In this document: positions 1 to 64,000 of the stretch, one piece after another | Layout of the letters: every line of letters starts with the position of its first letter | How positions within the stretch are numbered: the stretch's first letter is position 1 | NCBI RefSeq assembly: GCF_000754095.2 | Contig: NZ_JQSG02000006.1 | Location: 995,501-1,059,500, forward strand | Direction of reading: 5' to 3' | Length of the DNA: 64,000 bases | Source: Acidihalobacter prosperus | GTDB lineage: Bacteria > Pseudomonadota > Gammaproteobacteria > DSM-5130 > Acidihalobacteraceae | Notes under the pieces: generated by a model | The model's input: the letters and a program-made list of their open reading frames with translations, nothing else | Databases searched by the model: none | What the model was told of the DNA's origin: nothing | Program-made: the position numbers and the translations under genes

Positions 1-958
1 CGCCGAGCGGAGTGCGCAGGATGGCGCGGGCGCGGTTCCGGGTTTCGCTGAGCGTGCCGATCAGTGCGGCTTCGGTGCCGCCGGGCAGTTCGCGCCAGGC
101 GGCGAGGGCGCCCTCGGTCGCTTCGGGGGCGACGACCGCGACCACGCGGCCTTCGCAGGCGAGGTAGAGCGGGTCGTAGCCGAGCATTTCGCAGACCGCG
201 CGCACAGGCTCGCGCACCGGGATCAGCGCTTCGTCGAGGTGCAGGTCGAGACCCGTGGCGCGGACGATTTCATTGGCCACGGTGGCGAGACCGCCGCGGG
301 TGGGGTCGCGCATGAAGCGCAGGCCGTCGATGCCGAGCAGGGCCTCGGTCAGCGGCAGCACGGTGGCGGCGTCGGAGCGCAGGTCGCCGCGCAGGCCGAA
401 CTGCTCGCGCGCGAGCATCACCGCCACGCCGTGGTCGCCTACCGGGCCGCTGACCAGCACGCGGTCGCCGGCGCGGACCTCGCGCAGGCCGAGACGCCGT
501 CCCGGTTCGCGGATGCCGACGCCGGTGGTGGCGAGATACAGGCCGCCGCCCTCGCCGCGGCGCAGCACCTTGGTGTCGCCCGCCGCCACCGCCACGCCGG
601 CCTCGCGCGTGGCGCGCGCCAGGCTGGCCACGATGCGTTCGAGGGCGGCGATCTCGAAACCCTCCTCGACGAACACGTTGAGCGTGAGGTAGTGCGGCCG
701 CGCGCCGGCCACGGCGAGGTCGTTGACCGTGCCGTGCACCGCCAGCGCGCCGATGTCCCCGCCCGGGAACTCCAGCGGCTGTACGGTGAAGCCGTCGGTG
801 GTCACCAGCACATCGCCGGGCGGCAGCGGAATCGCCACCGCGTCGGCGTCCACGTCGAGGCGTGGGTTGGCGAGGTGCCGCGCGAACAGTTCCTCGATCA
901 GTTCGCGCATGTAGCGTCCGCCGTTGCCGTGGGCGAGGGAGACGTGGGTGTCCTGCAT
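1..958 (-). CDS. hypE: HypE hydrogenase maturation protein, 3' end cut
   Basis: HypE dehydrates the S-carbamoyl group placed on its own C-terminal cysteine by HypF, giving the thiocyanate from which the cyanide ligands of the [NiFe] site are made. About 319 codons are visible from an ATG at 958. The N-terminus has the family LAHGNGG motif, then the PurM-like ATP-binding fold with GDTKVL and DPTRGGLATV. The window edge removes roughly the last 20 residues, including the expected C-terminal PRxC cysteine, so completeness cannot be judged. It is the last visible gene of the leftward hypCABDF operon, 73 bases after hypF. Confidence 0.95.
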   Translation of the reverse strand, partial: MQDTHVSLAHGNGGRYMRELIEELFARHLANPRLDVDADAVAIPLPPGDVLVTTDGFTVQPLEFPGGDIGALAVHGTVNDLAVAGARPHYLTLNVFVEEGFEIAALERIVASLARATREAGVAVAAGDTKVLRRGEGGGLYLATTGVGIREPGRRLGLREVRAGDRVLVSGPVGDHGVAVMLAREQFGLRGDLRSDAATVLPLTEALLGIDGLRFMRDPTRGGLATVANEIVRATGLDLHLDEALIPVREPVRAVCEMLGYDPLYLACEGRVVAVVAPEATEGALAAWRELPGGTEAALIGTLSETRNRARAILRTPLG

Positions 959-1031
959 GACGGTGTGTCCTTTCGTTCTGTTTCGCAAAAGTTTCCTAAC
1001 GCAATGTTTTAAGGGATCAAAGTTTCGCGAG

Positions 1032-3296
1032 TTAAGACGGATTCGAGGTCGCGGCCGCGTATTCGACGACCTGTCCGAAGCTCAGTCCCGCGTCGTTGCA
1101 GGGAATGCGTTCGCCGAGGTGCGCGGCGAAGCCCTCGGCATCGAGCAGGGCCAGCGTGCGCTCGGCGAGCAGGCGGTTCTGGAACACGCCGCCGCTCAGG
1201 GCGACGGCATCGACCGGCTCGCGTTCGCGCAGGGTCACCGCCTGGGCGAGGATGGCCCGGGCCAGGCTTTCATGCGCGGATGCAGCCTTCTCGACAGGCG
1301 CGCGCGCAGGGTCGTCGAGCAGGGCTAGCAGCGGCGCCCAGTCGGTGATCCATAGGCCTGCGTCGTCCTGCGCCAGCGGCAGCGCGACGGCCTCGGTCGT
1401 TCCGGCATGGGCCGCCAGGGCTTCGAGGTACATCGGGCCCTGACCCTCGAAGCTCACCTCGCGGACCAGATCGAGCAGCGCGGCGACGGCGTCGAAGACG
1501 CGGCCGGCGGCGCTGCTGCGATGGCAGTTGAGATCGCGCTCCCAGGCGCTGCGCAGGAGCGCGGCATCGCCTTCCGCCATTTCGCTGTCGAGCGGCCACG
1601 GCATGCCCGCCTCCCAGCGCAGGGCGGCGGCGCTGCGCCAGGGTTCGCGCCCGGCGCGCCCTGCACCCGGCAGGCGAAACGGGCGCAGGCTGCCGACGCG
1701 TCTCCAATGGCCCGGCGCGCCGTACAGCGCCTCGCCGCCCCACAGCGCACCGTCGGGGCCGAGGCCGATGCCGTCCCAGGCGAAGGCCAGCCAGCGGCGG
1801 TGCGCGGGATGTTCGCCGGCGACGGCGGAGGCGTGTGCGTGGTGATGCCAGACGCGGTGCACCGGCAGCGCCTGAGCGGCGGCCCAGCGGGTGCTGGCGT
1901 AATCCGGGTGCGCGTCGCAGGCCACGGCCTCGGCGCGCACGCCGTAGAGCCGCTGCAGGTCGGCGATGGTGCGCGCAAAGAGGTCGCGGGCGCGCGGGCC
2001 GTCCAGGTCGCCGAGGTGCGGCGAGATGACGACGCGGTTTTCCCAGGCCAGCGCGACGGTGTTCTTCAGGTGGCCGCCGACGGCGAGCAGCGGGCGGGAC
2101 AGCGGCTGCGGCAGTTCGAGTTCGAGCGGCGTCAGCCCGCGGCCGAGGCGCAGCGGACGCGCGCGCCCTGCGACGACGCGCAGCACCGAATCGTCGGCCG
2201 GCCGCTCGATGGGGCGGTTGTGGTGCACAAAGGCGTCGGCCACGTCCGCGAGCCGGTTTTCGGCTTCGGCCTCGTCGGTGAGCACCGGTTCGCCGCTGGG
2301 ATTGGCCGAGGTGGCGACCAGCGGCCCGTCGAAATCGGCCGCGAGCAGATGGTGCAGCGGGCTGTAGGGCAGCAGGACGCCGAGTTCGTTCAGGCCGGGG
2401 CAGACGGAGGGCGCGAGGCCGTGCCCATCGCGTAGCGGCACGAGCACGATGGGGCGTTCCGGCGCGCGCAGCGCCGCCTCGTGCGCGGGCGAGAGATCGG
2501 CGACGCGGTGCAGGTCGCGCAGGTCCTCGGCGAACAGCACGGCCAGCGGTTTGTGCGGGCGCGGCTTGCGCGCGCGCAGCCGGGCGACGGCGGTTTCGTT
2601 GCGTGCGTCGCACAGCAGGTGGTAGCCGCCGATGCCCTTGACCGCGACGGTGGCCCCGGCGCGCAGCATGCCGACGGCGGCGGTCAATGCGGCCTCGTTG
2701 CCCGCGACGCGTTCGTCGCCGCCGACAAACGCCAGTTGCGGCCCGCAGGTGGGGCAGGCCACCGGTTCGGCGTGGAAGCGGCGGTCGAGCGGGTCCTCGT
2801 ATTCGCGACGACACTCGGGGCACAGCGTGAAGCCCGCCATGGTGGTGGCCGCGCGGTCGTAGGGCAGGGCGCGGATCAGGGTGTAGCGGGGTCCGCACTG
2901 GGCGCAGTTGATGAAGGGGTAGCGGTAGCGCCGGTTGCCCGGGTCGGCGAGCTCGGCGAGGCAGTCGGGGCAGGTGAAATAGTCCGGCGGCACGTGGTTG
3001 CGTGGGGCTTCGCCGGCGCGGCTGGGCAGGATGCGAAAGCCCTCGTCGATGTCGTCAGCCGCGGTCGGCGCGCCGCGTTCGAGCAGTTGCGGGCGGGCGA
3101 TGGCGGGGGCCTCGGCGATCAGCGCCTCGGCGAAGGCCGCCAGCGCGTCGTCGTCGCCGTGGGCCTCGATCTCCACCACGCCGGCGCCGTTGCGCACCGT
3201 GCCGGCGACGCCGAGGCGGTGCGCGAGGCGGTAGACGAAGGGGCGATAGCCGACGCCCTGCACGCGACCACCCACCACCCATCTGACGGCCGCCAT
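1032..3296 (-). CDS. hypF: HypF carbamoyltransferase
   Basis: HypF uses carbamoyl phosphate and ATP to carbamoylate the C-terminal cysteine of HypE, the first step of CN ligand synthesis for [NiFe] hydrogenase. The 754-aa protein has the normal domain order: acylphosphatase domain (GGRVQGVGYRPFVYRLA near residue 10), two zinc-finger-like CxxC-x18-CxxC units (about 105-185), a YrdC-like domain (about 200-380) and a Kae1-like domain with VWHHHAHASAVAGEH. The reading frame stays open upstream into hypD, but the ATG at 3294-3296 is chosen because it begins the acylphosphatase domain and sits 8 bases after the hypD stop. Cytoplasmic. Confidence 0.95.
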   Translation of the reverse strand: MAAVRWVVGGRVQGVGYRPFVYRLAHRLGVAGTVRNGAGVVEIEAHGDDDALAAFAEALIAEAPAIARPQLLERGAPTAADDIDEGFRILPSRAGEAPRNHVPPDYFTCPDCLAELADPGNRRYRYPFINCAQCGPRYTLIRALPYDRAATTMAGFTLCPECRREYEDPLDRRFHAEPVACPTCGPQLAFVGGDERVAGNEAALTAAVGMLRAGATVAVKGIGGYHLLCDARNETAVARLRARKPRPHKPLAVLFAEDLRDLHRVADLSPAHEAALRAPERPIVLVPLRDGHGLAPSVCPGLNELGVLLPYSPLHHLLAADFDGPLVATSANPSGEPVLTDEAEAENRLADVADAFVHHNRPIERPADDSVLRVVAGRARPLRLGRGLTPLELELPQPLSRPLLAVGGHLKNTVALAWENRVVISPHLGDLDGPRARDLFARTIADLQRLYGVRAEAVACDAHPDYASTRWAAAQALPVHRVWHHHAHASAVAGEHPAHRRWLAFAWDGIGLGPDGALWGGEALYGAPGHWRRVGSLRPFRLPGAGRAGREPWRSAAALRWEAGMPWPLDSEMAEGDAALLRSAWERDLNCHRSSAAGRVFDAVAALLDLVREVSFEGQGPMYLEALAAHAGTTEAVALPLAQDDAGLWITDWAPLLALLDDPARAPVEKAASAHESLARAILAQAVTLREREPVDAVALSGGVFQNRLLAERTLALLDAEGFAAHLGERIPCNDAGLSFGQVVEYAAATSNPS

Positions 3297-3304
3297 CGCT
3301 GAGC

Positions 3305-4408
3305 TCAGGCGCTGCGCGCCTCGCGCAGCCCCGACGACCACCAGATGCGGCAGGCGCCCTCGTCGGAGACCATGCAGGGGCCGATGGGGTTGCGCGGGGT
3401 GCAGGCGCGGCCGTAAAGGCGGCACTGGTCCGGAAAGATCCGGCCCAGCACCACCGAGGCGCAGTCGCAGCCGGGCGGCATCTCGCCGGCGCGGCGCCGC
3501 GTGTCCTCCGGCGCGGGGAACACGCGCCGTGCGTCGAGGTGCTGCCAGGCCGGACGCAGGGCGAAGCCGGAATCGGGGATGATGCCGATGCCGCGCCAGT
3601 TGGCGTCCTCGACCTGCATCACCTCGCTCAGCCAGCGTCGGGCCGTGGGGTTGCCGCCGGGGCGCACCAGCTCGGGGTAGCAGTTGTCGAGGAAGGGCCT
3701 GTCTTCGATGGTCTGGCGCAGCACCGAGTAGGTGGCGGCGAGCAGGCTCTCCGGGGTGAAGCCGGCGATCGCCGCGGGCATGCGGTGACGCTCGACCACG
3801 AAGGACCATTCCTCGGGACCCATCACGGTGGCGACGTGGCCGGGGGCGATCAGCGCGTCGAAGGCCGCCTCGCCCGAATCCAGCAGCATGGCCACGGCCG
3901 GCCAGGTCAGCCGCGCGGCGAGCAGGATCAGCAGGTTGTCGGGCACGCCCTCGGCCAGCATCGCAGCGACCGGCGCGGTGGTCGTCTCGAAGCCGGCGAC
4001 GAAGAACACCACCGGTTTGTCGGGTTCGGCGCGGGCGATGGAGGCGGCCTCCTGCGGCGAGGCGACCGGGCGCACGTCCGCACCCGCGGCGCGGGCCTGT
4101 TCCAGCGAGCGGGGTTCGCCCTTGGGCACGTTGGCCGGCACGCGCAGCATGTCGCCGAAGGCGACCAGCACCACGTCCTCCTCGAGGCTCAGGCGGATGG
4201 CCTCGTACAGGTCCTCCTCGGGGCAGACGCAGACCGGGCAGCCGGGGCCGGGAATGATCTCGATGCCGGGCGGCAGCGCGCCGCGGATGCCGGAGAAGCT
4301 GATGCTGCGCTCGTGGCCGCCGCAGACGTTCATCAGCCTGATGGGGCGCGGCAGCGCCAGTTCGCGGATGCGGGCCAGCCAGGTCTGCGCGATGGTCTGG
4401 GCGGGCAC
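3305..4408 (-). CDS. hypD: HypD Fe(CN)2CO assembly scaffold
   Basis: HypD is the iron-sulfur scaffold that, with HypC, holds the iron while CO and CN ligands are attached. The 367-aa length is typical. Visible motifs are the N-terminal MNVCGGHE (catalytic cysteine), GPGCPVCVCP, the FVAGFETTTAP loop and the C-terminal cysteine cluster GCDCASV, QCRLYGRACTP and CMVSDEGAC that binds the [4Fe-4S] cluster. It is packed between hypB (2-base gap) and hypF (8-base gap). Confidence 0.96.
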   Translation of the reverse strand: MPAQTIAQTWLARIRELALPRPIRLMNVCGGHERSISFSGIRGALPPGIEIIPGPGCPVCVCPEEDLYEAIRLSLEEDVVLVAFGDMLRVPANVPKGEPRSLEQARAAGADVRPVASPQEAASIARAEPDKPVVFFVAGFETTTAPVAAMLAEGVPDNLLILLAARLTWPAVAMLLDSGEAAFDALIAPGHVATVMGPEEWSFVVERHRMPAAIAGFTPESLLAATYSVLRQTIEDRPFLDNCYPELVRPGGNPTARRWLSEVMQVEDANWRGIGIIPDSGFALRPAWQHLDARRVFPAPEDTRRRAGEMPPGCDCASVVLGRIFPDQCRLYGRACTPRNPIGPCMVSDEGACRIWWSSGLREARSA

Positions 4409-4410
4409 GG

Positions 4411-5157
4411 TCAGTCCGCCTGGCTCGGCAGGCAGGCCGCGCGGCGGGTCCTCAGCCAGTCCAGCCAGGGTGCCATGCCGATATCGTGTTTCGCGGACAG
4501 CGGCATCACCGGTGCGGTGTTGGCCAGCGCGCGCAGTGCCGTCTCGGCGCGCGCCGGGGCGAAATCGTCCATCAGGGGCAGCAGGTCGATCTTGCTCAGC
4601 AGCAACAGGTCGGCGGCACGAAACATCACCGGATATTTGGCCGGCTTGTCGTCGCCTTCGGTGACGGACAACAGCACGACGTTGGCGTGCTGGCCGAGGT
4701 CGAAACTCGCCGGACAGACGAGGTTGCCGACATTCTCGATGAACACGATGTCGAGCGCCGTCAGCGGCAGCGCGTGCAGGGCATCGTGGATCATGTGGGC
4801 ATCGAGGTGGCAGGCGCTGCCGGTGGTGATCTGCACCGCAGGCACGCCATGGGCGCGGATGCGGCGGGCGTCGTTTTCGGTTTCCAGGTCACCTTCGATG
4901 ACGCCGACCCGCAGCGTTCCCGTCAATGTGTCGAGGGTGCGTTCGAGCAGCGCGGTCTTGCCGGCGCCGGGGGCGGACATCAGGTTGACCGCCAGTACCC
5001 CGTGGCGATCGAAATGCGCGCGGTTGTGGGCGGCCTCGCGGTCGTTGGCCGAGAGCAGGCCCTCCAATATTTCGATCGCGCCGGCGCCCTCGGCGGGTGG
5101 GCGGTCGAGAAGATGCCGGTTGCCGGAGGTGACGTTGCAGCCGCAGGTGTCGCACAT
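4411..5157 (-). CDS. hypB: HypB nickel-inserting GTPase
   Basis: HypB is a SIMIBI-class GTPase that works with HypA to deliver nickel to the hydrogenase large subunit. The 248-aa protein starts MCDTCGC, the high-affinity N-terminal nickel site (CxxCxC). It has the P-loop SAPGAGKT at about residue 62-69, the switch region GDLETENDARRI, and HLDAHMI. It lacks a long His-rich stretch of the kind some HypB proteins use for nickel storage. The hypA stop lies 19 bases upstream. Confidence 0.96.
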   Translation of the reverse strand: MCDTCGCNVTSGNRHLLDRPPAEGAGAIEILEGLLSANDREAAHNRAHFDRHGVLAVNLMSAPGAGKTALLERTLDTLTGTLRVGVIEGDLETENDARRIRAHGVPAVQITTGSACHLDAHMIHDALHALPLTALDIVFIENVGNLVCPASFDLGQHANVVLLSVTEGDDKPAKYPVMFRAADLLLLSKIDLLPLMDDFAPARAETALRALANTAPVMPLSAKHDIGMAPWLDWLRTRRAACLPSQAD

Positions 5158-5176
5158 GATGAGGGAGCCTCCAGAT

Positions 5177-5548
5177 TCAGCGGGCGATGGCTTCGTCGCC
5201 GGCCGGCGCGAGCAATTCCACGCTCACCAGCAACAGTTCGTCGCCGCCGGTCAATTGCGTGCTGGCATCGCCGCAATGGCTGCAGATCAGCCGATTGGGC
5301 GGACATTCGCTTTCCGCGCCGCATCGTTCGCAGCGTACGCGGACAGCGCTACGCTGCACGACCAGTTCGGCCCGTGCGGCCGCCGTGCCTGTGCGGGCGA
5401 TGGCGAAGGCCTCTCGCAGCAGTCCGGGCTCAACGCCTGACAGCGGGCCGATGCGGACGACCAGACGGCCGATCGATGCCGCCTCATGCGTTGCGGCCAC
5501 GGCCAACGCCCGGTCGAGCAGTGCGCGGCAGACGGACAGTTCGTGCAT
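5177..5548 (-). CDS. hypA: HypA nickel metallochaperone
   Basis: HypA binds nickel through its N-terminal MHE and hands it to the hydrogenase large subunit in partnership with HypB. The 123-aa protein begins MHELSVC and has the zinc site made of CERC and CSHC (about residues 74-95). Length and motif order are normal. It lies 3 bases after hypC and 19 before hypB in the leftward operon. Confidence 0.95.
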   Translation of the reverse strand: MHELSVCRALLDRALAVAATHEAASIGRLVVRIGPLSGVEPGLLREAFAIARTGTAAARAELVVQRSAVRVRCERCGAESECPPNRLICSHCGDASTQLTGGDELLLVSVELLAPAGDEAIAR

Positions 5549-5551
5549 GGC

Positions 5552-5782
5552 TTAGCGCGTCGCCCCGGCCTGCAAGGCGGCGAACAGCGCCTGACGGGCG
5601 GCCGCATCCTCGTGCGTGAGCGTCTGCAGCGCGTAGCCGACGTGCACGATGACGTGCTCGCCCACGGACGGCGGCGCGTGCTGCAGCAGGAACAAGCTGA
5701 CATTGCGGCGGATGCCCCCGGCCTCGCACACGGCCGTATCCCCGTCGATCTCCAGAATGCGCATCGGTATGCCCAGGCACAT
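5552..5782 (-). CDS. hypC: HypC hydrogenase assembly chaperone
   Basis: HypC/HybG-family chaperones bind the precursor large subunit and shuttle the Fe(CN)2CO unit from HypD. The 76-aa protein begins MCLGIPM, with the essential Cys2, followed by the small OB-like fold (ILEIDGDTAVCEAGG and GEHVIVHVGYALQTL). It is the first gene of the leftward hyp operon, so its promoter lies in the 5783-5942 gap shared with the hydrogenase operon. Confidence 0.95.
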   Translation of the reverse strand: MCLGIPMRILEIDGDTAVCEAGGIRRNVSLFLLQHAPPSVGEHVIVHVGYALQTLTHEDAAARQALFAALQAGATR

Positions 5783-5842
5783 GATGACGTTTCCTCGTCC
5801 GGCGTACAGGCATAAGCATGGACCAGAATAGCGCCGTTCGGG

Positions 5843-5856
5843 TTGAGCGACATCAA
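5843..5856. promoter_or_regulatory. FNR/DNR-type box between hyp and hyd operons
   Basis: The sequence reads TTGAG-CGAC-ATCAA, one mismatch from the FNR/DNR consensus TTGAT-N4-ATCAA. A TATACC hexamer at 5879-5884 lies where the -10 of a class II FNR promoter should be if the box is centred at -41.5 (start near 5891, about 50 bases before the hydB start). The box could also serve hypC. A suitable regulator is encoded at 35009-35683. Binding is inferred. Confidence 0.6.
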
Positions 5857-5942
5857 ACCGAGCCAGCCCATCGCGTGCTATACCTTCACGGGTCGGCCCC
5901 GCGTGGAGCGCCGGCCAGGCGGAATCTCGGGGAGTGAGTATC

Positions 5943-7052
5943 GTGACGACCGAGCAGGGATTTCTGGCGCGCGCCGGTCTGGATCGTCTGATCGACGCGT
6001 TGCGCGCGCGCGATTACGCCGTGATCGGCCCGCGCGTGCGCGATGGGGCCATCGTCTATGGCTCAATCGGTGCCGCCGCCGACCTGCCAACGGGCGTGCG
6101 CGACGCGCAGTCGCCGGGGCGCTACGCGCTGGAGCCGTCGCCGCTGGCCCGTCAGTTCGCCTGGGCGAATGGACCGCAGGCGCTCAAGCCGCTGGTATTC
6201 AGGCCGCGCGAGCGTCTGTGGGCAAGCTGGCGCACGCCCACGGGCGAACTGCATTTCGGCGCCGCCGCCGAAGCGATCGAGCCGACCGCGGTGATCGGCG
6301 TGCGTGCCTGCGACTTGGCCGCGCTCGAGCTTCAGGACCGTCACTTCCTGCGCGAGCCGTTTCCCGATCCCGCCTACCGCGCGCGGCGCGATGCGCTGTT
6401 TCTGGTGGCGGTGCACTGTACGCATCCGGCCGACACCTGCTTCTGCGCCTCCACCGGCGACGGGCCCGAGGCCGAGTCGGGTTTCGACCTCGCGCTGCAC
6501 GAGATCGACGACGGTTTCATCGTCGCCGCCGGCAGCGATGTCGGCGCCGCGGTGCTGGCCGGGCTCGATCTGCCGGCGGCGGATCAGGCCCGGATGGACG
6601 CGGCGCGCGCGGGCGTCGCGGCGGCCGCGGCGGCGCAGAGCCGAGCATTGCCGTCGCAGGACCTGCGCGCCACTTTACTGGAACGCCTGGAGTCGCCGCA
6701 CTGGGATGCGGTGGCCGAGCGCTGCCTGTCCTGCGGTAACTGCACCGCCGTCTGCCCGACCTGCTTCTGTCATGCCGAGTTCGACGAGCCGGCCAGCGAC
6801 GGAATCGTCAGCGAACACTACCGCCAGTGGGATTCCTGCTTCACCGCCGGGCACAGCTATCTGCACGGTATCGTGATCCGCGCGGAGACCCGCGCGCGCT
6901 ACCGCCAGTGGCTGACCCACAAGCTGGCGCACTGGCACGACCAGTACGGGCGCTCCGGCTGCGTGGGTTGCGGGCGCTGCATCTCATGGTGCCCGGTGGG
7001 CATCGATCTGACCGCGGAAGTCGTCGCGCTGGCTGGCGAGGGGAAGGCATGA
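5943..7052 (+). CDS. hydB: [NiFe] sulfhydrogenase beta subunit (group 3b)
   Basis: This is the iron-sulfur electron-transfer subunit of a cytoplasmic NAD(P)-linked group 3b-type hydrogenase (369 aa). Two ferredoxin-like cluster motifs are visible near the C-terminus: [16 protein letters not shown] (about residue 260) and [14 protein letters not shown] (about 340). Two in-frame GTG starts exist, 5934 and 5943. The GGGGAG at 5928-5933 abuts the first but is 9 bases from the second, so 5943 is preferred. It overlaps hydG by 4 bases (ATGA), indicating translational coupling. Gene order beta-gamma-delta-alpha matches Pyrococcus-type hydBGDA. Confidence 0.9.
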
Positions 7053-7882
7053 CGCTGCACGAACTGCCCGCGCCGGCCGAGATCGTCGAACGCACGGAGG
7101 AGTCGGCCAGCATCTTCACCCTGCACCTGCGCTTCGTCGATCCGGCGCGTCAGGCCGCGTTCCGCAGCAGCCCGGGCCAGTTCAACATGCTCGGCATGCA
7201 CGGGGTCGGCGAGGTGCCGATCTCAATTTCCTCCGACCCGGACGAGACCGGTTTAATCGGTCACACGATCCGCGCGGTGGGGCGGGTGACGCACGCGCTC
7301 GCCACCCTGCGCCCGGGCGATCGGGTCGGGCTGCGCGGTCCCTACGGGCGCGGCTGGCCGCTGCAGGAGGCCGAGGGCGGCGACGTGGTGCTGGTGACCG
7401 GCGGTCTGGGTTGCGCCCCGGTGGTGTCGGTGATCGATTACATCATGCGCCGGCGCGCGCGCTTCGGGCGGCTGGTCATCATCCAGGGCGTCAAGCATGC
7501 CGAGGACCTGATCTGGCGCCAGCGCTACGAGGCCTGGGCCTGCGCGCCGGACACCCAGGTGTGGCTGGCGGCGGACGTCGGCGGGCCGCACTGGGCCTGG
7601 GACGTGGGCCCGGTCACGGTGCTGCTCGATCACGCCGAATTCGATCATTCCAAGGCGCACGCGCTGATGTGCGGGCCCGAGCCGATGATGAAAGCGGTCG
7701 CCGAGCGGCTGCTGGCCGACGGCATGCCGCCCGAGCGGGTGTGGCTGAGCATGGAACGCAACATGCACTGCGCGGTGGGCCACTGCGGCCACTGCCAGCT
7801 CGGGCCGCTGTTCGTATGCCGCGACGGCCCGGTGTTTCCCTATCCCGTGTTGGCGCCGTGGCTGCGGCACCGGAGTCTGTGA
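7049..7882 (+). CDS. hydG: Sulfhydrogenase gamma subunit, FAD/NAD(P) diaphorase
   Basis: The gamma subunit carries FAD and the NAD(P)H site and passes electrons between nucleotide and the iron-sulfur chain. The 277-aa protein has a ferredoxin-reductase fold: an FAD-binding barrel ([11 protein letters not shown], then PISISS), the nucleotide-binding start [22 protein letters not shown], and a C-terminal [2Fe-2S] cysteine cluster ([14 protein letters not shown] then FVC). It starts inside the hydB stop codon and its own stop overlaps the hydD start. Confidence 0.92.
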
Positions 7883-8700
7883 TGAGCGAGGTATCCGCAA
7901 GCAACGCCGCCGCGCCGCCGCGCAAGCCGCGCGTGGCGGTGCACAAGTTCAGCTCCTGCGACGGCTGTCAGCTCGCCCTGCTCAATGCCGGCGAGGCGCT
8001 GCTGGCGCTGGCCGAGCGGGTCGATCTGGTGCACTTCGCGGAAGCCGGCCCCATGGACCCGGAGGCGGAGGTCGACATCGCCTTCGTCGAGGGCAGCGTG
8101 TCCACGCCGGAGGACCGCGCGCGCATCGTACGTATCCGCGCCAACAGCCGCTTTCTCGTCACCCTCGGCGCCTGCGCCACCGCCGGCGGTATTCAGGCGC
8201 TGCGCAACTTGGCCGACGGCGACGGCTGGCTGGGCACGGTCTACGCCAGCCCCGAGTTCGTCTCCAGCCTGGCGCAGGTGTCGCCGATCCGCGAACACGT
8301 GCACGTCGACCTGGAACTCTGGGGCTGCCCGGTCAGCGGCCGGCAGGTGTTGATCGCCGTCGGCAGCCTGCTCGCCGGCGCACCGCCTGCGGTGCCGGAC
8401 GAGCGCGTGTGCCTCGAATGCAAGCGCCAGCAGGCGGTGTGCGTGATGGTCACCCGCGGCGCGCCGTGCATGGGTCCGGTCACGCGCACCGGCTGCGGCG
8501 CGCTGTGCCCACGCTTCGAGCGCGATTGCTACGGCTGCTACGGCCCGGCCGAGCGCCCCAACACGCAGGCGCTGGGCCGCCGTTTCGCCGGGATCGGCCT
8601 GGTCGACGAGGCGATCGTGCGACGCTTCCATTTCATCAACAGCCAGGCGCCCGCATTCCTCGAGGCCGGGCAGCGGGCGCGGGGACATGCCGATGACTGA
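7882..8700 (+). CDS. hydD: [NiFe] hydrogenase small (delta) subunit
   Basis: The small subunit carries the iron-sulfur clusters that connect the NiFe site to the beta/gamma module. In the 272-aa protein the proximal-cluster ligands are visible in SSCDGCQLALLN, LGACATAGG and ELWGCPVSG. Further cysteines follow in CLECKRQQAVC, GAPCMG, TRTGCGALCPRFERDCYGC. No twin-arginine signal peptide is present, consistent with a cytoplasmic enzyme. It overlaps hydG by 1 base and hydA by 14. Confidence 0.93.
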   Translation: MSEVSASNAAAPPRKPRVAVHKFSSCDGCQLALLNAGEALLALAERVDLVHFAEAGPMDPEAEVDIAFVEGSVSTPEDRARIVRIRANSRFLVTLGACATAGGIQALRNLADGDGWLGTVYASPEFVSSLAQVSPIREHVHVDLELWGCPVSGRQVLIAVGSLLAGAPPAVPDERVCLECKRQQAVCVMVTRGAPCMGPVTRTGCGALCPRFERDCYGCYGPAERPNTQALGRRFAGIGLVDEAIVRRFHFINSQAPAFLEAGQRARGHADD

Positions 8701-9991
8701 ACGCCGCGACGTGCGCATTGAGGTGCCCGTGCTGGCGCGGGTGGAGGGCGAGGGCGCGCTTTCGCTGGAAGTGCGCGAGGGCCGCATCGAACGCCTGCAA
8801 CTGCGCATCTACGAGCCGCCGCGGCTGTTCGAAAAGCTGCTGGAGGGACGCGGCTACGAGGAGATTCCGGACGCGGTGGCGCGCATCTGCGGCATCTGCC
8901 CGGTGGCCTACCAGATGAGCGCGGTCGCGGCCCTGGAACAGGCCATGGGCGTCGCCGTCGACGACTGGGTGCGTCGCATGCGCCGGGTGTTCTATTGCGG
9001 CGAATGGCTGCAGAGCCATGCATTGCACATCCACCTGCTCGCGGCGCCCGATTTCCTCGGTTACGACAGCGTCGTCGAGATGGCCAAGGGGCATCCCGAG
9101 CTGGTCCGCCGGGGGCTGCGTCTGCAGGCGTTGGGCAACGACCTGATCGCCCTGTTCGGCGGTCGCTCGGTGCATCCCGTGGGCGCCTGCGTGGGCGGCT
9201 TCCATCACGCCCCGACCGTGGCGGCGGTGGCGGTCATGCGCGCACGCCTGAACGATGCACAGGAGGACGCGCTGGCCCTGCTCGACTGGGCGCTGGCCCT
9301 GCCCGTGCCGGACTCCGACCAGGACTTCGTCAGCGTCGCCCTTCGCCATCCGCAGGACTATGCGATGGCCGAGGGGCGCATCGTCAGCGATCGCGGCCTG
9401 GATATCGGCGCCGAGGCCTTCGAGGCGCATTTCCGCGAACTGCAGGTGCCGCATTCCACCGCGCTGCACGCGCTGCTGCACGACGAGCCCTACATGGTCG
9501 GCCCGCTGGCACGCCTGAATCTCAACCACGAGCGCCTGCCGCAGGCGCTGCGCGAGCGGCTGCTCGCGGGGGGGCTGCGGCTGCCCAGCAGAAACCCGTT
9601 CCACAGCCTGATCGCCCGTGCGGCGGAAATCGCCTTCATCGTCGGCGAGGCCGAGCGCCTGCTCGCGGACTATGCCGAGCCGCCGCTGCCCGCCGCGGCG
9701 GTGACGCCGCGTGCCGGGGTGGGCTTCGGTGCCACCGAGGCGCCGCGCGGGCTGCTCTGGCATCGCTACGAGATGAACGAGGCCGGTCACGTATGCCGTG
9801 CGCGCATCGTGCCGCCGACCAGCCAGAATCAGGCGCGCATCGAGGCCGATCTGCGCCAGTCGCTGGAACTCCTCGGGTTGGACCAGCCGGACGAGGCCCT
9901 GCGCCTGCGCGGCGAGCAGGTCATCCGCAGCTACGACCCCTGCATCTCCTGCGCCACGCACTTCCTGCGTCTGGACGTGCGCCGCGAATGA
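8687..9991 (+). CDS. hydA: [NiFe] hydrogenase large (alpha) subunit, group 3b
   Basis: This is the catalytic subunit holding the NiFe(CN)2CO centre (434 aa). The N-terminal L1 motif RICGICP and the C-terminal L2 motif DPCISCATHFL provide the two CxxC pairs. After the His of CATH only nine residues follow (FLRLDVRRE), the short tail expected to be cut by the maturation protease encoded next. ATGs at 8687 and 8693 are both possible; GGGG at 8681 fits 8693 better. The group 3b call rests on the hydBGDA order and the absence of HoxFU-like partners. Confidence 0.94.
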   Translation: MPMTERRDVRIEVPVLARVEGEGALSLEVREGRIERLQLRIYEPPRLFEKLLEGRGYEEIPDAVARICGICPVAYQMSAVAALEQAMGVAVDDWVRRMRRVFYCGEWLQSHALHIHLLAAPDFLGYDSVVEMAKGHPELVRRGLRLQALGNDLIALFGGRSVHPVGACVGGFHHAPTVAAVAVMRARLNDAQEDALALLDWALALPVPDSDQDFVSVALRHPQDYAMAEGRIVSDRGLDIGAEAFEAHFRELQVPHSTALHALLHDEPYMVGPLARLNLNHERLPQALRERLLAGGLRLPSRNPFHSLIARAAEIAFIVGEAERLLADYAEPPLPAAAVTPRAGVGFGATEAPRGLLWHRYEMNEAGHVCRARIVPPTSQNQARIEADLRQSLELLGLDQPDEALRLRGEQVIRSYDPCISCATHFLRLDVRRE

Positions 9992-10422
9992 CGCGACTCG
10001 CGATTCTCGGTATCGGCTCGCCCTTCGGCGGCGACCGCATCGCCTGGATTCTGGTCGAGCGCCTGCGGCGCAGTCGCTTTGCTCCCGCCCATGATGTGAT
10101 CGTCGAGACCCTGGACCGCCCCGGCCCGGCCCTGCTCGAACGTCTGCAGTGCGTCGAGCGCGCGATCTTGGTCGATGCCGTCGCCGGCGGCTGCGAACCA
10201 GCCGCCTGGTATGCCGAGGATACCTTCGCGCGTTTCGCGTCGCCGCTGTCCGGACACGCCATCGGTCTTGCCGAAACGCTCGATCTCGGCCGTGCGCTCG
10301 GCGATTTGCCGGCGCTCGAGCTCCTCGGCCTGCGTCTGCGCGCCGACGGCACCGCCGATCCGCATGCCTGTACGGCCGGCCTGCGCCTGCTCATCCGCCG
10401 TCTGCGCAGCCTTTCCCGGTAG
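9988..10422 (+). CDS. Hydrogenase maturation endopeptidase (HyaD/HybD/HycI type)
   Basis: This nickel-dependent protease removes the C-terminal tail of the large subunit after NiFe insertion. The 144-aa protein begins with the family motif GIGSPFGGD. Candidate metal ligands are Asp16 (Glu or Asp in the family), Asp63 in LVDAVAGG and His90 in LSGHAIGL, at spacings close to HybD Glu16/Asp62/His93. It overlaps hydA by 4 bases, so it is the last gene of the hydrogenase operon and presumably acts on HydA. Confidence 0.88.
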   Translation: MTRLAILGIGSPFGGDRIAWILVERLRRSRFAPAHDVIVETLDRPGPALLERLQCVERAILVDAVAGGCEPAAWYAEDTFARFASPLSGHAIGLAETLDLGRALGDLPALELLGLRLRADGTADPHACTAGLRLLIRRLRSLSR

Positions 10423-10436
10423 GCCTCCGCGGCCGC

Positions 10437-10463
10437 GTGCACGCCCGAAATCGGGGCGGGCAC
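10437..10463 (+). terminator. Hairpin after hydrogenase operon (weak terminator)
   Basis: A GC-rich inverted repeat (GTGCACGCCC and GGGCGGGCAC, one mismatch, loop of about 7) begins 15 bases after the protease stop. No T-run follows, so it may only stabilise the mRNA 3' end. Confidence 0.3.
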
Positions 10464-10671
10464 GGAACCATCGCAGTGCATCCGCGCCAGGATGGCGCCG
10501 CAACATGTTTAATTCGCCTCGATCAGGCGGCATCTATCACTAATTCTAATCAAAACAAGTGCTTGTATTCTATGGATGGATGCATGTCAGGGGTGGCCGG
10601 GCCGCGCAACACCCATGAAACGGTATGGCTATTGCAATTGTCCATGTCGATAGACGGCGACAAGGGGGGCC

Positions 10672-10695
10672 GTCGCCGCACGTTGGTGCGGCGAC
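10672..10695 (+). promoter_or_regulatory. Leader hairpin upstream of permease
   Basis: A perfect 9-bp stem (GTCGCCGCA / TGCGGCGAC) with a six-base loop sits 13 bases before the GGAGGT ribosome site at 10709-10714. No T-run follows. It may stabilise the 5' end or gate translation; neither is shown. The rest of 10423-10721 holds no gene that I can see. Confidence 0.35.
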
Positions 10696-10721
10696 ATCAC
10701 TCGATTGTGGAGGTACCTGCT

Positions 10722-12365
10722 ATGGCCGTGACACACGATGCGATGCGCGTCAGTACCGGAGCCGGCAAGCTGCGGCGCGAGGCGGGCATCCTGAGCCTGT
10801 TGTTTGCCTGCCTCGGCGGCATGATCGGATCGGGCTGGCTGTTCGGCCCGCTCAATGCCGCCAAGGCCGCTGGCCCCGCCAGTCTGTTGTCATGGGTGAT
10901 CGGCGGCGCCGCGATCCTGCTGCTGGCTTTCGTCTACGCCGAGCTCGCGACCGCCTTCCCGCGCGCCGGGGCGGTGGTGGCCTTCCCCAAGCTCAGTCAC
11001 GGCAACCTGATGGCGATGGTGATGAGCTGGGTGGTGTTCCTCGGCTACGTTTCGGTGCCGCCGGTGGAGGTGATGGCGGTGCTCAGCTATGCGAACAATT
11101 ACCTCCATGGCCTTGTCTCGCCGCATACCGGCGTGCTGACCACCGCCGGCTTCTTCGTGGCGGCGGCCATGCTGGGCGGCTTCGTGCTGCTCAACGGTTT
11201 CGGCATCCGCTGGCTGCTGCGCATCAACACCACGCTGGTGTGGTGGAAGCTGGCCGTTCCGGCGCTCACGATTCTCGCCCTGCTGCTGTTTTCCTTCCAC
11301 GCGGGCAACGGCAGCGTGCAGGGCTTCGCGCCCTACGGTTCGCAGGGCGTGCTCTCGGCGGTGGCCACCTCCGGCATCGTGTTCAGCTATCTCGGTTTCC
11401 GTCAGGCGGTCGAGCTGGCCGGCGAATCGCGCGATCCGAAACGCACCATTCCCAAGGCGGTGATCGGCTCGGTGGTGCTCGCGCTGGGGCTTTACCTGCT
11501 ACTGCAGCTGGCGATGATCTACGGCGTCGCGCCGGGCAGCATCGCCCACGGCTGGGCCAATCTGCACTTCGCGGGCATCGCCGGACCCTTCGCCGGCATG
11601 GCGGCACTGGCAGGGCTCGGCTGGCTGGCCCTGCTGCTTTATATCGATGCGGTGATCTCGCCCGGCGGCACCGGCATCATCTACAGCACCACGGCCTCGC
11701 GCGTGGTCTACGCCACCGGCAATGAAGGCCTGATGAGCGCGTTGATGAGCCGGGTAACGGACAAGGGCGTGCCCTGGGTGGGCCTGCTGGTGACCTATGC
11801 CTTCGGCGTATTCTTCTTCTTCCCCTTCCCGTCCTGGCAGAAGCTGGTCGGTTACATCTCGTCGGTGACCGTGCTTTCCTACGGCATCGGCCCGGTGGTG
11901 CTGCTCAGCCTGCGCAAGACCCTGCCGGTGGCCGACCACGGCCGCCCGTTCCTGCTGCGCTGGCCGTGGCTGATCGCGCCGATCGCCTTCATCGTCTCCA
12001 ACTACATCATCTACTGGAGCGGAGCGGGCACCGACGACTTCCTGTTCGGCATGCTGGCGGTGTTCTTCCTGATCTATCTCGGGTACGAACTGGCCACGCG
12101 CCGCAGTCTGGCGCACCTGGAGTGGCGCGGTGCGTGGTGGCTGCTGCCGTACTTCGTCGGCATGTGGCTGATCACCTACCTCGGTCCCAAGTCGCTGACC
12201 GGCGGGCTGGGCGACATCGTCTACCCGTGGGGCATGGTGATCATCGCGGTATTCAGCCTCGCCATCATCTTCCTGGCGCGTGCCAGCGCGATGCTCGATC
12301 CCGAGGAGGCGCGCGCGACGCTGCTCGGCGGCGAGCCGGGCGTATCCGATCAGAGAGGCGGCTGA
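10722..12365 (+). CDS. APC-family amino-acid permease (YveA-like)
   Basis: This is an inner-membrane amino acid/proton symporter of the APC superfamily (547 aa, about 12-13 hydrophobic segments). TM1 contains the family signature GGMIGSGWLFGPL, followed by AGPASLLSWVIGG and VYAELATAFPRAG. The closest characterised type I recognise is Bacillus YveA (aspartate permease), but substrate cannot be read from sequence. The ATG follows GGAGGT by 7 bases. It is monocistronic and its last 16 bases overlap the converging marC-family gene. Context does not link it to the hydrogenase. Confidence 0.85.
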   Translation: MAVTHDAMRVSTGAGKLRREAGILSLLFACLGGMIGSGWLFGPLNAAKAAGPASLLSWVIGGAAILLLAFVYAELATAFPRAGAVVAFPKLSHGNLMAMVMSWVVFLGYVSVPPVEVMAVLSYANNYLHGLVSPHTGVLTTAGFFVAAAMLGGFVLLNGFGIRWLLRINTTLVWWKLAVPALTILALLLFSFHAGNGSVQGFAPYGSQGVLSAVATSGIVFSYLGFRQAVELAGESRDPKRTIPKAVIGSVVLALGLYLLLQLAMIYGVAPGSIAHGWANLHFAGIAGPFAGMAALAGLGWLALLLYIDAVISPGGTGIIYSTTASRVVYATGNEGLMSALMSRVTDKGVPWVGLLVTYAFGVFFFFPFPSWQKLVGYISSVTVLSYGIGPVVLLSLRKTLPVADHGRPFLLRWPWLIAPIAFIVSNYIIYWSGAGTDDFLFGMLAVFFLIYLGYELATRRSLAHLEWRGAWWLLPYFVGMWLITYLGPKSLTGGLGDIVYPWGMVIIAVFSLAIIFLARASAMLDPEEARATLLGGEPGVSDQRGG

Positions 12366-12976
12366 GCGCCGGCCGGCAAATGCAGAAACTGGGCGATCCC
12401 GCTCAGCAGCATCTGCACCGCGATGACGGTCAGGATCAGGCCCATCAAACGCTCCAGGGCGGCCAGGCCGCGCGCGCCGAGGTGACGCGAAAGCCGCGTG
12501 GCTGCCAGCAGGATGAGGCCGCTGGCGGCCCAGGCGATGAGCAGCGCGCCGGTCCACAGCGGCCATTCGCCGGGTTCGCGGCTGGCCATCAGCATGGCCG
12601 CGGAGATCGCCGAGGGCCCGGCGATCAGCGGTACGGCAAGCGGCACCACCAGGGGTTCGCCCTCGATCTTCTCGTGTAACCCGCCGGCATCCGGAAACAC
12701 CATCTTCAACGCGATCAGGAACAGCACCACGCCGCCGGCCACGCCAAGCGCCGCGGGCGAGACCTGCAGCAGGTCCATCAGCTGCCGGCCGAAGAACATG
12801 AACGCCAGCAGGATGACCAGCGCGATCAGCATTTCGCGCACGATCACCACCGGCTGACGCTCGCGCGGCGTCTGCTTGAGCGCGCTCAGGAACAGGGGGA
12901 TGTTGCCGAAGGGGTCCATCACCAGAAAGAACAGCAGCGCGGCGGAGAACAGGGTCATCAGGGGTCCGTGGGTCAT
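12350..12976 (-). CDS. MarC-family (UPF0056) membrane protein
   Basis: A 208-aa inner-membrane protein with about six transmembrane helices. Conserved MarC features are the start FFLVMDPFGNIPLFLSALK and the second-half repeat VPLAVPLIAGPSAISAAML. Function of the family is unknown; the old link to multiple antibiotic resistance was not upheld. It lies downstream of mmsA on the same strand, separated by two GC-rich inverted repeats, and converges with the permease. Confidence 0.88.
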   Translation of the reverse strand: MTHGPLMTLFSAALLFFLVMDPFGNIPLFLSALKQTPRERQPVVIVREMLIALVILLAFMFFGRQLMDLLQVSPAALGVAGGVVLFLIALKMVFPDAGGLHEKIEGEPLVVPLAVPLIAGPSAISAAMLMASREPGEWPLWTGALLIAWAASGLILLAATRLSRHLGARGLAALERLMGLILTVIAVQMLLSGIAQFLHLPAGAQPPL

Positions 12977-12991
12977 GGGGAGCTTAATGAT

Positions 12992-13014
12992 ACGGCCCCG
13001 CGGGGCGGGGCCGT
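12992..13014 (-). terminator. Hairpin between mmsA and marC-type gene
   Basis: A perfect 8-bp stem (ACGGCCCC / GGGGCCGT) with a 7-base loop lies about 50 bases beyond the mmsA stop. A second imperfect stem (CCCGCCCGGC / GCCGGGTGGG) is at 13031-13056. Neither has a good T-run on the minus strand, so termination would be weak. Confidence 0.4.
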
Positions 13015-13063
13015 AAAGGGTCGATCATTTCCCGCCCGGCATTGCCGCCGGGTGGGGCTGGAA

Positions 13064-14584
<1,521 letters not shown>

Positions 14585-14641
14585 GTCAGCCTCATGGTGT
14601 AGGGCGAAGGGGCGAGCGGCGCCAGGTCTGCCGTGCCGGCG

Positions 14642-15760
14642 TCAGGCCACGAGGGCCTCGGCCGCGGGACGGTAGGCGTAGCCGAGGTCGCGGGCCACGG
14701 CGGGGTGGGTGATGTCGCCGCGGTGCACGTTGAGTCCGGCGCGCAGGTGCGGGTCGTCGTGCAGTGCCTGACGATAGCCCTTGTCGGCCAGCGCCAGCAC
14801 ATGCGGCAGGGTGGCCTGCGTGAGCGCGAAGGTGGCGGTGCGCGCCACGCCCCCGGGCATGTTGGCCACACAGTAGTGCACCACGCCGTCGACCGTGTAC
14901 GTGGGATCCTGGTGGGTGGTCGGATGGCTGGTCTCGAAACAGCCGCCCTGGTCGATGGCGACGTCGACCACGACCGCGCCGGGGCGCATGCGCGAGAGCA
15001 TGTCGCGGGTCACCAGCTTGGGTGCGGCGGCGCCGGGGATCAGGACCGCGCCGATGACGAGGTCCGCCTGGAACACGGCGCTTTCCAATGCATCGGTGGT
15101 GGAGTACAGGGTCTTGAGGCGCGGGCCGTATTGGGCATCGAGCTGCTTGAGGCGGTTCAGGTCCCGGTCCAGTACGGTGACGTCGGCGCCGAGGCCGAGC
15201 GCCATGCGCGCCGCGTTCACGCCGACCACGCCGCCGCCGATCACGGCTACGTTGCCCGGCAGGACGCCCGGAACTCCGCCGAGCAGTATGCCGCGTCCGC
15301 CCTGGGCCTTTTCCAGTGCGTGCGCGCCGGCCTGCACGGCCATGCGCCCGGCCACTTCACTCATCGGCGCGAGCAGCGGCAGGCCGCCTTGCGCATCGGT
15401 GACGGTTTCGTAGGCGATGGCGACGGCGTCCGAATCCACCAGCAGGCGGGCCTGCTCGGGATCGGGCGCGAGGTGCAGATAGGTGAACAGGATCTGCCCG
15501 GGGCGCAGCATGGCGCACTCGTTTGGCTGTGGCTCCTTGACCTTGACGATCATCTCGGCCTTGGCGAACACGCTCTCGGCGCCCTCGACCATCTGCGACC
15601 CGGCCTGCACATAGGCGGCATCGTCGAGGCCGACGCCCGCGCCGGCACCGCGTTCGACCAGTACCCGATGGCCGCGCGCGGTCAGTTCGCGCACGCCGGT
15701 GGGCGTCAGGCCAACGCGGTATTCGTGGTTTTTGATTTCCCTGGGCAGACCGATGATCAT
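14642..15760 (-). CDS. ald: Alanine dehydrogenase
   Basis: Ald interconverts L-alanine and pyruvate plus ammonia with NAD(H). The 372-aa protein has the start [29 protein letters not shown], the nucleotide-binding glycine motif [12 protein letters not shown] and the [18 protein letters not shown] signature. Length is standard. It sits between bauA (34-base gap) and mmsA (57-base gap). Since bauA makes alanine from pyruvate, Ald would regenerate the amino acceptor and release ammonia, closing the cycle. Confidence 0.95.
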
Positions 15761-15794
15761 GTCGCTTCTCCTCTTGCTGCTTCGCCTGCGAAGT

Positions 15795-17141
15795 TCAGGC
15801 GGTGTCGCGGATGGCCGCGGCGACGATGTCGACCAGTTCCCCGATCTGCGTCGGGTTGATGATCAGCGGGGGCGACAGCGCGATGATGTCCCCGGTGTAG
15901 CGCACCAGCGCGCCGTTGTCGAAGCAACGGCGGTGCACCTCGAAGCCGCGGGCGCCCGGCGCGCCGGGGCGCGGTTCCAGCTCGATGCCGGCCACCAGGC
16001 CGAGATTGCGCACATCGATCACGTGCGGCAGCTCCCGGAGTCCGTGCGCGGCGTCTTCCAGGTGCGGCGCCATCGCCGCGCCACGGGTGAGCAGCCCTTC
16101 CTCGGTGTAGATGTCGAGTGTGGCAAGCGCTGCGGCGCAGGCGACCGGGTGGCCGGAGTAAGTGTAGCCGTGCGCGAATTCGATGAGCGACTCTGGGCCC
16201 TGCATGAAGGCCTCGTAGATGTGCGGGCGGACGAATACCGCACCCATCGGCACATTGCCGTTGGTCAGGCCCTTGGCGGTGGTCATGATGTCGGGCAGCA
16301 CGTCGAAGTAATGGGCCGCGAAGGGCGTGCCGAGGCGGCCGTAGCCGGTGATCACCTCGTCGAAAATCAGCAGGATGCCGTGACGGTCGCAGATCTCGCG
16401 CAGGCGGCGCAGATAGCCCTTGGGCGGCAGCAGCACGCCGGCGGAGCCGGCCACCGGCTCGACGATCACGGCGGCGATGGTGGAGGCGTCGTGCAGGCCG
16501 ATCAGGCGTTCCAGACCGTCGGCCAGCTCCTCGCCGCCCTCGACGGGCAGGCCGCGGGTGAAGGCGTTGGCCTTGATGTTCAGGGTATGTGGCAGGTGGT
16601 CGATACCAGGCAGCAGAGTGCCGAACTGCTTGCGGTTGCCGACGATGCCGCCGACCGAGGAACCGCCGAAGTTGACGCCGTGGTAGCCGCGCTCGCGACC
16701 GATCAGGCGCTGCCGGCCGCCGTCGCCGCGTGCGCGGTGGTAGCCGATCGCGATCTTCAGTGCGGTGTCGACGGATTCCGAGCCGGAGTTGGTGAAGAAG
16801 CTGTAGTTGAGGTCGCCGGGCGTGATTTCGGCCAGCCGGTTGGCCAGTTCGAAGGGCAGCGGATGCCCCATGTTGAATGATGGCGCGAAATCGAGTTCGG
16901 TCATCTGGCGCTGCACGGCGTCGGCGATACGCGTGCGCCCGTGGCCCGCGTTGACGCACCACAGCCCGGCCTGGCCGTCGAGTATGCGGCGGCCGTCGGC
17001 AGTGGTGTAATGGACGCCTTCGGCGGCGACCAGCAGGCGCGGGTTGTCCTTGAACTGGCGGTTAGCGGTAAAGGGCATCCAGAAGGCTTCGCGCTGCTGG
17101 CGGTCCCGGGCGACGGTCGGACGTTGATCGGGCGAATTCAT
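15795..17141 (-). CDS. bauA: Beta-alanine--pyruvate (omega) aminotransferase
   Basis: This class III PLP aminotransferase moves the amino group of beta-alanine to pyruvate, giving malonate semialdehyde and alanine. The 448-aa protein shows LDGQAGLWCVNAGHGR, the substrate loop FTNSGSESVDTALKIA, FDEVITGYGRLG and the PLP lysine in TTAKGLTNG. It is the first gene of a leftward operon with ald and mmsA, which fits beta-alanine rather than other omega-amino acids. An 18-bp operator-like site lies 46-63 bases upstream of the start codon. Confidence 0.9.
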   Translation of the reverse strand: MNSPDQRPTVARDRQQREAFWMPFTANRQFKDNPRLLVAAEGVHYTTADGRRILDGQAGLWCVNAGHGRTRIADAVQRQMTELDFAPSFNMGHPLPFELANRLAEITPGDLNYSFFTNSGSESVDTALKIAIGYHRARGDGGRQRLIGRERGYHGVNFGGSSVGGIVGNRKQFGTLLPGIDHLPHTLNIKANAFTRGLPVEGGEELADGLERLIGLHDASTIAAVIVEPVAGSAGVLLPPKGYLRRLREICDRHGILLIFDEVITGYGRLGTPFAAHYFDVLPDIMTTAKGLTNGNVPMGAVFVRPHIYEAFMQGPESLIEFAHGYTYSGHPVACAAALATLDIYTEEGLLTRGAAMAPHLEDAAHGLRELPHVIDVRNLGLVAGIELEPRPGAPGARGFEVHRRCFDNGALVRYTGDIIALSPPLIINPTQIGELVDIVAAAIRDTA

Positions 17142-17186
17142 GCCGTGTTTCCTCGCTGGCGTTAAGTATCGTTGGATTCTAGGGCA

Positions 17187-17204
17187 TGTTAAATAAAATA
17201 AACA
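17187..17204. promoter_or_regulatory. Candidate operator for PuuR-like regulator
   Basis: Read on the minus strand the site is TGTTTA-TTTTAT-TTAACA, an 18-bp near-palindrome inside a GGCAT/ATGCC inverted repeat (17183-17209). The same TGTTTA-N6-TTAACA pattern recurs at 25238-25255 before puuD. A partial copy (TGTTTATT) is at 17250. Its place between bauA and the regulator suggests autoregulation plus control of the beta-alanine operon. Regulator identity is inferred. Confidence 0.6.
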
Positions 17205-17290
17205 ATGCCGCCCGATATGGTTCGAATACGGGATTTTCTGATAGCATCGTGTTTATTATTTTGTTAGCCATGTGTGGCTGAGGTGGCAGC

Positions 17291-17833
17291 ATGGAGGTAG
17301 GAGGGCGCCTGCGCGCGTTGCGCGAGCTGTATGGCCTGTCGCAGCGCGAGCTGGCCAAACGCGCGGGCGTGACCAACGGCATGATCTCGCAGATCGAGCA
17401 GGACCGCGTCAGCCCGTCCATCGGTTCGCTCAAGAAGATTCTTGACGGACTGTCCATCTCCATCGCCGATTTCTTCACCCAGGACATCGGTAGCCCCGTG
17501 CAGGCGTTCTTCGATCGCGATGAGATGCCGGACCTGGGCAGCGGCCCGGTGAATCTGTTTCTGGTCGCGGCCGGCCGCAAGAACCGCCAGATGTCGATGC
17601 TGCGCGAGGTCTACGCCCCCGGCGCCGATACCGGCGAGGACATGTTGCAGCACGAAGGCGAGGAGGCCGGAGTGGTGGTGCGCGGCTGCATGGAGATCAC
17701 CGTCGGCAGCGAGACGCGTCTGTTGCGCCCCGGCGACGCCTATTATTTCGAGAGCCGGATTCCGCATCGTTTTCGCAATCCGGGCGAGGTCGAGGCCGAG
17801 ATCGTCAGCGCCAACAGCCCGCCGACCTTCTGA
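17291..17833 (+). CDS. puuR: HTH-cupin regulator, PuuR-like
   Basis: A 180-aa regulator with an N-terminal XRE-type helix-turn-helix (about residues 5-62: LSQRELAKRAGVTNGMISQ then SPSIGSLKKIL) and a C-terminal cupin (about 100-175: EGEEAGVVVRGCMEITVG then RPGDAYYFESRIPHRF). This layout and length match PuuR, the putrescine-responsive repressor of E. coli, and similar amine and amino-acid catabolic regulators. It diverges from bauA and lies 64 bases before puuC. The effector could be putrescine, beta-alanine or an intermediate; sequence cannot decide. Confidence 0.85.
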   Translation: MEVGGRLRALRELYGLSQRELAKRAGVTNGMISQIEQDRVSPSIGSLKKILDGLSISIADFFTQDIGSPVQAFFDRDEMPDLGSGPVNLFLVAAGRKNRQMSMLREVYAPGADTGEDMLQHEGEEAGVVVRGCMEITVGSETRLLRPGDAYYFESRIPHRFRNPGEVEAEIVSANSPPTF

Positions 17834-17897
17834 TCCCCTAACCGGACGCCGAGGCCCTGTGGCGCGACGTCATCGCGTAGTTTCGAAGGAGCACATC

Positions 17898-19400
17898 ATG
17901 AGCAGCAAGCACACATATGCAGAGTGGCGCGCCCGGGCGGCGGCGCTGTCGATCGAGGGGCGGGCCTTCATCGACGGAGGTTATGTCGACGCCGTCTCGG
18001 GCAAGACCTTCGACTGCATCAACCCGGCCAACGGCGCGGTGCTGGCGCGCATCGCCGAATGCGACGCGGAGGATGCCGAGTACGCCGTCGCGGCGGCGAG
18101 ACATGCGTTCGAGGCAGGGGTGTGGTCGCGCATGGCGCCGCGCGAGCGCAAGACGGTGCTGATCCGCTTCGCGCAGCTCATCGAGGACCATACCGAGGAG
18201 CTGTCGCTGCTGGAATCGCTCGATGCCGGCAAGCCGATCGGCGACACCACGCGGATCGACATCCCCGCCGCAGTGCGCTGCGTGCGATTCAACGGCGAGG
18301 CCGTGGACAAGCTCTACGACGAGGTTGCGCCTACCCCGGACGATGCCCTCGGCCTGGTCACGCGCGAGCCGGTCGGCGTGGTCGCCGCCATCGTGCCCTG
18401 GAACTTCCCCATCCTGATGGCCTCCTGGAAATTCGCCCCTGCGCTCGCGGCCGGCAACTCGGTGATCCTCAAGCCCTCCGAGAAGGCGCCCTTGACCGCC
18501 ATCCGCATCGCCAGGCTGGCGCAGCAGGCGGGTATCCCCAACGGCGTGTTCAACGTGCTGCCCGGCTTCGGCGGTACGGTGGGCAAAGCGCTCGCCCTGC
18601 ACATGGATGTCGACTGCGTGGCCTTCACCGGATCGACCGCGGTCGGCAAGCAGATCATGCAGTACGCCGGCCAGTCCAACCTCAAGCGCGCCTGGATGGA
18701 GTGCGGCGGCAAGACGCCGAACATCGTCTTCGCCGATTGCCCGGACCTCGACGCCGCCGCGCGCGCCGCAGCCTTCGGCATCTTCTACAACCAGGGTGAG
18801 ATGTGCACCGCCGGTTCGCGCCTGCTGGTCGCGGCCTCGATCAAGGACGCCTTCCTGGAGAAGGTGATCGCGGCCGGCGAGGCCATGCAGCCGGGCGACC
18901 CGCTGGACCCCGCCACGCGCATGGGCGCCATCGTCGACGACATCCAGCTCGACCGCGTGATGGGCTACATCGAGGCCGGCCGGGCCGGCGGCGCGACCCT
19001 GCGCCTGGGCGGCGAGCGCGTGATGAACGAGACCGGCGGCTACTTTATCGCGCCGACCATCTTCGACAACGTGACCAACGACATGAAGATCGCGCGCGAG
19101 GAGATCTTCGGGCCGGTGCTGTCGACCATCGCCTTCACCGACGAGGCCGAGGCGATCCGCATCGCCAACGACTCGCCCTACGGCCTGGCCGCCGCGGTGT
19201 GGACCTCCAACCTCAGCCGCGGTCACCGCGTCGCCCGCCGCCTGCGCGCCGGCAGCGTGTGGGTCAACTGCTTCGACGAAGGCGACATGACCGTGCCCTT
19301 CGGCGGTTACAAGCAATCCGGCAACGGCCGCGACAAGTCGCTGCACGCGATCGACAAATACGTCGAACTCAAGGCGACCTGGATCGACCTGAGCCGCTGA
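17898..19400 (+). CDS. puuC: Gamma-glutamyl-aminobutyraldehyde dehydrogenase
   Basis: PuuC-type aldehyde dehydrogenase oxidises gamma-glutamyl-gamma-aminobutyraldehyde with NAD(P). The 500-aa protein has IVPWNFPILMASWK, FTGSTAVGKQIM, the general base in MECGGKTPNIVF and the catalytic cysteine in NQGEMCTAGSRLL. The ATG at 17898 is preferred over an upstream ATG at 17859 because GAAGGA precedes it by 7 bases. Placement next to the PuuR-like regulator and within a putrescine locus supports the specific role, although related enzymes oxidise other aminoaldehydes. Confidence 0.85.
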   Translation: MSSKHTYAEWRARAAALSIEGRAFIDGGYVDAVSGKTFDCINPANGAVLARIAECDAEDAEYAVAAARHAFEAGVWSRMAPRERKTVLIRFAQLIEDHTEELSLLESLDAGKPIGDTTRIDIPAAVRCVRFNGEAVDKLYDEVAPTPDDALGLVTREPVGVVAAIVPWNFPILMASWKFAPALAAGNSVILKPSEKAPLTAIRIARLAQQAGIPNGVFNVLPGFGGTVGKALALHMDVDCVAFTGSTAVGKQIMQYAGQSNLKRAWMECGGKTPNIVFADCPDLDAAARAAAFGIFYNQGEMCTAGSRLLVAASIKDAFLEKVIAAGEAMQPGDPLDPATRMGAIVDDIQLDRVMGYIEAGRAGGATLRLGGERVMNETGGYFIAPTIFDNVTNDMKIAREEIFGPVLSTIAFTDEAEAIRIANDSPYGLAAAVWTSNLSRGHRVARRLRAGSVWVNCFDEGDMTVPFGGYKQSGNGRDKSLHAIDKYVELKATWIDLSR

Positions 19401-19484
19401 GCGCCGCCCCGCCGCTCGCCGCGCTTGGGTGCGGCGGGCGGCTGGCGGATAATGCCGCCCATCCATCACTCCCGGGGAAACGAC

Positions 19485-20354
19485 ATGCGAACCGTGACCG
19501 TCGCGGCCACCCAGATGGCCTGCAGCGAAGACCGCGAGGCCAACATCGAGCGTGCCGAAGGCCTGATCCGCGAGGCCGCGGGCCGGGGCGCGCAGATCGT
19601 GCTCATCCAGGAACTGTTCGAGGGGCCGTACTTCTGCAAGGACCAGCTGCCGGAGCATTTCTCTTTGGCGCGGCCCGTTGCGGACAACCCGATGATCGCG
19701 CGCATGAGCGCGCTGGCCGCCGAGCTGGGCGTGGTGCTCCCGCTGTCCTTTTTCGAGCGTGCGGGCAATGCATTCTTCAATTCGCTGGCCATGGTCGACG
19801 CGGACGGGCGCGTGCTCGGGCGCTATCGCAAGTCGCACATTCCGGACGGACCCGGCTACCAGGAGAAGTTCTATTTCTCGCCCGGCGACACCGGGTTCAA
19901 GGTCTGGCAGACCCGCTACGGGGTGCTCGGCGTCGGCATCTGCTGGGATCAGTGGTTCCCCGAGGCCGCGCGCAGCATGGCGCTGATGGGCGCCGAACTC
20001 CTGCTCTATCCCACTGCCATCGGTTCCGAACCCCAGGAACCCGAACTCGACTCGCGCGACCACTGGCAACGCGTGATGCAGGGACACGCCGGCGCGAACA
20101 TCGTGCCGCTGATCGCCTCCAACCGCATCGGCGTCGAGCGCGGGCAGAGCTGCGAGCTGACCTTCTACGGCTCGTCCTTCATCGCCGACCACCTCGGCGC
20201 CAAGGTCGCCGAGGCCGGTCGTTCCGACCAGACCATTCTCACCGCCAGCTTCGATCTCGATGCCATCGGCGAGGCCCGCCGCGCCTGGGGCGTGTTCCGC
20301 GACCGCCGTCCGGAACTTTATGGCGCCTTGTGTACCTACGATGGTGGCTTATAG
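19485..20354 (+). CDS. aguB: N-carbamoylputrescine amidase
   Basis: AguB hydrolyses N-carbamoylputrescine to putrescine, CO2 and ammonia, the last step of the agmatine deiminase route. The 289-aa nitrilase-superfamily protein has the complete Glu-Lys-Cys triad: Glu43 in IQELFEGPYFC, Lys116 in YRKSHIPDG and Cys153 in GICWDQWFPE. AguB hallmarks are GPGYQEKFYFSPGDTGFKV and the length. The partner agmatine deiminase (aguA) is not in the window. The gene follows puuC by 84 bases, so it feeds putrescine into the neighbouring pathway. Confidence 0.92.
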   Translation: MRTVTVAATQMACSEDREANIERAEGLIREAAGRGAQIVLIQELFEGPYFCKDQLPEHFSLARPVADNPMIARMSALAAELGVVLPLSFFERAGNAFFNSLAMVDADGRVLGRYRKSHIPDGPGYQEKFYFSPGDTGFKVWQTRYGVLGVGICWDQWFPEAARSMALMGAELLLYPTAIGSEPQEPELDSRDHWQRVMQGHAGANIVPLIASNRIGVERGQSCELTFYGSSFIADHLGAKVAEAGRSDQTILTASFDLDAIGEARRAWGVFRDRRPELYGALCTYDGGL

Positions 20355-20383
20355 GCAGCGAGCCACCCGGGCAAGCCTGATCC

Positions 20384-20956
20384 TCAAAGCAGGTAGGGAA
20401 GGAACATGTTTGTGCGTTGTTTATAAGTCGGATATTGATCTGGGAACTGCTGGACCATGAATTCTTCTTCGCGGCGGGCGCTGAAGAAAAAATAGGTGCC
20501 GAAAACCATCAGAAGAATTAACCAGACGACACTTTCGCTGATGGCAGTGCCCAACATGGCAAGCAGGATGCCTGTGTATATCGGGTGGCGGGTCAACGCA
20601 TACGGCCCGCTCGTCACAAGTTCCGGTTCGGCCTTGCGCGCCATGGGCATGCCCCAATTCCGCCCGAGATGAATGCGTGCCCAGACGGCAAAGCCGATCC
20701 CCGGCATAACCATCGCCAGCCCGACGAGCCCCATCGCCCGGCTATGTTCGGCATACATGTGCTCAGCCTGAAACCACTGCGACGTTGGGATGAACAGGGT
20801 GGCGGTCAGAATGCCGAGCGCGAGGAGCGCATGGGTCGACAGGCGTTGCCAGCGGTCTTTTCCGGCCTTGCGGATGGCCGGCTTGACGCCTACAGCGGAA
20901 ATAGACCAATAGATCATAAATGCGATCCATATTGCGCCAATCGTATGGTTGTACAT
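20384..20956 (-). CDS. ICMT/PEMT-type membrane methyltransferase
   Basis: A 190-aa integral membrane protein with about five hydrophobic segments. The C-terminal half contains the isoprenylcysteine/phospholipid methyltransferase signature TSGPYALTRHPIYTGILLA followed by RREEEFMVQQFPDQYPTY. Bacterial members methylate unknown lipids or small molecules. It converges with aguB and has no functional link to the polyamine genes that I can see. The AT-rich patch begins just beyond its start. Confidence 0.85.
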   Translation of the reverse strand: MYNHTIGAIWIAFMIYWSISAVGVKPAIRKAGKDRWQRLSTHALLALGILTATLFIPTSQWFQAEHMYAEHSRAMGLVGLAMVMPGIGFAVWARIHLGRNWGMPMARKAEPELVTSGPYALTRHPIYTGILLAMLGTAISESVVWLILLMVFGTYFFFSARREEEFMVQQFPDQYPTYKQRTNMFLPYLL

Positions 20957-21565
20957 GGCCGTTTGGTCCGAATAAGGGCGAAGGGCTTACTGATTACTGG
21001 TTTCTCTTCGATCTGGTGGTCTGATGCTAACCAGGCAACAACCTAATTGGAACATGCCTGCACCTAGGTTGGAGCCAAGCCGTGCCCTGAGTTGCCAGTT
21101 GTTCGATTCCCCGGGCAGTCCAGTGCGTCACTCTTTCTTTTCTGATAAGACGATCCTAAGAACCTAGACGTGGTGACTGAGCGTTGTTGCACTGTTTGGA
21201 TGCCGTTCGGACTGAGGGGCGAGGTCATTTCAGTCAGTGATTCACGAGCGGATGCGCTGAATTGTCTTCTCTGTGTCTTGTCCGTGGTTCGGCAAGTGTC
21301 TGTTTTGTTTTTGTTTCTAAAGTGACGGGGTGTGGATGGTCGTTGTTATGATGATTGGTGATATTAATAATAAATAATTATTAGTGTGATTTTTGCATGT
21401 TATTCCGTGTGTGTGGGTTGTGGATGCTGTGTCATTTCACCTAGAGAAGTACGGCGCCTGGTCTTGTATGCGTATCGCTTCAATAAAGAATCGTGAGTTA
21501 TGTAAATTTGAGGGTTCTATTAGCGAAATATGCCGCTTTAATCTTGTCTTAATGAGGTCTTGGTT
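20957..21565. other. 609-bp gene-free, increasingly AT-rich stretch
   Basis: No convincing gene is seen on either strand. Base composition shifts from the GC-rich background to AT-rich sequence, strongest around 21290-21400 where there are runs such as TTAATAATAAATAATTATTAG. A string at 21108-21120 resembles part of a tRNA T-loop but no tRNA folds around it. This is the left part of the foreign-looking patch that ends near 22360. Confidence 0.6.
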
Positions 21566-22141
21566 ATGGAAAAATCTTTGAAGCCTAATGTCGGAGTGAT
21601 CTTGACCGCAAGTGACGATGGTTACGTGTGGGTCAGTAACAATATTGTCGTTCCCTTGCGCGCAAAGATCATGAGTAGTGAAGTCGGTGTTTTCGAGAAA
21701 ACATATGCACATTACAGGGGGCAGTTATCAGGTTTGTATTTGGCGCTGGCGTTGCTGTTTCCTATGGTTATATCCAGCCGTATTGTTCGTTTGATCGGGC
21801 ATGGTTTTTATGCGGATTTTGTTTTGTTGGTATTTTGGCTCGCTTTTGCCGACTTGGTATGTAGGGCGGTGGTTCTGCTGGTTGCGTGCGGGAAAATGAG
21901 TGTGGGCTGGGTCAATCCTTTTCAAACTTCGGTCGAGTTTGTTGGGTATGATGTGGTTGGTCTTATGTTGTTTCCGTTCTTGTTGTTATCTGAGATTTCT
22001 TTGATAAATATATTTTTTTCGTATCGACACGACCCATTGGGATATGGGTTGTTGTCTGTTGTCTTTGTGGTGCTTTCCCAGGCGCTGATGATGTCTGCTA
22101 TTGATGTGATTGCGGTATATAAAGCTAGATTTGGATCATAA
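21566..22141 (+). CDS. Unknown four-helix membrane protein
   Basis: I do not recognise this 191-aa protein. It has a soluble N-terminus of about 50 residues (ILTASDDGYVWVSNNIVVPL) and four predicted transmembrane segments at about 54-74, 83-111, 124-150 and 158-185. The ATG at 21566 is chosen because GAGG precedes it by 8 bases; a TTG lies two codons upstream. Codon use is AT-rich, unlike both neighbours, which suggests recent acquisition. There is no partner gene in the patch, so an operon context gives no clue. Confidence 0.65.
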   Translation: MEKSLKPNVGVILTASDDGYVWVSNNIVVPLRAKIMSSEVGVFEKTYAHYRGQLSGLYLALALLFPMVISSRIVRLIGHGFYADFVLLVFWLAFADLVCRAVVLLVACGKMSVGWVNPFQTSVEFVGYDVVGLMLFPFLLLSEISLINIFFSYRHDPLGYGLLSVVFVVLSQALMMSAIDVIAVYKARFGS

Positions 22142-22310
22142 ATCTCGCACTCTGTCATTGTTGTGTGCGTGAAAAACAATCCGGGTATGCATGCTGTCCG
22201 GCTATTGCATGAACGGGTTTTTGCCGGTTGGGATGGCAGAGCGACCTGGGCGAGACGCTATCGGTGTGATGGCGCTAGAAACCGAAAGCCGATTTGCATC
22301 GGCTGGATAC

Positions 22311-22341
22311 TTCAGGATTCAGGATTCAGGATTCAGGATTC
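22311..22341. repeat. 7-bp tandem repeat, about 4.4 copies
   Basis: Four perfect head-to-tail copies of TTCAGGA followed by TTC lie 20 bases beyond the puuB stop, at the right end of the AT-rich patch. Such short tandem repeats can change copy number by slippage. No gene lies in 22142-22360. Confidence 0.9.
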
Positions 22342-22360
22342 GCAAAGCATCAAGGTGCTA

Positions 22361-23644
22361 TCAGGGTAACGCATCCCTGATGCGAGCCCAGGTCATGGCT
22401 GCGACCAGGGCGGGGGTGCGGAACCATTCGCCGCCGGGGAAAGGCATGTGCGGGATGCGGGTGAACACGTCGAAGCGTTCCTCGCGACCGGCGACGACCT
22501 CGGCCATGAGCTGGCCGGCCAGACCGGTGAGGGCGATGCCGTGGCCGGAGAAGCCCTGGGCGAAATACACGTTGTCGGCAAGGCGGCCGAAGTGCGGTGC
22601 GCGGTTGTGGGTGATGGCGACGTAGCCGCCCCAGGCGTAGTCGATGCCGACGTCTGCGAGCTCGGGAAATACCTTGACCATGCGTGCGCGGATCGAGCGG
22701 CGAATGCTCAGCGGTTCGATGCGCGAGTAGGACACGCGGCCGCCGAAGAGCAGGCGATGGTCGGCCGAGAGACGGAAATAGTCGAGCACGAAGTTCATGT
22801 CGGCAACCGCGGCGTTGGTAGGCAGCAGCCTGCGGGCGCGCGCTTCGCCGAGCGGTTCGGTGGCGACGATATAGGTGCCTACCGGCATAATGCGCCGACG
22901 CAGCGAAGGTGCGAGCAGGTCGATGTAGGCATTGGCGGCGACGATGACGTGGCGCGCATGGATGGCGCCCCCGGGCGTGTGCACGGTGACGGTGCTGCCG
23001 TGGTCGATGCGCAGGGCGGGGGTTTCCTCGAATAGCTGCGCGCCGGCCTTGTGCGCGGCGTCGGCGAGGCCGAGGGTGTAGTTGAGCGGATGGATATGGC
23101 CGCTGTGCGGGTCGTAGAGCCCGCTGGTGTAGACCGGGCTGCCGACCTGGGCCAGCAGGGGCTCGCCGCGAAGGATTTCGAGCCCGCTGTAGCCGTACAC
23201 GCCTTCGAGTTCCTCGCGCCATTGCTCGAGTTCGCGGTCGTGGCGCGGCTTGAGGCCGACGTGCAGATGCCCCGATGCGGCGTCGCAGGGGATGGCGTGG
23301 CGCGCGACGCGTTCGTCGAGCAGTTGCATGGCCTCCACGGACATGTCCCACAGCCGCTTGGCGTCGTCTGGCCCCACGAGCCGGCGCAGCTTGCCCATGT
23401 CGCAGGCGAAGCCGGCGATCTTCTGGCCACCGCTGCGTCCGGATGCGCCCCAGCCGACGCGCTGTGAATCGATCAGCGCGACCCGGTAGCCGCGCTCGGC
23501 AAGGTGCAGCGCGGCCGAGCTGCCGGTGATGCCGGCGCCGATCACGCAGACGTCGACGTCGAGGTTTTCCGCGAGCGCGGGGAAGTCGAGTGCGTAGCGT
23601 TTCGTGGCGGCGTAATAGGAGTCGGCGTGTGCGGCCCGATTCAT
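22361..23644 (-). CDS. puuB: Gamma-glutamylputrescine oxidase
   Basis: PuuB is an FAD oxidase that oxidises gamma-glutamylputrescine to gamma-glutamyl-aminobutyraldehyde, ammonia and hydrogen peroxide. The 427-aa length equals the E. coli family. The N-terminal dinucleotide fold reads CVIGAGITGSSAALHLAERG, followed by GWGASGRSGGQ, and the C-terminal FAD motif is FAQGFSGHGIALTGLAGQ. The frame stays open upstream, but the ATG at 23644, 16 bases after the spuI stop, is the natural start. Co-transcribed with spuI, which supplies its substrate. Confidence 0.92.
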   Translation of the reverse strand: MNRAAHADSYYAATKRYALDFPALAENLDVDVCVIGAGITGSSAALHLAERGYRVALIDSQRVGWGASGRSGGQKIAGFACDMGKLRRLVGPDDAKRLWDMSVEAMQLLDERVARHAIPCDAASGHLHVGLKPRHDRELEQWREELEGVYGYSGLEILRGEPLLAQVGSPVYTSGLYDPHSGHIHPLNYTLGLADAAHKAGAQLFEETPALRIDHGSTVTVHTPGGAIHARHVIVAANAYIDLLAPSLRRRIMPVGTYIVATEPLGEARARRLLPTNAAVADMNFVLDYFRLSADHRLLFGGRVSYSRIEPLSIRRSIRARMVKVFPELADVGIDYAWGGYVAITHNRAPHFGRLADNVYFAQGFSGHGIALTGLAGQLMAEVVAGREERFDVFTRIPHMPFPGGEWFRTPALVAAMTWARIRDALP

Positions 23645-23660
23645 GCGTGGCTCCGGTCTT

Positions 23661-25043
23661 CTAGACGGTATGCAGGTACCAGGCGTATTCCAGGGAGGAA
23701 ATGTGGTGGCGGAATTTGGCGCGCTCGGTGTGTTTGTTGGCCAGGTAGACACGCAGGAAATCGCTGCCGAGATAGCCGGGGAGGATCGCGGCCGCGTCCA
23801 GTGCGCGCAGCGCGTCCAGCCAGGTGATCGGCAGCGCCGGTGCCAGCTGGGCGTAGGCGTTGCCTTCGATGGGGGCGCCGGGGTCGCATCGGTGCGTGAG
23901 GCCGTGGTGGATGCCGGCAAGTACCATTGCCGTGAGCAGGTAGGGGTTGGCGTCGGCGCCGGCCACCCGGTGTTCGAGCCGGCGCGCATGATCAGGGCCG
24001 GCGGGGATGCGCAGTGCCGTGGTGCGATTGTTGTAGGCCCAGGCCGGCGACAGCGGCACGAAGGTGTCTTCGCGGAAACGGCGGAACGAATTGGCATTGG
24101 GCGCGCACAGGGCCATTGATTCGGGCATGGTTTCGATCAGGCCGCCGAGCGCGTGGCGTAGCAGCGGGCTGCCGAGCGCGTCGCCGTTGCCGAAGACGTT
24201 GTGCCCGTCGGCGTCGAGCAGGCTGACGTGGATATGCGTACCGCTGCCCGGCAGGTCGGCGTAGGGCTTGGCCATGAAGGTGGCATACATGCCGTGGCGC
24301 TGGGCCACGCTGCGCACCACACGTTTGAGCAGAACGGCGTGATCGCAGGCCGCGAGCGGGTCGCTCTGATGCCGCAGATTGATTTCGTATTGCCCGGGAG
24401 CGTATTCGGCGACCGCCGTGTCGGCCGGGATGCCCTGCGTCAGGCAGGCTGCGTCGACTTCTTCGAGGAAAGCGCCGTAATCGTCGAGTTCGGCGATGCC
24501 GTAGACCTGTGTCTTGTGTTCGCGTTCGCCGCTGACCGGCGAAATCGGCGGCTGCGGGCCGCCGTCCGGCGCGCGGGCGCGGTCGATCAGGTAAAACTCG
24601 AGCTCCACCGCTACCACGGGCGTCAGGCCGAGGTCCTTGCGGAAGCGCGCCAGCATGTCTGCCAGCCGGTGGCGAGGGTCGGCGAAATAGGGAGCGCCAT
24701 GCTCGTCGTACATGGTGAGCAGCAGCTGCGCCGTGGGACGCGCGTGCCAGGGAGTGCGACGCAACGTGCCGGGGATGGGATGGCAGATCTGATCGGCATC
24801 GCCGATCTCGAAGCCCAGCCCGGTTTCCTCGGCGGTGTCGCCGGTGATGTCGGCGGCGAATACGGAACCGGGCAGGTTGACGCCGTCGGCATATATTTTG
24901 GGCAGGGACTGCACGGAAACGCGTTTGCCGCGCAGAATGCCGTTGACGTCGGAGACAATCAGGTCGACCGCCACGACATCCGGGTGGGCCTGCAGGAAGG
25001 CGGCAAGCTCAGGGTGCTTGTGCGGGGTGTCGTGCGCAGACAT
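23661..25043 (-). CDS. spuI: Gamma-glutamylputrescine synthetase (GS family)
   Basis: This glutamine-synthetase-family ligase joins glutamate to putrescine using ATP (PuuA/SpuI reaction). The 460-aa protein has the GS beta-grasp and catalytic domains with VAVELEFYLID, EYAPGQYEINLRH, GSGTHIHVSL and RLEHRVAGADANPYL. The absent adenylylation loop and the replaced ammonia site are typical of PuuA-type enzymes. It is divergent from puuD-spuB-spuC, matching Pseudomonas spuI versus spuABC. A paralogue (spuB) is at 26031-27380. Confidence 0.88.
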   Translation of the reverse strand: MSAHDTPHKHPELAAFLQAHPDVVAVDLIVSDVNGILRGKRVSVQSLPKIYADGVNLPGSVFAADITGDTAEETGLGFEIGDADQICHPIPGTLRRTPWHARPTAQLLLTMYDEHGAPYFADPRHRLADMLARFRKDLGLTPVVAVELEFYLIDRARAPDGGPQPPISPVSGEREHKTQVYGIAELDDYGAFLEEVDAACLTQGIPADTAVAEYAPGQYEINLRHQSDPLAACDHAVLLKRVVRSVAQRHGMYATFMAKPYADLPGSGTHIHVSLLDADGHNVFGNGDALGSPLLRHALGGLIETMPESMALCAPNANSFRRFREDTFVPLSPAWAYNNRTTALRIPAGPDHARRLEHRVAGADANPYLLTAMVLAGIHHGLTHRCDPGAPIEGNAYAQLAPALPITWLDALRALDAAAILPGYLGSDFLRVYLANKHTERAKFRHHISSLEYAWYLHTV

Positions 25044-25237
25044 GGTTGAGGAGCCCTGATTGTTTAATATCCTTATAGTCTTGGTCTCCGTGGGGCTTGT
25101 CAAGCAAGGTGTGGTCGGTTGCATGCAGGGCCGGCGAGGAGTCGTTGAAATACGGTATTCCCTGTTGTTGAACCACATGTCATGCAAGCGTTCGCGCCGT
25201 TGCGAGGGCTGCTTGTTTCGCCTTCGAGGCGGTGATA

Positions 25238-25255
25238 TGTTTAAAAAACTTAACA
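25238..25255. promoter_or_regulatory. Candidate PuuR-type operator before puuD
   Basis: The site reads TGTTTA-AAAAAC-TTAACA and ends 12 bases before the puuD ATG, a position where a repressor would block transcription or translation start. It matches the site at 17187-17204 in both half-sites. A degenerate copy (TGTTTA-N6-TTATAG) lies at 25061-25078 just before spuI. Confidence 0.6.
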
Positions 25256-25267
25256 ACGGTAGCCCGA

Positions 25268-26026
25268 ATGACTGATCGCAAGCCCCTGATCGCCATTCCC
25301 GCCGATGCACGCATGCTGGGGGCGCATCTGTTCCATGCGGCGGCGGAGAAATATCTGCGGGCGGTGACCGAGGTCGTGCAGGGCGTGCCCGTCATCATTC
25401 CTGCGATGGCGCAATGGCTGTCCTGCGACGACGTGCTCGATCGCGTGGACGGCATTCTGCTGCCTGGCAGCCCCTCCAACATCGAACCCCATCATTACAA
25501 CGGTTCGCCCAGCGCGGAGGGTACCTTGCATGATCCGGCACGCGATGCGCTCAGCCTGCCGCTGATCCAGGCCGCACTGGCGCGCGGCACTCCGCTGTTT
25601 GCCATCTGCAGAGGCCTACAGGAAATGAACGTGGCGCTGGGCGGGAGTCTGCACCAGCGGGTGCATGAGCTGCCGGGCATGCAGGATCACCGCGAGGATC
25701 CCGAGCAGCCGCTGGACATCCAGTACGGTCCGGCACACGAGGTGGAAATCGCGCCCGGCGGCCTGCTGGCCGATCTGCTCGACCAGCCGCGGATACTGGT
25801 CAATTCGCTGCATTGGCAGGGCATCAACCGTCTGGCGCCCGGCGCGCGCGCCGAGGCGGTGGCCGACGACGGTCTGGTGGAGGCCTTCGCGGTGCCGAGT
25901 GCACCCGGCTTCAATCTCGCGGTACAGTGGCATCCCGAATGGAATGCGACCGCCAACCCGGTTTCGACGAAGCTGTTCGAAACCTTCGGCGACGCATGCC
26001 GTGCCCGCATGCGCTCGGGAGCGTGA
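25268..26026 (+). CDS. puuD: Gamma-glutamyl-GABA hydrolase
   Basis: PuuD (SpuA) hydrolyses gamma-glutamyl-GABA to glutamate and GABA. The 252-aa class I glutamine-amidotransferase-like protein has the nucleophile in FAICRGLQEMNVALGG and the His-Glu pair in VQWHPEW. ILLPGSPSNIEPHHY is a family signature. Start ATG 25268 gives the E. coli-like length; a GTG 12 codons upstream would run through the operator and is rejected. It is the first gene of the rightward operon, 4 bases before spuB. Confidence 0.92.
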   Translation: MTDRKPLIAIPADARMLGAHLFHAAAEKYLRAVTEVVQGVPVIIPAMAQWLSCDDVLDRVDGILLPGSPSNIEPHHYNGSPSAEGTLHDPARDALSLPLIQAALARGTPLFAICRGLQEMNVALGGSLHQRVHELPGMQDHREDPEQPLDIQYGPAHEVEIAPGGLLADLLDQPRILVNSLHWQGINRLAPGARAEAVADDGLVEAFAVPSAPGFNLAVQWHPEWNATANPVSTKLFETFGDACRARMRSGA

Positions 26027-26030
26027 CGCG

Positions 26031-27380
26031 ATGAACCAGCAGGATATGGATTACATCAACGGCTGGTTTGCGGAACGGCGCATCACCGAAGTCGAATGCC
26101 TGGTGCCGGACATGACCGGCAACGCCCGCGGCAAGATCATCCCGGCCAGCAAGTTCTGCAAGGAGCTGGGCCTGCGCCTGCCCGAGCAGCTGTTCATCCA
26201 GACCGTGACCGGCGACTGGCCGGACGACGAGAACATCGTCGACCCGCGCGAGATCGACATGGTCCTCAAGCCCGACACCAACACGCTGCGCCTGGTGCCC
26301 TGGACGGCCGATCCGACGGCGCAGATCATCCACGACTGCTTCCTGCGCGACGGCTCGCCGGTGGACATCGCGCCGCGCGAGGTGCTCAAGCGCGTGCTCG
26401 CGCAGTACGAGCAGCGCGGCTGGCGACCGGTGGTCGCCCCCGAGCTGGAATTCTTTCTGGTCAAGCGCAACACCGATCCGGACTATCCCTTGGAGCCGCC
26501 GATCGGCCGATCCGGGCGCCCGGAACGCGCGCGCCAGTCCTACGGCATCGACGCGGTCAACGAGTTCGATCCGCTGTTCGAGGATATCTACGACTACTGC
26601 GAATCGCAGGAACTGGACATCGACACCCTGATCCACGAGTCCGGCGCGGCGCAGATGGAGATCAACTTCCTGCACGGCGAGGCGCTGTCGCTGGCCGACC
26701 AGGTGTTCCTGTTCAAGCGCACCGTGCGCGAGGCGGCGATGCGCCACGACATGTATGCGACCTTCATGGCCAAGCCGCTGGAGAACGAACCCGGCAGCGC
26801 CATGCATATTCACCAGAGCGTGGTCGACGCGGCCACCGGCAAGAACCTGTTTGCCGACGAGAACGGCGCCATGAGCGAATATTTCCGCCACTTTATCGGC
26901 GGCCTGCAGCGCTACCTGCCGGCGGCGATGTCCTTCTTCGCGCCGAACGTCAATTCCTACCGCCGCATCGCCCGCCACGAGTCGGCGCCGATCAACGCCG
27001 ACTGGGGCATGGACAACCGCACCGTCGGCCTGCGCGTGCCCTTCGCGCCGGCCCATGCCATGCGCGTGGAGAACCGTGTGGCCGGCGCCGACGCCAATCC
27101 CTATCTCGCGCTGGCCGCGACCCTGGCCTGCGGCCTGCTCGGCTGCATCGAGCGCATCGAGCCGCGCGCGGAGCAGAAGGCGAGCGCCTACGAGCTGCCG
27201 TTCGGGCTGCCGCGCAGCCTGGAGGAATCCCTGCGCAACCTCGACGAATGCGCGCCGCTGCAGGATCTGCTCGGCGAGCGCTTCGTGCGCGTCTACGGGG
27301 CGATCAAGCGCAAGGAATACGAAACCTTCTTTCGAGTGATCAGCTCCTGGGAGCGCGAGTTCCTGCTGCTCTCGGTCTGA
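26031..27380 (+). CDS. spuB: GS-family gamma-glutamylpolyamine synthetase
   Basis: A second PuuA-like glutamine-synthetase-family ligase (449 aa). Motifs include VVAPELEFFLVKRN, HESGAAQMEINFLHG, GSAMHIHQSV and RVENRVAGADANPYLAL. It is clearly diverged from spuI, so the two probably differ in amine preference (putrescine, cadaverine, diaminopropane or spermidine). It follows puuD by 4 bases and precedes spuC by 39, the order found in Pseudomonas spuABC. Confidence 0.88.
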   Translation: MNQQDMDYINGWFAERRITEVECLVPDMTGNARGKIIPASKFCKELGLRLPEQLFIQTVTGDWPDDENIVDPREIDMVLKPDTNTLRLVPWTADPTAQIIHDCFLRDGSPVDIAPREVLKRVLAQYEQRGWRPVVAPELEFFLVKRNTDPDYPLEPPIGRSGRPERARQSYGIDAVNEFDPLFEDIYDYCESQELDIDTLIHESGAAQMEINFLHGEALSLADQVFLFKRTVREAAMRHDMYATFMAKPLENEPGSAMHIHQSVVDAATGKNLFADENGAMSEYFRHFIGGLQRYLPAAMSFFAPNVNSYRRIARHESAPINADWGMDNRTVGLRVPFAPAHAMRVENRVAGADANPYLALAATLACGLLGCIERIEPRAEQKASAYELPFGLPRSLEESLRNLDECAPLQDLLGERFVRVYGAIKRKEYETFFRVISSWEREFLLLSV

Positions 27381-27419
27381 CGCCGCCCACTCGAACACGA
27401 CCTCACGGAGATCCGTCCC

Positions 27420-28808
27420 ATGGCCCAGACCGCCCCCCGGCAACCGCATACCTCCGGCTGGCAGAGCCAGGACAGCGCGCATCACCTGCACCCCTTCACC
27501 GACTACAAGGCACTCAACGCCAAGGGCTCGCGCATCATCACGCATGCCGAGGGTTGCTACATCTGGGATTCGGAGGGCAACAAGATCCTCGACGGCATGG
27601 CCGGGTTGTGGTGCGTGAACATCGGCTACGGGCGCAAGGAGTTGGCCGATGCGGCGTACGCGCAGATGCAGGAGCTGCCTTACTACAACAACTTCTTCCA
27701 GTGCTCGACGCCGCCGGCGGTGGAGCTGTCCGCGCTGCTCGCTGAGCTGACCCCGCCGCAGTTCAAGCACGTCTTCTTCACCGGCTCGGGCTCGGAGTCC
27801 AACGACACCGTGCTGCGCATGGTGCGCTACTACTGGAAGCTCAAGGGCAAGCCCTACAAGAAGATCATCATCGCGCGCGACAACGCCTACCACGGCAGCA
27901 CCGTGGCCGGCGCCAGCCTGAGCGGGATGAAGGCGATGCACGCGCAGGGCGATCTGCCGATTCCCGGCATCGCGCACATCGAGCAGCCGTATCACTTCGG
28001 CGTGGCGCCGGAGATGGACGTGAACGAGTTCGGCCTGCGCGCGGCGCGCGCACTGGAGCGCAAGATCGACGAACTCGGCGAGTGCAACGTCGCCGCCTTC
28101 ATCGCCGAGCCGATCCAGGGGGCGGGCGGGGTGATCGTGCCGCCCGACAGCTACTGGCCCGAGATCAAGCGCATCTGCGCCGAACGCGACATCCTGCTGG
28201 TGGCCGACGAGGTCATCACCGGCTTCGGCCGGCTCGGCACCTGGTTCGGCTCGCAACACTACGGCATCGAGCCAGATCTCATGGCCATCGCCAAGGGGCT
28301 GTCGTCGGGCTACCAGCCCATCGGCGGCGTGCTGGTCGGCGACAAGGTGGCCGACGTGCTGATCGGGGAGGGCGGCGAGTTCTTCCACGGCTTCACCTAC
28401 TCCGGCCATCCGGTGGCTGCCGCGGTGGCCGCGACCAATCTGCGCATCCTGCGCGACGAGCGCATCATCGAGCGTGCGGCGGAGGATGTCTCGCCTTATC
28501 TGCAGCGGCGCTGGCGCGAGCTCGCCGACCATCCTCTGGTCGGCGAGGCGCGCGGCGTGGGCATGGTCGCGGCGCTCGAACTGGTCAAATCCAAGTCGCC
28601 GCGCGAGGATTTCGCGCCGGCCGGCAAGGTCGGCACGCTGTGCCGAGACATCTGCGTCGAAAACGGGCTGGTCATGCGCGCGGTTCGCGATACCATGATC
28701 ATCTCGCCGCCGCTGGTGCTGAGCCGCGAACAGGTGGACGAGCTGATCGAGAAGGCAACCCGCTCTCTGGACCAGGCGGCGACGCGGCTGGGCGAGGTGA
28801 TGCGATAA
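27420..28808 (+). CDS. spuC: Putrescine--pyruvate aminotransferase
   Basis: This class III PLP aminotransferase (462 aa) moves an amino group from putrescine to pyruvate, giving 4-aminobutyraldehyde and alanine. It has ILDGMAGLWCVNIGYGR, FFTGSGSESNDTVLRM, VADEVITGFGRLG and the PLP lysine in AIAKGLSSG. In the spu layout it offers a glutamylation-independent branch. Its alanine product could be handled by the ald gene of the beta-alanine operon. The catalogue name of the family is shared with other omega-aminotransferases, so substrate is by context. Confidence 0.88.
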   Translation: MAQTAPRQPHTSGWQSQDSAHHLHPFTDYKALNAKGSRIITHAEGCYIWDSEGNKILDGMAGLWCVNIGYGRKELADAAYAQMQELPYYNNFFQCSTPPAVELSALLAELTPPQFKHVFFTGSGSESNDTVLRMVRYYWKLKGKPYKKIIIARDNAYHGSTVAGASLSGMKAMHAQGDLPIPGIAHIEQPYHFGVAPEMDVNEFGLRAARALERKIDELGECNVAAFIAEPIQGAGGVIVPPDSYWPEIKRICAERDILLVADEVITGFGRLGTWFGSQHYGIEPDLMAIAKGLSSGYQPIGGVLVGDKVADVLIGEGGEFFHGFTYSGHPVAAAVAATNLRILRDERIIERAAEDVSPYLQRRWRELADHPLVGEARGVGMVAALELVKSKSPREDFAPAGKVGTLCRDICVENGLVMRAVRDTMIISPPLVLSREQVDELIEKATRSLDQAATRLGEVMR

Positions 28809-29175
28809 CGGGTGGCGCCCTGTTTTGGTGCGCGGCGGCCGACCCGGAACTTGCGAAGGGCGGCGTTTAGGATAAACGACGGGCTGACGCGGCGCCGCGC
28901 GGAGTCAAGGGTGGACATGGAACCGCGATGTATCCATCGCGCATATTAATGACCGGGGCTGTGCGGCTCTCGATGCGGAGCCGCGTGACGTGCGCCAGCG
29001 TTGCTTCGGGGGCGGCCGCGCGTGTCGCGTCTAATATATTGATCAGTCGCGGGGCTTGTCGGGGCTGTCTGATTAGGTGATTGGCACGTATCTTGGTAAT
29101 GAAATCCGGTGTGCCGCTGTTGGGCCATGGGTCTTCGGCACCATGATAGGCCGCAGCGATCAAGGGGAGAAACAC
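28809..29175. other. 367-bp spacer before polyamine transporter
   Basis: No gene is seen. There is a GCGGCGCCGC palindrome near 28890. A TGGCACG-N4-TTGGT string at 29082-29097 resembles a sigma-54 promoter but lacks the -12 GC. The transporter may have its own promoter here, because the distance from spuC is long for read-through alone. Confidence 0.5.
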
Positions 29176-30285
29176 GTGGCGACAGCATTGGACCGACGGA
29201 CGACCCCGACCGGCCAGACCGGTGCCTCGACAGGCGTTGGTCTCGAGGTGGTCAATCTCAGCAAACGGTATGACGGCCATCCCGCGCTGGCGGGCGTCGA
29301 TCTCAAGGTGCGTCCCGGCGAGTTCTTCACCCTGCTCGGCCCCTCCGGCTGCGGCAAAACCACGCTGCTGCGTCTGATCGCGGGGCTGGAGCGCCCCGAT
29401 GGCGGCGACGTGCTGATCGACGGCCGCGAGGTCACAACCCAGGCTGCCCACGCGCGCAAGGTCAATACGGTATTCCAATCCTACGCCTTGTTTCCCCATC
29501 TCAACGTGGCCGACAACGTCGCCTTCGGCCTGCGCATGCAAGGCATGGACAAGCCCGCGCGCCAGCGCAAGGTGGCCGAGATGCTCGCCTTCATGCACAT
29601 CGAGGCACTGGCGGGCAGGCGGCCGGAGCAGCTTTCCGGCGGGCAGCAGCAGCGTGTGGCGCTGGCCCGCGCGCTGGTCAACGAACCGCAGATTCTGCTG
29701 CTCGACGAACCCCTGTCGGCGCTCGATGCCAAACTGCGCGCAGAACTGCAACTGGAGCTCAAGCGTACCCAGCGGAGGCTCGGCATGACCTTCGTCCTGG
29801 TGACCCACGACCAGGCGGAGGCGCTGACCCTGTCCGACCGCATCGCGGTAATGCGCGACGGGCTGGTGGAGCAGGTCGGCGGCGTCACCGAACTTTACGA
29901 GCGCCCGCGCACGGCTTATGTCGCGGAATTTCTGGGGCAGGCCAACAGTCTGGAGGTCAACGGCATCACCGGCGACGAGGTGGATACGCCCATCGGCCGG
30001 TTGCGCCTGCACGAGCCACCGGCCGCAGGTCTGCACCAGGTGATGGTGCGCCCCGAACGACTCTCGCTGGGTGCGACGGCCGATGAGGCCTGCAACCGTT
30101 TCGAGGCCCGCGTGGTCGAGCGTATCTATCTCGGCGCCGGCACTCGTTACGCACTGGACGTCGGCGGCGCGGCATTGGTGGCGATGGTCACGCACCAGTC
30201 TCATGACACGCACTTGCCCGCAGAGGGCGAGACCGTGCAGGTGCAGGTGCATCCGCGCGACATCGTGCCTCTGGCGGAGCGCTGA
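29176..30285 (+). CDS. potG: Polyamine ABC transporter ATPase
   Basis: ATPase of a PotFGHI/SpuDEFGH-type putrescine importer (369 aa). Walker A is GPSGCGKT, the signature is LSGGQQQRVALARAL, Walker B is ILLLDEPLSALD, and the switch histidine is in VLVTHDQ. A TOBE domain follows from about residue 285. A GTG start at 29176 with AGGGGAG 6 bases upstream is preferred to an ATG at 29077. It is the first of four transporter genes. Confidence 0.9.
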   Translation: MATALDRRTTPTGQTGASTGVGLEVVNLSKRYDGHPALAGVDLKVRPGEFFTLLGPSGCGKTTLLRLIAGLERPDGGDVLIDGREVTTQAAHARKVNTVFQSYALFPHLNVADNVAFGLRMQGMDKPARQRKVAEMLAFMHIEALAGRRPEQLSGGQQQRVALARALVNEPQILLLDEPLSALDAKLRAELQLELKRTQRRLGMTFVLVTHDQAEALTLSDRIAVMRDGLVEQVGGVTELYERPRTAYVAEFLGQANSLEVNGITGDEVDTPIGRLRLHEPPAAGLHQVMVRPERLSLGATADEACNRFEARVVERIYLGAGTRYALDVGGAALVAMVTHQSHDTHLPAEGETVQVQVHPRDIVPLAER

Positions 30286-30314
30286 CGCGTGGACCGGCTC
30301 CGGAGGCGCCATCG

Positions 30315-31205
30315 ATGAAGGCGGTGTTGCGGCGCGGTTTCCATTTCGCTCTCACCGTCGGTCCGGGCGTGGCCTGGATCACGCTGTTCCTGTTTCTGCC
30401 CAGCCTGCTGATGGCTCTGCTCGCGTTCATGACCAACGACCCCTACGGTCAACCGGCGCTGCCGCTGACCGTGCACGCGTTCACACAGGTCGCCGGCTAC
30501 AGCTTCCTGGGCTGGAGTCCGGGCAATCTCGAGGTGGTCTGGCGCTCGCTGTTGCAGGCCGCCTACACCACGGTTGCCACGGCGTTGCTGGCGTACCCGC
30601 TGGCCTTCTTCATCGCCCGCGCGCCGGTTCGCTACCGCCCGGTGCTGCTGCTGCTGGTCATCGTGCCCTCGTGGACCAACCAGGTGGTGCGCACCTACGC
30701 CTGGATGCAGATTTTGGCGCCCGACACCTGGCTGTCCCATGTTGCCGTCGCGCTCGGTTTCCTGCCGCAGCATATGGGCCTTTATCCGAGCAGTTTCGCG
30801 GTCTCCATGGGGCTGGTCTACAACTACCTGCCGTACATGGTGTTGCCGATCTACGCTTCAGTGGAAAAACTCGACTGGCGCCTGGTCGACGCCGTGCGCG
30901 ATCTCTACGCCAGCGGCTGGCGGGTATTCCGCCATGGTGTGTTCCCGCAGACCGTGCCGGGTCTACTGGCCGGCATCATCCTGGTGGCCATACCTGCCTT
31001 CGGCGCCTATATCGTGCCGCAGCTGCTCGGCGGCGACCGGGCGATGCTGCTCGGCAATCTGATCGCGCAGCAGTTCAGCTCGATGCCCGACTGGCCCTTC
31101 GGCGCCGCGCTCACCCTGGTGATGCTGCTGTTCACCTTCGGCGGGCTGGTCGTGTTCCGTCGCATGGCCCGGCGCCTCAATGCCGGCGAGGCGAACCTGC
31201 TATGA
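30315..31205 (+). CDS. potH: Polyamine ABC transporter permease
   Basis: Inner-membrane permease of the polyamine importer (296 aa, six transmembrane helices). The EAA loop that contacts the ATPase reads DAVRDLYASGWRVFRHGVFP. LVYNYLPYMVLPIYASVEK is a PotH/PotB family stretch. It starts 29 bases after potG and overlaps potI by 4 bases (ATGA). Confidence 0.9.
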   Translation: MKAVLRRGFHFALTVGPGVAWITLFLFLPSLLMALLAFMTNDPYGQPALPLTVHAFTQVAGYSFLGWSPGNLEVVWRSLLQAAYTTVATALLAYPLAFFIARAPVRYRPVLLLLVIVPSWTNQVVRTYAWMQILAPDTWLSHVAVALGFLPQHMGLYPSSFAVSMGLVYNYLPYMVLPIYASVEKLDWRLVDAVRDLYASGWRVFRHGVFPQTVPGLLAGIILVAIPAFGAYIVPQLLGGDRAMLLGNLIAQQFSSMPDWPFGAALTLVMLLFTFGGLVVFRRMARRLNAGEANLL

Positions 31206-32035
31206 GGCGCGCTTCCGCCATCGATCGCGCGATGCAGGGCATGGCCATCGCCACCCTGGCCTTTCTTTGGCTGCCGTTGTTTGTCGTGGTGGCCTTCTCG
31301 TTCGAGCCGGAGGCCGCGGCGGTACATCTCACGGGGTTCACCTTCGATTGGTACGAGCGCGTCTGGCAGCAGGGCGGCATGCTGCACGCCTTGTTCCGCT
31401 CGCTCGAGCTCGGTCTGCTGTCGGCCGCTGCGGGCACCGTGCTCGGTGCGTTGCTCGCCGTTGGACTGCATCGCTACCGTGGCCGTGGCTTCGCCATCCT
31501 GGCCTTGATCGTCTATCTACCGATCGTCATGCCCGACGTGATCTACGGTATTTCACAGATGGTGTTCTTCAACTACATGCACCGGTTCATCGGCTGGCCC
31601 AGTGCCGGACTGGTGACCATGGGCATCGCCCACGTCAGCTTCCAGATTCCCTACGTCGCACTGGTGGTCTATGCCCGGCTGGTCGGCCTCGATCGCAACC
31701 TGGTACATGCTGCCGCGGATCTCTATGCCTCGCCGCTCAAGAGCCTCTACGCCTTCTGGCTGCCGGTACTCAAGCCGGCGCTGATCGCCGGTTTCCTGCT
31801 GGCCTTCACGTTGTCGCTGGACGATTTCGTGATCAGTTTCTTTACCAGCGGCCCCGGCAGCGTGACCCTGCCGATCTATATCTGGGGCAGCATCGCACGT
31901 CATGGCGTCACGCCTCAGACCAATGCGATCGCCAGCCTCATGATCGGTGCGGTGCTCCTGGTCGCACTGGCGCAAACCTTTTTCCAAGCCCGTCGACACG
32001 GGTACCTGTCGTCCCACGGCCAACCGTCCGCCTGA
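31202..32035 (+). CDS. potI: Polyamine ABC transporter permease
   Basis: Second permease of the importer (277 aa, six helices). The EAA loop is HAAADLYASPLKSLYAFWLP, and FTLSLDDFVISFFTSGPGS is the PotI/PotC family signature. The start codon overlaps the potH stop, implying coupled translation in a 1:1 heterodimer with PotH. Confidence 0.9.
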   Translation: MRRASAIDRAMQGMAIATLAFLWLPLFVVVAFSFEPEAAAVHLTGFTFDWYERVWQQGGMLHALFRSLELGLLSAAAGTVLGALLAVGLHRYRGRGFAILALIVYLPIVMPDVIYGISQMVFFNYMHRFIGWPSAGLVTMGIAHVSFQIPYVALVVYARLVGLDRNLVHAAADLYASPLKSLYAFWLPVLKPALIAGFLLAFTLSLDDFVISFFTSGPGSVTLPIYIWGSIARHGVTPQTNAIASLMIGAVLLVALAQTFFQARRHGYLSSHGQPSA

Positions 32036-32061
32036 CCATCTCAGCAAGGGGAATATCGAAA

Positions 32062-33123
32062 ATGAAACTACTCAAGAAAAGCCTGTTGTTGCTTTCGATC
32101 GCGGCCTTGCCCGCGCTGGCCTCGGCCGAACAGACCCTGTATCTGTTCAACTGGACCGAGTACATGAATCCGAAGATCATCAAGCAGTTCGAGGCCAAGT
32201 ATCACGTCAAGGTGGTGCAGACCTACTACTCCTCGAACTCCGAACTGCTCGCCAAGCTCAACGCCGGCGGCACCTCGCAGTACGACGTCGTCGTGCCGTC
32301 CAACTACATGATCGAACGTATGGCCCATGCAGGCCTGATCCGAAAACTCGACAAGTCGAAACTGCCGAACTTCAAGAATCTGATGCCGGAATTCCAAAAC
32401 ACGGCCTACGACCCGAACGACGAGTACGCCATCCCCTATCAGTGGGGTACCACGGCGCTGGCCTACGACACCCGCAAGTTCAAGAATCCTCCGCAGACCT
32501 GGGGCATTCTGTTCGACCCCAAGGTCAACCCCAGCTATCCCTTCGCGCTCATGGGCGGCAGCGGCCAGGACACCCTGCACGCCGCCTGCGCCTACCTCGG
32601 TTACGGCTTCAACTGCGACAAGGTCGAGCAGTGGAAGGAAGCAGCCAAGCTGGTCATCGAAACCAAGAAACGTCATAACTTCGTCGGTTTCGTCGACGGT
32701 ACCCCGGCGCTGCACCAGCTCGAAAAGGGCGTGATCGCCGCCGGCATCGTCTACAACGGCGACCTCGCTAACGAAATCGAGAGCAGCCCGAAGGCGACCA
32801 AGTACATCAAGTACATCATCCCGAAGGGCGGCGCCGAGGTATGGGTGGACAACATGGCCATCCCGTCGCATGCGCCGAATCCCGAACTGGCGTACAAGTT
32901 CATCAACTTCATCCTCGACGCCAAGATCGGCGCCGAACTGTCTAACTACAACGTCTACGCCAGCCCCAATGCGGCCGCCAAGCCCTACCTCGACAAGGTG
33001 CTGACCTCGCCGCTGGTGCAGCCGACGGCCGAGCAATGGAAGCGCCTGCATTACATGCCGGGTCTCAAGGGCGAAAAAATGCAGGCCTATCAGGCCATCT
33101 GGCGCGCCGTGCGCGAACATTGA
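32062..33123 (+). CDS. potF: Periplasmic polyamine-binding protein
   Basis: Periplasmic solute-binding protein of the importer (353 aa). A Sec signal peptide spans about residues 1-22 (KKSLLLLSIAALPALASA, cleavage before EQTLYLFNW). YLFNWTEYMNP, SNYMIERMAHAGLIRKLDK and YNGDLANEI are PotF/SpuD features. Aspartate and tryptophan residues of the amine cage are plausible but cannot be assigned without alignment. It is placed last in the operon and followed by a strong terminator. Confidence 0.9.
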   Translation: MKLLKKSLLLLSIAALPALASAEQTLYLFNWTEYMNPKIIKQFEAKYHVKVVQTYYSSNSELLAKLNAGGTSQYDVVVPSNYMIERMAHAGLIRKLDKSKLPNFKNLMPEFQNTAYDPNDEYAIPYQWGTTALAYDTRKFKNPPQTWGILFDPKVNPSYPFALMGGSGQDTLHAACAYLGYGFNCDKVEQWKEAAKLVIETKKRHNFVGFVDGTPALHQLEKGVIAAGIVYNGDLANEIESSPKATKYIKYIIPKGGAEVWVDNMAIPSHAPNPELAYKFINFILDAKIGAELSNYNVYASPNAAAKPYLDKVLTSPLVQPTAEQWKRLHYMPGLKGEKMQAYQAIWRAVREH

Positions 33124-33140
33124 TCAAGGTTTGAAGCGAC

Positions 33141-33174
33141 GCCCCTTCCGTCGGTGGCGGGAGGGGCTTTTTTT
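33141..33174 (+). terminator. Rho-independent terminator after potF
   Basis: A 12-bp stem (GCCCCTTCCGTC / GGCGGGAGGGGC, two G-U pairs, 3-base loop) is followed by seven T residues. It ends the puuD-spuBC-potGHIF transcript. Confidence 0.9.
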
Positions 33175-33381
33175 GTTGAGCGCGCGAGCCGCTGGTGAGT
33201 GTGATCGGCGGTCATGAAGCCGGCACTCGTTGGGCCTCGCCTTGCCCGGGCGGGCTTTGCGAGGCTGGTGATTGCCGGGATGGCCCCGTTATAGGGTGAC
33301 CCCATAGCCTGCTGACGGCTCGTCGCCCTCCGGCACGCAATCTGCTTGGCAATCACCCGTCACTCACGGCAAGGAGAGGGT

Positions 33382-34236
33382 GTGGAGCAGATCGGCATCA
33401 TCAGGGAGATTTGGCGTTACCCGGTCAAGGGCATGGCGGGCGAAGCGCTGAAGGAGGGGCGGCTGGTCGCTGGCGCCGGCATCGAGGGCGACCGTCTATG
33501 GGCACTGCGCGATACCGCGCGGGGCGAGATCCAAGGCTGCAAGTTCCGGCCCGAGCTGCTGGGCTGCGACGCGCGACTGCGTGCGGACGGCAGCGGCCAT
33601 GTGGACGTGCGGTTTCCCGAGGGCGACGTGATGGGCAGCGACGATGGCGACATCCATGCAAGCCTGTCCGCGCTTACCGGGCGCTCATCGACCCTCGAAG
33701 CCCTGCGGCCGCTTGGGGACGGCAGCTTCTACCGGCGCCACAAAGCAGACGACCACACCTGGTTCGAGGAACTCAAGGCGACCTTCGCGCGTCTGCCGGG
33801 CGAGCCATTGCCGGATTTCAGCGGTGCGCCACCTGAGTTTTCGGAGTATGTCTGTCAGCCCGGGACGTTCTTTCTGGTCACGCCGTTCCATTTGGTGACC
33901 ACCGCCACGCTGGCTCGGTTGCGCGCCTCGAGTCCCGCGGCGGACTGGAACGTGCGCCGTTTTCGGCCGAACGTCGTGATCGAGACAGCGCCCGAGGCCG
34001 AGGGGTACGTCGAGCAGGATTGGATCGGGCGCAAGCTACATCTGGGTTCGGCCCGGGTGGCTTGCACCGAGACGACGCCGCGCTGCGGCGCGGTCGCACG
34101 CAAGCAGCGCGGACTGTCGGAGGACGCCTCGATCTTGCGCAGCATCGTCCGCGAAGCGGAGCAGAACCTGGGCATCTATGGCAGAGGGCTGGAGACAGGC
34201 TGCCTGCGCGTCGGTGATGCGGTGTACTTGATCTGA
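33382..34236 (+). CDS. MOSC domain protein
   Basis: A 284-aa MOSC-family protein with an N-terminal MOSC-N beta-barrel (IREIWRYPVKGMAGEAL, GDRLWALRD) and a C-terminal MOSC domain with RFRPNVVIET and the conserved cysteine in TTPRCGAV. Related proteins (YcbX, YiiM, mARC) handle molybdenum cofactor and reduce N-hydroxylated compounds. The GTG at 33382 follows AAGGAG by 5 bases and is chosen over an ATG at 33346. The neighbouring remains of a nitrate reductase gene make a molybdenum link tempting but unproven. Confidence 0.8.
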   Translation: MEQIGIIREIWRYPVKGMAGEALKEGRLVAGAGIEGDRLWALRDTARGEIQGCKFRPELLGCDARLRADGSGHVDVRFPEGDVMGSDDGDIHASLSALTGRSSTLEALRPLGDGSFYRRHKADDHTWFEELKATFARLPGEPLPDFSGAPPEFSEYVCQPGTFFLVTPFHLVTTATLARLRASSPAADWNVRRFRPNVVIETAPEAEGYVEQDWIGRKLHLGSARVACTETTPRCGAVARKQRGLSEDASILRSIVREAEQNLGIYGRGLETGCLRVGDAVYLI

Positions 34237-34373
34237 GGGGGTGACCGGCCTCCGGCAGCCATCGCCTCGTGGAAATCCGGTCAATGCAGTGTCCTGGGTA
34301 CGGCGGACCAGCATATGCCGCGCCGACGGTTGCCGATGCGCTTGGTTACCGTCGGCCATGAGCGGCGGATTCG

Positions 34374-34557
34374 TCAGGCCTGACGTTTGCGAACGATCTG
34401 ATAGCGCCGTCCGAGGTGCCGACCGGGGCACTCCAGATATGCACCAGTCGCGTAAAGGGGAATAGCAGGAACGCCGTCAGCCCAGGAACAGATGGATTTT
34501 GTATACCCAGGGCACCAGAGCGATGAAATGTATGTTTACACTTGCATGATTCTCGCC
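34374..34557 (-). pseudogene. narI: Decayed 3' end of narI (nitrate reductase gamma)
   Basis: The minus strand encodes the last 60 or so residues of NarI, the cytochrome b subunit of membrane nitrate reductase, broken by two single-base losses. Frame 1 reads VPWVYKIHLFLG then a stop; a second frame continues TAFLLFPFTRLVHIWSAPV; a third ends HLGRRYQIVRKRQA and stop (34374-34376). Restoring one base at each junction joins all three. The two histidines are 18 residues apart, as the heme ligands of E. coli NarI (187 and 205). Nothing NarI-like is visible upstream of 34557. Confidence 0.8.
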
Positions 34558-34952
34558 ACCGAATTCGTGTTTCTTGCGGCGGTTATCTCGGGTCGGGTTC
34601 GGCGTCACTTTCGGCTACGCGACGCGATGGCTTGCTCTCTAGACTGAAGTGATTCAGCCTCGGACCGTGGAGTCGAATCGCGTCGCTGCCAGATGCCTGT
34701 TGGGGATGCGTATGCCGCGCGGCATATCGGCCGCGGGGAGTGCGCCGGAGACATGGGGTTGCGATGACAGGACCGGGTGCTTGCCGGATGCGGATGGCGC
34801 CGTCATCCGATCCGTCGCGAACGGAAAATCAATCCGCATTATTGAGTCCCGATGGCTTCGCAACCGTCCCCGACGCGACTCGTCGAGGCTCCCCCCTCAC
34901 TGCATGAACAACGAAATTGCGCTATTTCTAGCATCGGCCAGGACGGTCCGTG

Positions 34953-34966
34953 TTGACCCAGATCAA
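34953..34966. promoter_or_regulatory. Orphan FNR/DNR-type box
   Basis: TTGAC-CCAG-ATCAA, one mismatch from consensus, lies in a 450-bp stretch (34558-35008) with no gene. On the minus strand it points toward the narI remnant; it may be what is left of a nar promoter. It sits 43 bases beyond the 3' end of the regulator gene. Confidence 0.5.
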
Positions 34967-35008
34967 GCCGGCCATGCGTGTGCGGGATGTCGGGTTGGGC
35001 TGAGGTTG

Positions 35009-35683
35009 TCAGGTGTGCAGGGTGGGGGCGGCCGCGAGCGTGCGCAGGCCGGGAATGTCGAGCAGGTGCACGCTGCGCGCGTGTACCTGCACCAGGCCAC
35101 GCCGTTGCAGTTCGCCGAGCAGGCGCGACAAGGTTTCCGGCTTGATCGCGAGATGGGCGGCGATCACGGTTTTCGACGCGGGCAGTTCGAGACTCCGATC
35201 GGATTGCGCCTGTGCCAGCAGGTAGGCGATCAGCCGGTAGTGTGCGCCTTCGAGCGTCTGCGCCTCGATTTCCGCCAACAGCCCCTGGATGCGACGCGTT
35301 TGCCGCCCGAGCAGCGCCAGACAGGCGACTGGGGATTCCAGCAGTAAGGAGCGGAAAACCGCGGCATCCACGGTCCACACCTCGCTGGCTTCGAGCGCCT
35401 CTGCGCCGACCGGATAGACGGGGTGCTCCATGAAGGCGACGCCTTCGGCGAAGGTGTCGCCCGGTGCGACGATATTCATCACCTTTTCGCCTCCCTGCCG
35501 GGAGAGCATGAACAGTTTGATATGCCCCGTGCGCAGCAGGAAGAAGGTGCGCGCCGGCGTGCCGGCATCGAACAAGGTCTCGCCGCGCGCGAGTTTTCGA
35601 CGTCCGATGTGGCGTGCCAGGCTGTCGAGCTGGTGTTGGTCCAGGCTGGCGAAAAGACCGATGTCCTGCAGGGTTTCGATCAT
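35009..35683 (-). CDS. dnr: Crp/Fnr regulator, Dnr-like
   Basis: A 224-aa Crp/Fnr-family regulator. The N-terminal cyclic-nucleotide-like domain spans about 1-125 and a C-terminal winged helix about 150-215. No N-terminal cysteine cluster is present, so it is not an FNR-type iron-sulfur oxygen sensor; DNR/NnrR proteins sense NO with heme. The recognition helix contains ETLSRLL, the E--SR pattern that reads TTGAT half-sites in FNR. FNR/DNR boxes flank it on both sides. The dnr name is by similarity and context. Confidence 0.8.
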   Translation of the reverse strand: MIETLQDIGLFASLDQHQLDSLARHIGRRKLARGETLFDAGTPARTFFLLRTGHIKLFMLSRQGGEKVMNIVAPGDTFAEGVAFMEHPVYPVGAEALEASEVWTVDAAVFRSLLLESPVACLALLGRQTRRIQGLLAEIEAQTLEGAHYRLIAYLLAQAQSDRSLELPASKTVIAAHLAIKPETLSRLLGELQRRGLVQVHARSVHLLDIPGLRTLAAAPTLHT

Positions 35684-35796
35684 GGGCGGGCGCTTCAGCG
35701 AGTGGGCGCGAACAGGCGTGCAGACAAGGAGCGATCAGTCTAACGCATCGCACGTTGCATGCCCGTATCCTCCCGTTCGGATCCGGCCGCTCAGGC

Positions 35797-35810
35797 TTGA
35801 CCTGGATCAA
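35797..35810. promoter_or_regulatory. FNR/DNR-type box in regulator/hemerythrin gap
   Basis: TTGAC-CTGG-ATCAA lies between the divergent dnr-like gene (start 35683) and the hemerythrin gene (start 35943). It could mediate autoregulation, hemerythrin activation, or both. Confidence 0.6.
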
Positions 35811-35942
35811 GGCCGTCGATCCGCGTCTGGCGCCATGCTCTGCATCCAGGCGATGACCAGAGCGCCGAAGAGCCGGCTCCGCCGCGTATCGCGGACTGAT
35901 GGCTGGCGTGGCCAAGGTGCGTGAGGAGGAGGGCCGAACATC

Positions 35943-36482
35943 ATGTTGTTACCGACACCATCTGCCGGTTTTGAGGATCCTTTGGGTTTGCTCGCGGATT
36001 GCCACCGGCGCATGGAAATATTCTGTGGCCGGCTCGAGCTTATGCCGGCACACCTGGATACACACGGTTCCGATGAGACGGCACGCAGGGCGGCGGCCGG
36101 TATCGTGGCCTATTTCGAGCATGCCGCGCCCCTGCACCATGCCGACGAGGAGACAGATTTGCTGCCGATGATGTGTCGTCGCGCATGCGCCCCCAAGGCA
36201 CGGGCGGCGGTGGCGGCATGGAGCGTCCGCATCGATGAGGATCATCGCGCCCAGTCGGCTGCCTGGCACGGTGTGCGTGCCGCGCTGCAGGCATTGAGTC
36301 GCGGGGATGGCGTGCAGGCGCCGGATGCCGGAATGTTTGTCGACATGACACGGGCGCATTACCGCTTCGAGGACGAGACGGTATTGCCGCTGGCGCGAAC
36401 ACTGCTTACGGCACAAGACCTGACGGCGCTCGGACGCGCCATGGCGAGACGGCGCGAGCATGATTCTCGGGACGGGCCCTAG
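35943..36482 (+). CDS. Hemerythrin HHE-domain protein
   Basis: A 179-aa four-helix hemerythrin-like protein. Candidate iron ligands are in CHRRME, HHADEETDLLP, DEDHRAQ and HYRFEDETVLP, in the usual H, HxxxE, H, HxxxE order. Such proteins bind O2 or NO, or take part in repair of nitrosylated iron-sulfur clusters. The ATG follows a strong GAGGAGGAGGG. It is followed directly by another hemerythrin-containing gene and preceded by an FNR/DNR-type box. Confidence 0.85.
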   Translation: MLLPTPSAGFEDPLGLLADCHRRMEIFCGRLELMPAHLDTHGSDETARRAAAGIVAYFEHAAPLHHADEETDLLPMMCRRACAPKARAAVAAWSVRIDEDHRAQSAAWHGVRAALQALSRGDGVQAPDAGMFVDMTRAHYRFEDETVLPLARTLLTAQDLTALGRAMARRREHDSRDGP

Positions 36483-36483
36483 C

Positions 36484-37485
36484 ATGGAGACGCTGCGTGA
36501 GGAGAGGCCAGTCGTGCGCAAGCCGGCGATGCCGTTGCCGGCAAGTTACGTGCGGTTCAGCCGTACGCCGGTCTTTGACGGTGGACACATGCCGCCGGGG
36601 CTGTGCGAATCACATCATACGACGCATGGCGTGTGGGTCGAGATCGTGATCGAGCGCGGCGCGCTGGAATATCGTTGGCTGGATGGTTCGGGCAGATGCT
36701 GGCAGCTTGTTGCCGGCGAGATCGGCGTGATTCCGGCGGGTCTGCCGCATCGCGTGACGCCGGCCAGCGAAGACACACGTTTTTATCTGCGGCTGTACCG
36801 CAAGGACGTCGCGCCCGCATCGCAAGCCGATCGCGATCCGCCGCGTCAAACCCTGGATCTGCGCCGGCTGCCGATGCGTCTGCGCGATCGCGCCTTGTCC
36901 GACGTGTTCGACGTGCTGCTGTCAGGGCAGGCGCTCACCGTCGTCGACGACCGTGACCTGCGCGCACTATTCGAGCGCTTCGTGCCGCCGCGACGGCTGG
37001 CTTTGTTATGGTTGATGCAGGCGGATTCACCGGCGCGAAGGGTGGTCAGCGTGTGTCGCCGCGAAGCCCGGCATGCGGCGCGCATCGGAGAGGTGCTGCA
37101 GGCCGATCATGCCCGTCTCGACGCATTGCTCGATGCCGCCACAGCGCGTGCGGAGTCGGGAGAGGGGGGCGGCGACGCCCTCGGCGATCTGATCTGGGGT
37201 CTGCGCCGGCATATGGCCTTCGAAGAACAGCGCCTGTTTCCGCTGTTCGTGGCAAGCGGCGGGACAGCGGCGCCGACGCGGGTGATGCGGGACGAGCATG
37301 TCGACATCGAGAAGCGCTTGGGGCGGCTGGCGGGCGCTCCTGCGGATGTCGAAACGCTGGCCGGATTGCGCGACCAGCTCGAACGACACAATTTCAAGGA
37401 AGAGGGCGTCCTGTACCCTCTCATCGATGCGAATCTGGATGGACACCATGCCGCCTTGGTCGAGGCCTTCAGCGTCGGCGATTGA
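36484..37485 (+). CDS. YeaR-like cupin + DUF2249 + hemerythrin fusion
   Basis: A 333-aa protein with three fused units. Residues about 15-105 match the DUF1971/YeaR-TehB-like cupin (LPASYVRFSRTPVFDGGHMP then GVIPAGLPHRVTP). About 112-195 look like DUF2249 (LDLRRLPMRLRDRALSDVFD then VVDDRDLRALFERF). About 200-330 are a hemerythrin HHE domain (ADHARLDALLD, HMAFEEQRLFPL, DEHVDIEKRL, HNFKEEGVLYPL). YeaR is induced by nitrate and NO in E. coli, and DUF2249 and HHE proteins cluster with denitrification genes. Starts at 36460, 36484 and GTG 36514 are possible; 36514 has the best ribosome site (GAGGAG). Confidence 0.75.
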   Translation: METLREERPVVRKPAMPLPASYVRFSRTPVFDGGHMPPGLCESHHTTHGVWVEIVIERGALEYRWLDGSGRCWQLVAGEIGVIPAGLPHRVTPASEDTRFYLRLYRKDVAPASQADRDPPRQTLDLRRLPMRLRDRALSDVFDVLLSGQALTVVDDRDLRALFERFVPPRRLALLWLMQADSPARRVVSVCRREARHAARIGEVLQADHARLDALLDAATARAESGEGGGDALGDLIWGLRRHMAFEEQRLFPLFVASGGTAAPTRVMRDEHVDIEKRLGRLAGAPADVETLAGLRDQLERHNFKEEGVLYPLIDANLDGHHAALVEAFSVGD

Positions 37486-37529
37486 TTCGGCATGCCGAGG
37501 CACCACTTCGCCTGTGTTTTCGCGCAACC

Positions 37530-37543
37530 TTGATCGACATCAA
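37530..37543. promoter_or_regulatory. Perfect FNR/DNR box
   Basis: TTGAT-CGAC-ATCAA is an exact match to the FNR/DNR consensus. It lies 44 bases after the fusion gene and 155 before a small membrane-protein gene, so the latter is its probable target. Confidence 0.7.
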
Positions 37544-37698
37544 TCGAGGGTGTGCCGGGGCGGGGCCGCCGGGGAACCGTGCGCTGGCGCTGGAGTCGCA
37601 TGGTAGACAGGCGCCGTTATTCGCCACGCATGTCGGGCAGGCTATGTATCCGGCGCCACCTGTAGGGGGCAACCACACACCTATCGGGAGGTCACAAT

Positions 37699-37920
37699 AT
37701 GACTGCAGCCCCGAACCACGGCCAGACGGAACACCCGACGGCATCGAGACAAGTTCGCGGTGCCGGCAACACGCAGGTTTTCGTGATCCTTGTCGCCGTC
37801 ATTGCGGCTATCGGCTATCTGACCAATGTGATCGATATGCCCGTGGCGCGGCACCTGGGAGAGTTGCGCGGTATCGGCAGTGCGATGCCGCTGCTCGGCG
37901 CGATCCTCGGTTACGTTTGA
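37699..37920 (+). CDS. Small membrane protein, unknown
   Basis: I do not recognise this 73-aa protein. A polar N-terminus of about 25 residues is followed by one clear transmembrane helix (VFVILVAVIAAIGYLTNVI) and a second short hydrophobic stretch (AMPLLGAILGYV). GGGAGGT lies 6 bases before the ATG, which makes expression likely. A perfect FNR/DNR box upstream ties it to low-oxygen or NO conditions. Confidence 0.7.
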   Translation: MTAAPNHGQTEHPTASRQVRGAGNTQVFVILVAVIAAIGYLTNVIDMPVARHLGELRGIGSAMPLLGAILGYV

Positions 37921-37992
37921 GTGCCAGTTTGCGGCGGCGGTGTGCTGCGGGGAGCCGTGGCGCACCGCTGGCCGTGCGTGCCTTCGGGCAGA

Positions 37993-40900
37993 TCAGCCCT
38001 GGCGCAGCAGACGTTCGAATGATTCGGGGGGCAGCGGCCTGGAAAACAGATAACCCTGGCCATAGTCGCAGCCGATCTCCCTCAACCGCCGGCACTGCGC
38101 TTCCGTTTCGACGCCTTCGGCGATGACCTCAAGCCCGAGTTTGTGCGCCATGATGACGATGGCTTCCGACAAGGCGAGATCGTTGGGCTCGGTTTCGAGG
38201 TTGCTGATGAACGATTGGTCGATCTTCAGGTAGTCGATATCGAAGCGCTTGAGATAGGACAGCGCCGAATAGCCCGTCCCGAAATCGTCGATGGCGACCT
38301 GGATGCCGGCATCGCGGAAGCCGAGCAGCCTGTCGATGACTTCCGGATGGGCGTTGAGCAGCAGACCTTCGGTGATTTCGATGCTGATGGCGCTCTCGGC
38401 GACGCCGAGCTTGCGCAGATGGTTCAGCCAGTCGTCGATAATCAGGTTTTCGCTCTGGAACTGCAGCGGCGACATGTTGACCGAAATCTGCAGCTTTCGA
38501 TGCGCATCCTGCGTCCAGCGCTGCGCCCAGCGCGCGGATTCACGGAACACCCAGTCGCCAATCTCGATGATCAGGCCGGTCTCCTCGGCCAGTGGGATGA
38601 ATTCGTCGGGGCGAATCATGCCCCTTTCGGGGTGCCGCCAGCGGAGCAGGGCCTCGGCCTTGACCACGCGCCTGTCGGCCAGAGAAATGATGGGCTGGAA
38701 GTGCAGTTCGAGCTGCATCTCGGACAACGCGCCGCGCAGGTCGTTGATCAGCCGCAGGCGATGCTGGGCCGATTCCTGCAGCGCCTGGGTGAAATAGCTC
38801 AGGCGATTGCGGCCCGCGCTCTTGGCCGCGTACATGGCCTGGTCGGCGTTGCGCAGCAGCTGCTCGAGATCGGTCGAATCCTCGGGGTAGAGCGTGATGC
38901 CGATACTCGCGGTGACGTAGGCGGAGTCCCGGCCGAAGGTAAAGGGCACGGACAGGGCTGCGAGTATGTGCTGGGCGATGCGTTCGGCATCGCGGGTCTC
39001 TGCGATATGACCGAGAATGACGGTGAATTCGTCGCCGCCCAGACGTGCGACGGTATCGGATTCGCGTACGCATGCGCTGATGCGCTCGGCTGCCTCGATG
39101 AGCAACAGATCCCCGACCGGGTGCCCGAGCGTGTCGTTGACCTCCTTGAACCGATCGAGATCGATGAACAGCAACGCGAGTTTGGAGCGTTCTCGATGGG
39201 CGTTGCGAATCTCCTGTTCGAGGCGGTCGTGCAGCATGTAGCGGTTGGGCAATTCCGTGAGGAAATCGAAGTTGGCCTGGCGCCAGATCAATTCGTCTGA
39301 ACGCACCTTGTCGCTGATGTCGGAGCCTAGGGCGACGTAGCGCAGTACTTCGCCGCTGTCCGCGCGTACCGTATTGATGGTCAGCCAGGCAGGAAAGATT
39401 TCGCCGTTCTTGCGGCGATTCCAGATTTCGCCTTGCCACATGCCCTCGCTCGCGATGGCCTGCCACATCAGCCGGTAGAATTCGTCGTCGTGCCGGCCGG
39501 AGCGCAGGATTCTCGGGTTCTGGCCGTGGATGTCCGCGAGTTCGTAACCGGTGATTTCGGTGAAGGCGGGGTTGATGGCGACGATGCGGTTGTCCCCATC
39601 CGTGACCAGCATGGCCTCGCTGCTGCTCCGGTAGATCAGCGATGCGAGATGCCGTTCCTCCTCGGCGCGCCGGCGATCGATGGCGATGCCCATCAGGTTG
39701 GCGGCGCTCTCGATGACGGCGATCTCGTGCATGCCGGGCGCGCACGGGCGCTGATGGTAGATCGCGAAGGTGCCGAGCACTTCGCCGCCTGCCGAGCGAA
39801 TGGGTTCCGACCAGCAGGCGGCAAGCCCCGCACGCGCGGCAATCTGCCTGAAATCGCCGTTCCAGTTCGGGTGCGTGGCGATGTCTTCGGCCACGACGCG
39901 CACACCGCTATAGGCGGCGGCGCCGCAGGAGCCGATGCCGGGGCCTATGCGCAGGCCGTTGACCGCCTCGTTGTAGAACGCAGGCAGGCTGGGCGCGGCC
40001 CCGGTCTGCAGGGTTTCGCCGTCATCGTCAAGCAGCAGGATCGAACACTTCATGCCAGGGTTGCCGGCCTCGACGTCGCGGATCAGCGCCTCCATCAGTT
40101 CGTTCAAAGACACGCCCTTGGCGACGCGTTCGAGTGCCTGCTCGCGGATCCGGTCGCGTGCCTCGGCTTGCTTGCGGGGAGTGATGTTTTCAATCAGCGA
40201 CACGACATAGGCGAGGCTGCCATCGTCGTTACGCACCGCGCGTGCGGCAAGATGGGTGTGGACGATGCCGCCGTCCTTGCGCAGGTAGCGCTTTTCCATG
40301 GTGTATTCGTCGATCTCGCCATGTTGCAGGCGGGCGAACAGGGATTCGTTTTGCTGGAGATCCTCCGGATGTGTGAGGGATGCCCACGTCCGGCCGGACA
40401 ATTCCTCGCGGCTATAGCCGAGTATGTTGCACAGCGCGTCATTGACTTCCAGCCAGCCACGGTCCGGCAATGTGGCCGCCATGCCGACCATGGAGCGTTC
40501 GAAATAGGCGCGGAAGTGGCGTTCGCTGCTTTTGAGTGCTTCGACTGCCGACTCGTGCTGCGCCACGCGGTCGAAATTGTCCAGCGCAAAACTGATGTCG
40601 CGAGCCATTTCGTCGAAAAGGGCAACGGCTTCGTCGTCGAAAAAATCCTCGTCGGTGTGGTAGACAACGAGTTCGGCGAAGGCGGCGCCGCCTCGCGGGA
40701 TCGGGAATGACCCACTGCTGTTCCAGCCGAAGCGGATGCCCTGTTCGTGCCAGGGCTTGGTTGTGGGATGGGTGGTGAAATGATTGACGATGACGGGGCG
40801 ACCTTCCCTGAAGGCCGTCGCGGAGGGACCTTGTCCCTCCGCTTCCTGATCGCTGATTGCGATCTTGATGTGTTGCAGGTACTCGATGCCGTGCCCATGG

Positions 40901-41217
40901 CGTTGCACGGGTACCAGTCGACCGGTCACCGGGTCACCTACGCCGATCCAGGCCATACGGGCGCCACCGAACTCGACCGCGACACGACAGACGAGCGGGA
41001 ATAGTTCGGCCTCCTCGCTCATGCGCACGATGGCCTGGTTGATCTCGCTGAGTGCCTTGTAGACCTGGGTCAGGCGCCGTATGCGTGCGGGCGATGCGGT
41101 TTCGTCCAGCGATATGGCCGTGTCGTCGCTCACCTGGGGCCCCTGAGAGTCGTTGGTAACACCAATGGTTATTTTAGTGATACCCGCCCAGTTTGATGGT
41201 TTTGGAGCGAAGTGCAA
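37993..41217 (-). CDS. GAF-PAS-GAF-PAS-GGDEF-EAL signalling protein
   Basis: A soluble multi-sensor enzyme of c-di-GMP metabolism (up to 1074 aa). Domains in order: GAF (about 50-220), PAS (230-355), GAF (370-525), PAS (530-650), GGDEF (655-815) and EAL (825-1070). The cyclase motif is intact (RLGGDEF) with an RESD inhibitory site just before it. The phosphodiesterase motifs EALLRWRHP, DDFGTGYSAL and EGVETE are also intact, so the protein could act either way. The ATG at 41217 gives the longest form; a GTG at 41133 preceded by AGGGG is an equally good start. Confidence 0.9.
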   Translation of the reverse strand: MHFAPKPSNWAGITKITIGVTNDSQGPQVSDDTAISLDETASPARIRRLTQVYKALSEINQAIVRMSEEAELFPLVCRVAVEFGGARMAWIGVGDPVTGRLVPVQRHGHGIEYLQHIKIAISDQEAEGQGPSATAFREGRPVIVNHFTTHPTTKPWHEQGIRFGWNSSGSFPIPRGGAAFAELVVYHTDEDFFDDEAVALFDEMARDISFALDNFDRVAQHESAVEALKSSERHFRAYFERSMVGMAATLPDRGWLEVNDALCNILGYSREELSGRTWASLTHPEDLQQNESLFARLQHGEIDEYTMEKRYLRKDGGIVHTHLAARAVRNDDGSLAYVVSLIENITPRKQAEARDRIREQALERVAKGVSLNELMEALIRDVEAGNPGMKCSILLLDDDGETLQTGAAPSLPAFYNEAVNGLRIGPGIGSCGAAAYSGVRVVAEDIATHPNWNGDFRQIAARAGLAACWSEPIRSAGGEVLGTFAIYHQRPCAPGMHEIAVIESAANLMGIAIDRRRAEEERHLASLIYRSSSEAMLVTDGDNRIVAINPAFTEITGYELADIHGQNPRILRSGRHDDEFYRLMWQAIASEGMWQGEIWNRRKNGEIFPAWLTINTVRADSGEVLRYVALGSDISDKVRSDELIWRQANFDFLTELPNRYMLHDRLEQEIRNAHRERSKLALLFIDLDRFKEVNDTLGHPVGDLLLIEAAERISACVRESDTVARLGGDEFTVILGHIAETRDAERIAQHILAALSVPFTFGRDSAYVTASIGITLYPEDSTDLEQLLRNADQAMYAAKSAGRNRLSYFTQALQESAQHRLRLINDLRGALSEMQLELHFQPIISLADRRVVKAEALLRWRHPERGMIRPDEFIPLAEETGLIIEIGDWVFRESARWAQRWTQDAHRKLQISVNMSPLQFQSENLIIDDWLNHLRKLGVAESAISIEITEGLLLNAHPEVIDRLLGFRDAGIQVAIDDFGTGYSALSYLKRFDIDYLKIDQSFISNLETEPNDLALSEAIVIMAHKLGLEVIAEGVETEAQCRRLREIGCDYGQGYLFSRPLPPESFERLLRQG

Positions 41218-41372
41218 GGGCCGTGAGGCGGTCTACATCCGGGTGACGCAGCTCGGGTGGCGTCCGATGCGGGGTTGTGGGGGCGCTCGTCGTAGCGCGA
41301 CGGCGTCACTACGCCGATGCAGGGGACTCTGGCGTCCGTACCGCCTTCAGCCGTAGGCGTGTGGCTGGCGGT

Positions 41373-41732
41373 TCAGTGGCGTCGCCTGGTTTCCGGGCAG
41401 AAGATATCGCGTATGTGCTGGATCAGTTCCAGAGTGTGGTTGTGGCCGATGCGATAGAAATGCCGGTTTCCGCGGCGCCGGCGCGTCACCAGGCCGCCGC
41501 TCAGCAGGATGCCGAGATGCTGCGAGATGTTGGTCGGCGTGGTGCCGACGCGATCGAGCAGCTCCTTGACGCTGAATTCCTCGTCGCCCAGTGCGCATAT
41601 CAATTTCAGACGCATGGGATGTGCCATCGACTTGAGTATGCGGGCGGCCTGTTCCAGATCTTCGGGGCTATCGGCGAGCAGTGGTGTTCGCGGTAGCGCG
41701 TGACGGGCCATCATGGATATAGCTTGAGACAT
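41373..41732 (-). CDS. ArsR-family repressor with SqrR/BigR-type cysteines
   Basis: A 119-aa winged-helix repressor (TPTNISQHLGILLSGGLVTRR is the recognition region, split here as TPTNISQHLG and GGLVTRRRRG). It has only two cysteines: one in RLKLICAL (helix 2) and one in RDIFCPE (last helix). That pair and spacing match the persulfide-sensing SqrR/BigR group rather than metal-sensing ArsR. The ATG at 41732 follows AGGAAGGA. It diverges from a small membrane-protein gene, which may be its target. Confidence 0.82.
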   Translation of the reverse strand: MSQAISMMARHALPRTPLLADSPEDLEQAARILKSMAHPMRLKLICALGDEEFSVKELLDRVGTTPTNISQHLGILLSGGLVTRRRRGNRHFYRIGHNHTLELIQHIRDIFCPETRRRH

Positions 41733-41894
41733 GGCATCCTTCCTGTGCCGGTCCGGCCTCTCGCCGTCGTCACCACCGCAACGGGCTGCCGGACTTATAT
41801 GAACAAGTATTTTCGTGCGTAAAAGTATCACATTGCGCCGTCGGCTTGCGCGTCGAATTCTCATGCTACCAAAGAAGGATTGAATGCGAGGACA

Positions 41895-41908
41895 TTGATC
41901 TGCGTCAA
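41895..41908. promoter_or_regulatory. FNR/DNR-like box upstream of arsR-type gene
   Basis: TTGAT-CTGC-GTCAA has one mismatch to the consensus. A TAGCAT hexamer on the minus strand (41863-41868) would place the box near -44 relative to a leftward start, close to class II geometry. Confidence 0.45.
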
Positions 41909-42031
41909 TATTAAACCATGATTTTTATGTGTGAATAAACACCGAATATCCATGGGCGCTGGCCAAACGTGGCACTGCGGCGCCCCTGTGATTGACCCCA
42001 AGGGGGGGTATGTAATTATTTGATTTGTAGA

Positions 42032-42037
42032 TATAAT
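42032..42037 (+). promoter_or_regulatory. Candidate -10 box (TATAAT)
   Basis: A perfect TATAAT lies about 100 bases before the small gene at 42136 in locally AT-rich sequence. No good -35 is present, so an activator or repressor-controlled promoter is possible. A CCCCAAGGGG palindrome sits just upstream near 41997. Confidence 0.4.
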
Positions 42038-42135
42038 TTTGTCTTTGGATGGGCTTTTCGGCGCGTGTGGGGTCAGCACTGATGGATGTTCGGAAGACGC
42101 AATGTTGAACGAATCGATCCAGAGGAGAGCTGTAG

Positions 42136-42354
42136 ATGAATATACCCGCGCACAGTCACGCGCTGCCACACCTGCATATCCCCGCACTGCACTTCATCAT
42201 CCCGCACACGATCGATCTGCCCGCTTGGTGGTGGATGGGCGCCGACATTCTTGTGCCCTGGACCTGTTTTCTGGTGGCGTTGTTTTGGTTTTACCGACAT
42301 AGCCGCAGGGAAGAAGAGGCGAGGATCAGGCGGATCGAGGACGACCTGAGTTGA
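42136..42354 (+). CDS. Small single-helix membrane protein, unknown
   Basis: I do not recognise this 72-aa protein. It has a His/Pro-rich N-terminus (HSHALPHLHIPALHFIIPH), one transmembrane helix (about residues 36-54, ADILVPWTCFLVALFWFY) and a charged C-terminus (RHSRREEEARIRRIEDD). GAGGAGAG lies 8 bases before the ATG. It diverges from the two-cysteine ArsR regulator, so sulfide or redox control is possible. Confidence 0.65.
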   Translation: MNIPAHSHALPHLHIPALHFIIPHTIDLPAWWWMGADILVPWTCFLVALFWFYRHSRREEEARIRRIEDDLS

Positions 42355-42468
42355 TCCACCGGCCTGGTCCGCCGGGCGCGGCGGGCCAGGCCGGCGGCGC
42401 AATCCCGTGAGAGCCAGTCAACTGCTCAGGCGCGGCCGCCTGTTGCCCGCGAGTCCGTGATGTTCCAG

Positions 42469-42681
42469 GGGCCTGTTCACACGATGCGGTGGGGCGCTGT
42501 TGTGACTGAAAAATCGCCAATCAAGGCGCGAGTAGCGCGGTTTGGTGATTCCAAATCAGCGACGAGCAACACAGAGTGGCGGTTTTCCAGTCGCAACCCG
42601 CAGGGCCGGGCCGCTTTTTGCGTCTCGCGAGCCACGAAAACCGGCTCCGGCAGCACCCCACCGCATCGTGTGAACAGGCCC
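42469..42681. mobile_element. MITE-like element, 31-bp terminal inverted repeats
   Basis: A 213-bp non-coding element bounded by inverted repeats of 31 bp that agree at 30 positions (outer ends GGGCCTGTTCACACGATGCG). The inside has no convincing gene. It starts GGGCC and ends GGCCC. No clear target duplication is seen. Its right end supplies the last base of the TAG stop of the ABC-2 permease gene. A transposase that could act on these ends is not in the window. Confidence 0.8.
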
Positions 42682-43484
42682 TAGTTGACGCTTTCCGCAT
42701 GGTAACGGGCCAGCAGACCGCTACGCACCGCATGCCGGTAAACATGCAGGAAATAGGCGATCGCGATTGCGATATAGCCCAGCGTCAGCGCCAGACTGCC
42801 CATCAGGGCGGCAAGCGGGAAGTGCTGGCCGGCCGACAGCGCGCGTATGCCATCGAAGACGTACGACGGCGGCAGGGTGCGCCCGATGAACTGCATCCAT
42901 TCCGGCAGCGTGCTCAGCGGATAGAAAACGCCCGCGAAGGGCGAGATCACGGCCGGTATCGGCCAGATCAGCCATTCGGTGGCGGGGCCCAGCCGCATGA
43001 CCAAAGCGCTGCAGAAGATGCCGAGCGCGATGCCGAACAGAAACAGGATGAGCAGAAAGGGAATCAGCAACAGGCCGTAGGTCAGGAACGACAGGCCGAA
43101 GATCGCGCTGGCCATGAGCATCATCAGCATCAGTCCAAGGGCGCTGGTGGCGATGCTGGTCAGCACCAGCCCGCCGACGTATTCGGGAATGCTCAGCGGC
43201 GAGGTGAACAGATTGAGGAAGTTGCGCGCCCAGACGTCTTCGAAAAAGGCCGAGGTCATGCCGATCATGACCCGGATGAAGAAATCCCACAGCAGCACGG
43301 CACCCAGCAGACGCGGCACGAAGTCCAGCCCACTGTCCGTGACGTGGTTGAGATAGCGGGTGAAGAAGCCCCAGAGCACCATGTCCACGCCGACCCAGAT
43401 GAAAATCGGCAGGATGCGCGCGGGGCTGCCGCGCATGATGTAGAACTGGCGCAGGGCGATGGCGGCGATGCGTTGCGGACTCAT
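42681..43484 (-). CDS. ABC-2 type exporter permease
   Basis: Six-helix permease of an ABC-2 exporter (267 aa), similar in build to NodJ/DrrB-type proteins. Hydrophobic segments include ILPIFIWVGVDMVLWGFF, LLIPFLLILFLFGIALGIF and WPIPAVISPFAGVFYPLS, the last being the typical ABC-2 signature region. It overlaps the ATPase gene by 4 bases. The stop codon uses the first base of the adjoining MITE-like element, so the original C-terminus may have been altered by insertion. Cargo unknown. Confidence 0.85.
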   Translation of the reverse strand: MSPQRIAAIALRQFYIMRGSPARILPIFIWVGVDMVLWGFFTRYLNHVTDSGLDFVPRLLGAVLLWDFFIRVMIGMTSAFFEDVWARNFLNLFTSPLSIPEYVGGLVLTSIATSALGLMLMMLMASAIFGLSFLTYGLLLIPFLLILFLFGIALGIFCSALVMRLGPATEWLIWPIPAVISPFAGVFYPLSTLPEWMQFIGRTLPPSYVFDGIRALSAGQHFPLAALMGSLALTLGYIAIAIAYFLHVYRHAVRSGLLARYHAESVN

Positions 43485-44308
43485 GAGCCAGCCCCGTAGG
43501 CCAGGGGTTCTCGGGCGATGTGGATGAACAGGTCTTCGAGGGTCTCGCGTCCATGCGCGCGCGGCAAGGCCCGCGGATCGCCTTCGAGCAGGATGCGTCC
43601 TCGCGACAGAAACAGCACGCGGTCGCAGACCTCGGCCACTTCGGACATGTTGTGAGAGGTCCACAGGACGCCGCAGTGGCGGCGTCCCGCATACGCGCGC
43701 AGGCGCGCCCGGATGTCGTGGGCACTGGCGGGGTCCAGCGAAGCGGTCGGCTCGTCGAGCAGGAGCAGCGGCGGCTCGTTGAGCATGGCCTTGGCGAGTG
43801 CGACGCGCGTCTGTTCGCCGGAGGAGAGCACGCCGCATTTGCGGTTGCGATAGGGCATGAGATCGAATTCGTCCAGCAGCGTTTCGATCCGGGCGCCTAG
43901 GCCGCGCACGCCGTAGAGCATGCCGAATATTTTCAGGTTCTCGTAAACCGTCATGTTGCCCGGCATGGGCGCGTAGATGGCGGCGAAATTGGTGAGGGAC
44001 AGGGCTTCTCGGCGGCGAGCGAGGAGATCGATGCCCTCGATCTGGATGCGACCGTCGCTGGGTTCGAGAATGCCGAGGAGCATATTGATGGTGGTGGTCT
44101 TGCCGGCGCCATTGGGGCCGAGAAGCCCCACGATTTCGTCATGCCGGACCTCAAGTCCGATGCCGGCTACGGCCACCAGATCGCCATACTGCTTGCGTAG
44201 CGCGTGGACGGCAAGCGCGGGTGGTCGAGCGTCGGTTTCGGCGGGTCGGTTCAAAAGACGGGATTTCCTGTGCGGTGGTGCCAAGTGGCGCACGCGTCGA
44301 TCAAGCAT
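43481..44308 (-). CDS. ABC-2 exporter ATPase
   Basis: ATP-binding subunit partnering the permease (about 275 aa). Walker A is GPNGAGKTT, the signature is LSSGEQTRVALAKAM, Walker B is LLLLDEPTASLD and the switch histidine is in LWTSHNMSE. IYAPMPGNMTVYENLKIFG is the usual ABC-2 Q-loop region. Start is uncertain: ATG 44308 is used, but the first 30 residues are poorly conserved in character and the true start may be nearer the ABC core. Confidence 0.88.
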   Translation of the reverse strand: MLDRRVRHLAPPHRKSRLLNRPAETDARPPALAVHALRKQYGDLVAVAGIGLEVRHDEIVGLLGPNGAGKTTTINMLLGILEPSDGRIQIEGIDLLARRREALSLTNFAAIYAPMPGNMTVYENLKIFGMLYGVRGLGARIETLLDEFDLMPYRNRKCGVLSSGEQTRVALAKAMLNEPPLLLLDEPTASLDPASAHDIRARLRAYAGRRHCGVLWTSHNMSEVAEVCDRVLFLSRGRILLEGDPRALPRAHGRETLEDLFIHIAREPLAYGAGS

Positions 44309-44351
44309 GCCATGAAACAGGTGGGGCGGGAACGTCGGACGGAGCGTTCGG

Positions 44352-45218
44352 TCAGCGATGCCAGTGGGGTTGTTGTATCGGCTCCGCCGCGGCCTCGGCC
44401 AGACCATCCGGCAGCGCGATCGCATGCAGGCCTTGTGCGGCCAGCTGTTCCAGCAGAAGAGGGAGCGCCTCGAGCACCACGGGTGCGCCGCCGATACGGC
44501 CGTCGCTGTCGTGCAGGAGCAGGATATCGCCTACTGCGAGATTGCGAGTCAGCCGCCGCACGATCCGGCGAGGGTCGCGCAGCAGTCGATCGTAGCCGCG
44601 GCGGGTCCAGGCAACATGGGTCAGATCAAGGCGACGCAGCGCCTCGGCGAGCAACGGACTGCGAAAACCCATGGGCGCACGGAAATAACGCGGTGCGCGG
44701 CCGCCGATATCGCTCAGCGCCTGCTGCGCGGCCAGGATGTCGGCGAGCAGCGCGGCGGCGCCAAAGCCCGCAAATCCTGCCGCGTGGCGATGGCTATGGT
44801 TTTCGATAGTATGCCCGCGCCGCAGGATTTCATGGATCAACTCGGGATGGCGCAAGGCCCGCTCGCCCACGCAGAAGAAGCTGGCCCTGGCGCCATAGCG
44901 GTCGAGGATATCGAGCACGTGAGGGGTGACGGCAGGATCCGGTCCGTCATCGAAGGTCAGCGCCACCGCGCCGGTGGCTGCAGCTTCGGCCGGCAGCTGT
45001 GCCACGTTGGGACCCAGCAAACGGCAGCGCGGGCACAGCACCAGGCCGATCATCGCCAGCAGATTCAGGATCAGGACGATGCCACCCTCCCGCCAGCTCA
45101 GGAGGCCCAGTGCAACGGCACCCCAGTTTGCGCTCTGGAGGGCGAGGAAGATGCGATGTGCCGCGACCAGATGCTGGAGAGGGCGGCTGGCGGGCAAGGG
45201 GATGATCGGGCTGCTCAT
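44352..45218 (-). CDS. Polysaccharide deacetylase, NodB domain
   Basis: A 288-aa carbohydrate esterase family 4 protein. A hydrophobic N-terminal stretch (WREGGIVLILNLLAMIGLVL) suggests membrane anchoring with the catalytic domain outside. The NodB domain begins ALTFDDGPDP (catalytic Asp and metal Asp) and has ENHSHRHA with the HxxxH metal site, RAPMGFRSP and ILLLHD. It may act on cell-surface or exported glycans; the adjoining ABC-2 exporter would fit, but the genes are not tightly linked (43 bases). Confidence 0.85.
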   Translation of the reverse strand: MSSPIIPLPASRPLQHLVAAHRIFLALQSANWGAVALGLLSWREGGIVLILNLLAMIGLVLCPRCRLLGPNVAQLPAEAAATGAVALTFDDGPDPAVTPHVLDILDRYGARASFFCVGERALRHPELIHEILRRGHTIENHSHRHAAGFAGFGAAALLADILAAQQALSDIGGRAPRYFRAPMGFRSPLLAEALRRLDLTHVAWTRRGYDRLLRDPRRIVRRLTRNLAVGDILLLHDSDGRIGGAPVVLEALPLLLEQLAAQGLHAIALPDGLAEAAAEPIQQPHWHR

Positions 45219-45340
45219 GTCGTCGTCTTGAGAGGGTGCGCTTGGATGTTGCCCGTGTGCGGCGCGGCTGTCGAGTGCGGAACCGGCGTCGCATGGCGCC
45301 GTTTCGGTTACCATCGGCACGGGTAGCCCGGAGATGCGCG

Positions 45341-45817
45341 ATGGACCTTTACGAAATTGCCCTGAGGACGATTGACGGTCGCGCGTGCACGCTGGCGGAT
45401 TACCGTGGACGGGTGCTGCTGGTCGTCAACGTCGCCAGCCGCTGCGCGTTCACGCCCCAGTATGCGGCGTTGGAGGCCTTGTACCGACGCCATGTCGCGC
45501 GCGGCCTGAGCGTGCTTGGTTTTCCCTGCGACCAGTTCGGCCAACAGGAACCCGGCGACGAGGCGGCGATCGCCGATTTCTGCGCGTCGCGCTATGCCGT
45601 GAGCTTCCCGATGTTCGCCAAGACGACGGTGAACGGCGAGGAAGCTCACCCGTTGTTCCGATGCTTGACCGCCGCCGCGCCAGGCTGGCTGGGCGGACCC
45701 GTGCGCTGGAATTTCACCAAGTTCCTGATCGATCGCGAGGGCCGCGTGTATCGGCGCTATGCGCCGCAGACTGCGCCGGCGAGGCTCGAACGCGCGATCC
45801 GGAGGCTGCTGGGCTGA
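45341..45817 (+). CDS. Glutathione peroxidase family protein
   Basis: A 158-aa thiol peroxidase of the glutathione peroxidase family. The peroxidatic residue is a cysteine in NVASRCAFTPQY; the Gln of the catalytic set is in PCDQFGQQEPG and the Trp/Asn in VRWNFTKFLIDREG. Bacterial cysteine forms usually use thioredoxin or glutathione to reduce hydroperoxides. It diverges from the deacetylase gene and converges with the bufferin-like gene. Confidence 0.9.
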   Translation: MDLYEIALRTIDGRACTLADYRGRVLLVVNVASRCAFTPQYAALEALYRRHVARGLSVLGFPCDQFGQQEPGDEAAIADFCASRYAVSFPMFAKTTVNGEEAHPLFRCLTAAAPGWLGGPVRWNFTKFLIDREGRVYRRYAPQTAPARLERAIRRLLG

Positions 45818-45826
45818 GGGCCTGCG

Positions 45827-46213
45827 TCAGCCGCTATTCACCATCAGCGCATGGATCTTTTTGCGCAGCATGTCCAGGGTTTCCTTGCGCTGTGCCGGCG
45901 CCATGGCCTTCAGTTTCGTGCGAAAGGCTTCTTCGCGCTTGAGGGCAATCGGCGTCGGGTGTGTGGTGCCGCCGGCGATCATGCCGCAAACGCCCTGGGG
46001 CACCAGTATGAAGGCGTTGGGGTCTCGCGCCTTGGCATCGGTGCCGGCGCAGGAGCCGGTCGCGGTCTTGCAGGCATTTTTATGGGCGGCGTTCACGCCG
46101 AAGCATTTGACCATCTTGGGCGCGGCGGCATGCGCGGCGACTGGAGCGAGCAGCGGTGCAGCCGCCACCAGTGTGCCCAAGGCGAGGCGAACGGCGTGCT
46201 GCATGTCCTTCAT
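45827..46213 (-). CDS. Bufferin-like (DUF2282, BufA1-type) secreted protein
   Basis: A 128-aa protein with a Sec signal (about residues 1-29, ending VAAHAA) and a mature part with four cysteines: MVKCFGV, KNACKT, GSCAG and QGVCGM. This pattern, with [11 protein letters not shown], matches DUF2282 bufferin precursors, which bind copper after cysteine modification by DUF692 (BufB) and BufC enzymes. No such enzymes are nearby. A C-terminal tail of about 45 residues rich in Lys and Met ([13 protein letters not shown]) is longer than usual. Expression likely starts just right of it. Confidence 0.72.
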
Positions 46214-46373
46214 GGCATTTCCTCAGGGTTGGCGTGGATGAGCAGATAGACCGTTGCCCAGGTGTACAGTTCCGGTCTGTTGCCATCGCGTTGTCATCTG
46301 TCTGCACCATAATGACCCCGCCGTCGACGTGACTGGCCACTCGACGGTGGAAATTCGATACTTTCCTCCTTGC

Positions 46374-46408
46374 AAAACCCCGCACAGGGATGTGCGGGGT
46401 TTTTTTTT
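46374..46408. terminator. Bidirectional rho-independent terminator
   Basis: A perfect 13-bp stem (AAAACCCCGCACA / TGTGCGGGGTTTT) with a GGGA loop is followed on the plus strand by nine T residues and on the minus strand by four. It lies 9 bases beyond the metal exporter stop and separates that gene from the bufferin-like gene. Confidence 0.88.
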
Positions 46409-46416
46409 GCCTGCGC

Positions 46417-47391
46417 TCAGGCGTTGCAGGCCCGGCCGGGGCAACTCAGCACCTCGACGGTGACGTGCCCGAGTCCAGGCAGGCCGGCGAGCAGCGACTT
46501 GTAGTGCGTGGCCGGCCGTGGGGCATGGGTGACCACGGAGAGTATGCAGGCGTGGGTGCCGGGGCCAACGCGCCAGATGTGCAGATCCGACACCCGGTTG
46601 TCGGCATCGGCCTCGATGCGTTGCTGCACCCGGGTCTGCAGCGGGCGCGTGTCTTCTGCGTCGAGCAGCACCGCGCCGGCATCGCGCATCAAACCATAGG
46701 ACCAGCGCGCGATCAGGATCGAGCCGACGATGCCCATCAGCGGGTCCATCCACATCCAGCCGAAGTATTTGGCCGACAGCAGGGCCACGATCGCCAGCAA
46801 AGAAGTGATGGCGTCCGCGGCGACATGCAGATAGGCGGCACGGAGATTGTGGTCGTGCTGGCCGTCGTGATGTTCGTGATGTTCGTGATGCTCGTGATGC
46901 TCGTGGGCATGCCCATGAGCGTGATCATGATGGTCGTCGAGCACCAGCGCGCTGGCCAGATTGACCACGAAGCCGATCACGGCCACCCAGATGGCCTCGT
47001 TGAGCACCACGTCGACCGGGTTGAACAGGCGATCGACGGATTCGAGCACCATCAGCAGTGCGACGATGGCCAGGGTCACAGCGCTGGTGAATCCGGCCAG
47101 GGAGTTGACCTTGCCGGTGCCGAAGCTGAAGCGCGGGTTGTCGGCGTGGCGGCGCGCGAAGACATAGGCGAAGGCGGCAATGCCGAGCGCGGCGGCATGC
47201 GAACCCATGTGCCAGCCGTCGGCGGTCAGCGCCATCGAATGCGTGAGATAGCCTGCGATCAGCTCGACCACCATGGTGATCAGGGTGATCGCAATGACGG
47301 TATAGGTGCGGCGTTCGGATGCCTGCGAGCGAGGCAGGCCGAAGTTGTGTGGGTGCCGCATTGCCTGCAGCGTTTGCGCATGTGTGTGCAT
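46417..47391 (-). CDS. dmeF: CDF metal exporter, DmeF-like
   Basis: Cation diffusion facilitator (324 aa, six helices) exporting divalent metals, probably Co/Ni as in DmeF. The N-terminal HNFG motif is typical of that group. Transport-site residues are in ADGWHMGSHAAA (TM2) and HVAADAITS (TM5). The cytoplasmic loop between TM4 and TM5 is extremely His-rich (about 15 His within 30 residues near position 165-195). ATG 47391 gives MHTHAQ; the frame is open a little further upstream. Ni export would complement the nickel-using hydrogenase. Confidence 0.85.
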   Translation of the reverse strand: MHTHAQTLQAMRHPHNFGLPRSQASERRTYTVIAITLITMVVELIAGYLTHSMALTADGWHMGSHAAALGIAAFAYVFARRHADNPRFSFGTGKVNSLAGFTSAVTLAIVALLMVLESVDRLFNPVDVVLNEAIWVAVIGFVVNLASALVLDDHHDHAHGHAHEHHEHHEHHEHHDGQHDHNLRAAYLHVAADAITSLLAIVALLSAKYFGWMWMDPLMGIVGSILIARWSYGLMRDAGAVLLDAEDTRPLQTRVQQRIEADADNRVSDLHIWRVGPGTHACILSVVTHAPRPATHYKSLLAGLPGLGHVTVEVLSCPGRACNA

Positions 47392-47513
47392 GAGGGGCTC
47401 CGGGCGCGCGCCCAAGGGGTGGGCGATGGGCGAAACGCATCGATTATCCGGACGAATCGTGGCGCGTCAATCGGCCGCCGCGCGCCCTTCGCGATCAGTG
47501 CTCGGTGCCGGGG

Positions 47514-48083
47514 TCACAGGATCGACAGGGCGGCGAATCCCAGCCCGCCCGCCGCAGCCGTGCCGGCGAGGTAAAACAGCCAGCGTTTGCGCGTGAGGGC
47601 GGTGATGGAGGCCAGAGAAATGGCGATCTGGATCAGGCTGAGCGACAGTTCGGACCGGTGCAATGGGCGCATCAGCGTCTGACTGTGCGCGTCGCTCCGG
47701 TGAGACTTTGCGTCGAGCGCCTCGGCCTGTGCCTTGATCTGCGCTTTCTGGGATTCGTAGCGGGCGGCCTGGTCGAGGTAGTAGGCGCGCTTGCCGCCGG
47801 TGGCCAGGTCGGCGGCGAGCGACATCAGATGGCCCTTGGTGCTCTTGGCCTGATAGAAGCTCCACTGGTCGGAGGCCTGCGTCGATTCGAGCACGGCCTC
47901 GTTCTTGAGCATCATCGCCTCGTTCTGCGTGGCGCTGACGTGGTAGCTGACCATCGCGCCGAGGGTGGCGAGAATGGCCGTGAAAATGGCCACGTACTGG
48001 GCCAGTCCGGGACCTTCGTGCTGGGCGTGATGCTCAAGCGCGTGTTCGTGCGCGCCGTGGACGTGGAAGCCTTCGCTGGGCAT
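47514..48083 (-). CDS. DUF4337 membrane protein
   Basis: A 189-aa protein with a His-rich N-terminus (HVHGAHEHALEHHAQHE), one transmembrane helix (about 28-48), a soluble helical middle (QASDQWSFYQAKSTKGHL is the DUF4337 signature) and two C-terminal helices. Function is unknown. It lies upstream of the CDF exporter on the same strand, 122 bases away. Confidence 0.75.
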   Translation of the reverse strand: MPSEGFHVHGAHEHALEHHAQHEGPGLAQYVAIFTAILATLGAMVSYHVSATQNEAMMLKNEAVLESTQASDQWSFYQAKSTKGHLMSLAADLATGGKRAYYLDQAARYESQKAQIKAQAEALDAKSHRSDAHSQTLMRPLHRSELSLSLIQIAISLASITALTRKRWLFYLAGTAAAGGLGFAALSIL

Positions 48084-48459
48084 GGGGGCCGTGCGCTCCT
48101 GACGCAGTGGAGAAATGAGATTGGGCGATGGCTATGGTATGCGCGCGCATGCCCGGCGGGGAGCCCCGTCGCCATGTATTTTTTCGATTTCGGAAGCCTA
48201 TTGCGGGCCACCGTTGGCGGGATTAAGATGCGTTCGCCCCATCCCACGGCGCGGTCTTCGCCTCTGCCGCAGCAAAGCGGCCGCCGCCAGGCGCAAGGTA
48301 TCGGTTTCCCCTGATTCCCTTCACCGAGCGGGAGGCTCGCGTGGTGAATGGTCGCTTCCGATCGCACTGAATTATCCGTCTGCAAGGTCCTTGCCGGCAG
48401 TCCCTCGTGCGTGCATCGTCGCGTCCGTCCATCCGTCTGCCCCCGCGCGGAGGCACCCC
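48084..48459. other. 376-bp divergent spacer
   Basis: No gene is seen on either strand. It separates the divergent DUF4337 and glycosyltransferase genes and should carry both promoters. A CGGAGG ribosome site for the glycosyltransferase is at 48448-48453. I see no clear inverted repeat or operator. Confidence 0.5.
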
Positions 48460-49809
48460 ATGTCTCTGATGCCCACCCCCGAATTGCCCGAACCGCTGTT
48501 TCCCGCCGCTGATCCGGCCCAGCGTCGCCGCTTGCAGGAATTTCTGCTGGCGGGACTGGTGCTGGCCTTGCTGGCAGGTATCGCGTACACGCTCATGCAC
48601 CCGATGGCGCGTAGTCTGGCCTACCACGAGTGGCTGCAGCCGCTGGCCTACGCACTGTTGGTGTGGGCGGGCCTGGAGCTGGTGCTGCTGCTGCTCAAAA
48701 CCCTGCTCTGGTTTCACTACCGCCCAGTGCCGTCCGCCGCGCTGGAGGCGGCGCCGGCGTTGACCGTGATCATCCCCGCCTACAACGAAGGGGCGATGGT
48801 GGAGCAATCGATCGACTCGGTGGCGCGCGCGCATTATCCCGCCGAACTGCTGGAGATACTGGTGGTAGACGACGGTAGCCGCGACGATACCTGGGACTAC
48901 ATCGAGCAGGCCGCTGCGCGCCATCCCGGGGTGGTCACGACCGTCCGTTTCCCAGAAAACCGCGGCAAGCGCGCCGCGCTGCTCGAAGGGTTCCGCCGCG
49001 CGCGCGGCGAGGTGGTCGTGACCATCGATTCCGACAGCGTGATCGATGCCGGCACGCTGCTGGCGCTGGTCGCGCCGTTCGCCGACGAGCGGGTCGGCGC
49101 GGTGGCCGGCAAGGTGGTGGTGCACAATCGCCACGAAGGCACGATCCCGCGCATGCTGCAGGTGGCCTATATCCTGTCCTTCGATTATCTGCGTGCGGCC
49201 CAGTCGGGCTATCGCACGGTGTACTGCTGCCCCGGCGCGCTGGCAGCCTACCGCACCTCCGCGGTGCGCGAGGTGCTGGATGCGTGGATGAATCAGACCT
49301 TCTGGGGCGCCGCCTGCACCTACGGCGAGGATCGCGCCATGACCAATTACCTGCTGGCGCGGGGTTACGACACGCTTTACCAGAACACCGCGGTGGTGCG
49401 CACCATGGTGCCGACCACGTATCGGCGGCTGTGCAAGATGTTCCTGCGCTGGGACCGCAGCTTCATCCGCGAGGAGATCCGGCTCGCCGGAATCGTGTGG
49501 CGGCGCCCGCCGGTCGCGCGCCTGTTGACCGTGTTCGATCGCGTGATCACCGACGTGCGTTTCCCGCTGCGTTATCTGGGCACGGGGCTGGCCGGTCTGA
49601 TGGTGATGGACGAACCCGCGGCGCTCGGTTCGCTGCTGCTCGGCAGCACCCTGTTCAGCACCCTGTACGCGCTGTACTACCTGCGCAGCGAGCGTTCGTG
49701 GAACGTGCTGTTCGGCGTGGCCTACAGCTACTACAGCGCCTTGGCCCTGTGGTGGATTCTGCCTTACGCGGCGCTGACCCTGCGCGCCAAATCCTGGATG
49801 ACCCGTTGA
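48460..49809 (+). CDS. Processive family 2 glycosyltransferase (HAS/NodC-like)
   Basis: A 449-aa membrane glycosyltransferase. Two helices precede the catalytic domain (about residues 25-45 and 55-80) and two or more follow it. GT-2 motifs are VIIPAYNEG, VVDDGS, TIDSDSV (DXD), YGEDRAMTN (catalytic ED) and FLRWDRSFIREE, a variant of QxxRW with the Gln not obvious. This layout is that of hyaluronan, chitin or N-acetylglucosamine polymer synthases. Product unknown. It is monocistronic; a deacetylase lies 3 kb away. Confidence 0.82.
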   Translation: MSLMPTPELPEPLFPAADPAQRRRLQEFLLAGLVLALLAGIAYTLMHPMARSLAYHEWLQPLAYALLVWAGLELVLLLLKTLLWFHYRPVPSAALEAAPALTVIIPAYNEGAMVEQSIDSVARAHYPAELLEILVVDDGSRDDTWDYIEQAAARHPGVVTTVRFPENRGKRAALLEGFRRARGEVVVTIDSDSVIDAGTLLALVAPFADERVGAVAGKVVVHNRHEGTIPRMLQVAYILSFDYLRAAQSGYRTVYCCPGALAAYRTSAVREVLDAWMNQTFWGAACTYGEDRAMTNYLLARGYDTLYQNTAVVRTMVPTTYRRLCKMFLRWDRSFIREEIRLAGIVWRRPPVARLLTVFDRVITDVRFPLRYLGTGLAGLMVMDEPAALGSLLLGSTLFSTLYALYYLRSERSWNVLFGVAYSYYSALALWWILPYAALTLRAKSWMTR

Positions 49810-49886
49810 CGAGGGCTAGGGGGTATAGTTGACTCAGCCAGCGTATTAATGGTGCACTTGTCGTTTATCCAATAAGAATTACTTTT

Positions 49887-52800
49887 GTGCGCCAAAGAGT
49901 CCTCCCGCAGGCGGGACTGCTGTTGCTGCTGGTCGTCGTGGTGGTGGGATACGGCGTCAGTTCCTGGCAGGCCACCCGTCGCCATATCCGTCATGACCTC
50001 GAACGCCGGACCCGGCTGCAGGCCGAGCTGGTGGCGGATGCGTTGATGCGCTGGAGCGCCGACTACCGCGCGCTGGGCTTCAGTCTCGTCGCCAATGACG
50101 ATCTCGGCGCGCTGAACCGGACGTTGCGCCTCTATCGTTCCGAGCACGACGACGCATCCCTGCCGATGTACATCCTGGCACCGAACCCCGAGCGCCTGCT
50201 CGGTGGCGAGCCGCGCCTGTCGTTGGAAGGCCGCGCTTCGTTGGTCCGTCTGGCAGAGGGCCTGTGTCGCGACAGTCGCGGCAATCGCATGGCCTTGAGC
50301 CCGAGCGAGCGACGCCTGCGGGGGCGGCCGCTGATCGCCGCCTGTCTGCGGCTGCGCGACGCCGGCGGTGAACCTCTGATCGATCTTTTCGGCTGGCTGC
50401 CTTGGCCACCCCCCACACTCGAACAGGCGCGACGCCTGACCATCGATCCGCTTAACGCGACGACCTCGCTGGCCTGGCTCCGTCATCGAGACGAGCAGGC
50501 GAAGCCGCGCCTGAGCTGGTTCGGTGCGCCGATTCCCGGTTTCGAAGGCGCGCTGCAAAGCGCGGCATCGACGGCGAGGGGGACGTATGTCCACGATGGC
50601 ATCCAGCATGCCTGGGTGCGGGTGGCCGGTTGGCCAGCGGTGGTGGTGACATCCCTGAGCGCGCGCGTGGTCTGGCACGCCTGGTTCAGGCAGGGCGGTG
50701 CCGGCGTCAGTGCCGCGTTGCTGTTGCTGCTGACGTCCATTATCGCGCTCGTGGCACTGCGCTCGTTGCGGCTGGCGCGTTCGGAAGGTCGTTTGCGGCA
50801 GTACTACGGGGCGCTCAAGGATATCAATCAGAGCCTGATGATGCTGCCGCAGCCCGGCGTGCTCTATCAGAGCGTGTGTACGCTCCTGGTGGACCGCACG
50901 GAACTCCCGGTCGCCTGGGTCGGTCTGGAGCGCGACGGCCGCATCGATGTGATCGCCGCGGCCGGGCCCGCGCGGGCCTATGTCGATGGCCTGTCGCTGG
51001 CGTCGGAGGCGGACCATCCGGAAGGACTGGGGCCGGCCGGCCGCGCGCTGCGTGCCGGCATCACCGTTACGGCGGCGGACTTGCGCGAGGATCCGCGGTT
51101 CGGCATCTGGTCCGCGCGCGCCAGCCGTTACGGCCTGCGCAGCTCGGTCGCGGTGCCGTTCGGCGGTGATGGCAGTACCCGCGGCGTGCTGGCGGCGTAT
51201 TCCACTCGACGCGGCTTTTTCAGCCCTGACATCGTCGATCTGCTCGAGCAGCTGGCGCGCGACATCGAACTGGGGCTGGGCCAGTACGCAAGGGTGGCCG
51301 AGATCACGCGCTTGAGCCAGCACGACCCTTTGACCGGCCTGCCCAACCGCACCTACTTCATGGACAATCTCGAGCGGGCGCTGGCAAGAGTGCAGCGCAG
51401 CGAGCGCCTGATCGCGATCGGCATACTCGATCTTGACGATTTCAAGAGCATCAACGACGTGCTGGGGCACACAGTCGGCGACGAATTGCTCCAACATCTC
51501 GCCGCGCTGCTGCCCAAGGCGCTGAGGCAGGGCGACATGGTCGCCCGGCTGGGCGGCGACGAGTTCGGCATTCTGCTCGAAGGCGTGACCGGCGTGGCGG
51601 AGATCGAGGCCATCGCCAAACGGATCCTGTCGACCATCCGGCAACCGGTGATGCTGTCGGCCGAGGTGCGCGAGCTGTCGACGGAGGCCAGCCTGGGACT
51701 GACGCTCTACCCCCTCGACGACGGCGAGGCCGCCGACCTGCTGCGCCATGCGGACGAAGCCCTGTATGCCGCCAAGGCGGCAGGCCGTCACCGCTGGCAC
51801 CTGTTCGATCGCGGTCTGGAAGTGGCCTCGCGGCAGCGTTACCTGATTCACCATCGTCTGCCGGAGGCGATAGCGGACCGACATATCCTGTTTCACTATC
51901 AGCCGCAGATCGACCTCGAAACGGGGCAGGTAGTCGGTGCCGAGGCGCTGGCGCGCTGGATGGACCCGGAGACCGGGGCCTGGAGCCCGGCGATCTTCAT
52001 GCCCACGATCGAAGGCGATGCGCGACTGGCGCGCGCGCTCGGCCGCCACGCACTGCTCGAAGCCGCGCGTGCGATCGCGCGCTGGCACGCCGACGAGCGC
52101 GGCTTGCGGCTGTCGGTGAACATCTGCGCACGACATCTGCTGCATGGCGCCTTCATCGACGATCTGGACGAAGTGCTGACGCGCTATCCCGAGGCGTCGC
52201 ATGCGCTGACGCTGGAGCTGACCGAAACCGCGGCGCTGACCGATCTCGATGCCAGCGCGGACGTGCTCGCCGACGTCCGCGCGCGCGGATTGCGGGTGGC
52301 GCTGGACGATTTCGGCAGCGGATACGCTTCGCTGCAGTACGTGCGCCATCTGCCCCTGGACGAGATCAAGCTGGACCTGCAGTTCGTACAGGACATGGAG
52401 ACGGATACCGAGGCCTTTGCGGTAGGCTACGCGGCTCTCGAGCTGGCCGACCTGCGCGGTGCGCAGGTCGTGGCCGAAGGCATCGAAGTCGAACGGACCG
52501 CACGTCTCTGGCGGCGCCTGGGCGGGCGTCTCGCACAAGGGTATTTGTTCGCCCGCCCGATGGACGAGGCGGCTTGGCTGGCCTGGACCTCGCGTTTCGG
52601 CCGCGAAACCCGATTCCTGAGCATTCCTCGCTGGCGTCCGGCCATGTCGCACCTGCCGCTTTTGCAGGCATTGCCGCGTCACGCCGGTCTCAAGCGCCTG
52701 CTGCAGCGACCAGCGCCTCTCGGTAGCGCCGACGCGTACGATCATTTCACCCGCCTTCTGGATGCCTGGGATCACAGGGATTGCCCGTTGACGGCCTGGA

Positions 52801-52994
52801 TCGAAGAGGCGGCTCGGCAGCCTGGCGTTTCGCTGAGCGTGCTGCGTGCGGCCCACGAGCAGCTGCATGCTTCGGCGCAGGACTGCCTGGCCAGGCATGC
52901 CTCGCCCGAGGAGCGTATGCCGCAGACCTGGGAGCGGTTCGTGCACGCACTCGACCAGGTGATCGGGCAAATGGACTTCAATCACGCTTCCTGA
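49887..52994 (+). CDS. Membrane sensor-GAF-GGDEF-EAL protein
   Basis: A 1035-aa inner-membrane c-di-GMP enzyme. TM1 is at about 8-27, a periplasmic sensing domain covers about 28-268, TM2 is about 269-292, then GAF (310-465), GGDEF (470-635) and EAL (640-890). RLGGDEF with an RQGD inhibitory site and GAEALARWMDP, LDDFGSGYAS and AEGIEVE are intact. A helical C-terminal tail of about 140 residues (CPLTAWIEEAARQ, AAHEQLHASAQDCL) follows EAL and may be a small sensor. The start is a GTG with a weak ribosome site. Confidence 0.88.
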   Translation: MRQRVLPQAGLLLLLVVVVVGYGVSSWQATRRHIRHDLERRTRLQAELVADALMRWSADYRALGFSLVANDDLGALNRTLRLYRSEHDDASLPMYILAPNPERLLGGEPRLSLEGRASLVRLAEGLCRDSRGNRMALSPSERRLRGRPLIAACLRLRDAGGEPLIDLFGWLPWPPPTLEQARRLTIDPLNATTSLAWLRHRDEQAKPRLSWFGAPIPGFEGALQSAASTARGTYVHDGIQHAWVRVAGWPAVVVTSLSARVVWHAWFRQGGAGVSAALLLLLTSIIALVALRSLRLARSEGRLRQYYGALKDINQSLMMLPQPGVLYQSVCTLLVDRTELPVAWVGLERDGRIDVIAAAGPARAYVDGLSLASEADHPEGLGPAGRALRAGITVTAADLREDPRFGIWSARASRYGLRSSVAVPFGGDGSTRGVLAAYSTRRGFFSPDIVDLLEQLARDIELGLGQYARVAEITRLSQHDPLTGLPNRTYFMDNLERALARVQRSERLIAIGILDLDDFKSINDVLGHTVGDELLQHLAALLPKALRQGDMVARLGGDEFGILLEGVTGVAEIEAIAKRILSTIRQPVMLSAEVRELSTEASLGLTLYPLDDGEAADLLRHADEALYAAKAAGRHRWHLFDRGLEVASRQRYLIHHRLPEAIADRHILFHYQPQIDLETGQVVGAEALARWMDPETGAWSPAIFMPTIEGDARLARALGRHALLEAARAIARWHADERGLRLSVNICARHLLHGAFIDDLDEVLTRYPEASHALTLELTETAALTDLDASADVLADVRARGLRVALDDFGSGYASLQYVRHLPLDEIKLDLQFVQDMETDTEAFAVGYAALELADLRGAQVVAEGIEVERTARLWRRLGGRLAQGYLFARPMDEAAWLAWTSRFGRETRFLSIPRWRPAMSHLPLLQALPRHAGLKRLLQRPAPLGSADAYDHFTRLLDAWDHRDCPLTAWIEEAARQPGVSLSVLRAAHEQLHASAQDCLARHASPEERMPQTWERFVHALDQVIGQMDFNHAS

Positions 52995-53010
52995 GCGGCG
53001 GTCGGGCAGC

Positions 53011-53027
53011 TGGTCCGATCATTGCTT
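53011..53027 (+). promoter_or_regulatory. Sigma-54-type promoter for nasT
   Basis: TGGTCCG-ATCA-TTGCT has the invariant GG (53012-53013) and GC (53024-53025) exactly 10 bases apart. The predicted start near 53037 is about 95 bases before the nasT ATG. The -24 element has two mismatches to TGGCACG, so strength is uncertain. Confidence 0.55.
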
Positions 53028-53131
53028 GCATAACGCCATAATGCCGGCGTGACGATGCGCCGATGGCCCCCTGAGTCGCGCTCGGCATGCACGTTTATCG
53101 TGGACCGGTTTTTCCTTGGAGGGGCTCTGGC

Positions 53132-53722
53132 ATGAAGCAAAATGGTCGCTTGCGCGTGATGCTGTTCGACAAGTCGGCAGGGCGCGCGGCCATCCTGGAG
53201 CAGGCGCTCAAAGATCAGGGTTGCGAGGTTGTGGCCCGCCTGGGCGATGGTGACGACGTCTTCCGACGGGTGCAGGAACTGCAGCCGGACGTTGTCTTCG
53301 TGGATATGGACATCCCCGACCGCGATACCCTCGAGTCCATGCGCCTGATCAATCGCGAAATTCCGCGCCCGGTGGTGATGTTCGCCAGCCAGAGCGACGG
53401 TGCGACTATCGAGGAAGCGGTGCGTGCCGGCGTCAGCGCGTACATCGTCGACGGCCTCAGCCCCAGCCGCCTCAAGCCGATCATGGAGGTGGCCATCGCC
53501 CGTTTTCGCGAGTTCCAGGCCCTGCGCAACGAGCTTGAGCTGACGCGCAACAAACTGGCCGATCGGCGAGATATCGACAAGGCCAAGGGGGTGCTGATGC
53601 GCCAGAAGGGTCTGTCCGAAGAGGATGCCTACGCCGCCCTGCGCAAGCTTGCCATGGACCGCAACCAGAAGCTCGGCGACGTCGCGCGGATGCTGCTCGC
53701 CGCCGCCGAATTGCTTGGCTGA
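53132..53722 (+). CDS. nasT: NasT-type ANTAR antiterminator
   Basis: A 196-aa RNA-binding response regulator. The receiver-like N-terminus (about 1-120) keeps an aspartate in VVFVDMDIPD; the C-terminal ANTAR domain (about 130-190) reads DRRDIDKAKGVLMRQKGLSE then AYAALRKLAM. In the NasS/NasT system NasT is held by NasS and, when nitrate binds NasS, is freed to prevent leader termination in nas transcripts. GGAGGGG precedes the ATG at 53132. Leader hairpins fitting this role lie directly downstream, and nasS is at 56039. Confidence 0.9.
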   Translation: MKQNGRLRVMLFDKSAGRAAILEQALKDQGCEVVARLGDGDDVFRRVQELQPDVVFVDMDIPDRDTLESMRLINREIPRPVVMFASQSDGATIEEAVRAGVSAYIVDGLSPSRLKPIMEVAIARFREFQALRNELELTRNKLADRRDIDKAKGVLMRQKGLSEEDAYAALRKLAMDRNQKLGDVARMLLAAAELLG

Positions 53723-53860
53723 ACGCACCACATCGGGGCGCGCATAGTGCGCGCAGCACCATTTTCGAGCTTATCCGGCGTTTCCACGGAGACGTCAATG
53801 CGGGCGAAAAACCGCCCTTGATCCCGTGGTATGGCCCTGTAAAGCGGTTTTTCCCGTCTC

Positions 53861-53876
53861 TGGTACGGGTATTGCT
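53861..53876 (+). promoter_or_regulatory. Sigma-54-type promoter for nitrate operon
   Basis: TGGTACG-GGTA-TTGCT matches TGGCACG-N4-TTGCW with one mismatch. GG (53862-53863) and GC (53874-53875) are 10 bases apart. The start predicted near 53887 is 11 bases before the first leader hairpin. A weak NtrC-like site (CGCACC-N5-GGGGCG) is at 53724-53740. No gene lies in 53723-54183. Confidence 0.75.
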
Positions 53877-53897
53877 TATCCCACCATCGAGCATGAT

Positions 53898-53944
53898 CGG
53901 GCCAATGAAGGGCCGCTTGCTTCCAAGAGTCAACGCGGACTCTT
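53898..53944 (+). ncRNA. ANTAR-type two-hairpin leader
   Basis: Two hairpins with six-base loops stand in tandem. P1 (53898-53915) has a CGGGCC/GGGCCG stem with one G-G mismatch and loop AATGAA. P2 (53925-53944) has a perfect 7-bp AAGAGTC/GACTCTT stem and loop AACGCG. Both loops have A at position 1 and G at position 4, the known ANTAR recognition pattern. An intrinsic terminator follows 12 bases later. Confidence 0.78.
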
Positions 53945-53956
53945 AAACCAAAGACA

Positions 53957-54004
53957 ACGGCGTCACCCTGATCGCAACTGCGGTCGTGGGCCGCCGTTTT
54001 TTTT
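53957..54004 (+). terminator. Leader intrinsic terminator (attenuator)
   Basis: ACGGCG-n3-CCC pairs with GGG-n1-CGCCGT around an inner GATCGC-AACT-GCGGTC hairpin, followed by eight T residues. It lies 180 bases before narK and would stop transcripts unless NasT binds the leader. Confidence 0.82.
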
Positions 54005-54183
54005 GTGCCGGGAAGACCGTTGGAGGCCGTGATGCGGGAGGCGGAAATGTATCGATGCGTGGCGCGAGGCTGGCGCCACCAGGCTGCCCGTCCGGTCAAC
54101 AGGTTGATCAGACATGGCCATCGCTCGGATGCCCCCTGGGACCAAGGCATGCGCCGAACCGACTTGAACGCTCTGGAGGATTG

Positions 54184-55506
54184 ATGAAAACGCACAAGGT
54201 GGAACAACTCGTCATCGCGACGGTGGGATTTTTCTGGTGTTTCCTGATGTGGTTCTCGACGGCGGCTTTCAGCCCGAGTATCGCGAACCACTATAACCTC
54301 AGCCTGGCCGCACTCGGACTGCTCGCCAGCTCGGCCATCTGGATGGCACCCATCGGCCGCATCATCGCCGGTTGGGCGGCGGACCGCTTCGGTGCGCCGC
54401 GCACCTTCGCCTTCATTCTGGCCGTCTGCGGACTCGTCTCGATCGCCTCGGCCTACACCACGGACTACGACATCCTGTTCATCGAGCGGGTGATCGTGGC
54501 CATCGCGGGCGTGTCCTTCGTGGTCGGCATCCAGCATGTGGCCCAGTGGTTCGAGCCGGGCGAAATCGGTACCGCCGAGGGCTTGTATGCCGGTACCGGC
54601 AACGTCGGCGCCGGCGTTGGCGCGCTGCTGCTGCCGCGTATCTTCGGGCTCGACTATCAGGCGGCCTTTTTGTGGCTGGGCGTGATCGCGCTGGTGATTG
54701 CGGCGTGGTATCTGCTGCGCGGCGAGGCCGCCAAGCATGACAAGGTGCGCGCCACCGCGCGCCAGTCCGCTGATCTGCGCGGCACGGTCTACGTCTGGAC
54801 CCGCTACATCGCCATTGCCCTGATGCTGGCCTACGCCATGTCCTTCGGCCTCGAAATCGCGATGAACGCCTGGTTGCCGGGTTACTTCACGCGCGGCTTC
54901 CACGAGGCGCTGCTGGCGCTGGGCTTCACGAGTATCGCCGGCGTGCAGATCGCGGCCGGCACCTTTGCGGCGGTGCAGTCCTTCACCGCATCGCTGTTCC
55001 GGCCATTTTCGGGGTTCATGTCCGACCTGTTCCAGCGCCGTGGCTGGACGCCGCTGCCGATGATCGCGCGCACGCTGCCCTATGCGCCGCGGCTGCACTG
55101 GCTGGCCATCTCGCTGCTGCTGATCACGTTGTCCATGGTGGCGCTGACGGTCGCAGGCCTGATGAATTCGCTGCCCCTGTCGGTGATGGTGCTGGTCGCC
55201 TTCGGCGTGTTCGTGAGCTTCGGTACCGGCGGTACCTTTGCACTCGTGCCGCTGCTGTTCCCGAATCGCCCCGGCGTCGCCGCGGGCTTCATCGGCGGCG
55301 TTTCGACCGCAGGCGGCATCGTCTACCCACTGGTATTCGCCCACACCGCGAATATCCACATGGGTTACCTCTATATCGCGCTGTTCATGTTCATCCCGTT
55401 CACCCTGTTCTACTTCTGGGCGGCGCGCTACGAGCATCACCCCGAGGATCACGGGATCGGCGACGGCCTGCTCGGCCGTCCGAAACCGGTGGCTGACAAG
55501 GCCTGA
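54184..55506 (+). CDS. narK: Nitrate/nitrite MFS transporter
   Basis: Inner-membrane major-facilitator transporter of the NarK/NasA group (440 aa, 12 helices). The nitrate-porter signatures are present as GNVGAGVGALLLP in the first half and a glycine-rich stretch in the second (FGTGGTFALVPLLFPNR then AGFIGGVSTAGG). The ATG follows GGAGGA by 3 bases. It stands behind the attenuated leader, before a 50-aa gene and nasS, so its job is nitrate uptake for assimilation. Confidence 0.9.
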   Translation: MKTHKVEQLVIATVGFFWCFLMWFSTAAFSPSIANHYNLSLAALGLLASSAIWMAPIGRIIAGWAADRFGAPRTFAFILAVCGLVSIASAYTTDYDILFIERVIVAIAGVSFVVGIQHVAQWFEPGEIGTAEGLYAGTGNVGAGVGALLLPRIFGLDYQAAFLWLGVIALVIAAWYLLRGEAAKHDKVRATARQSADLRGTVYVWTRYIAIALMLAYAMSFGLEIAMNAWLPGYFTRGFHEALLALGFTSIAGVQIAAGTFAAVQSFTASLFRPFSGFMSDLFQRRGWTPLPMIARTLPYAPRLHWLAISLLLITLSMVALTVAGLMNSLPLSVMVLVAFGVFVSFGTGGTFALVPLLFPNRPGVAAGFIGGVSTAGGIVYPLVFAHTANIHMGYLYIALFMFIPFTLFYFWAARYEHHPEDHGIGDGLLGRPKPVADKA

Positions 55507-55598
55507 GGCCGCGCGTGCCGGAGCGGGATCATGCTCCGGCGCGCCGCCACCTCCTTGCCGACAGCGAACCCATGCCTTCCATCGATTGGAGATCACTC

Positions 55599-55751
55599 AT
55601 GCAAAACAACGAACAGCAGACGCCACACGAACCTTGGTACAAATACGGCGTGGCCTTCATTTTCCTGGAAATGTTCATCGCCATCGCGGTCAGCGTGTAC
55701 TCGCTCTATATGGCCTTCAACGGTCTGGGCGGCTTCCCGGGCAAGCACTGA
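55599..55751 (+). CDS. Small membrane protein of the nitrate locus
   Basis: I do not recognise this 50-aa protein. It has a polar start (MQNNEQQTPHEPWYKYG), one transmembrane helix (VAFIFLEMFIAIAVSVYSLY) and a short glycine-rich end. GGAGA lies 6 bases before the ATG at 55599; an ATG at 55572 would add nine residues. It follows narK by 92 bases and may be an accessory subunit of the transporter. Confidence 0.65.
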   Translation: MQNNEQQTPHEPWYKYGVAFIFLEMFIAIAVSVYSLYMAFNGLGGFPGKH

Positions 55752-55754
55752 AGG

Positions 55755-55793
55755 AACAGCCGGGCGCCGGAATGGTGCCGACGCCCGGCTGTT
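55755..55793 (+). terminator. Strong hairpin after small gene
   Basis: A perfect 12-bp stem (AACAGCCGGGCG / CGCCCGGCTGTT) with a 15-base loop starts 3 bases after the small gene. No T-run follows; it may act as a rho-dependent terminator or as a 3' mRNA cap that separates narK from nasS expression. Confidence 0.5.
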
Positions 55794-55809
55794 GCACCAA
55801 ACAGGTGCG
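55793..55809. promoter_or_regulatory. NtrC-type enhancer site
   Basis: TGCACC-AAACA-GGTGCG matches the NtrC consensus TGCACC-N5-GGTGCA at 11 of 12 positions. It is centred about 86 bases upstream of the start predicted for the sigma-54-type promoter at 55861, a normal enhancer distance. Confidence 0.7.
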
Positions 55810-55860
55810 CGAATGGCGGGTGTGGGCGTGTGCAGCCCAGGCAAATGGATGTCGGGAGCT

Positions 55861-55877
55861 TGGCACGCGATGTGCTT
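55861..55877 (+). promoter_or_regulatory. Sigma-54-type promoter before nasS
   Basis: TGGCACG is a perfect -24 element; GG (55862-55863) and GC (55874-55875) are 10 bases apart and the -12 reads GTGCT. The predicted start is near 55887, upstream of a hexaloop hairpin and an intrinsic terminator. Confidence 0.7.
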
Positions 55878-55912
55878 GGCTCACACCGACAGCACGAAAA
55901 GACCGGGATGGC

Positions 55913-55926
55913 GCCCAATGGCGGGC
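55913..55926 (+). ncRNA. Candidate ANTAR hexaloop in nasS leader
   Basis: A GCCC/GGGC stem closes the loop AATGGC, with A at position 1 and G at position 4 as in the narK leader. A second hairpin (ACCGA-CCCGGA-TCGGT, 55928-55943) has G4 but not A1. Together they may form a weaker NasT target. Confidence 0.45.
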
Positions 55927-55963
55927 TACCGACCCGGATCGGTGAAATCGATCGAATTTCGAC

Positions 55964-56016
55964 AAAGGCGTCGTGACGTTCATGCGTGGCATGAAGCGGA
56001 GCGGCGCCTTTTTTTT
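55964..56016 (+). terminator. Intrinsic terminator in nasS leader
   Basis: AAAGGCG pairs with CGCCTTT around an inner perfect TTCATGC-GTG-GCATGAA hairpin, and eight T residues follow (56009-56016). It ends about 22 bases before the nasS ATG, so it should act as an attenuator for the nasS-nirBD-nasA-cysG transcript. Confidence 0.75.
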
Positions 56017-56038
56017 GGCCGGAATGGAGCGGTTTGGC

Positions 56039-57427
56039 ATGGTGGATAGCAGCGCAGGCGGACGTACCAGGCTGAGTCTCGGCAAGCGGCCGGGAGACGA
56101 GCTGGAACAGCGCGAGTTGACCCTGGGCTTCGTGCCGCTGACCGACTGCGCGCCGCTGGTGGTCGCGCGCGAATTGGGCCTGTTCGCCGACGAGCACCTG
56201 GACGTGACGCTGTCGCGCGAGCCTTCCTGGGCGAATATCCGCGACAAGGTCATGATGGGCGCGCTCGACGGCGCGCAGATGCTGGCGGGCATGCCGGTGG
56301 CGAGCCAGCTCGGCATCACCGCGGTCAGGCGTCCGTTGATCGCGGCCCTGAGCCTGGGGCTGTCGGGCAACGCGATCACGGTGTCGCGGCGTCTGTTCGC
56401 CCGCCTGCGCGAGCAGGACGAGGCGGCGCTGGCACGGCGCCCGTGCACGGCGGACAGTCTGTGCGCGCTGATCGATGCCGACCGCCAGGCCGGGCGGCCG
56501 CCGTTGACCTTTGCGGTGGTGTATCCCGTCTCCAGCCACAATTACGAGCTGCGTTACTGGCTTGCCGCCGCGGGGATCGATCCGGACCGCGACGTGCGGA
56601 TCGTGGTGATCCCGCCCCCGCAGATGGTGGCCCGCCTGCGGGCCGGCGAAATCGACGGTTTCTGCGTCGGCGAGCCCTGGAACAGCGTGGCGGTGCAGGG
56701 CGGGCATGGCCATATCCTGATGACCAGCGACCAGCTCTGGCGGCACAAGCCGGAAAAGGTGCTGGGCGTCACCCAGGAATGGGCGGAGCGTCATCCGCTC
56801 ACCCTGCGTGCACTGGTGCGCGCCCTGATGCGCGCCGGGCAGTGGCTGGACGATCCCGCGCATCGGGAGCAGGCGGCCCGGCTGCTGGCGCGTTCGGAAT
56901 ACATCGGCGTCAAGGAGGCGTCGCTCCGCCTGCCGTTGGGCGAGCAGTTGGTCTACGACCCCGGTACGCCAGCGGTGGCGCATCCGGATTTCAACGTTTT
57001 TCAGCGTCATGCCGCGATGTTCCCCTGGCGTTCGCACGCTCTGTGGTTCATCACCCAGCTCTATCGCTGGGGGCAGGTCGATACGGCGCACGACATGGCC
57101 GCCGTGGCCGCGGCCGCGTATCGCCCGGAGTATTACCGCGAGGCCGCCGAAGCCCTGGGCTGGACCTATCCCAGGATCGACTACAAGCCCGAGGGCCTGC
57201 ACGCAGGCGACTGGCAGCTCGCACAGGCGATGCCGGAGCCGCTGTCCATGGGCGCCGACGTCTTTTTCGACGGCGGGCGCTTCGACCCTCACGACCCCGT
57301 GGGGTACCTCGAGTCGTTCGCGGTCGCCGCGCCCAGGGTCACGCTGGAAACCCTTCGTCACATGAACCAATCGCGTCCGTCGTCTGCCGCCCATGCGCTC
57401 GGCAAGGCTGGCGACGGCACATCCTGA
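56039..57427 (+). CDS. nasS: NasS-type nitrate sensor
   Basis: A 462-aa protein of the NrtA/CmpA nitrate-binding family with no signal peptide or lipobox, as expected for the cytoplasmic sensor NasS, which sequesters NasT without nitrate. Family motifs are GFVPLTDCAPLVVARELGLF, GALDGAQMLAGMP and GFCVGEPWNS. Start is taken at ATG 56039; ATG 56024 is close by, and a longer GTG start at 55973 would run through the terminator hairpin. It lies 2.3 kb from nasT rather than next to it, and 16 bases before nirB. Confidence 0.88.
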   Translation: MVDSSAGGRTRLSLGKRPGDELEQRELTLGFVPLTDCAPLVVARELGLFADEHLDVTLSREPSWANIRDKVMMGALDGAQMLAGMPVASQLGITAVRRPLIAALSLGLSGNAITVSRRLFARLREQDEAALARRPCTADSLCALIDADRQAGRPPLTFAVVYPVSSHNYELRYWLAAAGIDPDRDVRIVVIPPPQMVARLRAGEIDGFCVGEPWNSVAVQGGHGHILMTSDQLWRHKPEKVLGVTQEWAERHPLTLRALVRALMRAGQWLDDPAHREQAARLLARSEYIGVKEASLRLPLGEQLVYDPGTPAVAHPDFNVFQRHAAMFPWRSHALWFITQLYRWGQVDTAHDMAAVAAAAYRPEYYREAAEALGWTYPRIDYKPEGLHAGDWQLAQAMPEPLSMGADVFFDGGRFDPHDPVGYLESFAVAAPRVTLETLRHMNQSRPSSAAHALGKAGDGTS

Positions 57428-57443
57428 TTTGGGAGATCACGCA

Positions 57444-59891
57444 ATGACTGGCAGGCAGAAACTGGTATTGGTGGGCAATGGCATGGCGGGGGTGCGGACC
57501 CTCGAGGAGCTGCTCAAGCTCGCGCCGGACATGTACGACATCACCGTGTTCGGCGACGAACCCTACGGCAATTACAATCGCATCATGCTGTCGCCGGTGC
57601 TGGCCGGCGAGAAAACGGTCGACGACATCATCCTCAACGACGACGCCTGGTATGCCGACAACGGCATTACTCTGCACAAGGGCAAGCGGGTGACGCGCAT
57701 CGATCGCGTGCGCCGCTGCGCGATCACCGACGACGGCACCGAGGCGCCCTATGACCGCCTGATCCTCGCGACGGGCTCCAAGCCCTTTATCATTCCGGTG
57801 CCCGGCCACGACAAGCAGGGTGTGATCGCCTTCCGCGACATCCACGACGTCGACACCATGCTGGCCTCCTCGCGCACGGGCCGTCGCGCGGTGGTGATCG
57901 GCGGCGGACTGCTCGGCCTCGAGGCCGCCAACGGCCTGATGAAGCAGGGCATGGAGGTCACGGTCGTGCACCTGCTCGGCACGCTCATGGAGCGCCAGCT
58001 CGATCAGGTCGCCGCGGATCTGCTGATGCGTTCGCTGCAGGAGCGCGGCATGCAGTTCCGCCTGCAGGCGCAGACCACCGAGGTGCTCGGTGACGATCGC
58101 GTCACCGGCGTGCGTTTCCAGGACGGCAGCGAGCTGCCGGCCGATCTCGTGGTGATGGCGGTGGGCATCCGGCCGAACATCGAGCTGGCGCAGCAGTCGG
58201 GGCTCTATTGCGAACGCGGCATCCTGGTCAACGACACTCTGCAGACCTTCGATCCGAGCATCTACGCGGTCGGCGAGTGCGTGCAGCATCGCGGCAGCGT
58301 TTATGGCCTGGTCGCGCCACTGTTCGAGCAGGCCAAGGTGTGCGCCAATCATCTGGCCGAATACGGCATCGCCAAGTACGGCGGTTCGATGACCTCGACC
58401 AAGCTCAAGGTCACCGGCATCGACCTGTTCTCCGCCGGCGATTTCAACGGCGACGAACACAGCGAGGAAATGGTGCTGCAGGACGCCGCGCGCGGCGTCT
58501 ACAAGAAGCTCGTGATCCGCGACAACCGCATCAAGGGTGCAGTGATGTATGGCGACACGCTCGACGGCGCCTGGTACTTCCAGCTGATGCGCGACGAAGC
58601 CGACATCACGGACCTGCGCGAGCACCTGCTGTTCGGCCAGGCCCATATCGGCGATGCCGGTCACGGCGACGAGGCCTCGCGGATCGCGGCGCTGCCCGAC
58701 AATGCCGAGATCTGCGGCTGCAACGGCGTCTGCAAGGGCGAGATCGTGCAGGCCATCACCAGCAAGAAGCTGTTCACCCTGGAAGACGTGCGGGCGCACA
58801 CCAAGGCGAGCAATTCCTGCGGCTCATGCACCGGTCTCGTGGAATCCCTGCTCGCCAACACGCTGGGCGGCGACTATTCGCAGACGCCGTCGAAAAAATC
58901 CCTTTGCCCCTGTACCGAACACACCCATGACGAGGTGCGAGAGGCCATCCGCACGCGCGAGCTCAAGACCCTGCCGGCGGTGTTCGAGGCCATGGAATGG
59001 TCGACTCCGGACGGCTGCCACGTCTGCCGTCCCGCGCTCAACTACTACCTGCTGATGAACTGGCCCGGTGAGTACGAGGACGACGGCCGCGCGCGCTTCA
59101 TCAACGAGCGCGTGCACGCCAACATCCAGAAGGACGGCACCTATTCGGTGGTGCCGCGCATCTGGGGCGGCGTGACCACGCCCGCCGAGCTGCGTGCCAT
59201 CGCCGAGGTGGCGGAAAAATACCAGGTGCCGACCGTCAAGATCACCGGCGGGCAGCGTATCGACCTGCTCGGTGTCAAGAAGGGTGACCTGCCGGCCATG
59301 TGGGGCGATCTGTCGCGCGCCGGCTTCGTTTCCGGCCATGCCTACGGCAAGGCCCTGCGTACGGTCAAGACCTGCGTCGGCTCCGAATGGTGCCGTTTCG
59401 GCACCCAGGATTCCACCGGGCTTGGCATCCAGCTCGAAAAACTGACCTGGGGTACCTGGACGCCGCACAAATTCAAGATCGGCGTGTCGGGCTGCCCGCG
59501 CAACTGCGCCGAGGCCACGATCAAGGATCTGGGCGTGGTGTGCGTGGATTCGGGTTACGAACTCCACGTCGGCGGCAACGGTGGCGTCAAGGTGCGGGCT
59601 ACGGATTTCCTGTGCAAGGTCGGCAGCGAGGCCGAGGTGCTCGAATACGCCGCCGCCTTCGTCCAGTACTACCGCGAGACCGCGCGCTATCTCGAGCGCA
59701 CCGCGCCCTGGATCGAACGCGTCGGCCTGAGCCTGGTGAAACAGAAGGTGGTCGAGGACGAGGTCGGCCGCAAGGCGCTGGCGAAGCGCTTCGCGGAGTC
59801 GCAGGCCTATGCGCAGCACGATCCCTGGCTGGAACGTGCCGAGGGCGCGGACGCCGGCGAATACCGCCCGCTCAACCGCATCAGCGCCTGA
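57444..59891 (+). CDS. nirB: NADH nitrite reductase large subunit
   Basis: NirB (815 aa) reduces nitrite to ammonium with NADH at a siroheme-[4Fe-4S] centre. The N-terminal flavin domain has LVGNGMAGVRTLEEL and VVIGGGLLGLEAANGL; a BFD-like [2Fe-2S] domain (about 425-480) has ICGCNGVC and CGSCTG; the siroheme domain has TCVGSEWCRFG and SGCPRNCAEA. All cluster cysteines are present. GGGAG precedes the ATG at 57444. It is cytoplasmic and followed by nirD. Confidence 0.95.
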   Translation: MTGRQKLVLVGNGMAGVRTLEELLKLAPDMYDITVFGDEPYGNYNRIMLSPVLAGEKTVDDIILNDDAWYADNGITLHKGKRVTRIDRVRRCAITDDGTEAPYDRLILATGSKPFIIPVPGHDKQGVIAFRDIHDVDTMLASSRTGRRAVVIGGGLLGLEAANGLMKQGMEVTVVHLLGTLMERQLDQVAADLLMRSLQERGMQFRLQAQTTEVLGDDRVTGVRFQDGSELPADLVVMAVGIRPNIELAQQSGLYCERGILVNDTLQTFDPSIYAVGECVQHRGSVYGLVAPLFEQAKVCANHLAEYGIAKYGGSMTSTKLKVTGIDLFSAGDFNGDEHSEEMVLQDAARGVYKKLVIRDNRIKGAVMYGDTLDGAWYFQLMRDEADITDLREHLLFGQAHIGDAGHGDEASRIAALPDNAEICGCNGVCKGEIVQAITSKKLFTLEDVRAHTKASNSCGSCTGLVESLLANTLGGDYSQTPSKKSLCPCTEHTHDEVREAIRTRELKTLPAVFEAMEWSTPDGCHVCRPALNYYLLMNWPGEYEDDGRARFINERVHANIQKDGTYSVVPRIWGGVTTPAELRAIAEVAEKYQVPTVKITGGQRIDLLGVKKGDLPAMWGDLSRAGFVSGHAYGKALRTVKTCVGSEWCRFGTQDSTGLGIQLEKLTWGTWTPHKFKIGVSGCPRNCAEATIKDLGVVCVDSGYELHVGGNGGVKVRATDFLCKVGSEAEVLEYAAAFVQYYRETARYLERTAPWIERVGLSLVKQKVVEDEVGRKALAKRFAESQAYAQHDPWLERAEGADAGEYRPLNRISA

Positions 59892-59920
59892 CGGCCGCCT
59901 CACAACGACGGAGTGAACCG

Positions 59921-60256
59921 ATGAAACAATGGATCGACATCGCCGCGCTGTCCGACGTCCCGCGCCTGGGTGCGCGGGTCGTGGCCCACGGCGAAGATGA
60001 AATCGCGGTATTCCGGGCCGCCGACGACGCGGTATTCGCGCTGCATAACCGCTGCCCGCACCGCAACGGGCCGTTGTCCGAGGGCATCGTGCACGGCCAT
60101 CGCGTGACCTGCCCGCTGCACAACTGGGTGATCGAACTCGATCGCGGCGAGGCCGTGGCGCCGGACAGCGGCAGCACGGCCTGCTATCCCGTGCGCGTGG
60201 AGAACGGGCGCATTCTGCTGGAGCTGGAAACCGCCGCGGAAGCCGCCCATGGCTGA
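59921..60256 (+). CDS. nirD: Nitrite reductase small subunit
   Basis: NirD (111 aa) is the Rieske-like small subunit of the NADH nitrite reductase. Here the [2Fe-2S] ligand pattern looks complete, CPHRNGPLSEG and CPLHNWVI, so a cluster may be bound, unlike E. coli NirD, which lacks it. The ATG follows nirB by 29 bases and the last 8 bases overlap nasA. Confidence 0.92.
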   Translation: MKQWIDIAALSDVPRLGARVVAHGEDEIAVFRAADDAVFALHNRCPHRNGPLSEGIVHGHRVTCPLHNWVIELDRGEAVAPDSGSTACYPVRVENGRILLELETAAEAAHG

Positions 60257-62897
60257 GGCGATCGCCACCGTCTGTCCCTATTGCGGCGTGGGCTGTGGCC
60301 TCAAGGTGCGTCCCGGGGTCACGGTGGAGGTGAAGCCGGACCCCACGCATCCGGCCAACCTCGGCCGTGTGTGCTCCAAGGGGGCCGCCCTCGGCGAGAC
60401 CCTGGGCGAATCTGACCGCCTGCTGCAGCCGGAGATCGGCGGCGTGCCGGTCGCCTGGGACGCGGCGCTGGACGAGGTCGCCTGCCGCCTGCGCAGCGTC
60501 ATCGACGCGCACGGTCCGCAGGCGGTGGCGTTCTATGTCTCGGGCCAGCTGCTCACCGAAGACTATTACGTCGTCAACAAGCTGATGAAGGGCTGCCTCG
60601 GCGCGGCCAACATCGACACCAACTCGCGGCTGTGCATGTCTTCCGCCGTCGCTGCCTACAAGCGCGCGCTGGGCGAGGACGCGGTGCCCTGCAGCTATCG
60701 GGACATCGAGGAGGCCGACCTGCTGGTGCTGGCCGGCTCCAACGCGGCCTGGACCCATCCCGTGCTGTACCAGCGCATCGTGGCCGAGAAGCAGCGTCGG
60801 CCCGCGCTGCGCGTGGTGGTCGTCGATCCGCGGCGCACGGCCACCTGCGACATCGCCGACCTGCATCTGGCCTTGCGTCCGGGTACCGACGCTTGGCTGT
60901 TCAATGGTCTGCTCAGTTACCTCGCGCGCGAAGGCGGGCTCGACCAGGGTTTCGTCGAGACCCATACGCAGGGCTTCGAGGCTGCGCTGGAGGCCGCGCG
61001 CGGGGCCGCGCCCTCGATTCCCGCGGTGGCCGCGGCCTGCGAGTTGCCGGCCGCGCAGGTGGCCGAATTCTTCCGTCTGTTCCTGCGCACCGAAAAAACC
61101 GTGACCCTATGGTCGCAGGGACTCAACCAATCCAGCAGCGGCGTCGATAAGGGGGCCGCGCTGATCAACTGCCATCTGGCCACCGGCCGAATCGGGCGCC
61201 CTGGCATGGGGCCGTTCTCGCTCACCGGCCAGCCCAATGCGATGGGCGGACGCGAGGTGGGCGGACTGGCCAACCAGCTCGCCGCGCACATGGACATCGA
61301 GGACGACGAGGCGCGCGAACGCGTGGCGCGGTTCTGGGGCGTGCCCACGGTGGCGGATACGCCGGGGCTCAAAGCCGTCGATCTGTTCGAGGCCGTGGCC
61401 GACGGGCGCGTCAAGGCGGTTTGGATCATGGCCACCAATCCGGTGGTGAGCATGCCCGACGCGGACCGCGTGCGTGCCGCGCTGCAGGCTTGCGAGCACG
61501 TCATCGTCAGCGATTGCGTGCGCGGCAGCGACACGGTCGCCTGTGCCGACGTGCTGCTGCCGGCCGCCACCTGGGGCGAGAAGGACGGGACGGTGACCAA
61601 TTCCGAACGTCGCATCTCGCGCATGCGCGCCTTCATGCCGCCGCCCGGCGATGCGCGGCCGGACTGGTGGATCGTGACCGAGGTCGCGCGGCGGATGGGT
61701 TACGGCGACGTCTTTCCCTATCGCTCGCCGGCGGACATTTTCCGCGAACATGCGGCACTTTCGGGCTTCGAGAACGAAGGCCGGCGCGTGTTCGATATCG
61801 GAGCGCTCAAGGACATCGACGACGCACACTACGACGTGCTGGCGCCGTTGCAGTGGCCGGTCAACGCGGCGCACCCGCAGGGGGGCGCAAGACTGTTCGC
61901 CGATGGCTGCTTCCCTACCGCGGACGGCCGTGCGCGGCTGATGCCGGTGACGCCGCGCGCACCAGTGGTGGTTGCCGGCGACGAGTACCCGCTGGTGATG
62001 AACACGGGACGCATCCGCGACCAATGGCACACCATGACGCGCACCGCGCGCACGCCGAGGCTGACAACGCACCTGCCCGAACCCTTCGTGCAGATCCATC
62101 CGCTGGATGCCGATCTGTGGCATCTGAGCGACGGCGCGCTGGCGCAGGTGACAAGCCCGCAGGGTTCCCTGCTGGCGCGTGTCCGGCTGGATGCCGCGCA
62201 GCGTCCGGGTGCGGTCTTTGTGCCGATGCATTGGAACGAGGCCTATGCCCGCAACGCGCGCGCCAATGCCCTGACCGCGGCGATCACCGATCCGATTTCG
62301 GGGCAGCCCGAATTCAAGCATGCGCCGGTGCGCGTGGCACCGTTCCGCCCGGTCTGGGAAGGCTTCCTGTTGACCCGCGAGCCCCTGTCGGCGCCGTTGG
62401 GCGATTACCGGGTACACATCCCCAGCCGGGGATTTCACCGTTACGAGCTGGCCGGCGAATCCTCGCCCGGCGACTGGGGGCAGTGGGTGCAGGCGCACCT
62501 GCTCGGCCCCGGCGAGTGGATGGAATACGCCGATCCGGCGGCCGGGCGCTATCGCTGCGCCCGCCTGCGCGACGGCCGCCTGGAGCTGGTGTTCTTCGTG
62601 GCCCCGGCCGGGCTGCCGGAACGCAGCTGGCTGGGGCAGATGTTCGCCGAGGACTTTCTCGACGACATGGCACGCATGAGCCTGCTCGCCGGACGTCCGG
62701 TGACCGGCATGCGCGTCGTCGGGCGGCAGGTGTGCGCCTGCTTCAACGTCGGGCTCAATACCCTGGTGGAGGCCATCGGCGAACAGGGCCTGACCAGCGT
62801 GGAGGCCATCGGTGCGGCGCTGCAGGCCGGCACCAACTGCGGCTCTTGCGTGCCGGAGCTGCGCGAGATTCTGGCCCAGGCGCGGCGCAGCGCCTGA
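60249..62897 (+). CDS. nasA: Assimilatory nitrate reductase catalytic subunit
   Basis: Cytoplasmic molybdopterin nitrate reductase (882 aa) that reduces nitrate to nitrite for NirBD. The N-terminal [4Fe-4S] site is CPYCGVGCGLKV plus VCSKG; SRLCMSSAVAAYK contains the expected Mo region. The C-terminal third includes MNTGRIRDQWHTMTRT, and the end carries a BFD-like [2Fe-2S] domain (CACFNVG and NCGSCVPE, about 830-870), as in NasA of Klebsiella. There is no Tat signal. Start overlaps nirD by 8 bases. Confidence 0.95.
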   Translation: MAEAIATVCPYCGVGCGLKVRPGVTVEVKPDPTHPANLGRVCSKGAALGETLGESDRLLQPEIGGVPVAWDAALDEVACRLRSVIDAHGPQAVAFYVSGQLLTEDYYVVNKLMKGCLGAANIDTNSRLCMSSAVAAYKRALGEDAVPCSYRDIEEADLLVLAGSNAAWTHPVLYQRIVAEKQRRPALRVVVVDPRRTATCDIADLHLALRPGTDAWLFNGLLSYLAREGGLDQGFVETHTQGFEAALEAARGAAPSIPAVAAACELPAAQVAEFFRLFLRTEKTVTLWSQGLNQSSSGVDKGAALINCHLATGRIGRPGMGPFSLTGQPNAMGGREVGGLANQLAAHMDIEDDEARERVARFWGVPTVADTPGLKAVDLFEAVADGRVKAVWIMATNPVVSMPDADRVRAALQACEHVIVSDCVRGSDTVACADVLLPAATWGEKDGTVTNSERRISRMRAFMPPPGDARPDWWIVTEVARRMGYGDVFPYRSPADIFREHAALSGFENEGRRVFDIGALKDIDDAHYDVLAPLQWPVNAAHPQGGARLFADGCFPTADGRARLMPVTPRAPVVVAGDEYPLVMNTGRIRDQWHTMTRTARTPRLTTHLPEPFVQIHPLDADLWHLSDGALAQVTSPQGSLLARVRLDAAQRPGAVFVPMHWNEAYARNARANALTAAITDPISGQPEFKHAPVRVAPFRPVWEGFLLTREPLSAPLGDYRVHIPSRGFHRYELAGESSPGDWGQWVQAHLLGPGEWMEYADPAAGRYRCARLRDGRLELVFFVAPAGLPERSWLGQMFAEDFLDDMARMSLLAGRPVTGMRVVGRQVCACFNVGLNTLVEAIGEQGLTSVEAIGAALQAGTNCGSCVPELREILAQARRSA

Positions 62898-62917
62898 GGC
62901 GAAAAGGAGGCGTTCAA

Positions 62918-64000
62918 ATGAGACATTTGCCGATATTCATGGACGTGCAGGGACACGACTGCCTGGTGGTCGGCGGTGGTCCCGTTGCCGTGCGCAAGGC
63001 CGGGCTGCTGCTGGAGGCCGGCGCCAAGGTGACCGTGGTCGCTCCCGAGGCCTGCCCAGAGCTTGCCGAACAGGTCAGCGCGGGTCGCGTGCGCTGGCAG
63101 GCCGAACGTTTCGCCGCCCGTCATCTGGCCGGTCGCATGCTGGTGATCGCGGCCACCGACGATGCGGGCGTGAACCGCAGGGTCTACGCGGCCGCACGCA
63201 GTCGCAACCTGCCGGTCAACGTGGCCGATCAGCCTGCGCTATGCAGCTTCATTCTGCCGGCGGTGATCGATCGCGCGCCGGTGACCATCGCGGTTTCCAG
63301 CGGCGGTAATGCACCGGTGCTCGCACGGCACCTCAAGACGCGCCTGGAAACGCTGGTGCCGCATGCCTGGGGACGGCTCGCCGGCTTGCTCGGCAGTTGG
63401 CGGGGCGAGGTCAAGCGCCGGCTGGCGTCACCTCACGCCCGGCGCCGCTTCTGGGAGGATGCCCTCGAAGGCCGGACCGCCGCCCACATGCTGGCGGGCG
63501 ACGAAGCCGCGGCCCGGGCGAGTCTCGCGGATGCGCTCGCGGCTGCGGAGCAGGACGCGGCCGGCGGACCCGGCGGCGAAGTCTGGCTGGTCGGTGCCGG
63601 TCCCGGCGATCCAGAGCTGCTCACCCTCAAGGCCCTGCGACTGTTGCAGCGCGCCGATGTCATCGTCTACGACCGTCTGGTCGGCCCCGAAATTCTCTCG
63701 CTCGCGCGCCGCGAGGCGGAGCGGATCTTCGTCGGCAAACGCGCAAGCGACCACGCCCTACCGCAGGAGGCGATCAGCGATCTGCTGGTGCGCCTGGCCG
63801 GCGAGGGCAAGCGCGTATTGCGTCTCAAGGGCGGCGATCCGTTCATTTTCGGACGTGGCGGCGAGGAGATCGAACGACTGGCGGCCGCGCGCATCCCCTT
63901 CCAGGTGGTGCCCGGGGTGACCGCCGCCAGCGGCTGCGCCGCATACGCGGGCATTCCGCTGACCCATCGCGATTGCGCGACCAGCGTGCGTTTCGTGACC
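62918..64000 (+). CDS. cysG: Siroheme synthase CysG, 3' end cut
   Basis: CysG makes siroheme, the NirB cofactor, from uroporphyrinogen III. The 361 visible codons contain the N-terminal dehydrogenase/ferrochelatase part (VVGGGPVAVRKAGLLLEAGA, CSFILPAVIDR) and the start of the methyltransferase part (LVGAGPGDPELLTLKALRLL, RLKGGDPFIFGRGGEE). The window edge removes about 100 residues. AAGGAGG lies 7 bases before the ATG, 20 bases after nasA, so it belongs to the nitrate assimilation operon. Confidence 0.95.
   Translation, partial: MRHLPIFMDVQGHDCLVVGGGPVAVRKAGLLLEAGAKVTVVAPEACPELAEQVSAGRVRWQAERFAARHLAGRMLVIAATDDAGVNRRVYAAARSRNLPVNVADQPALCSFILPAVIDRAPVTIAVSSGGNAPVLARHLKTRLETLVPHAWGRLAGLLGSWRGEVKRRLASPHARRRFWEDALEGRTAAHMLAGDEAAARASLADALAAAEQDAAGGPGGEVWLVGAGPGDPELLTLKALRLLQRADVIVYDRLVGPEILSLARREAERIFVGKRASDHALPQEAISDLLVRLAGEGKRVLRLKGGDPFIFGRGGEEIERLAAARIPFQVVPGVTAASGCAAYAGIPLTHRDCATSVRFVT

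Follow-up and report, generated by a model that had tools for sequence, protein, structure and literature searches.

Clusters of denitrification genes contain DUF2249 domains in organisms ranging from archaea to Thermus, and to our knowledge neither DUF2249 nor the YeaR/DUF1971 cupin has a known biochemical function. Among described di-iron proteins, those of the YtfE/ScdA/RIC group are regulated in connection with NO and nitrate and place an N-terminal ScdA_N domain before a hemerythrin fold, with electrons reaching the YtfE di-iron site through the ScdA_N di-cysteine (PMC9052748). The YtfE ligands are H84, H204, H129, H160 and the bridging residues E133 and E208, and E125 forms part of an iron channel (PMC9268430). 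YtfE generates NO as a nitrite reductase (PMC9052748), and reduction of nitrite to NO has been shown for both YtfE and ScdA (PMC9052748; PMC12412097). E. coli YeaR is a stand-alone cupin without a di-iron domain; NsrR controls its gene, which ranks with the most nitrate-induced genes of E. coli CFT073, and nitrate/NO strongly induces both ytfE and yeaR in E. coli (PMC5320621). TehB carries a related cupin fold at its N-terminus, followed by a methyltransferase and no di-iron domain. DUF2249 proteins have been tied to denitrification and nitrate sensing (PMC11218638, PMC6282519), including DrpA and DrpB of Thermus, which contain neither hemerythrin nor cupin, belong to a Dnr-controlled nitrate respiration cluster, and are periplasmic (DrpA) and membrane-associated (DrpB) (PMC6282519). 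Two-domain DUF2249-hemerythrin proteins are already in print from InterPro counts (PMC6282519).

We analysed a 64,000-nucleotide stretch of the Acidihalobacter prosperus genome (the window; host genome G000) in which all three of these modules lie in one reading frame. A preliminary description had reported this three-domain fusion, and its frame, coordinates and length of 333 residues are right:

36484-37485, plus strand: fusion ORF, 333 aa plus stop, with cupin DUF1971, DUF2249 and hemerythrin in that order
36562-36789, plus strand: DUF1971/YeaR-type cupin domain, residues 27-102 (Pfam and Foldseek)
36847-37059, plus strand: DUF2249 domain, residues 122-192 (Pfam in the ortholog and a domain model)
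37090-37425, plus strand: hemerythrin (HHE) domain, residues 203-314 (Pfam and six ligand residues)

An ortholog in a congener (G001) is 56% identical over its full length with the same domain order, and because this ortholog is open throughout, the ORF is protein-coding. By domain, the two proteins are closest in the cupin (76% identity), followed by the hemerythrin domain (61%) and DUF2249 (49%). Profile searches along the protein, proposed in the preliminary description, placed DUF1971 (PF09313, 53.2 bits against a cut-off of 23.1, model positions 2-80 of 80) and hemerythrin (PF01814, 71.7 bits against 25.3, residues 203-314) above their Pfam cut-offs, while DUF2249 (PF10006) fell below its cut-off of 29.5 in the window protein (22.5 bits, residues 123-166, model positions 1-44 of 70) and above it in the G001 ortholog (39.5 bits, model positions 2-66 of 70). 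The DUF2249 region also aligns with stand-alone DUF2249 proteins, and an AF2 model of the domain reaches a pLDDT of 93.8 with the complete beta-alpha-beta-alpha-beta-beta order. The DUF2249 assignment is sound despite its sub-threshold score because of the ortholog score, the stand-alone alignment and the domain model, and the ortholog score and domain model dispose of a half domain or a Pfam over-call. In Foldseek the DUF2249 model weakly resembles TusA/SirA-type folds, with no match at E <= 0.001; a sulfur-carrier role for this TusA-like fold is unsupported, as the orthologs share no cysteine in the DUF2249 domain. The cupin is matched best by E. coli YeaR (3bb6, E 1.5e-8, TM 0.83 by target length) and next by the TehB N-terminal domain (3dl3). 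The full-length AF2 model (pLDDT 89.5, pTM 0.73) shows three domains and, at residues 110-117, a flexible linker, and a chance ORF or mis-called fusion is excluded by this confident model together with the ortholog and its shared domain order.

Comparison with YtfE, the top sequence match for the hemerythrin profile among solved structures, reveals a complete set of six YtfE-type di-iron ligands. By alignment, fusion residues H209, H243, E247, H272, H302 and E306 correspond to YtfE H84, H129, E133, H160, H204 and E208, and E271 corresponds to the second-sphere residue E159; the six ligand positions and E271 are conserved in all hemerythrin sequences aligned. The likeness ends at the N-terminus, where the fusion carries the cupin and DUF2249 in place of ScdA_N, a domain that Pfam does not find in the protein, and at the iron channel, where G239 occupies the position of YtfE E125. 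No cysteine is conserved in an alignment of the fusion with its close G001 ortholog, and YtfE's electron route is therefore absent. Scores against the RIC models are far below cut-off (25.3 against 204.7 bits for TIGR03652 and 34.3 against 254 bits for NF008221), and with no ScdA_N, no vicinal di-cysteine and no E125 we rejected membership of the RIC/YtfE family. Two-domain DUF2249-hemerythrin proteins are co-linear with the C-terminal two-thirds of the fusion but lack the cupin. Within the cupin, H44 is invariant in alignments that include stand-alone DUF1971 proteins, and H89 is conserved in close orthologs, stand-alone relatives and a DUF1971-hemerythrin fusion described below (G313) but lost in two other fusions (G263 and G023). 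Being the most constant part of the protein, the di-iron site would be the likeliest place of its chemistry.

The neighborhood of the gene would suit a nitrate- or NO-responsive unit. The preliminary description had placed a second hemerythrin, a Dnr-like regulator and FNR/DNR boxes beside the fusion, and all three were recovered:

35943-36482, plus strand: single-domain hemerythrin upstream of the fusion (Pfam, 40.2 bits)
35009-35683, minus strand: Dnr-type CRP/FNR regulator (dnr), divergent from the hemerythrin-fusion operon (cNMP_binding and HTH_Crp_2)
35797-35810, no strand: FNR/DNR box TTGACCTGGATCAA in the divergent promoter (motif scan)
34953-34966, no strand: FNR/DNR box TTGACCCAGATCAA downstream of dnr (corresponding box in G001)
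37530-37543, no strand: perfect FNR/DNR box TTGATCGACATCAA, following the fusion and preceding the small membrane ORF
37699-37920, plus strand: small putative membrane protein, 73 aa (no Pfam family; ortholog in G002)
53087-62897: nitrate assimilation cluster with an ANTAR response regulator, an MFS transporter, an NMT1-like protein, and NirB-type and NasA-type reductases

The regulator's top solved match is the DNR protein 3dkw (E 3.7e-30), and no N-terminal cysteine cluster is found on reading its sequence. Sites of the form TTGAT-N4-ATCAA with at most one mismatch number 3 in 2.8 kb against 0.023 expected from dinucleotide shuffles, and at least three boxes were reached in 0 of 1000 such shuffles. 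Both sequence marks of a DNR regulon, a regulator of DNR type and promoter boxes of the TTGAT-N4-ATCAA form, are thus present, and the divergent promoter also carries boxes in the congeners G001 and G002; in the sister genus (G004) the globin-dnr intergenic stretch is without a box and the sole nearby site lies inside the globin gene. A single base separates the hemerythrin stop from the fusion start both in the window (TAG-C-ATG) and in G001 (TGA-T-ATG), and these junctions suggest that the two genes are translationally coupled. The 73-residue putative protein has a single predicted membrane span and the perfect box upstream; its ortholog in G002 (L138:1238-1456) is likewise preceded by a box (L138:1673), and it possibly belongs to the same regulon as the fusion. 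Elsewhere in the window, a DNR-like box TTGAGCGACATCAA lies at 5843-5856 between small genes near 5.5-5.8 kb and a gene at 5934.

Relatives of the host show how this locus may have been assembled. The G001 operon runs truncated globin (trHb), hemerythrin, fusion, divergent from dnr, and dnr has as neighbors a narK-type transporter gene and narG, which encodes the respiratory nitrate reductase. A second congener, G002, keeps the order MOSC, dnr, hemerythrin and small membrane ORF without the fusion; IS21-type istA/istB genes occupy its expected place (L138:5224-7651), and profile search found DUF1971 nowhere in the G002 genome. The fusion is dispensable, since this congener lacks it and has an IS21-type element at the site. 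The upstream hemerythrin has an ortholog in each of the five family genomes and in G004, as in G001, is preceded by a truncated globin that heads the operon; because of this distribution the dnr-globin-hemerythrin unit appears to be older, with the fusion added later. All five family genomes also hold a second unit, in which a DUF2249-hemerythrin gene adjoins and is convergent with a truncated globin gene (C3:249043-250125, locus L057, in the host, with equivalents in G001-G004). Glycine-cleavage-H-like genes of lipoyl-carrier type stand beside hemerythrin/Dnr genes in three genomes (L137:9769-10215, L139:12767-13213, L093:7804-8256).

We surveyed several hundred genomes of the class and phylum, a sample from one phylum, as the preliminary description had proposed. 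Within it the three-domain fusion is rare, occurring only in the host, in G001 and, diverged, in G263, a genome of another family. The G263 homolog is co-linear at 27% identity over residues 15-326 (hhalign probability 98.4), and we therefore rejected the notion that the fusion is confined to one genus. Its DUF1971 and hemerythrin domains both exceed their Pfam cut-offs, inspection by eye finds all six iron ligands kept, and its middle part gives a weak DUF2249 signal (the best domain scores 12.8 bits, where none of 200 shuffles exceeds 5.6). This gene lies downstream of NnrS, FmdE-like, Rieske and stand-alone DUF2249 genes, with a DNR-like box immediately 5′ of NnrS.

Other fusions join the same parts differently. 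In G313 a DUF1971-hemerythrin fusion stands in a gene row with a stand-alone DUF2249 protein and a FeS_assembly_P (SufT-like) protein; the divergent Rrf2 regulator falls short of both the NsrR and the RirA cut-off, at 128.7 and 140.4 bits respectively. G023 has the reverse order, hemerythrin-DUF1971, with a DNR box in front and a COX1-like gene divergent from the operon, and the hemerythrin of this fusion is closely related to the upstream hemerythrin of the window. Overall, DUF1971 has an in-frame hemerythrin at 4 of the 53 DUF1971 loci scanned, some genomes being counted more than once. Searches of the G313 and G023 families revealed no second copies of their fusion types, plasmid searches returned single-domain matches only, and genome-contig searches gave no useful match with the single fusion sequence and hemerythrin-domain relatives only with a two-sequence alignment. 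In a phylogenetic tree the fusion's hemerythrin domain occupies a long branch apart from both DUF2249-hemerythrin groups, so the domain is no recent duplicate of the DUF2249-hemerythrin paralog in the host; an origin from that paralog is unsupported by this long-branched tree.

These arrangements bear on what the preliminary description had concluded. Its view that the three domains normally occur as separate proteins holds as a statement of what is usual, but is too broad for DUF2249 and hemerythrin, whose fusions are common in the phylum and in print (PMC6282519). Its proposal that the parts work together gains from the fusions of several genomes, which differ in domain order, and from the two operons with stand-alone DUF2249; the same parts joined in different orders are a stronger sign of shared function than any single fusion. 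In unrelated genomes DUF1971, DUF2249 and hemerythrin are recurrently linked with narG/narK, NnrS, an Rrf2/NsrR-like repressor and DNR boxes. Because DNR boxes and regulator, narK-narG, NnrS and the Rrf2/NsrR-like repressor recur across several genomes, the gene-context linkage of the fusion to the nitrate/NO response is strong.

We favor, at a probability of roughly 0.55, a reading in which the fusion belongs to the nitrate/NO stress response as a di-iron protein, probably cytoplasmic and under DNR control, that would bind or turn over NO or nitrite, with the cupin and DUF2249 as accessory domains. Chemistry on NO or nitrite is favored because of the similarity to the nitrite-reducing YtfE and ScdA. 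The hemerythrin domain would work like YtfE at its di-iron site, ScdA_N would be replaced by the cupin and DUF2249 for ligand sensing, substrate positioning or partner docking, and the adjacent hemerythrin, together with the operon-heading truncated globin in G001 and G004, may share the NO/O2 load. Several observations count against this explanation: the lack of a shared cysteine, the loss of H89 in G263 and G023, the RIC scores below cut-off, the dispensability of the fusion in G002, and the host's own gene content. Genome profile searches of the host gave no narG, nirS or hcp match, and the nearest nitrogen genes form the assimilatory nitrate/nitrite reductase cluster at 53-63 kb of the window; NO or nitrite, if it is the substrate, would therefore have to come from nitrate assimilation or from outside. 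Between the fusion and that cluster, a DUF2282 protein is encoded near a cation efflux transporter gene (45827-47415).

The main rival to NO/nitrite di-iron chemistry, which we regard as unlikely, is a sensor or regulator in which the cupin and DUF2249 sense nitrate, nitrite or NO, the di-iron site senses redox state or O2, and the protein modulates Dnr or an enzyme without catalysis, like DrpA and DrpB. Those DUF2249 proteins are nitrate-responsive regulators of nar (PMC6282519), the fusion gene is divergent from dnr, and three small modules in one chain with no clear electron-delivery module would suit such a role. Yet the di-iron ligand set is complete and of YtfE type, Pfam finds no DNA-binding, kinase or cyclic-di-GMP output domain in the fusion, and DrpA is reported as periplasmic (PMC6282519). 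The recurrent partners also weigh on a different proposal, that the protein is an O2-binding hemerythrin buffering or delivering O2 in microaerobiosis with the cupin and DUF2249 as passive passengers: they are NnrS, narG/narK, the Rrf2/NsrR-like repressor and DNR-type regulators, not oxidases, and the supposed passengers recur in several independent arrangements. We consider O2 binding in this sense quite improbable, even with the COX1-like gene divergent from the G023 operon and with O2-responsive FNR also reading DNR/FNR-type boxes.

The preliminary description had named both NO handling and nitrosylation repair, and of these repair appears the weaker reading, with neither ScdA_N and its di-cysteine nor the E125 gate present in the sequence. 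Strict RIC-type repair, in which iron is donated to damaged Fe-S clusters, could draw on the conserved di-iron ligands with the E159 equivalent and on the FeS_assembly_P (SufT-like) gene within the G313 operon. It is set against the missing N-terminal domain and cysteines, the glycine G239 in place of the iron-channel residue (PMC9268430), the 25.3 bits scored where the RIC model demands 204.7, and the dispute over iron donation by YtfE itself (PMC9052748), and we hold it to be highly improbable.

The preliminary description knew of no protein with this architecture, and we too found none in the literature searched, which took in only a minor part of the subscription titles; the fusion is apparently rare and undescribed so far. 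In that literature one paper mentions DUF1971 and two mention DUF2249. Within the same range of literature, we found neither the cupin addition nor DUF1971/hemerythrin fusions in general, and as far as searched the new element is the cupin joined to an already known DUF2249-hemerythrin pairing. As a tentative proposal, to which we give less than even odds, the fusion may be the founding example of a separate DNR/NsrR-controlled di-iron class in which a YeaR-type cupin and DUF2249 act on a YtfE-like site. A natural protein that joins both modules to a complete di-iron site, along with the independent fusions in other arrangements, indicates that the parts act in one process, and one protein is now available in which the joint action of DUF1971, DUF2249 and the di-iron site can be measured. 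If the proposal is true, a single NO/nitrite device would be made up of YeaR, DUF2249 and hemerythrin, three parts that are unjoined in most bacteria, and the fusion would offer the first way into the function of DUF1971 and DUF2249.
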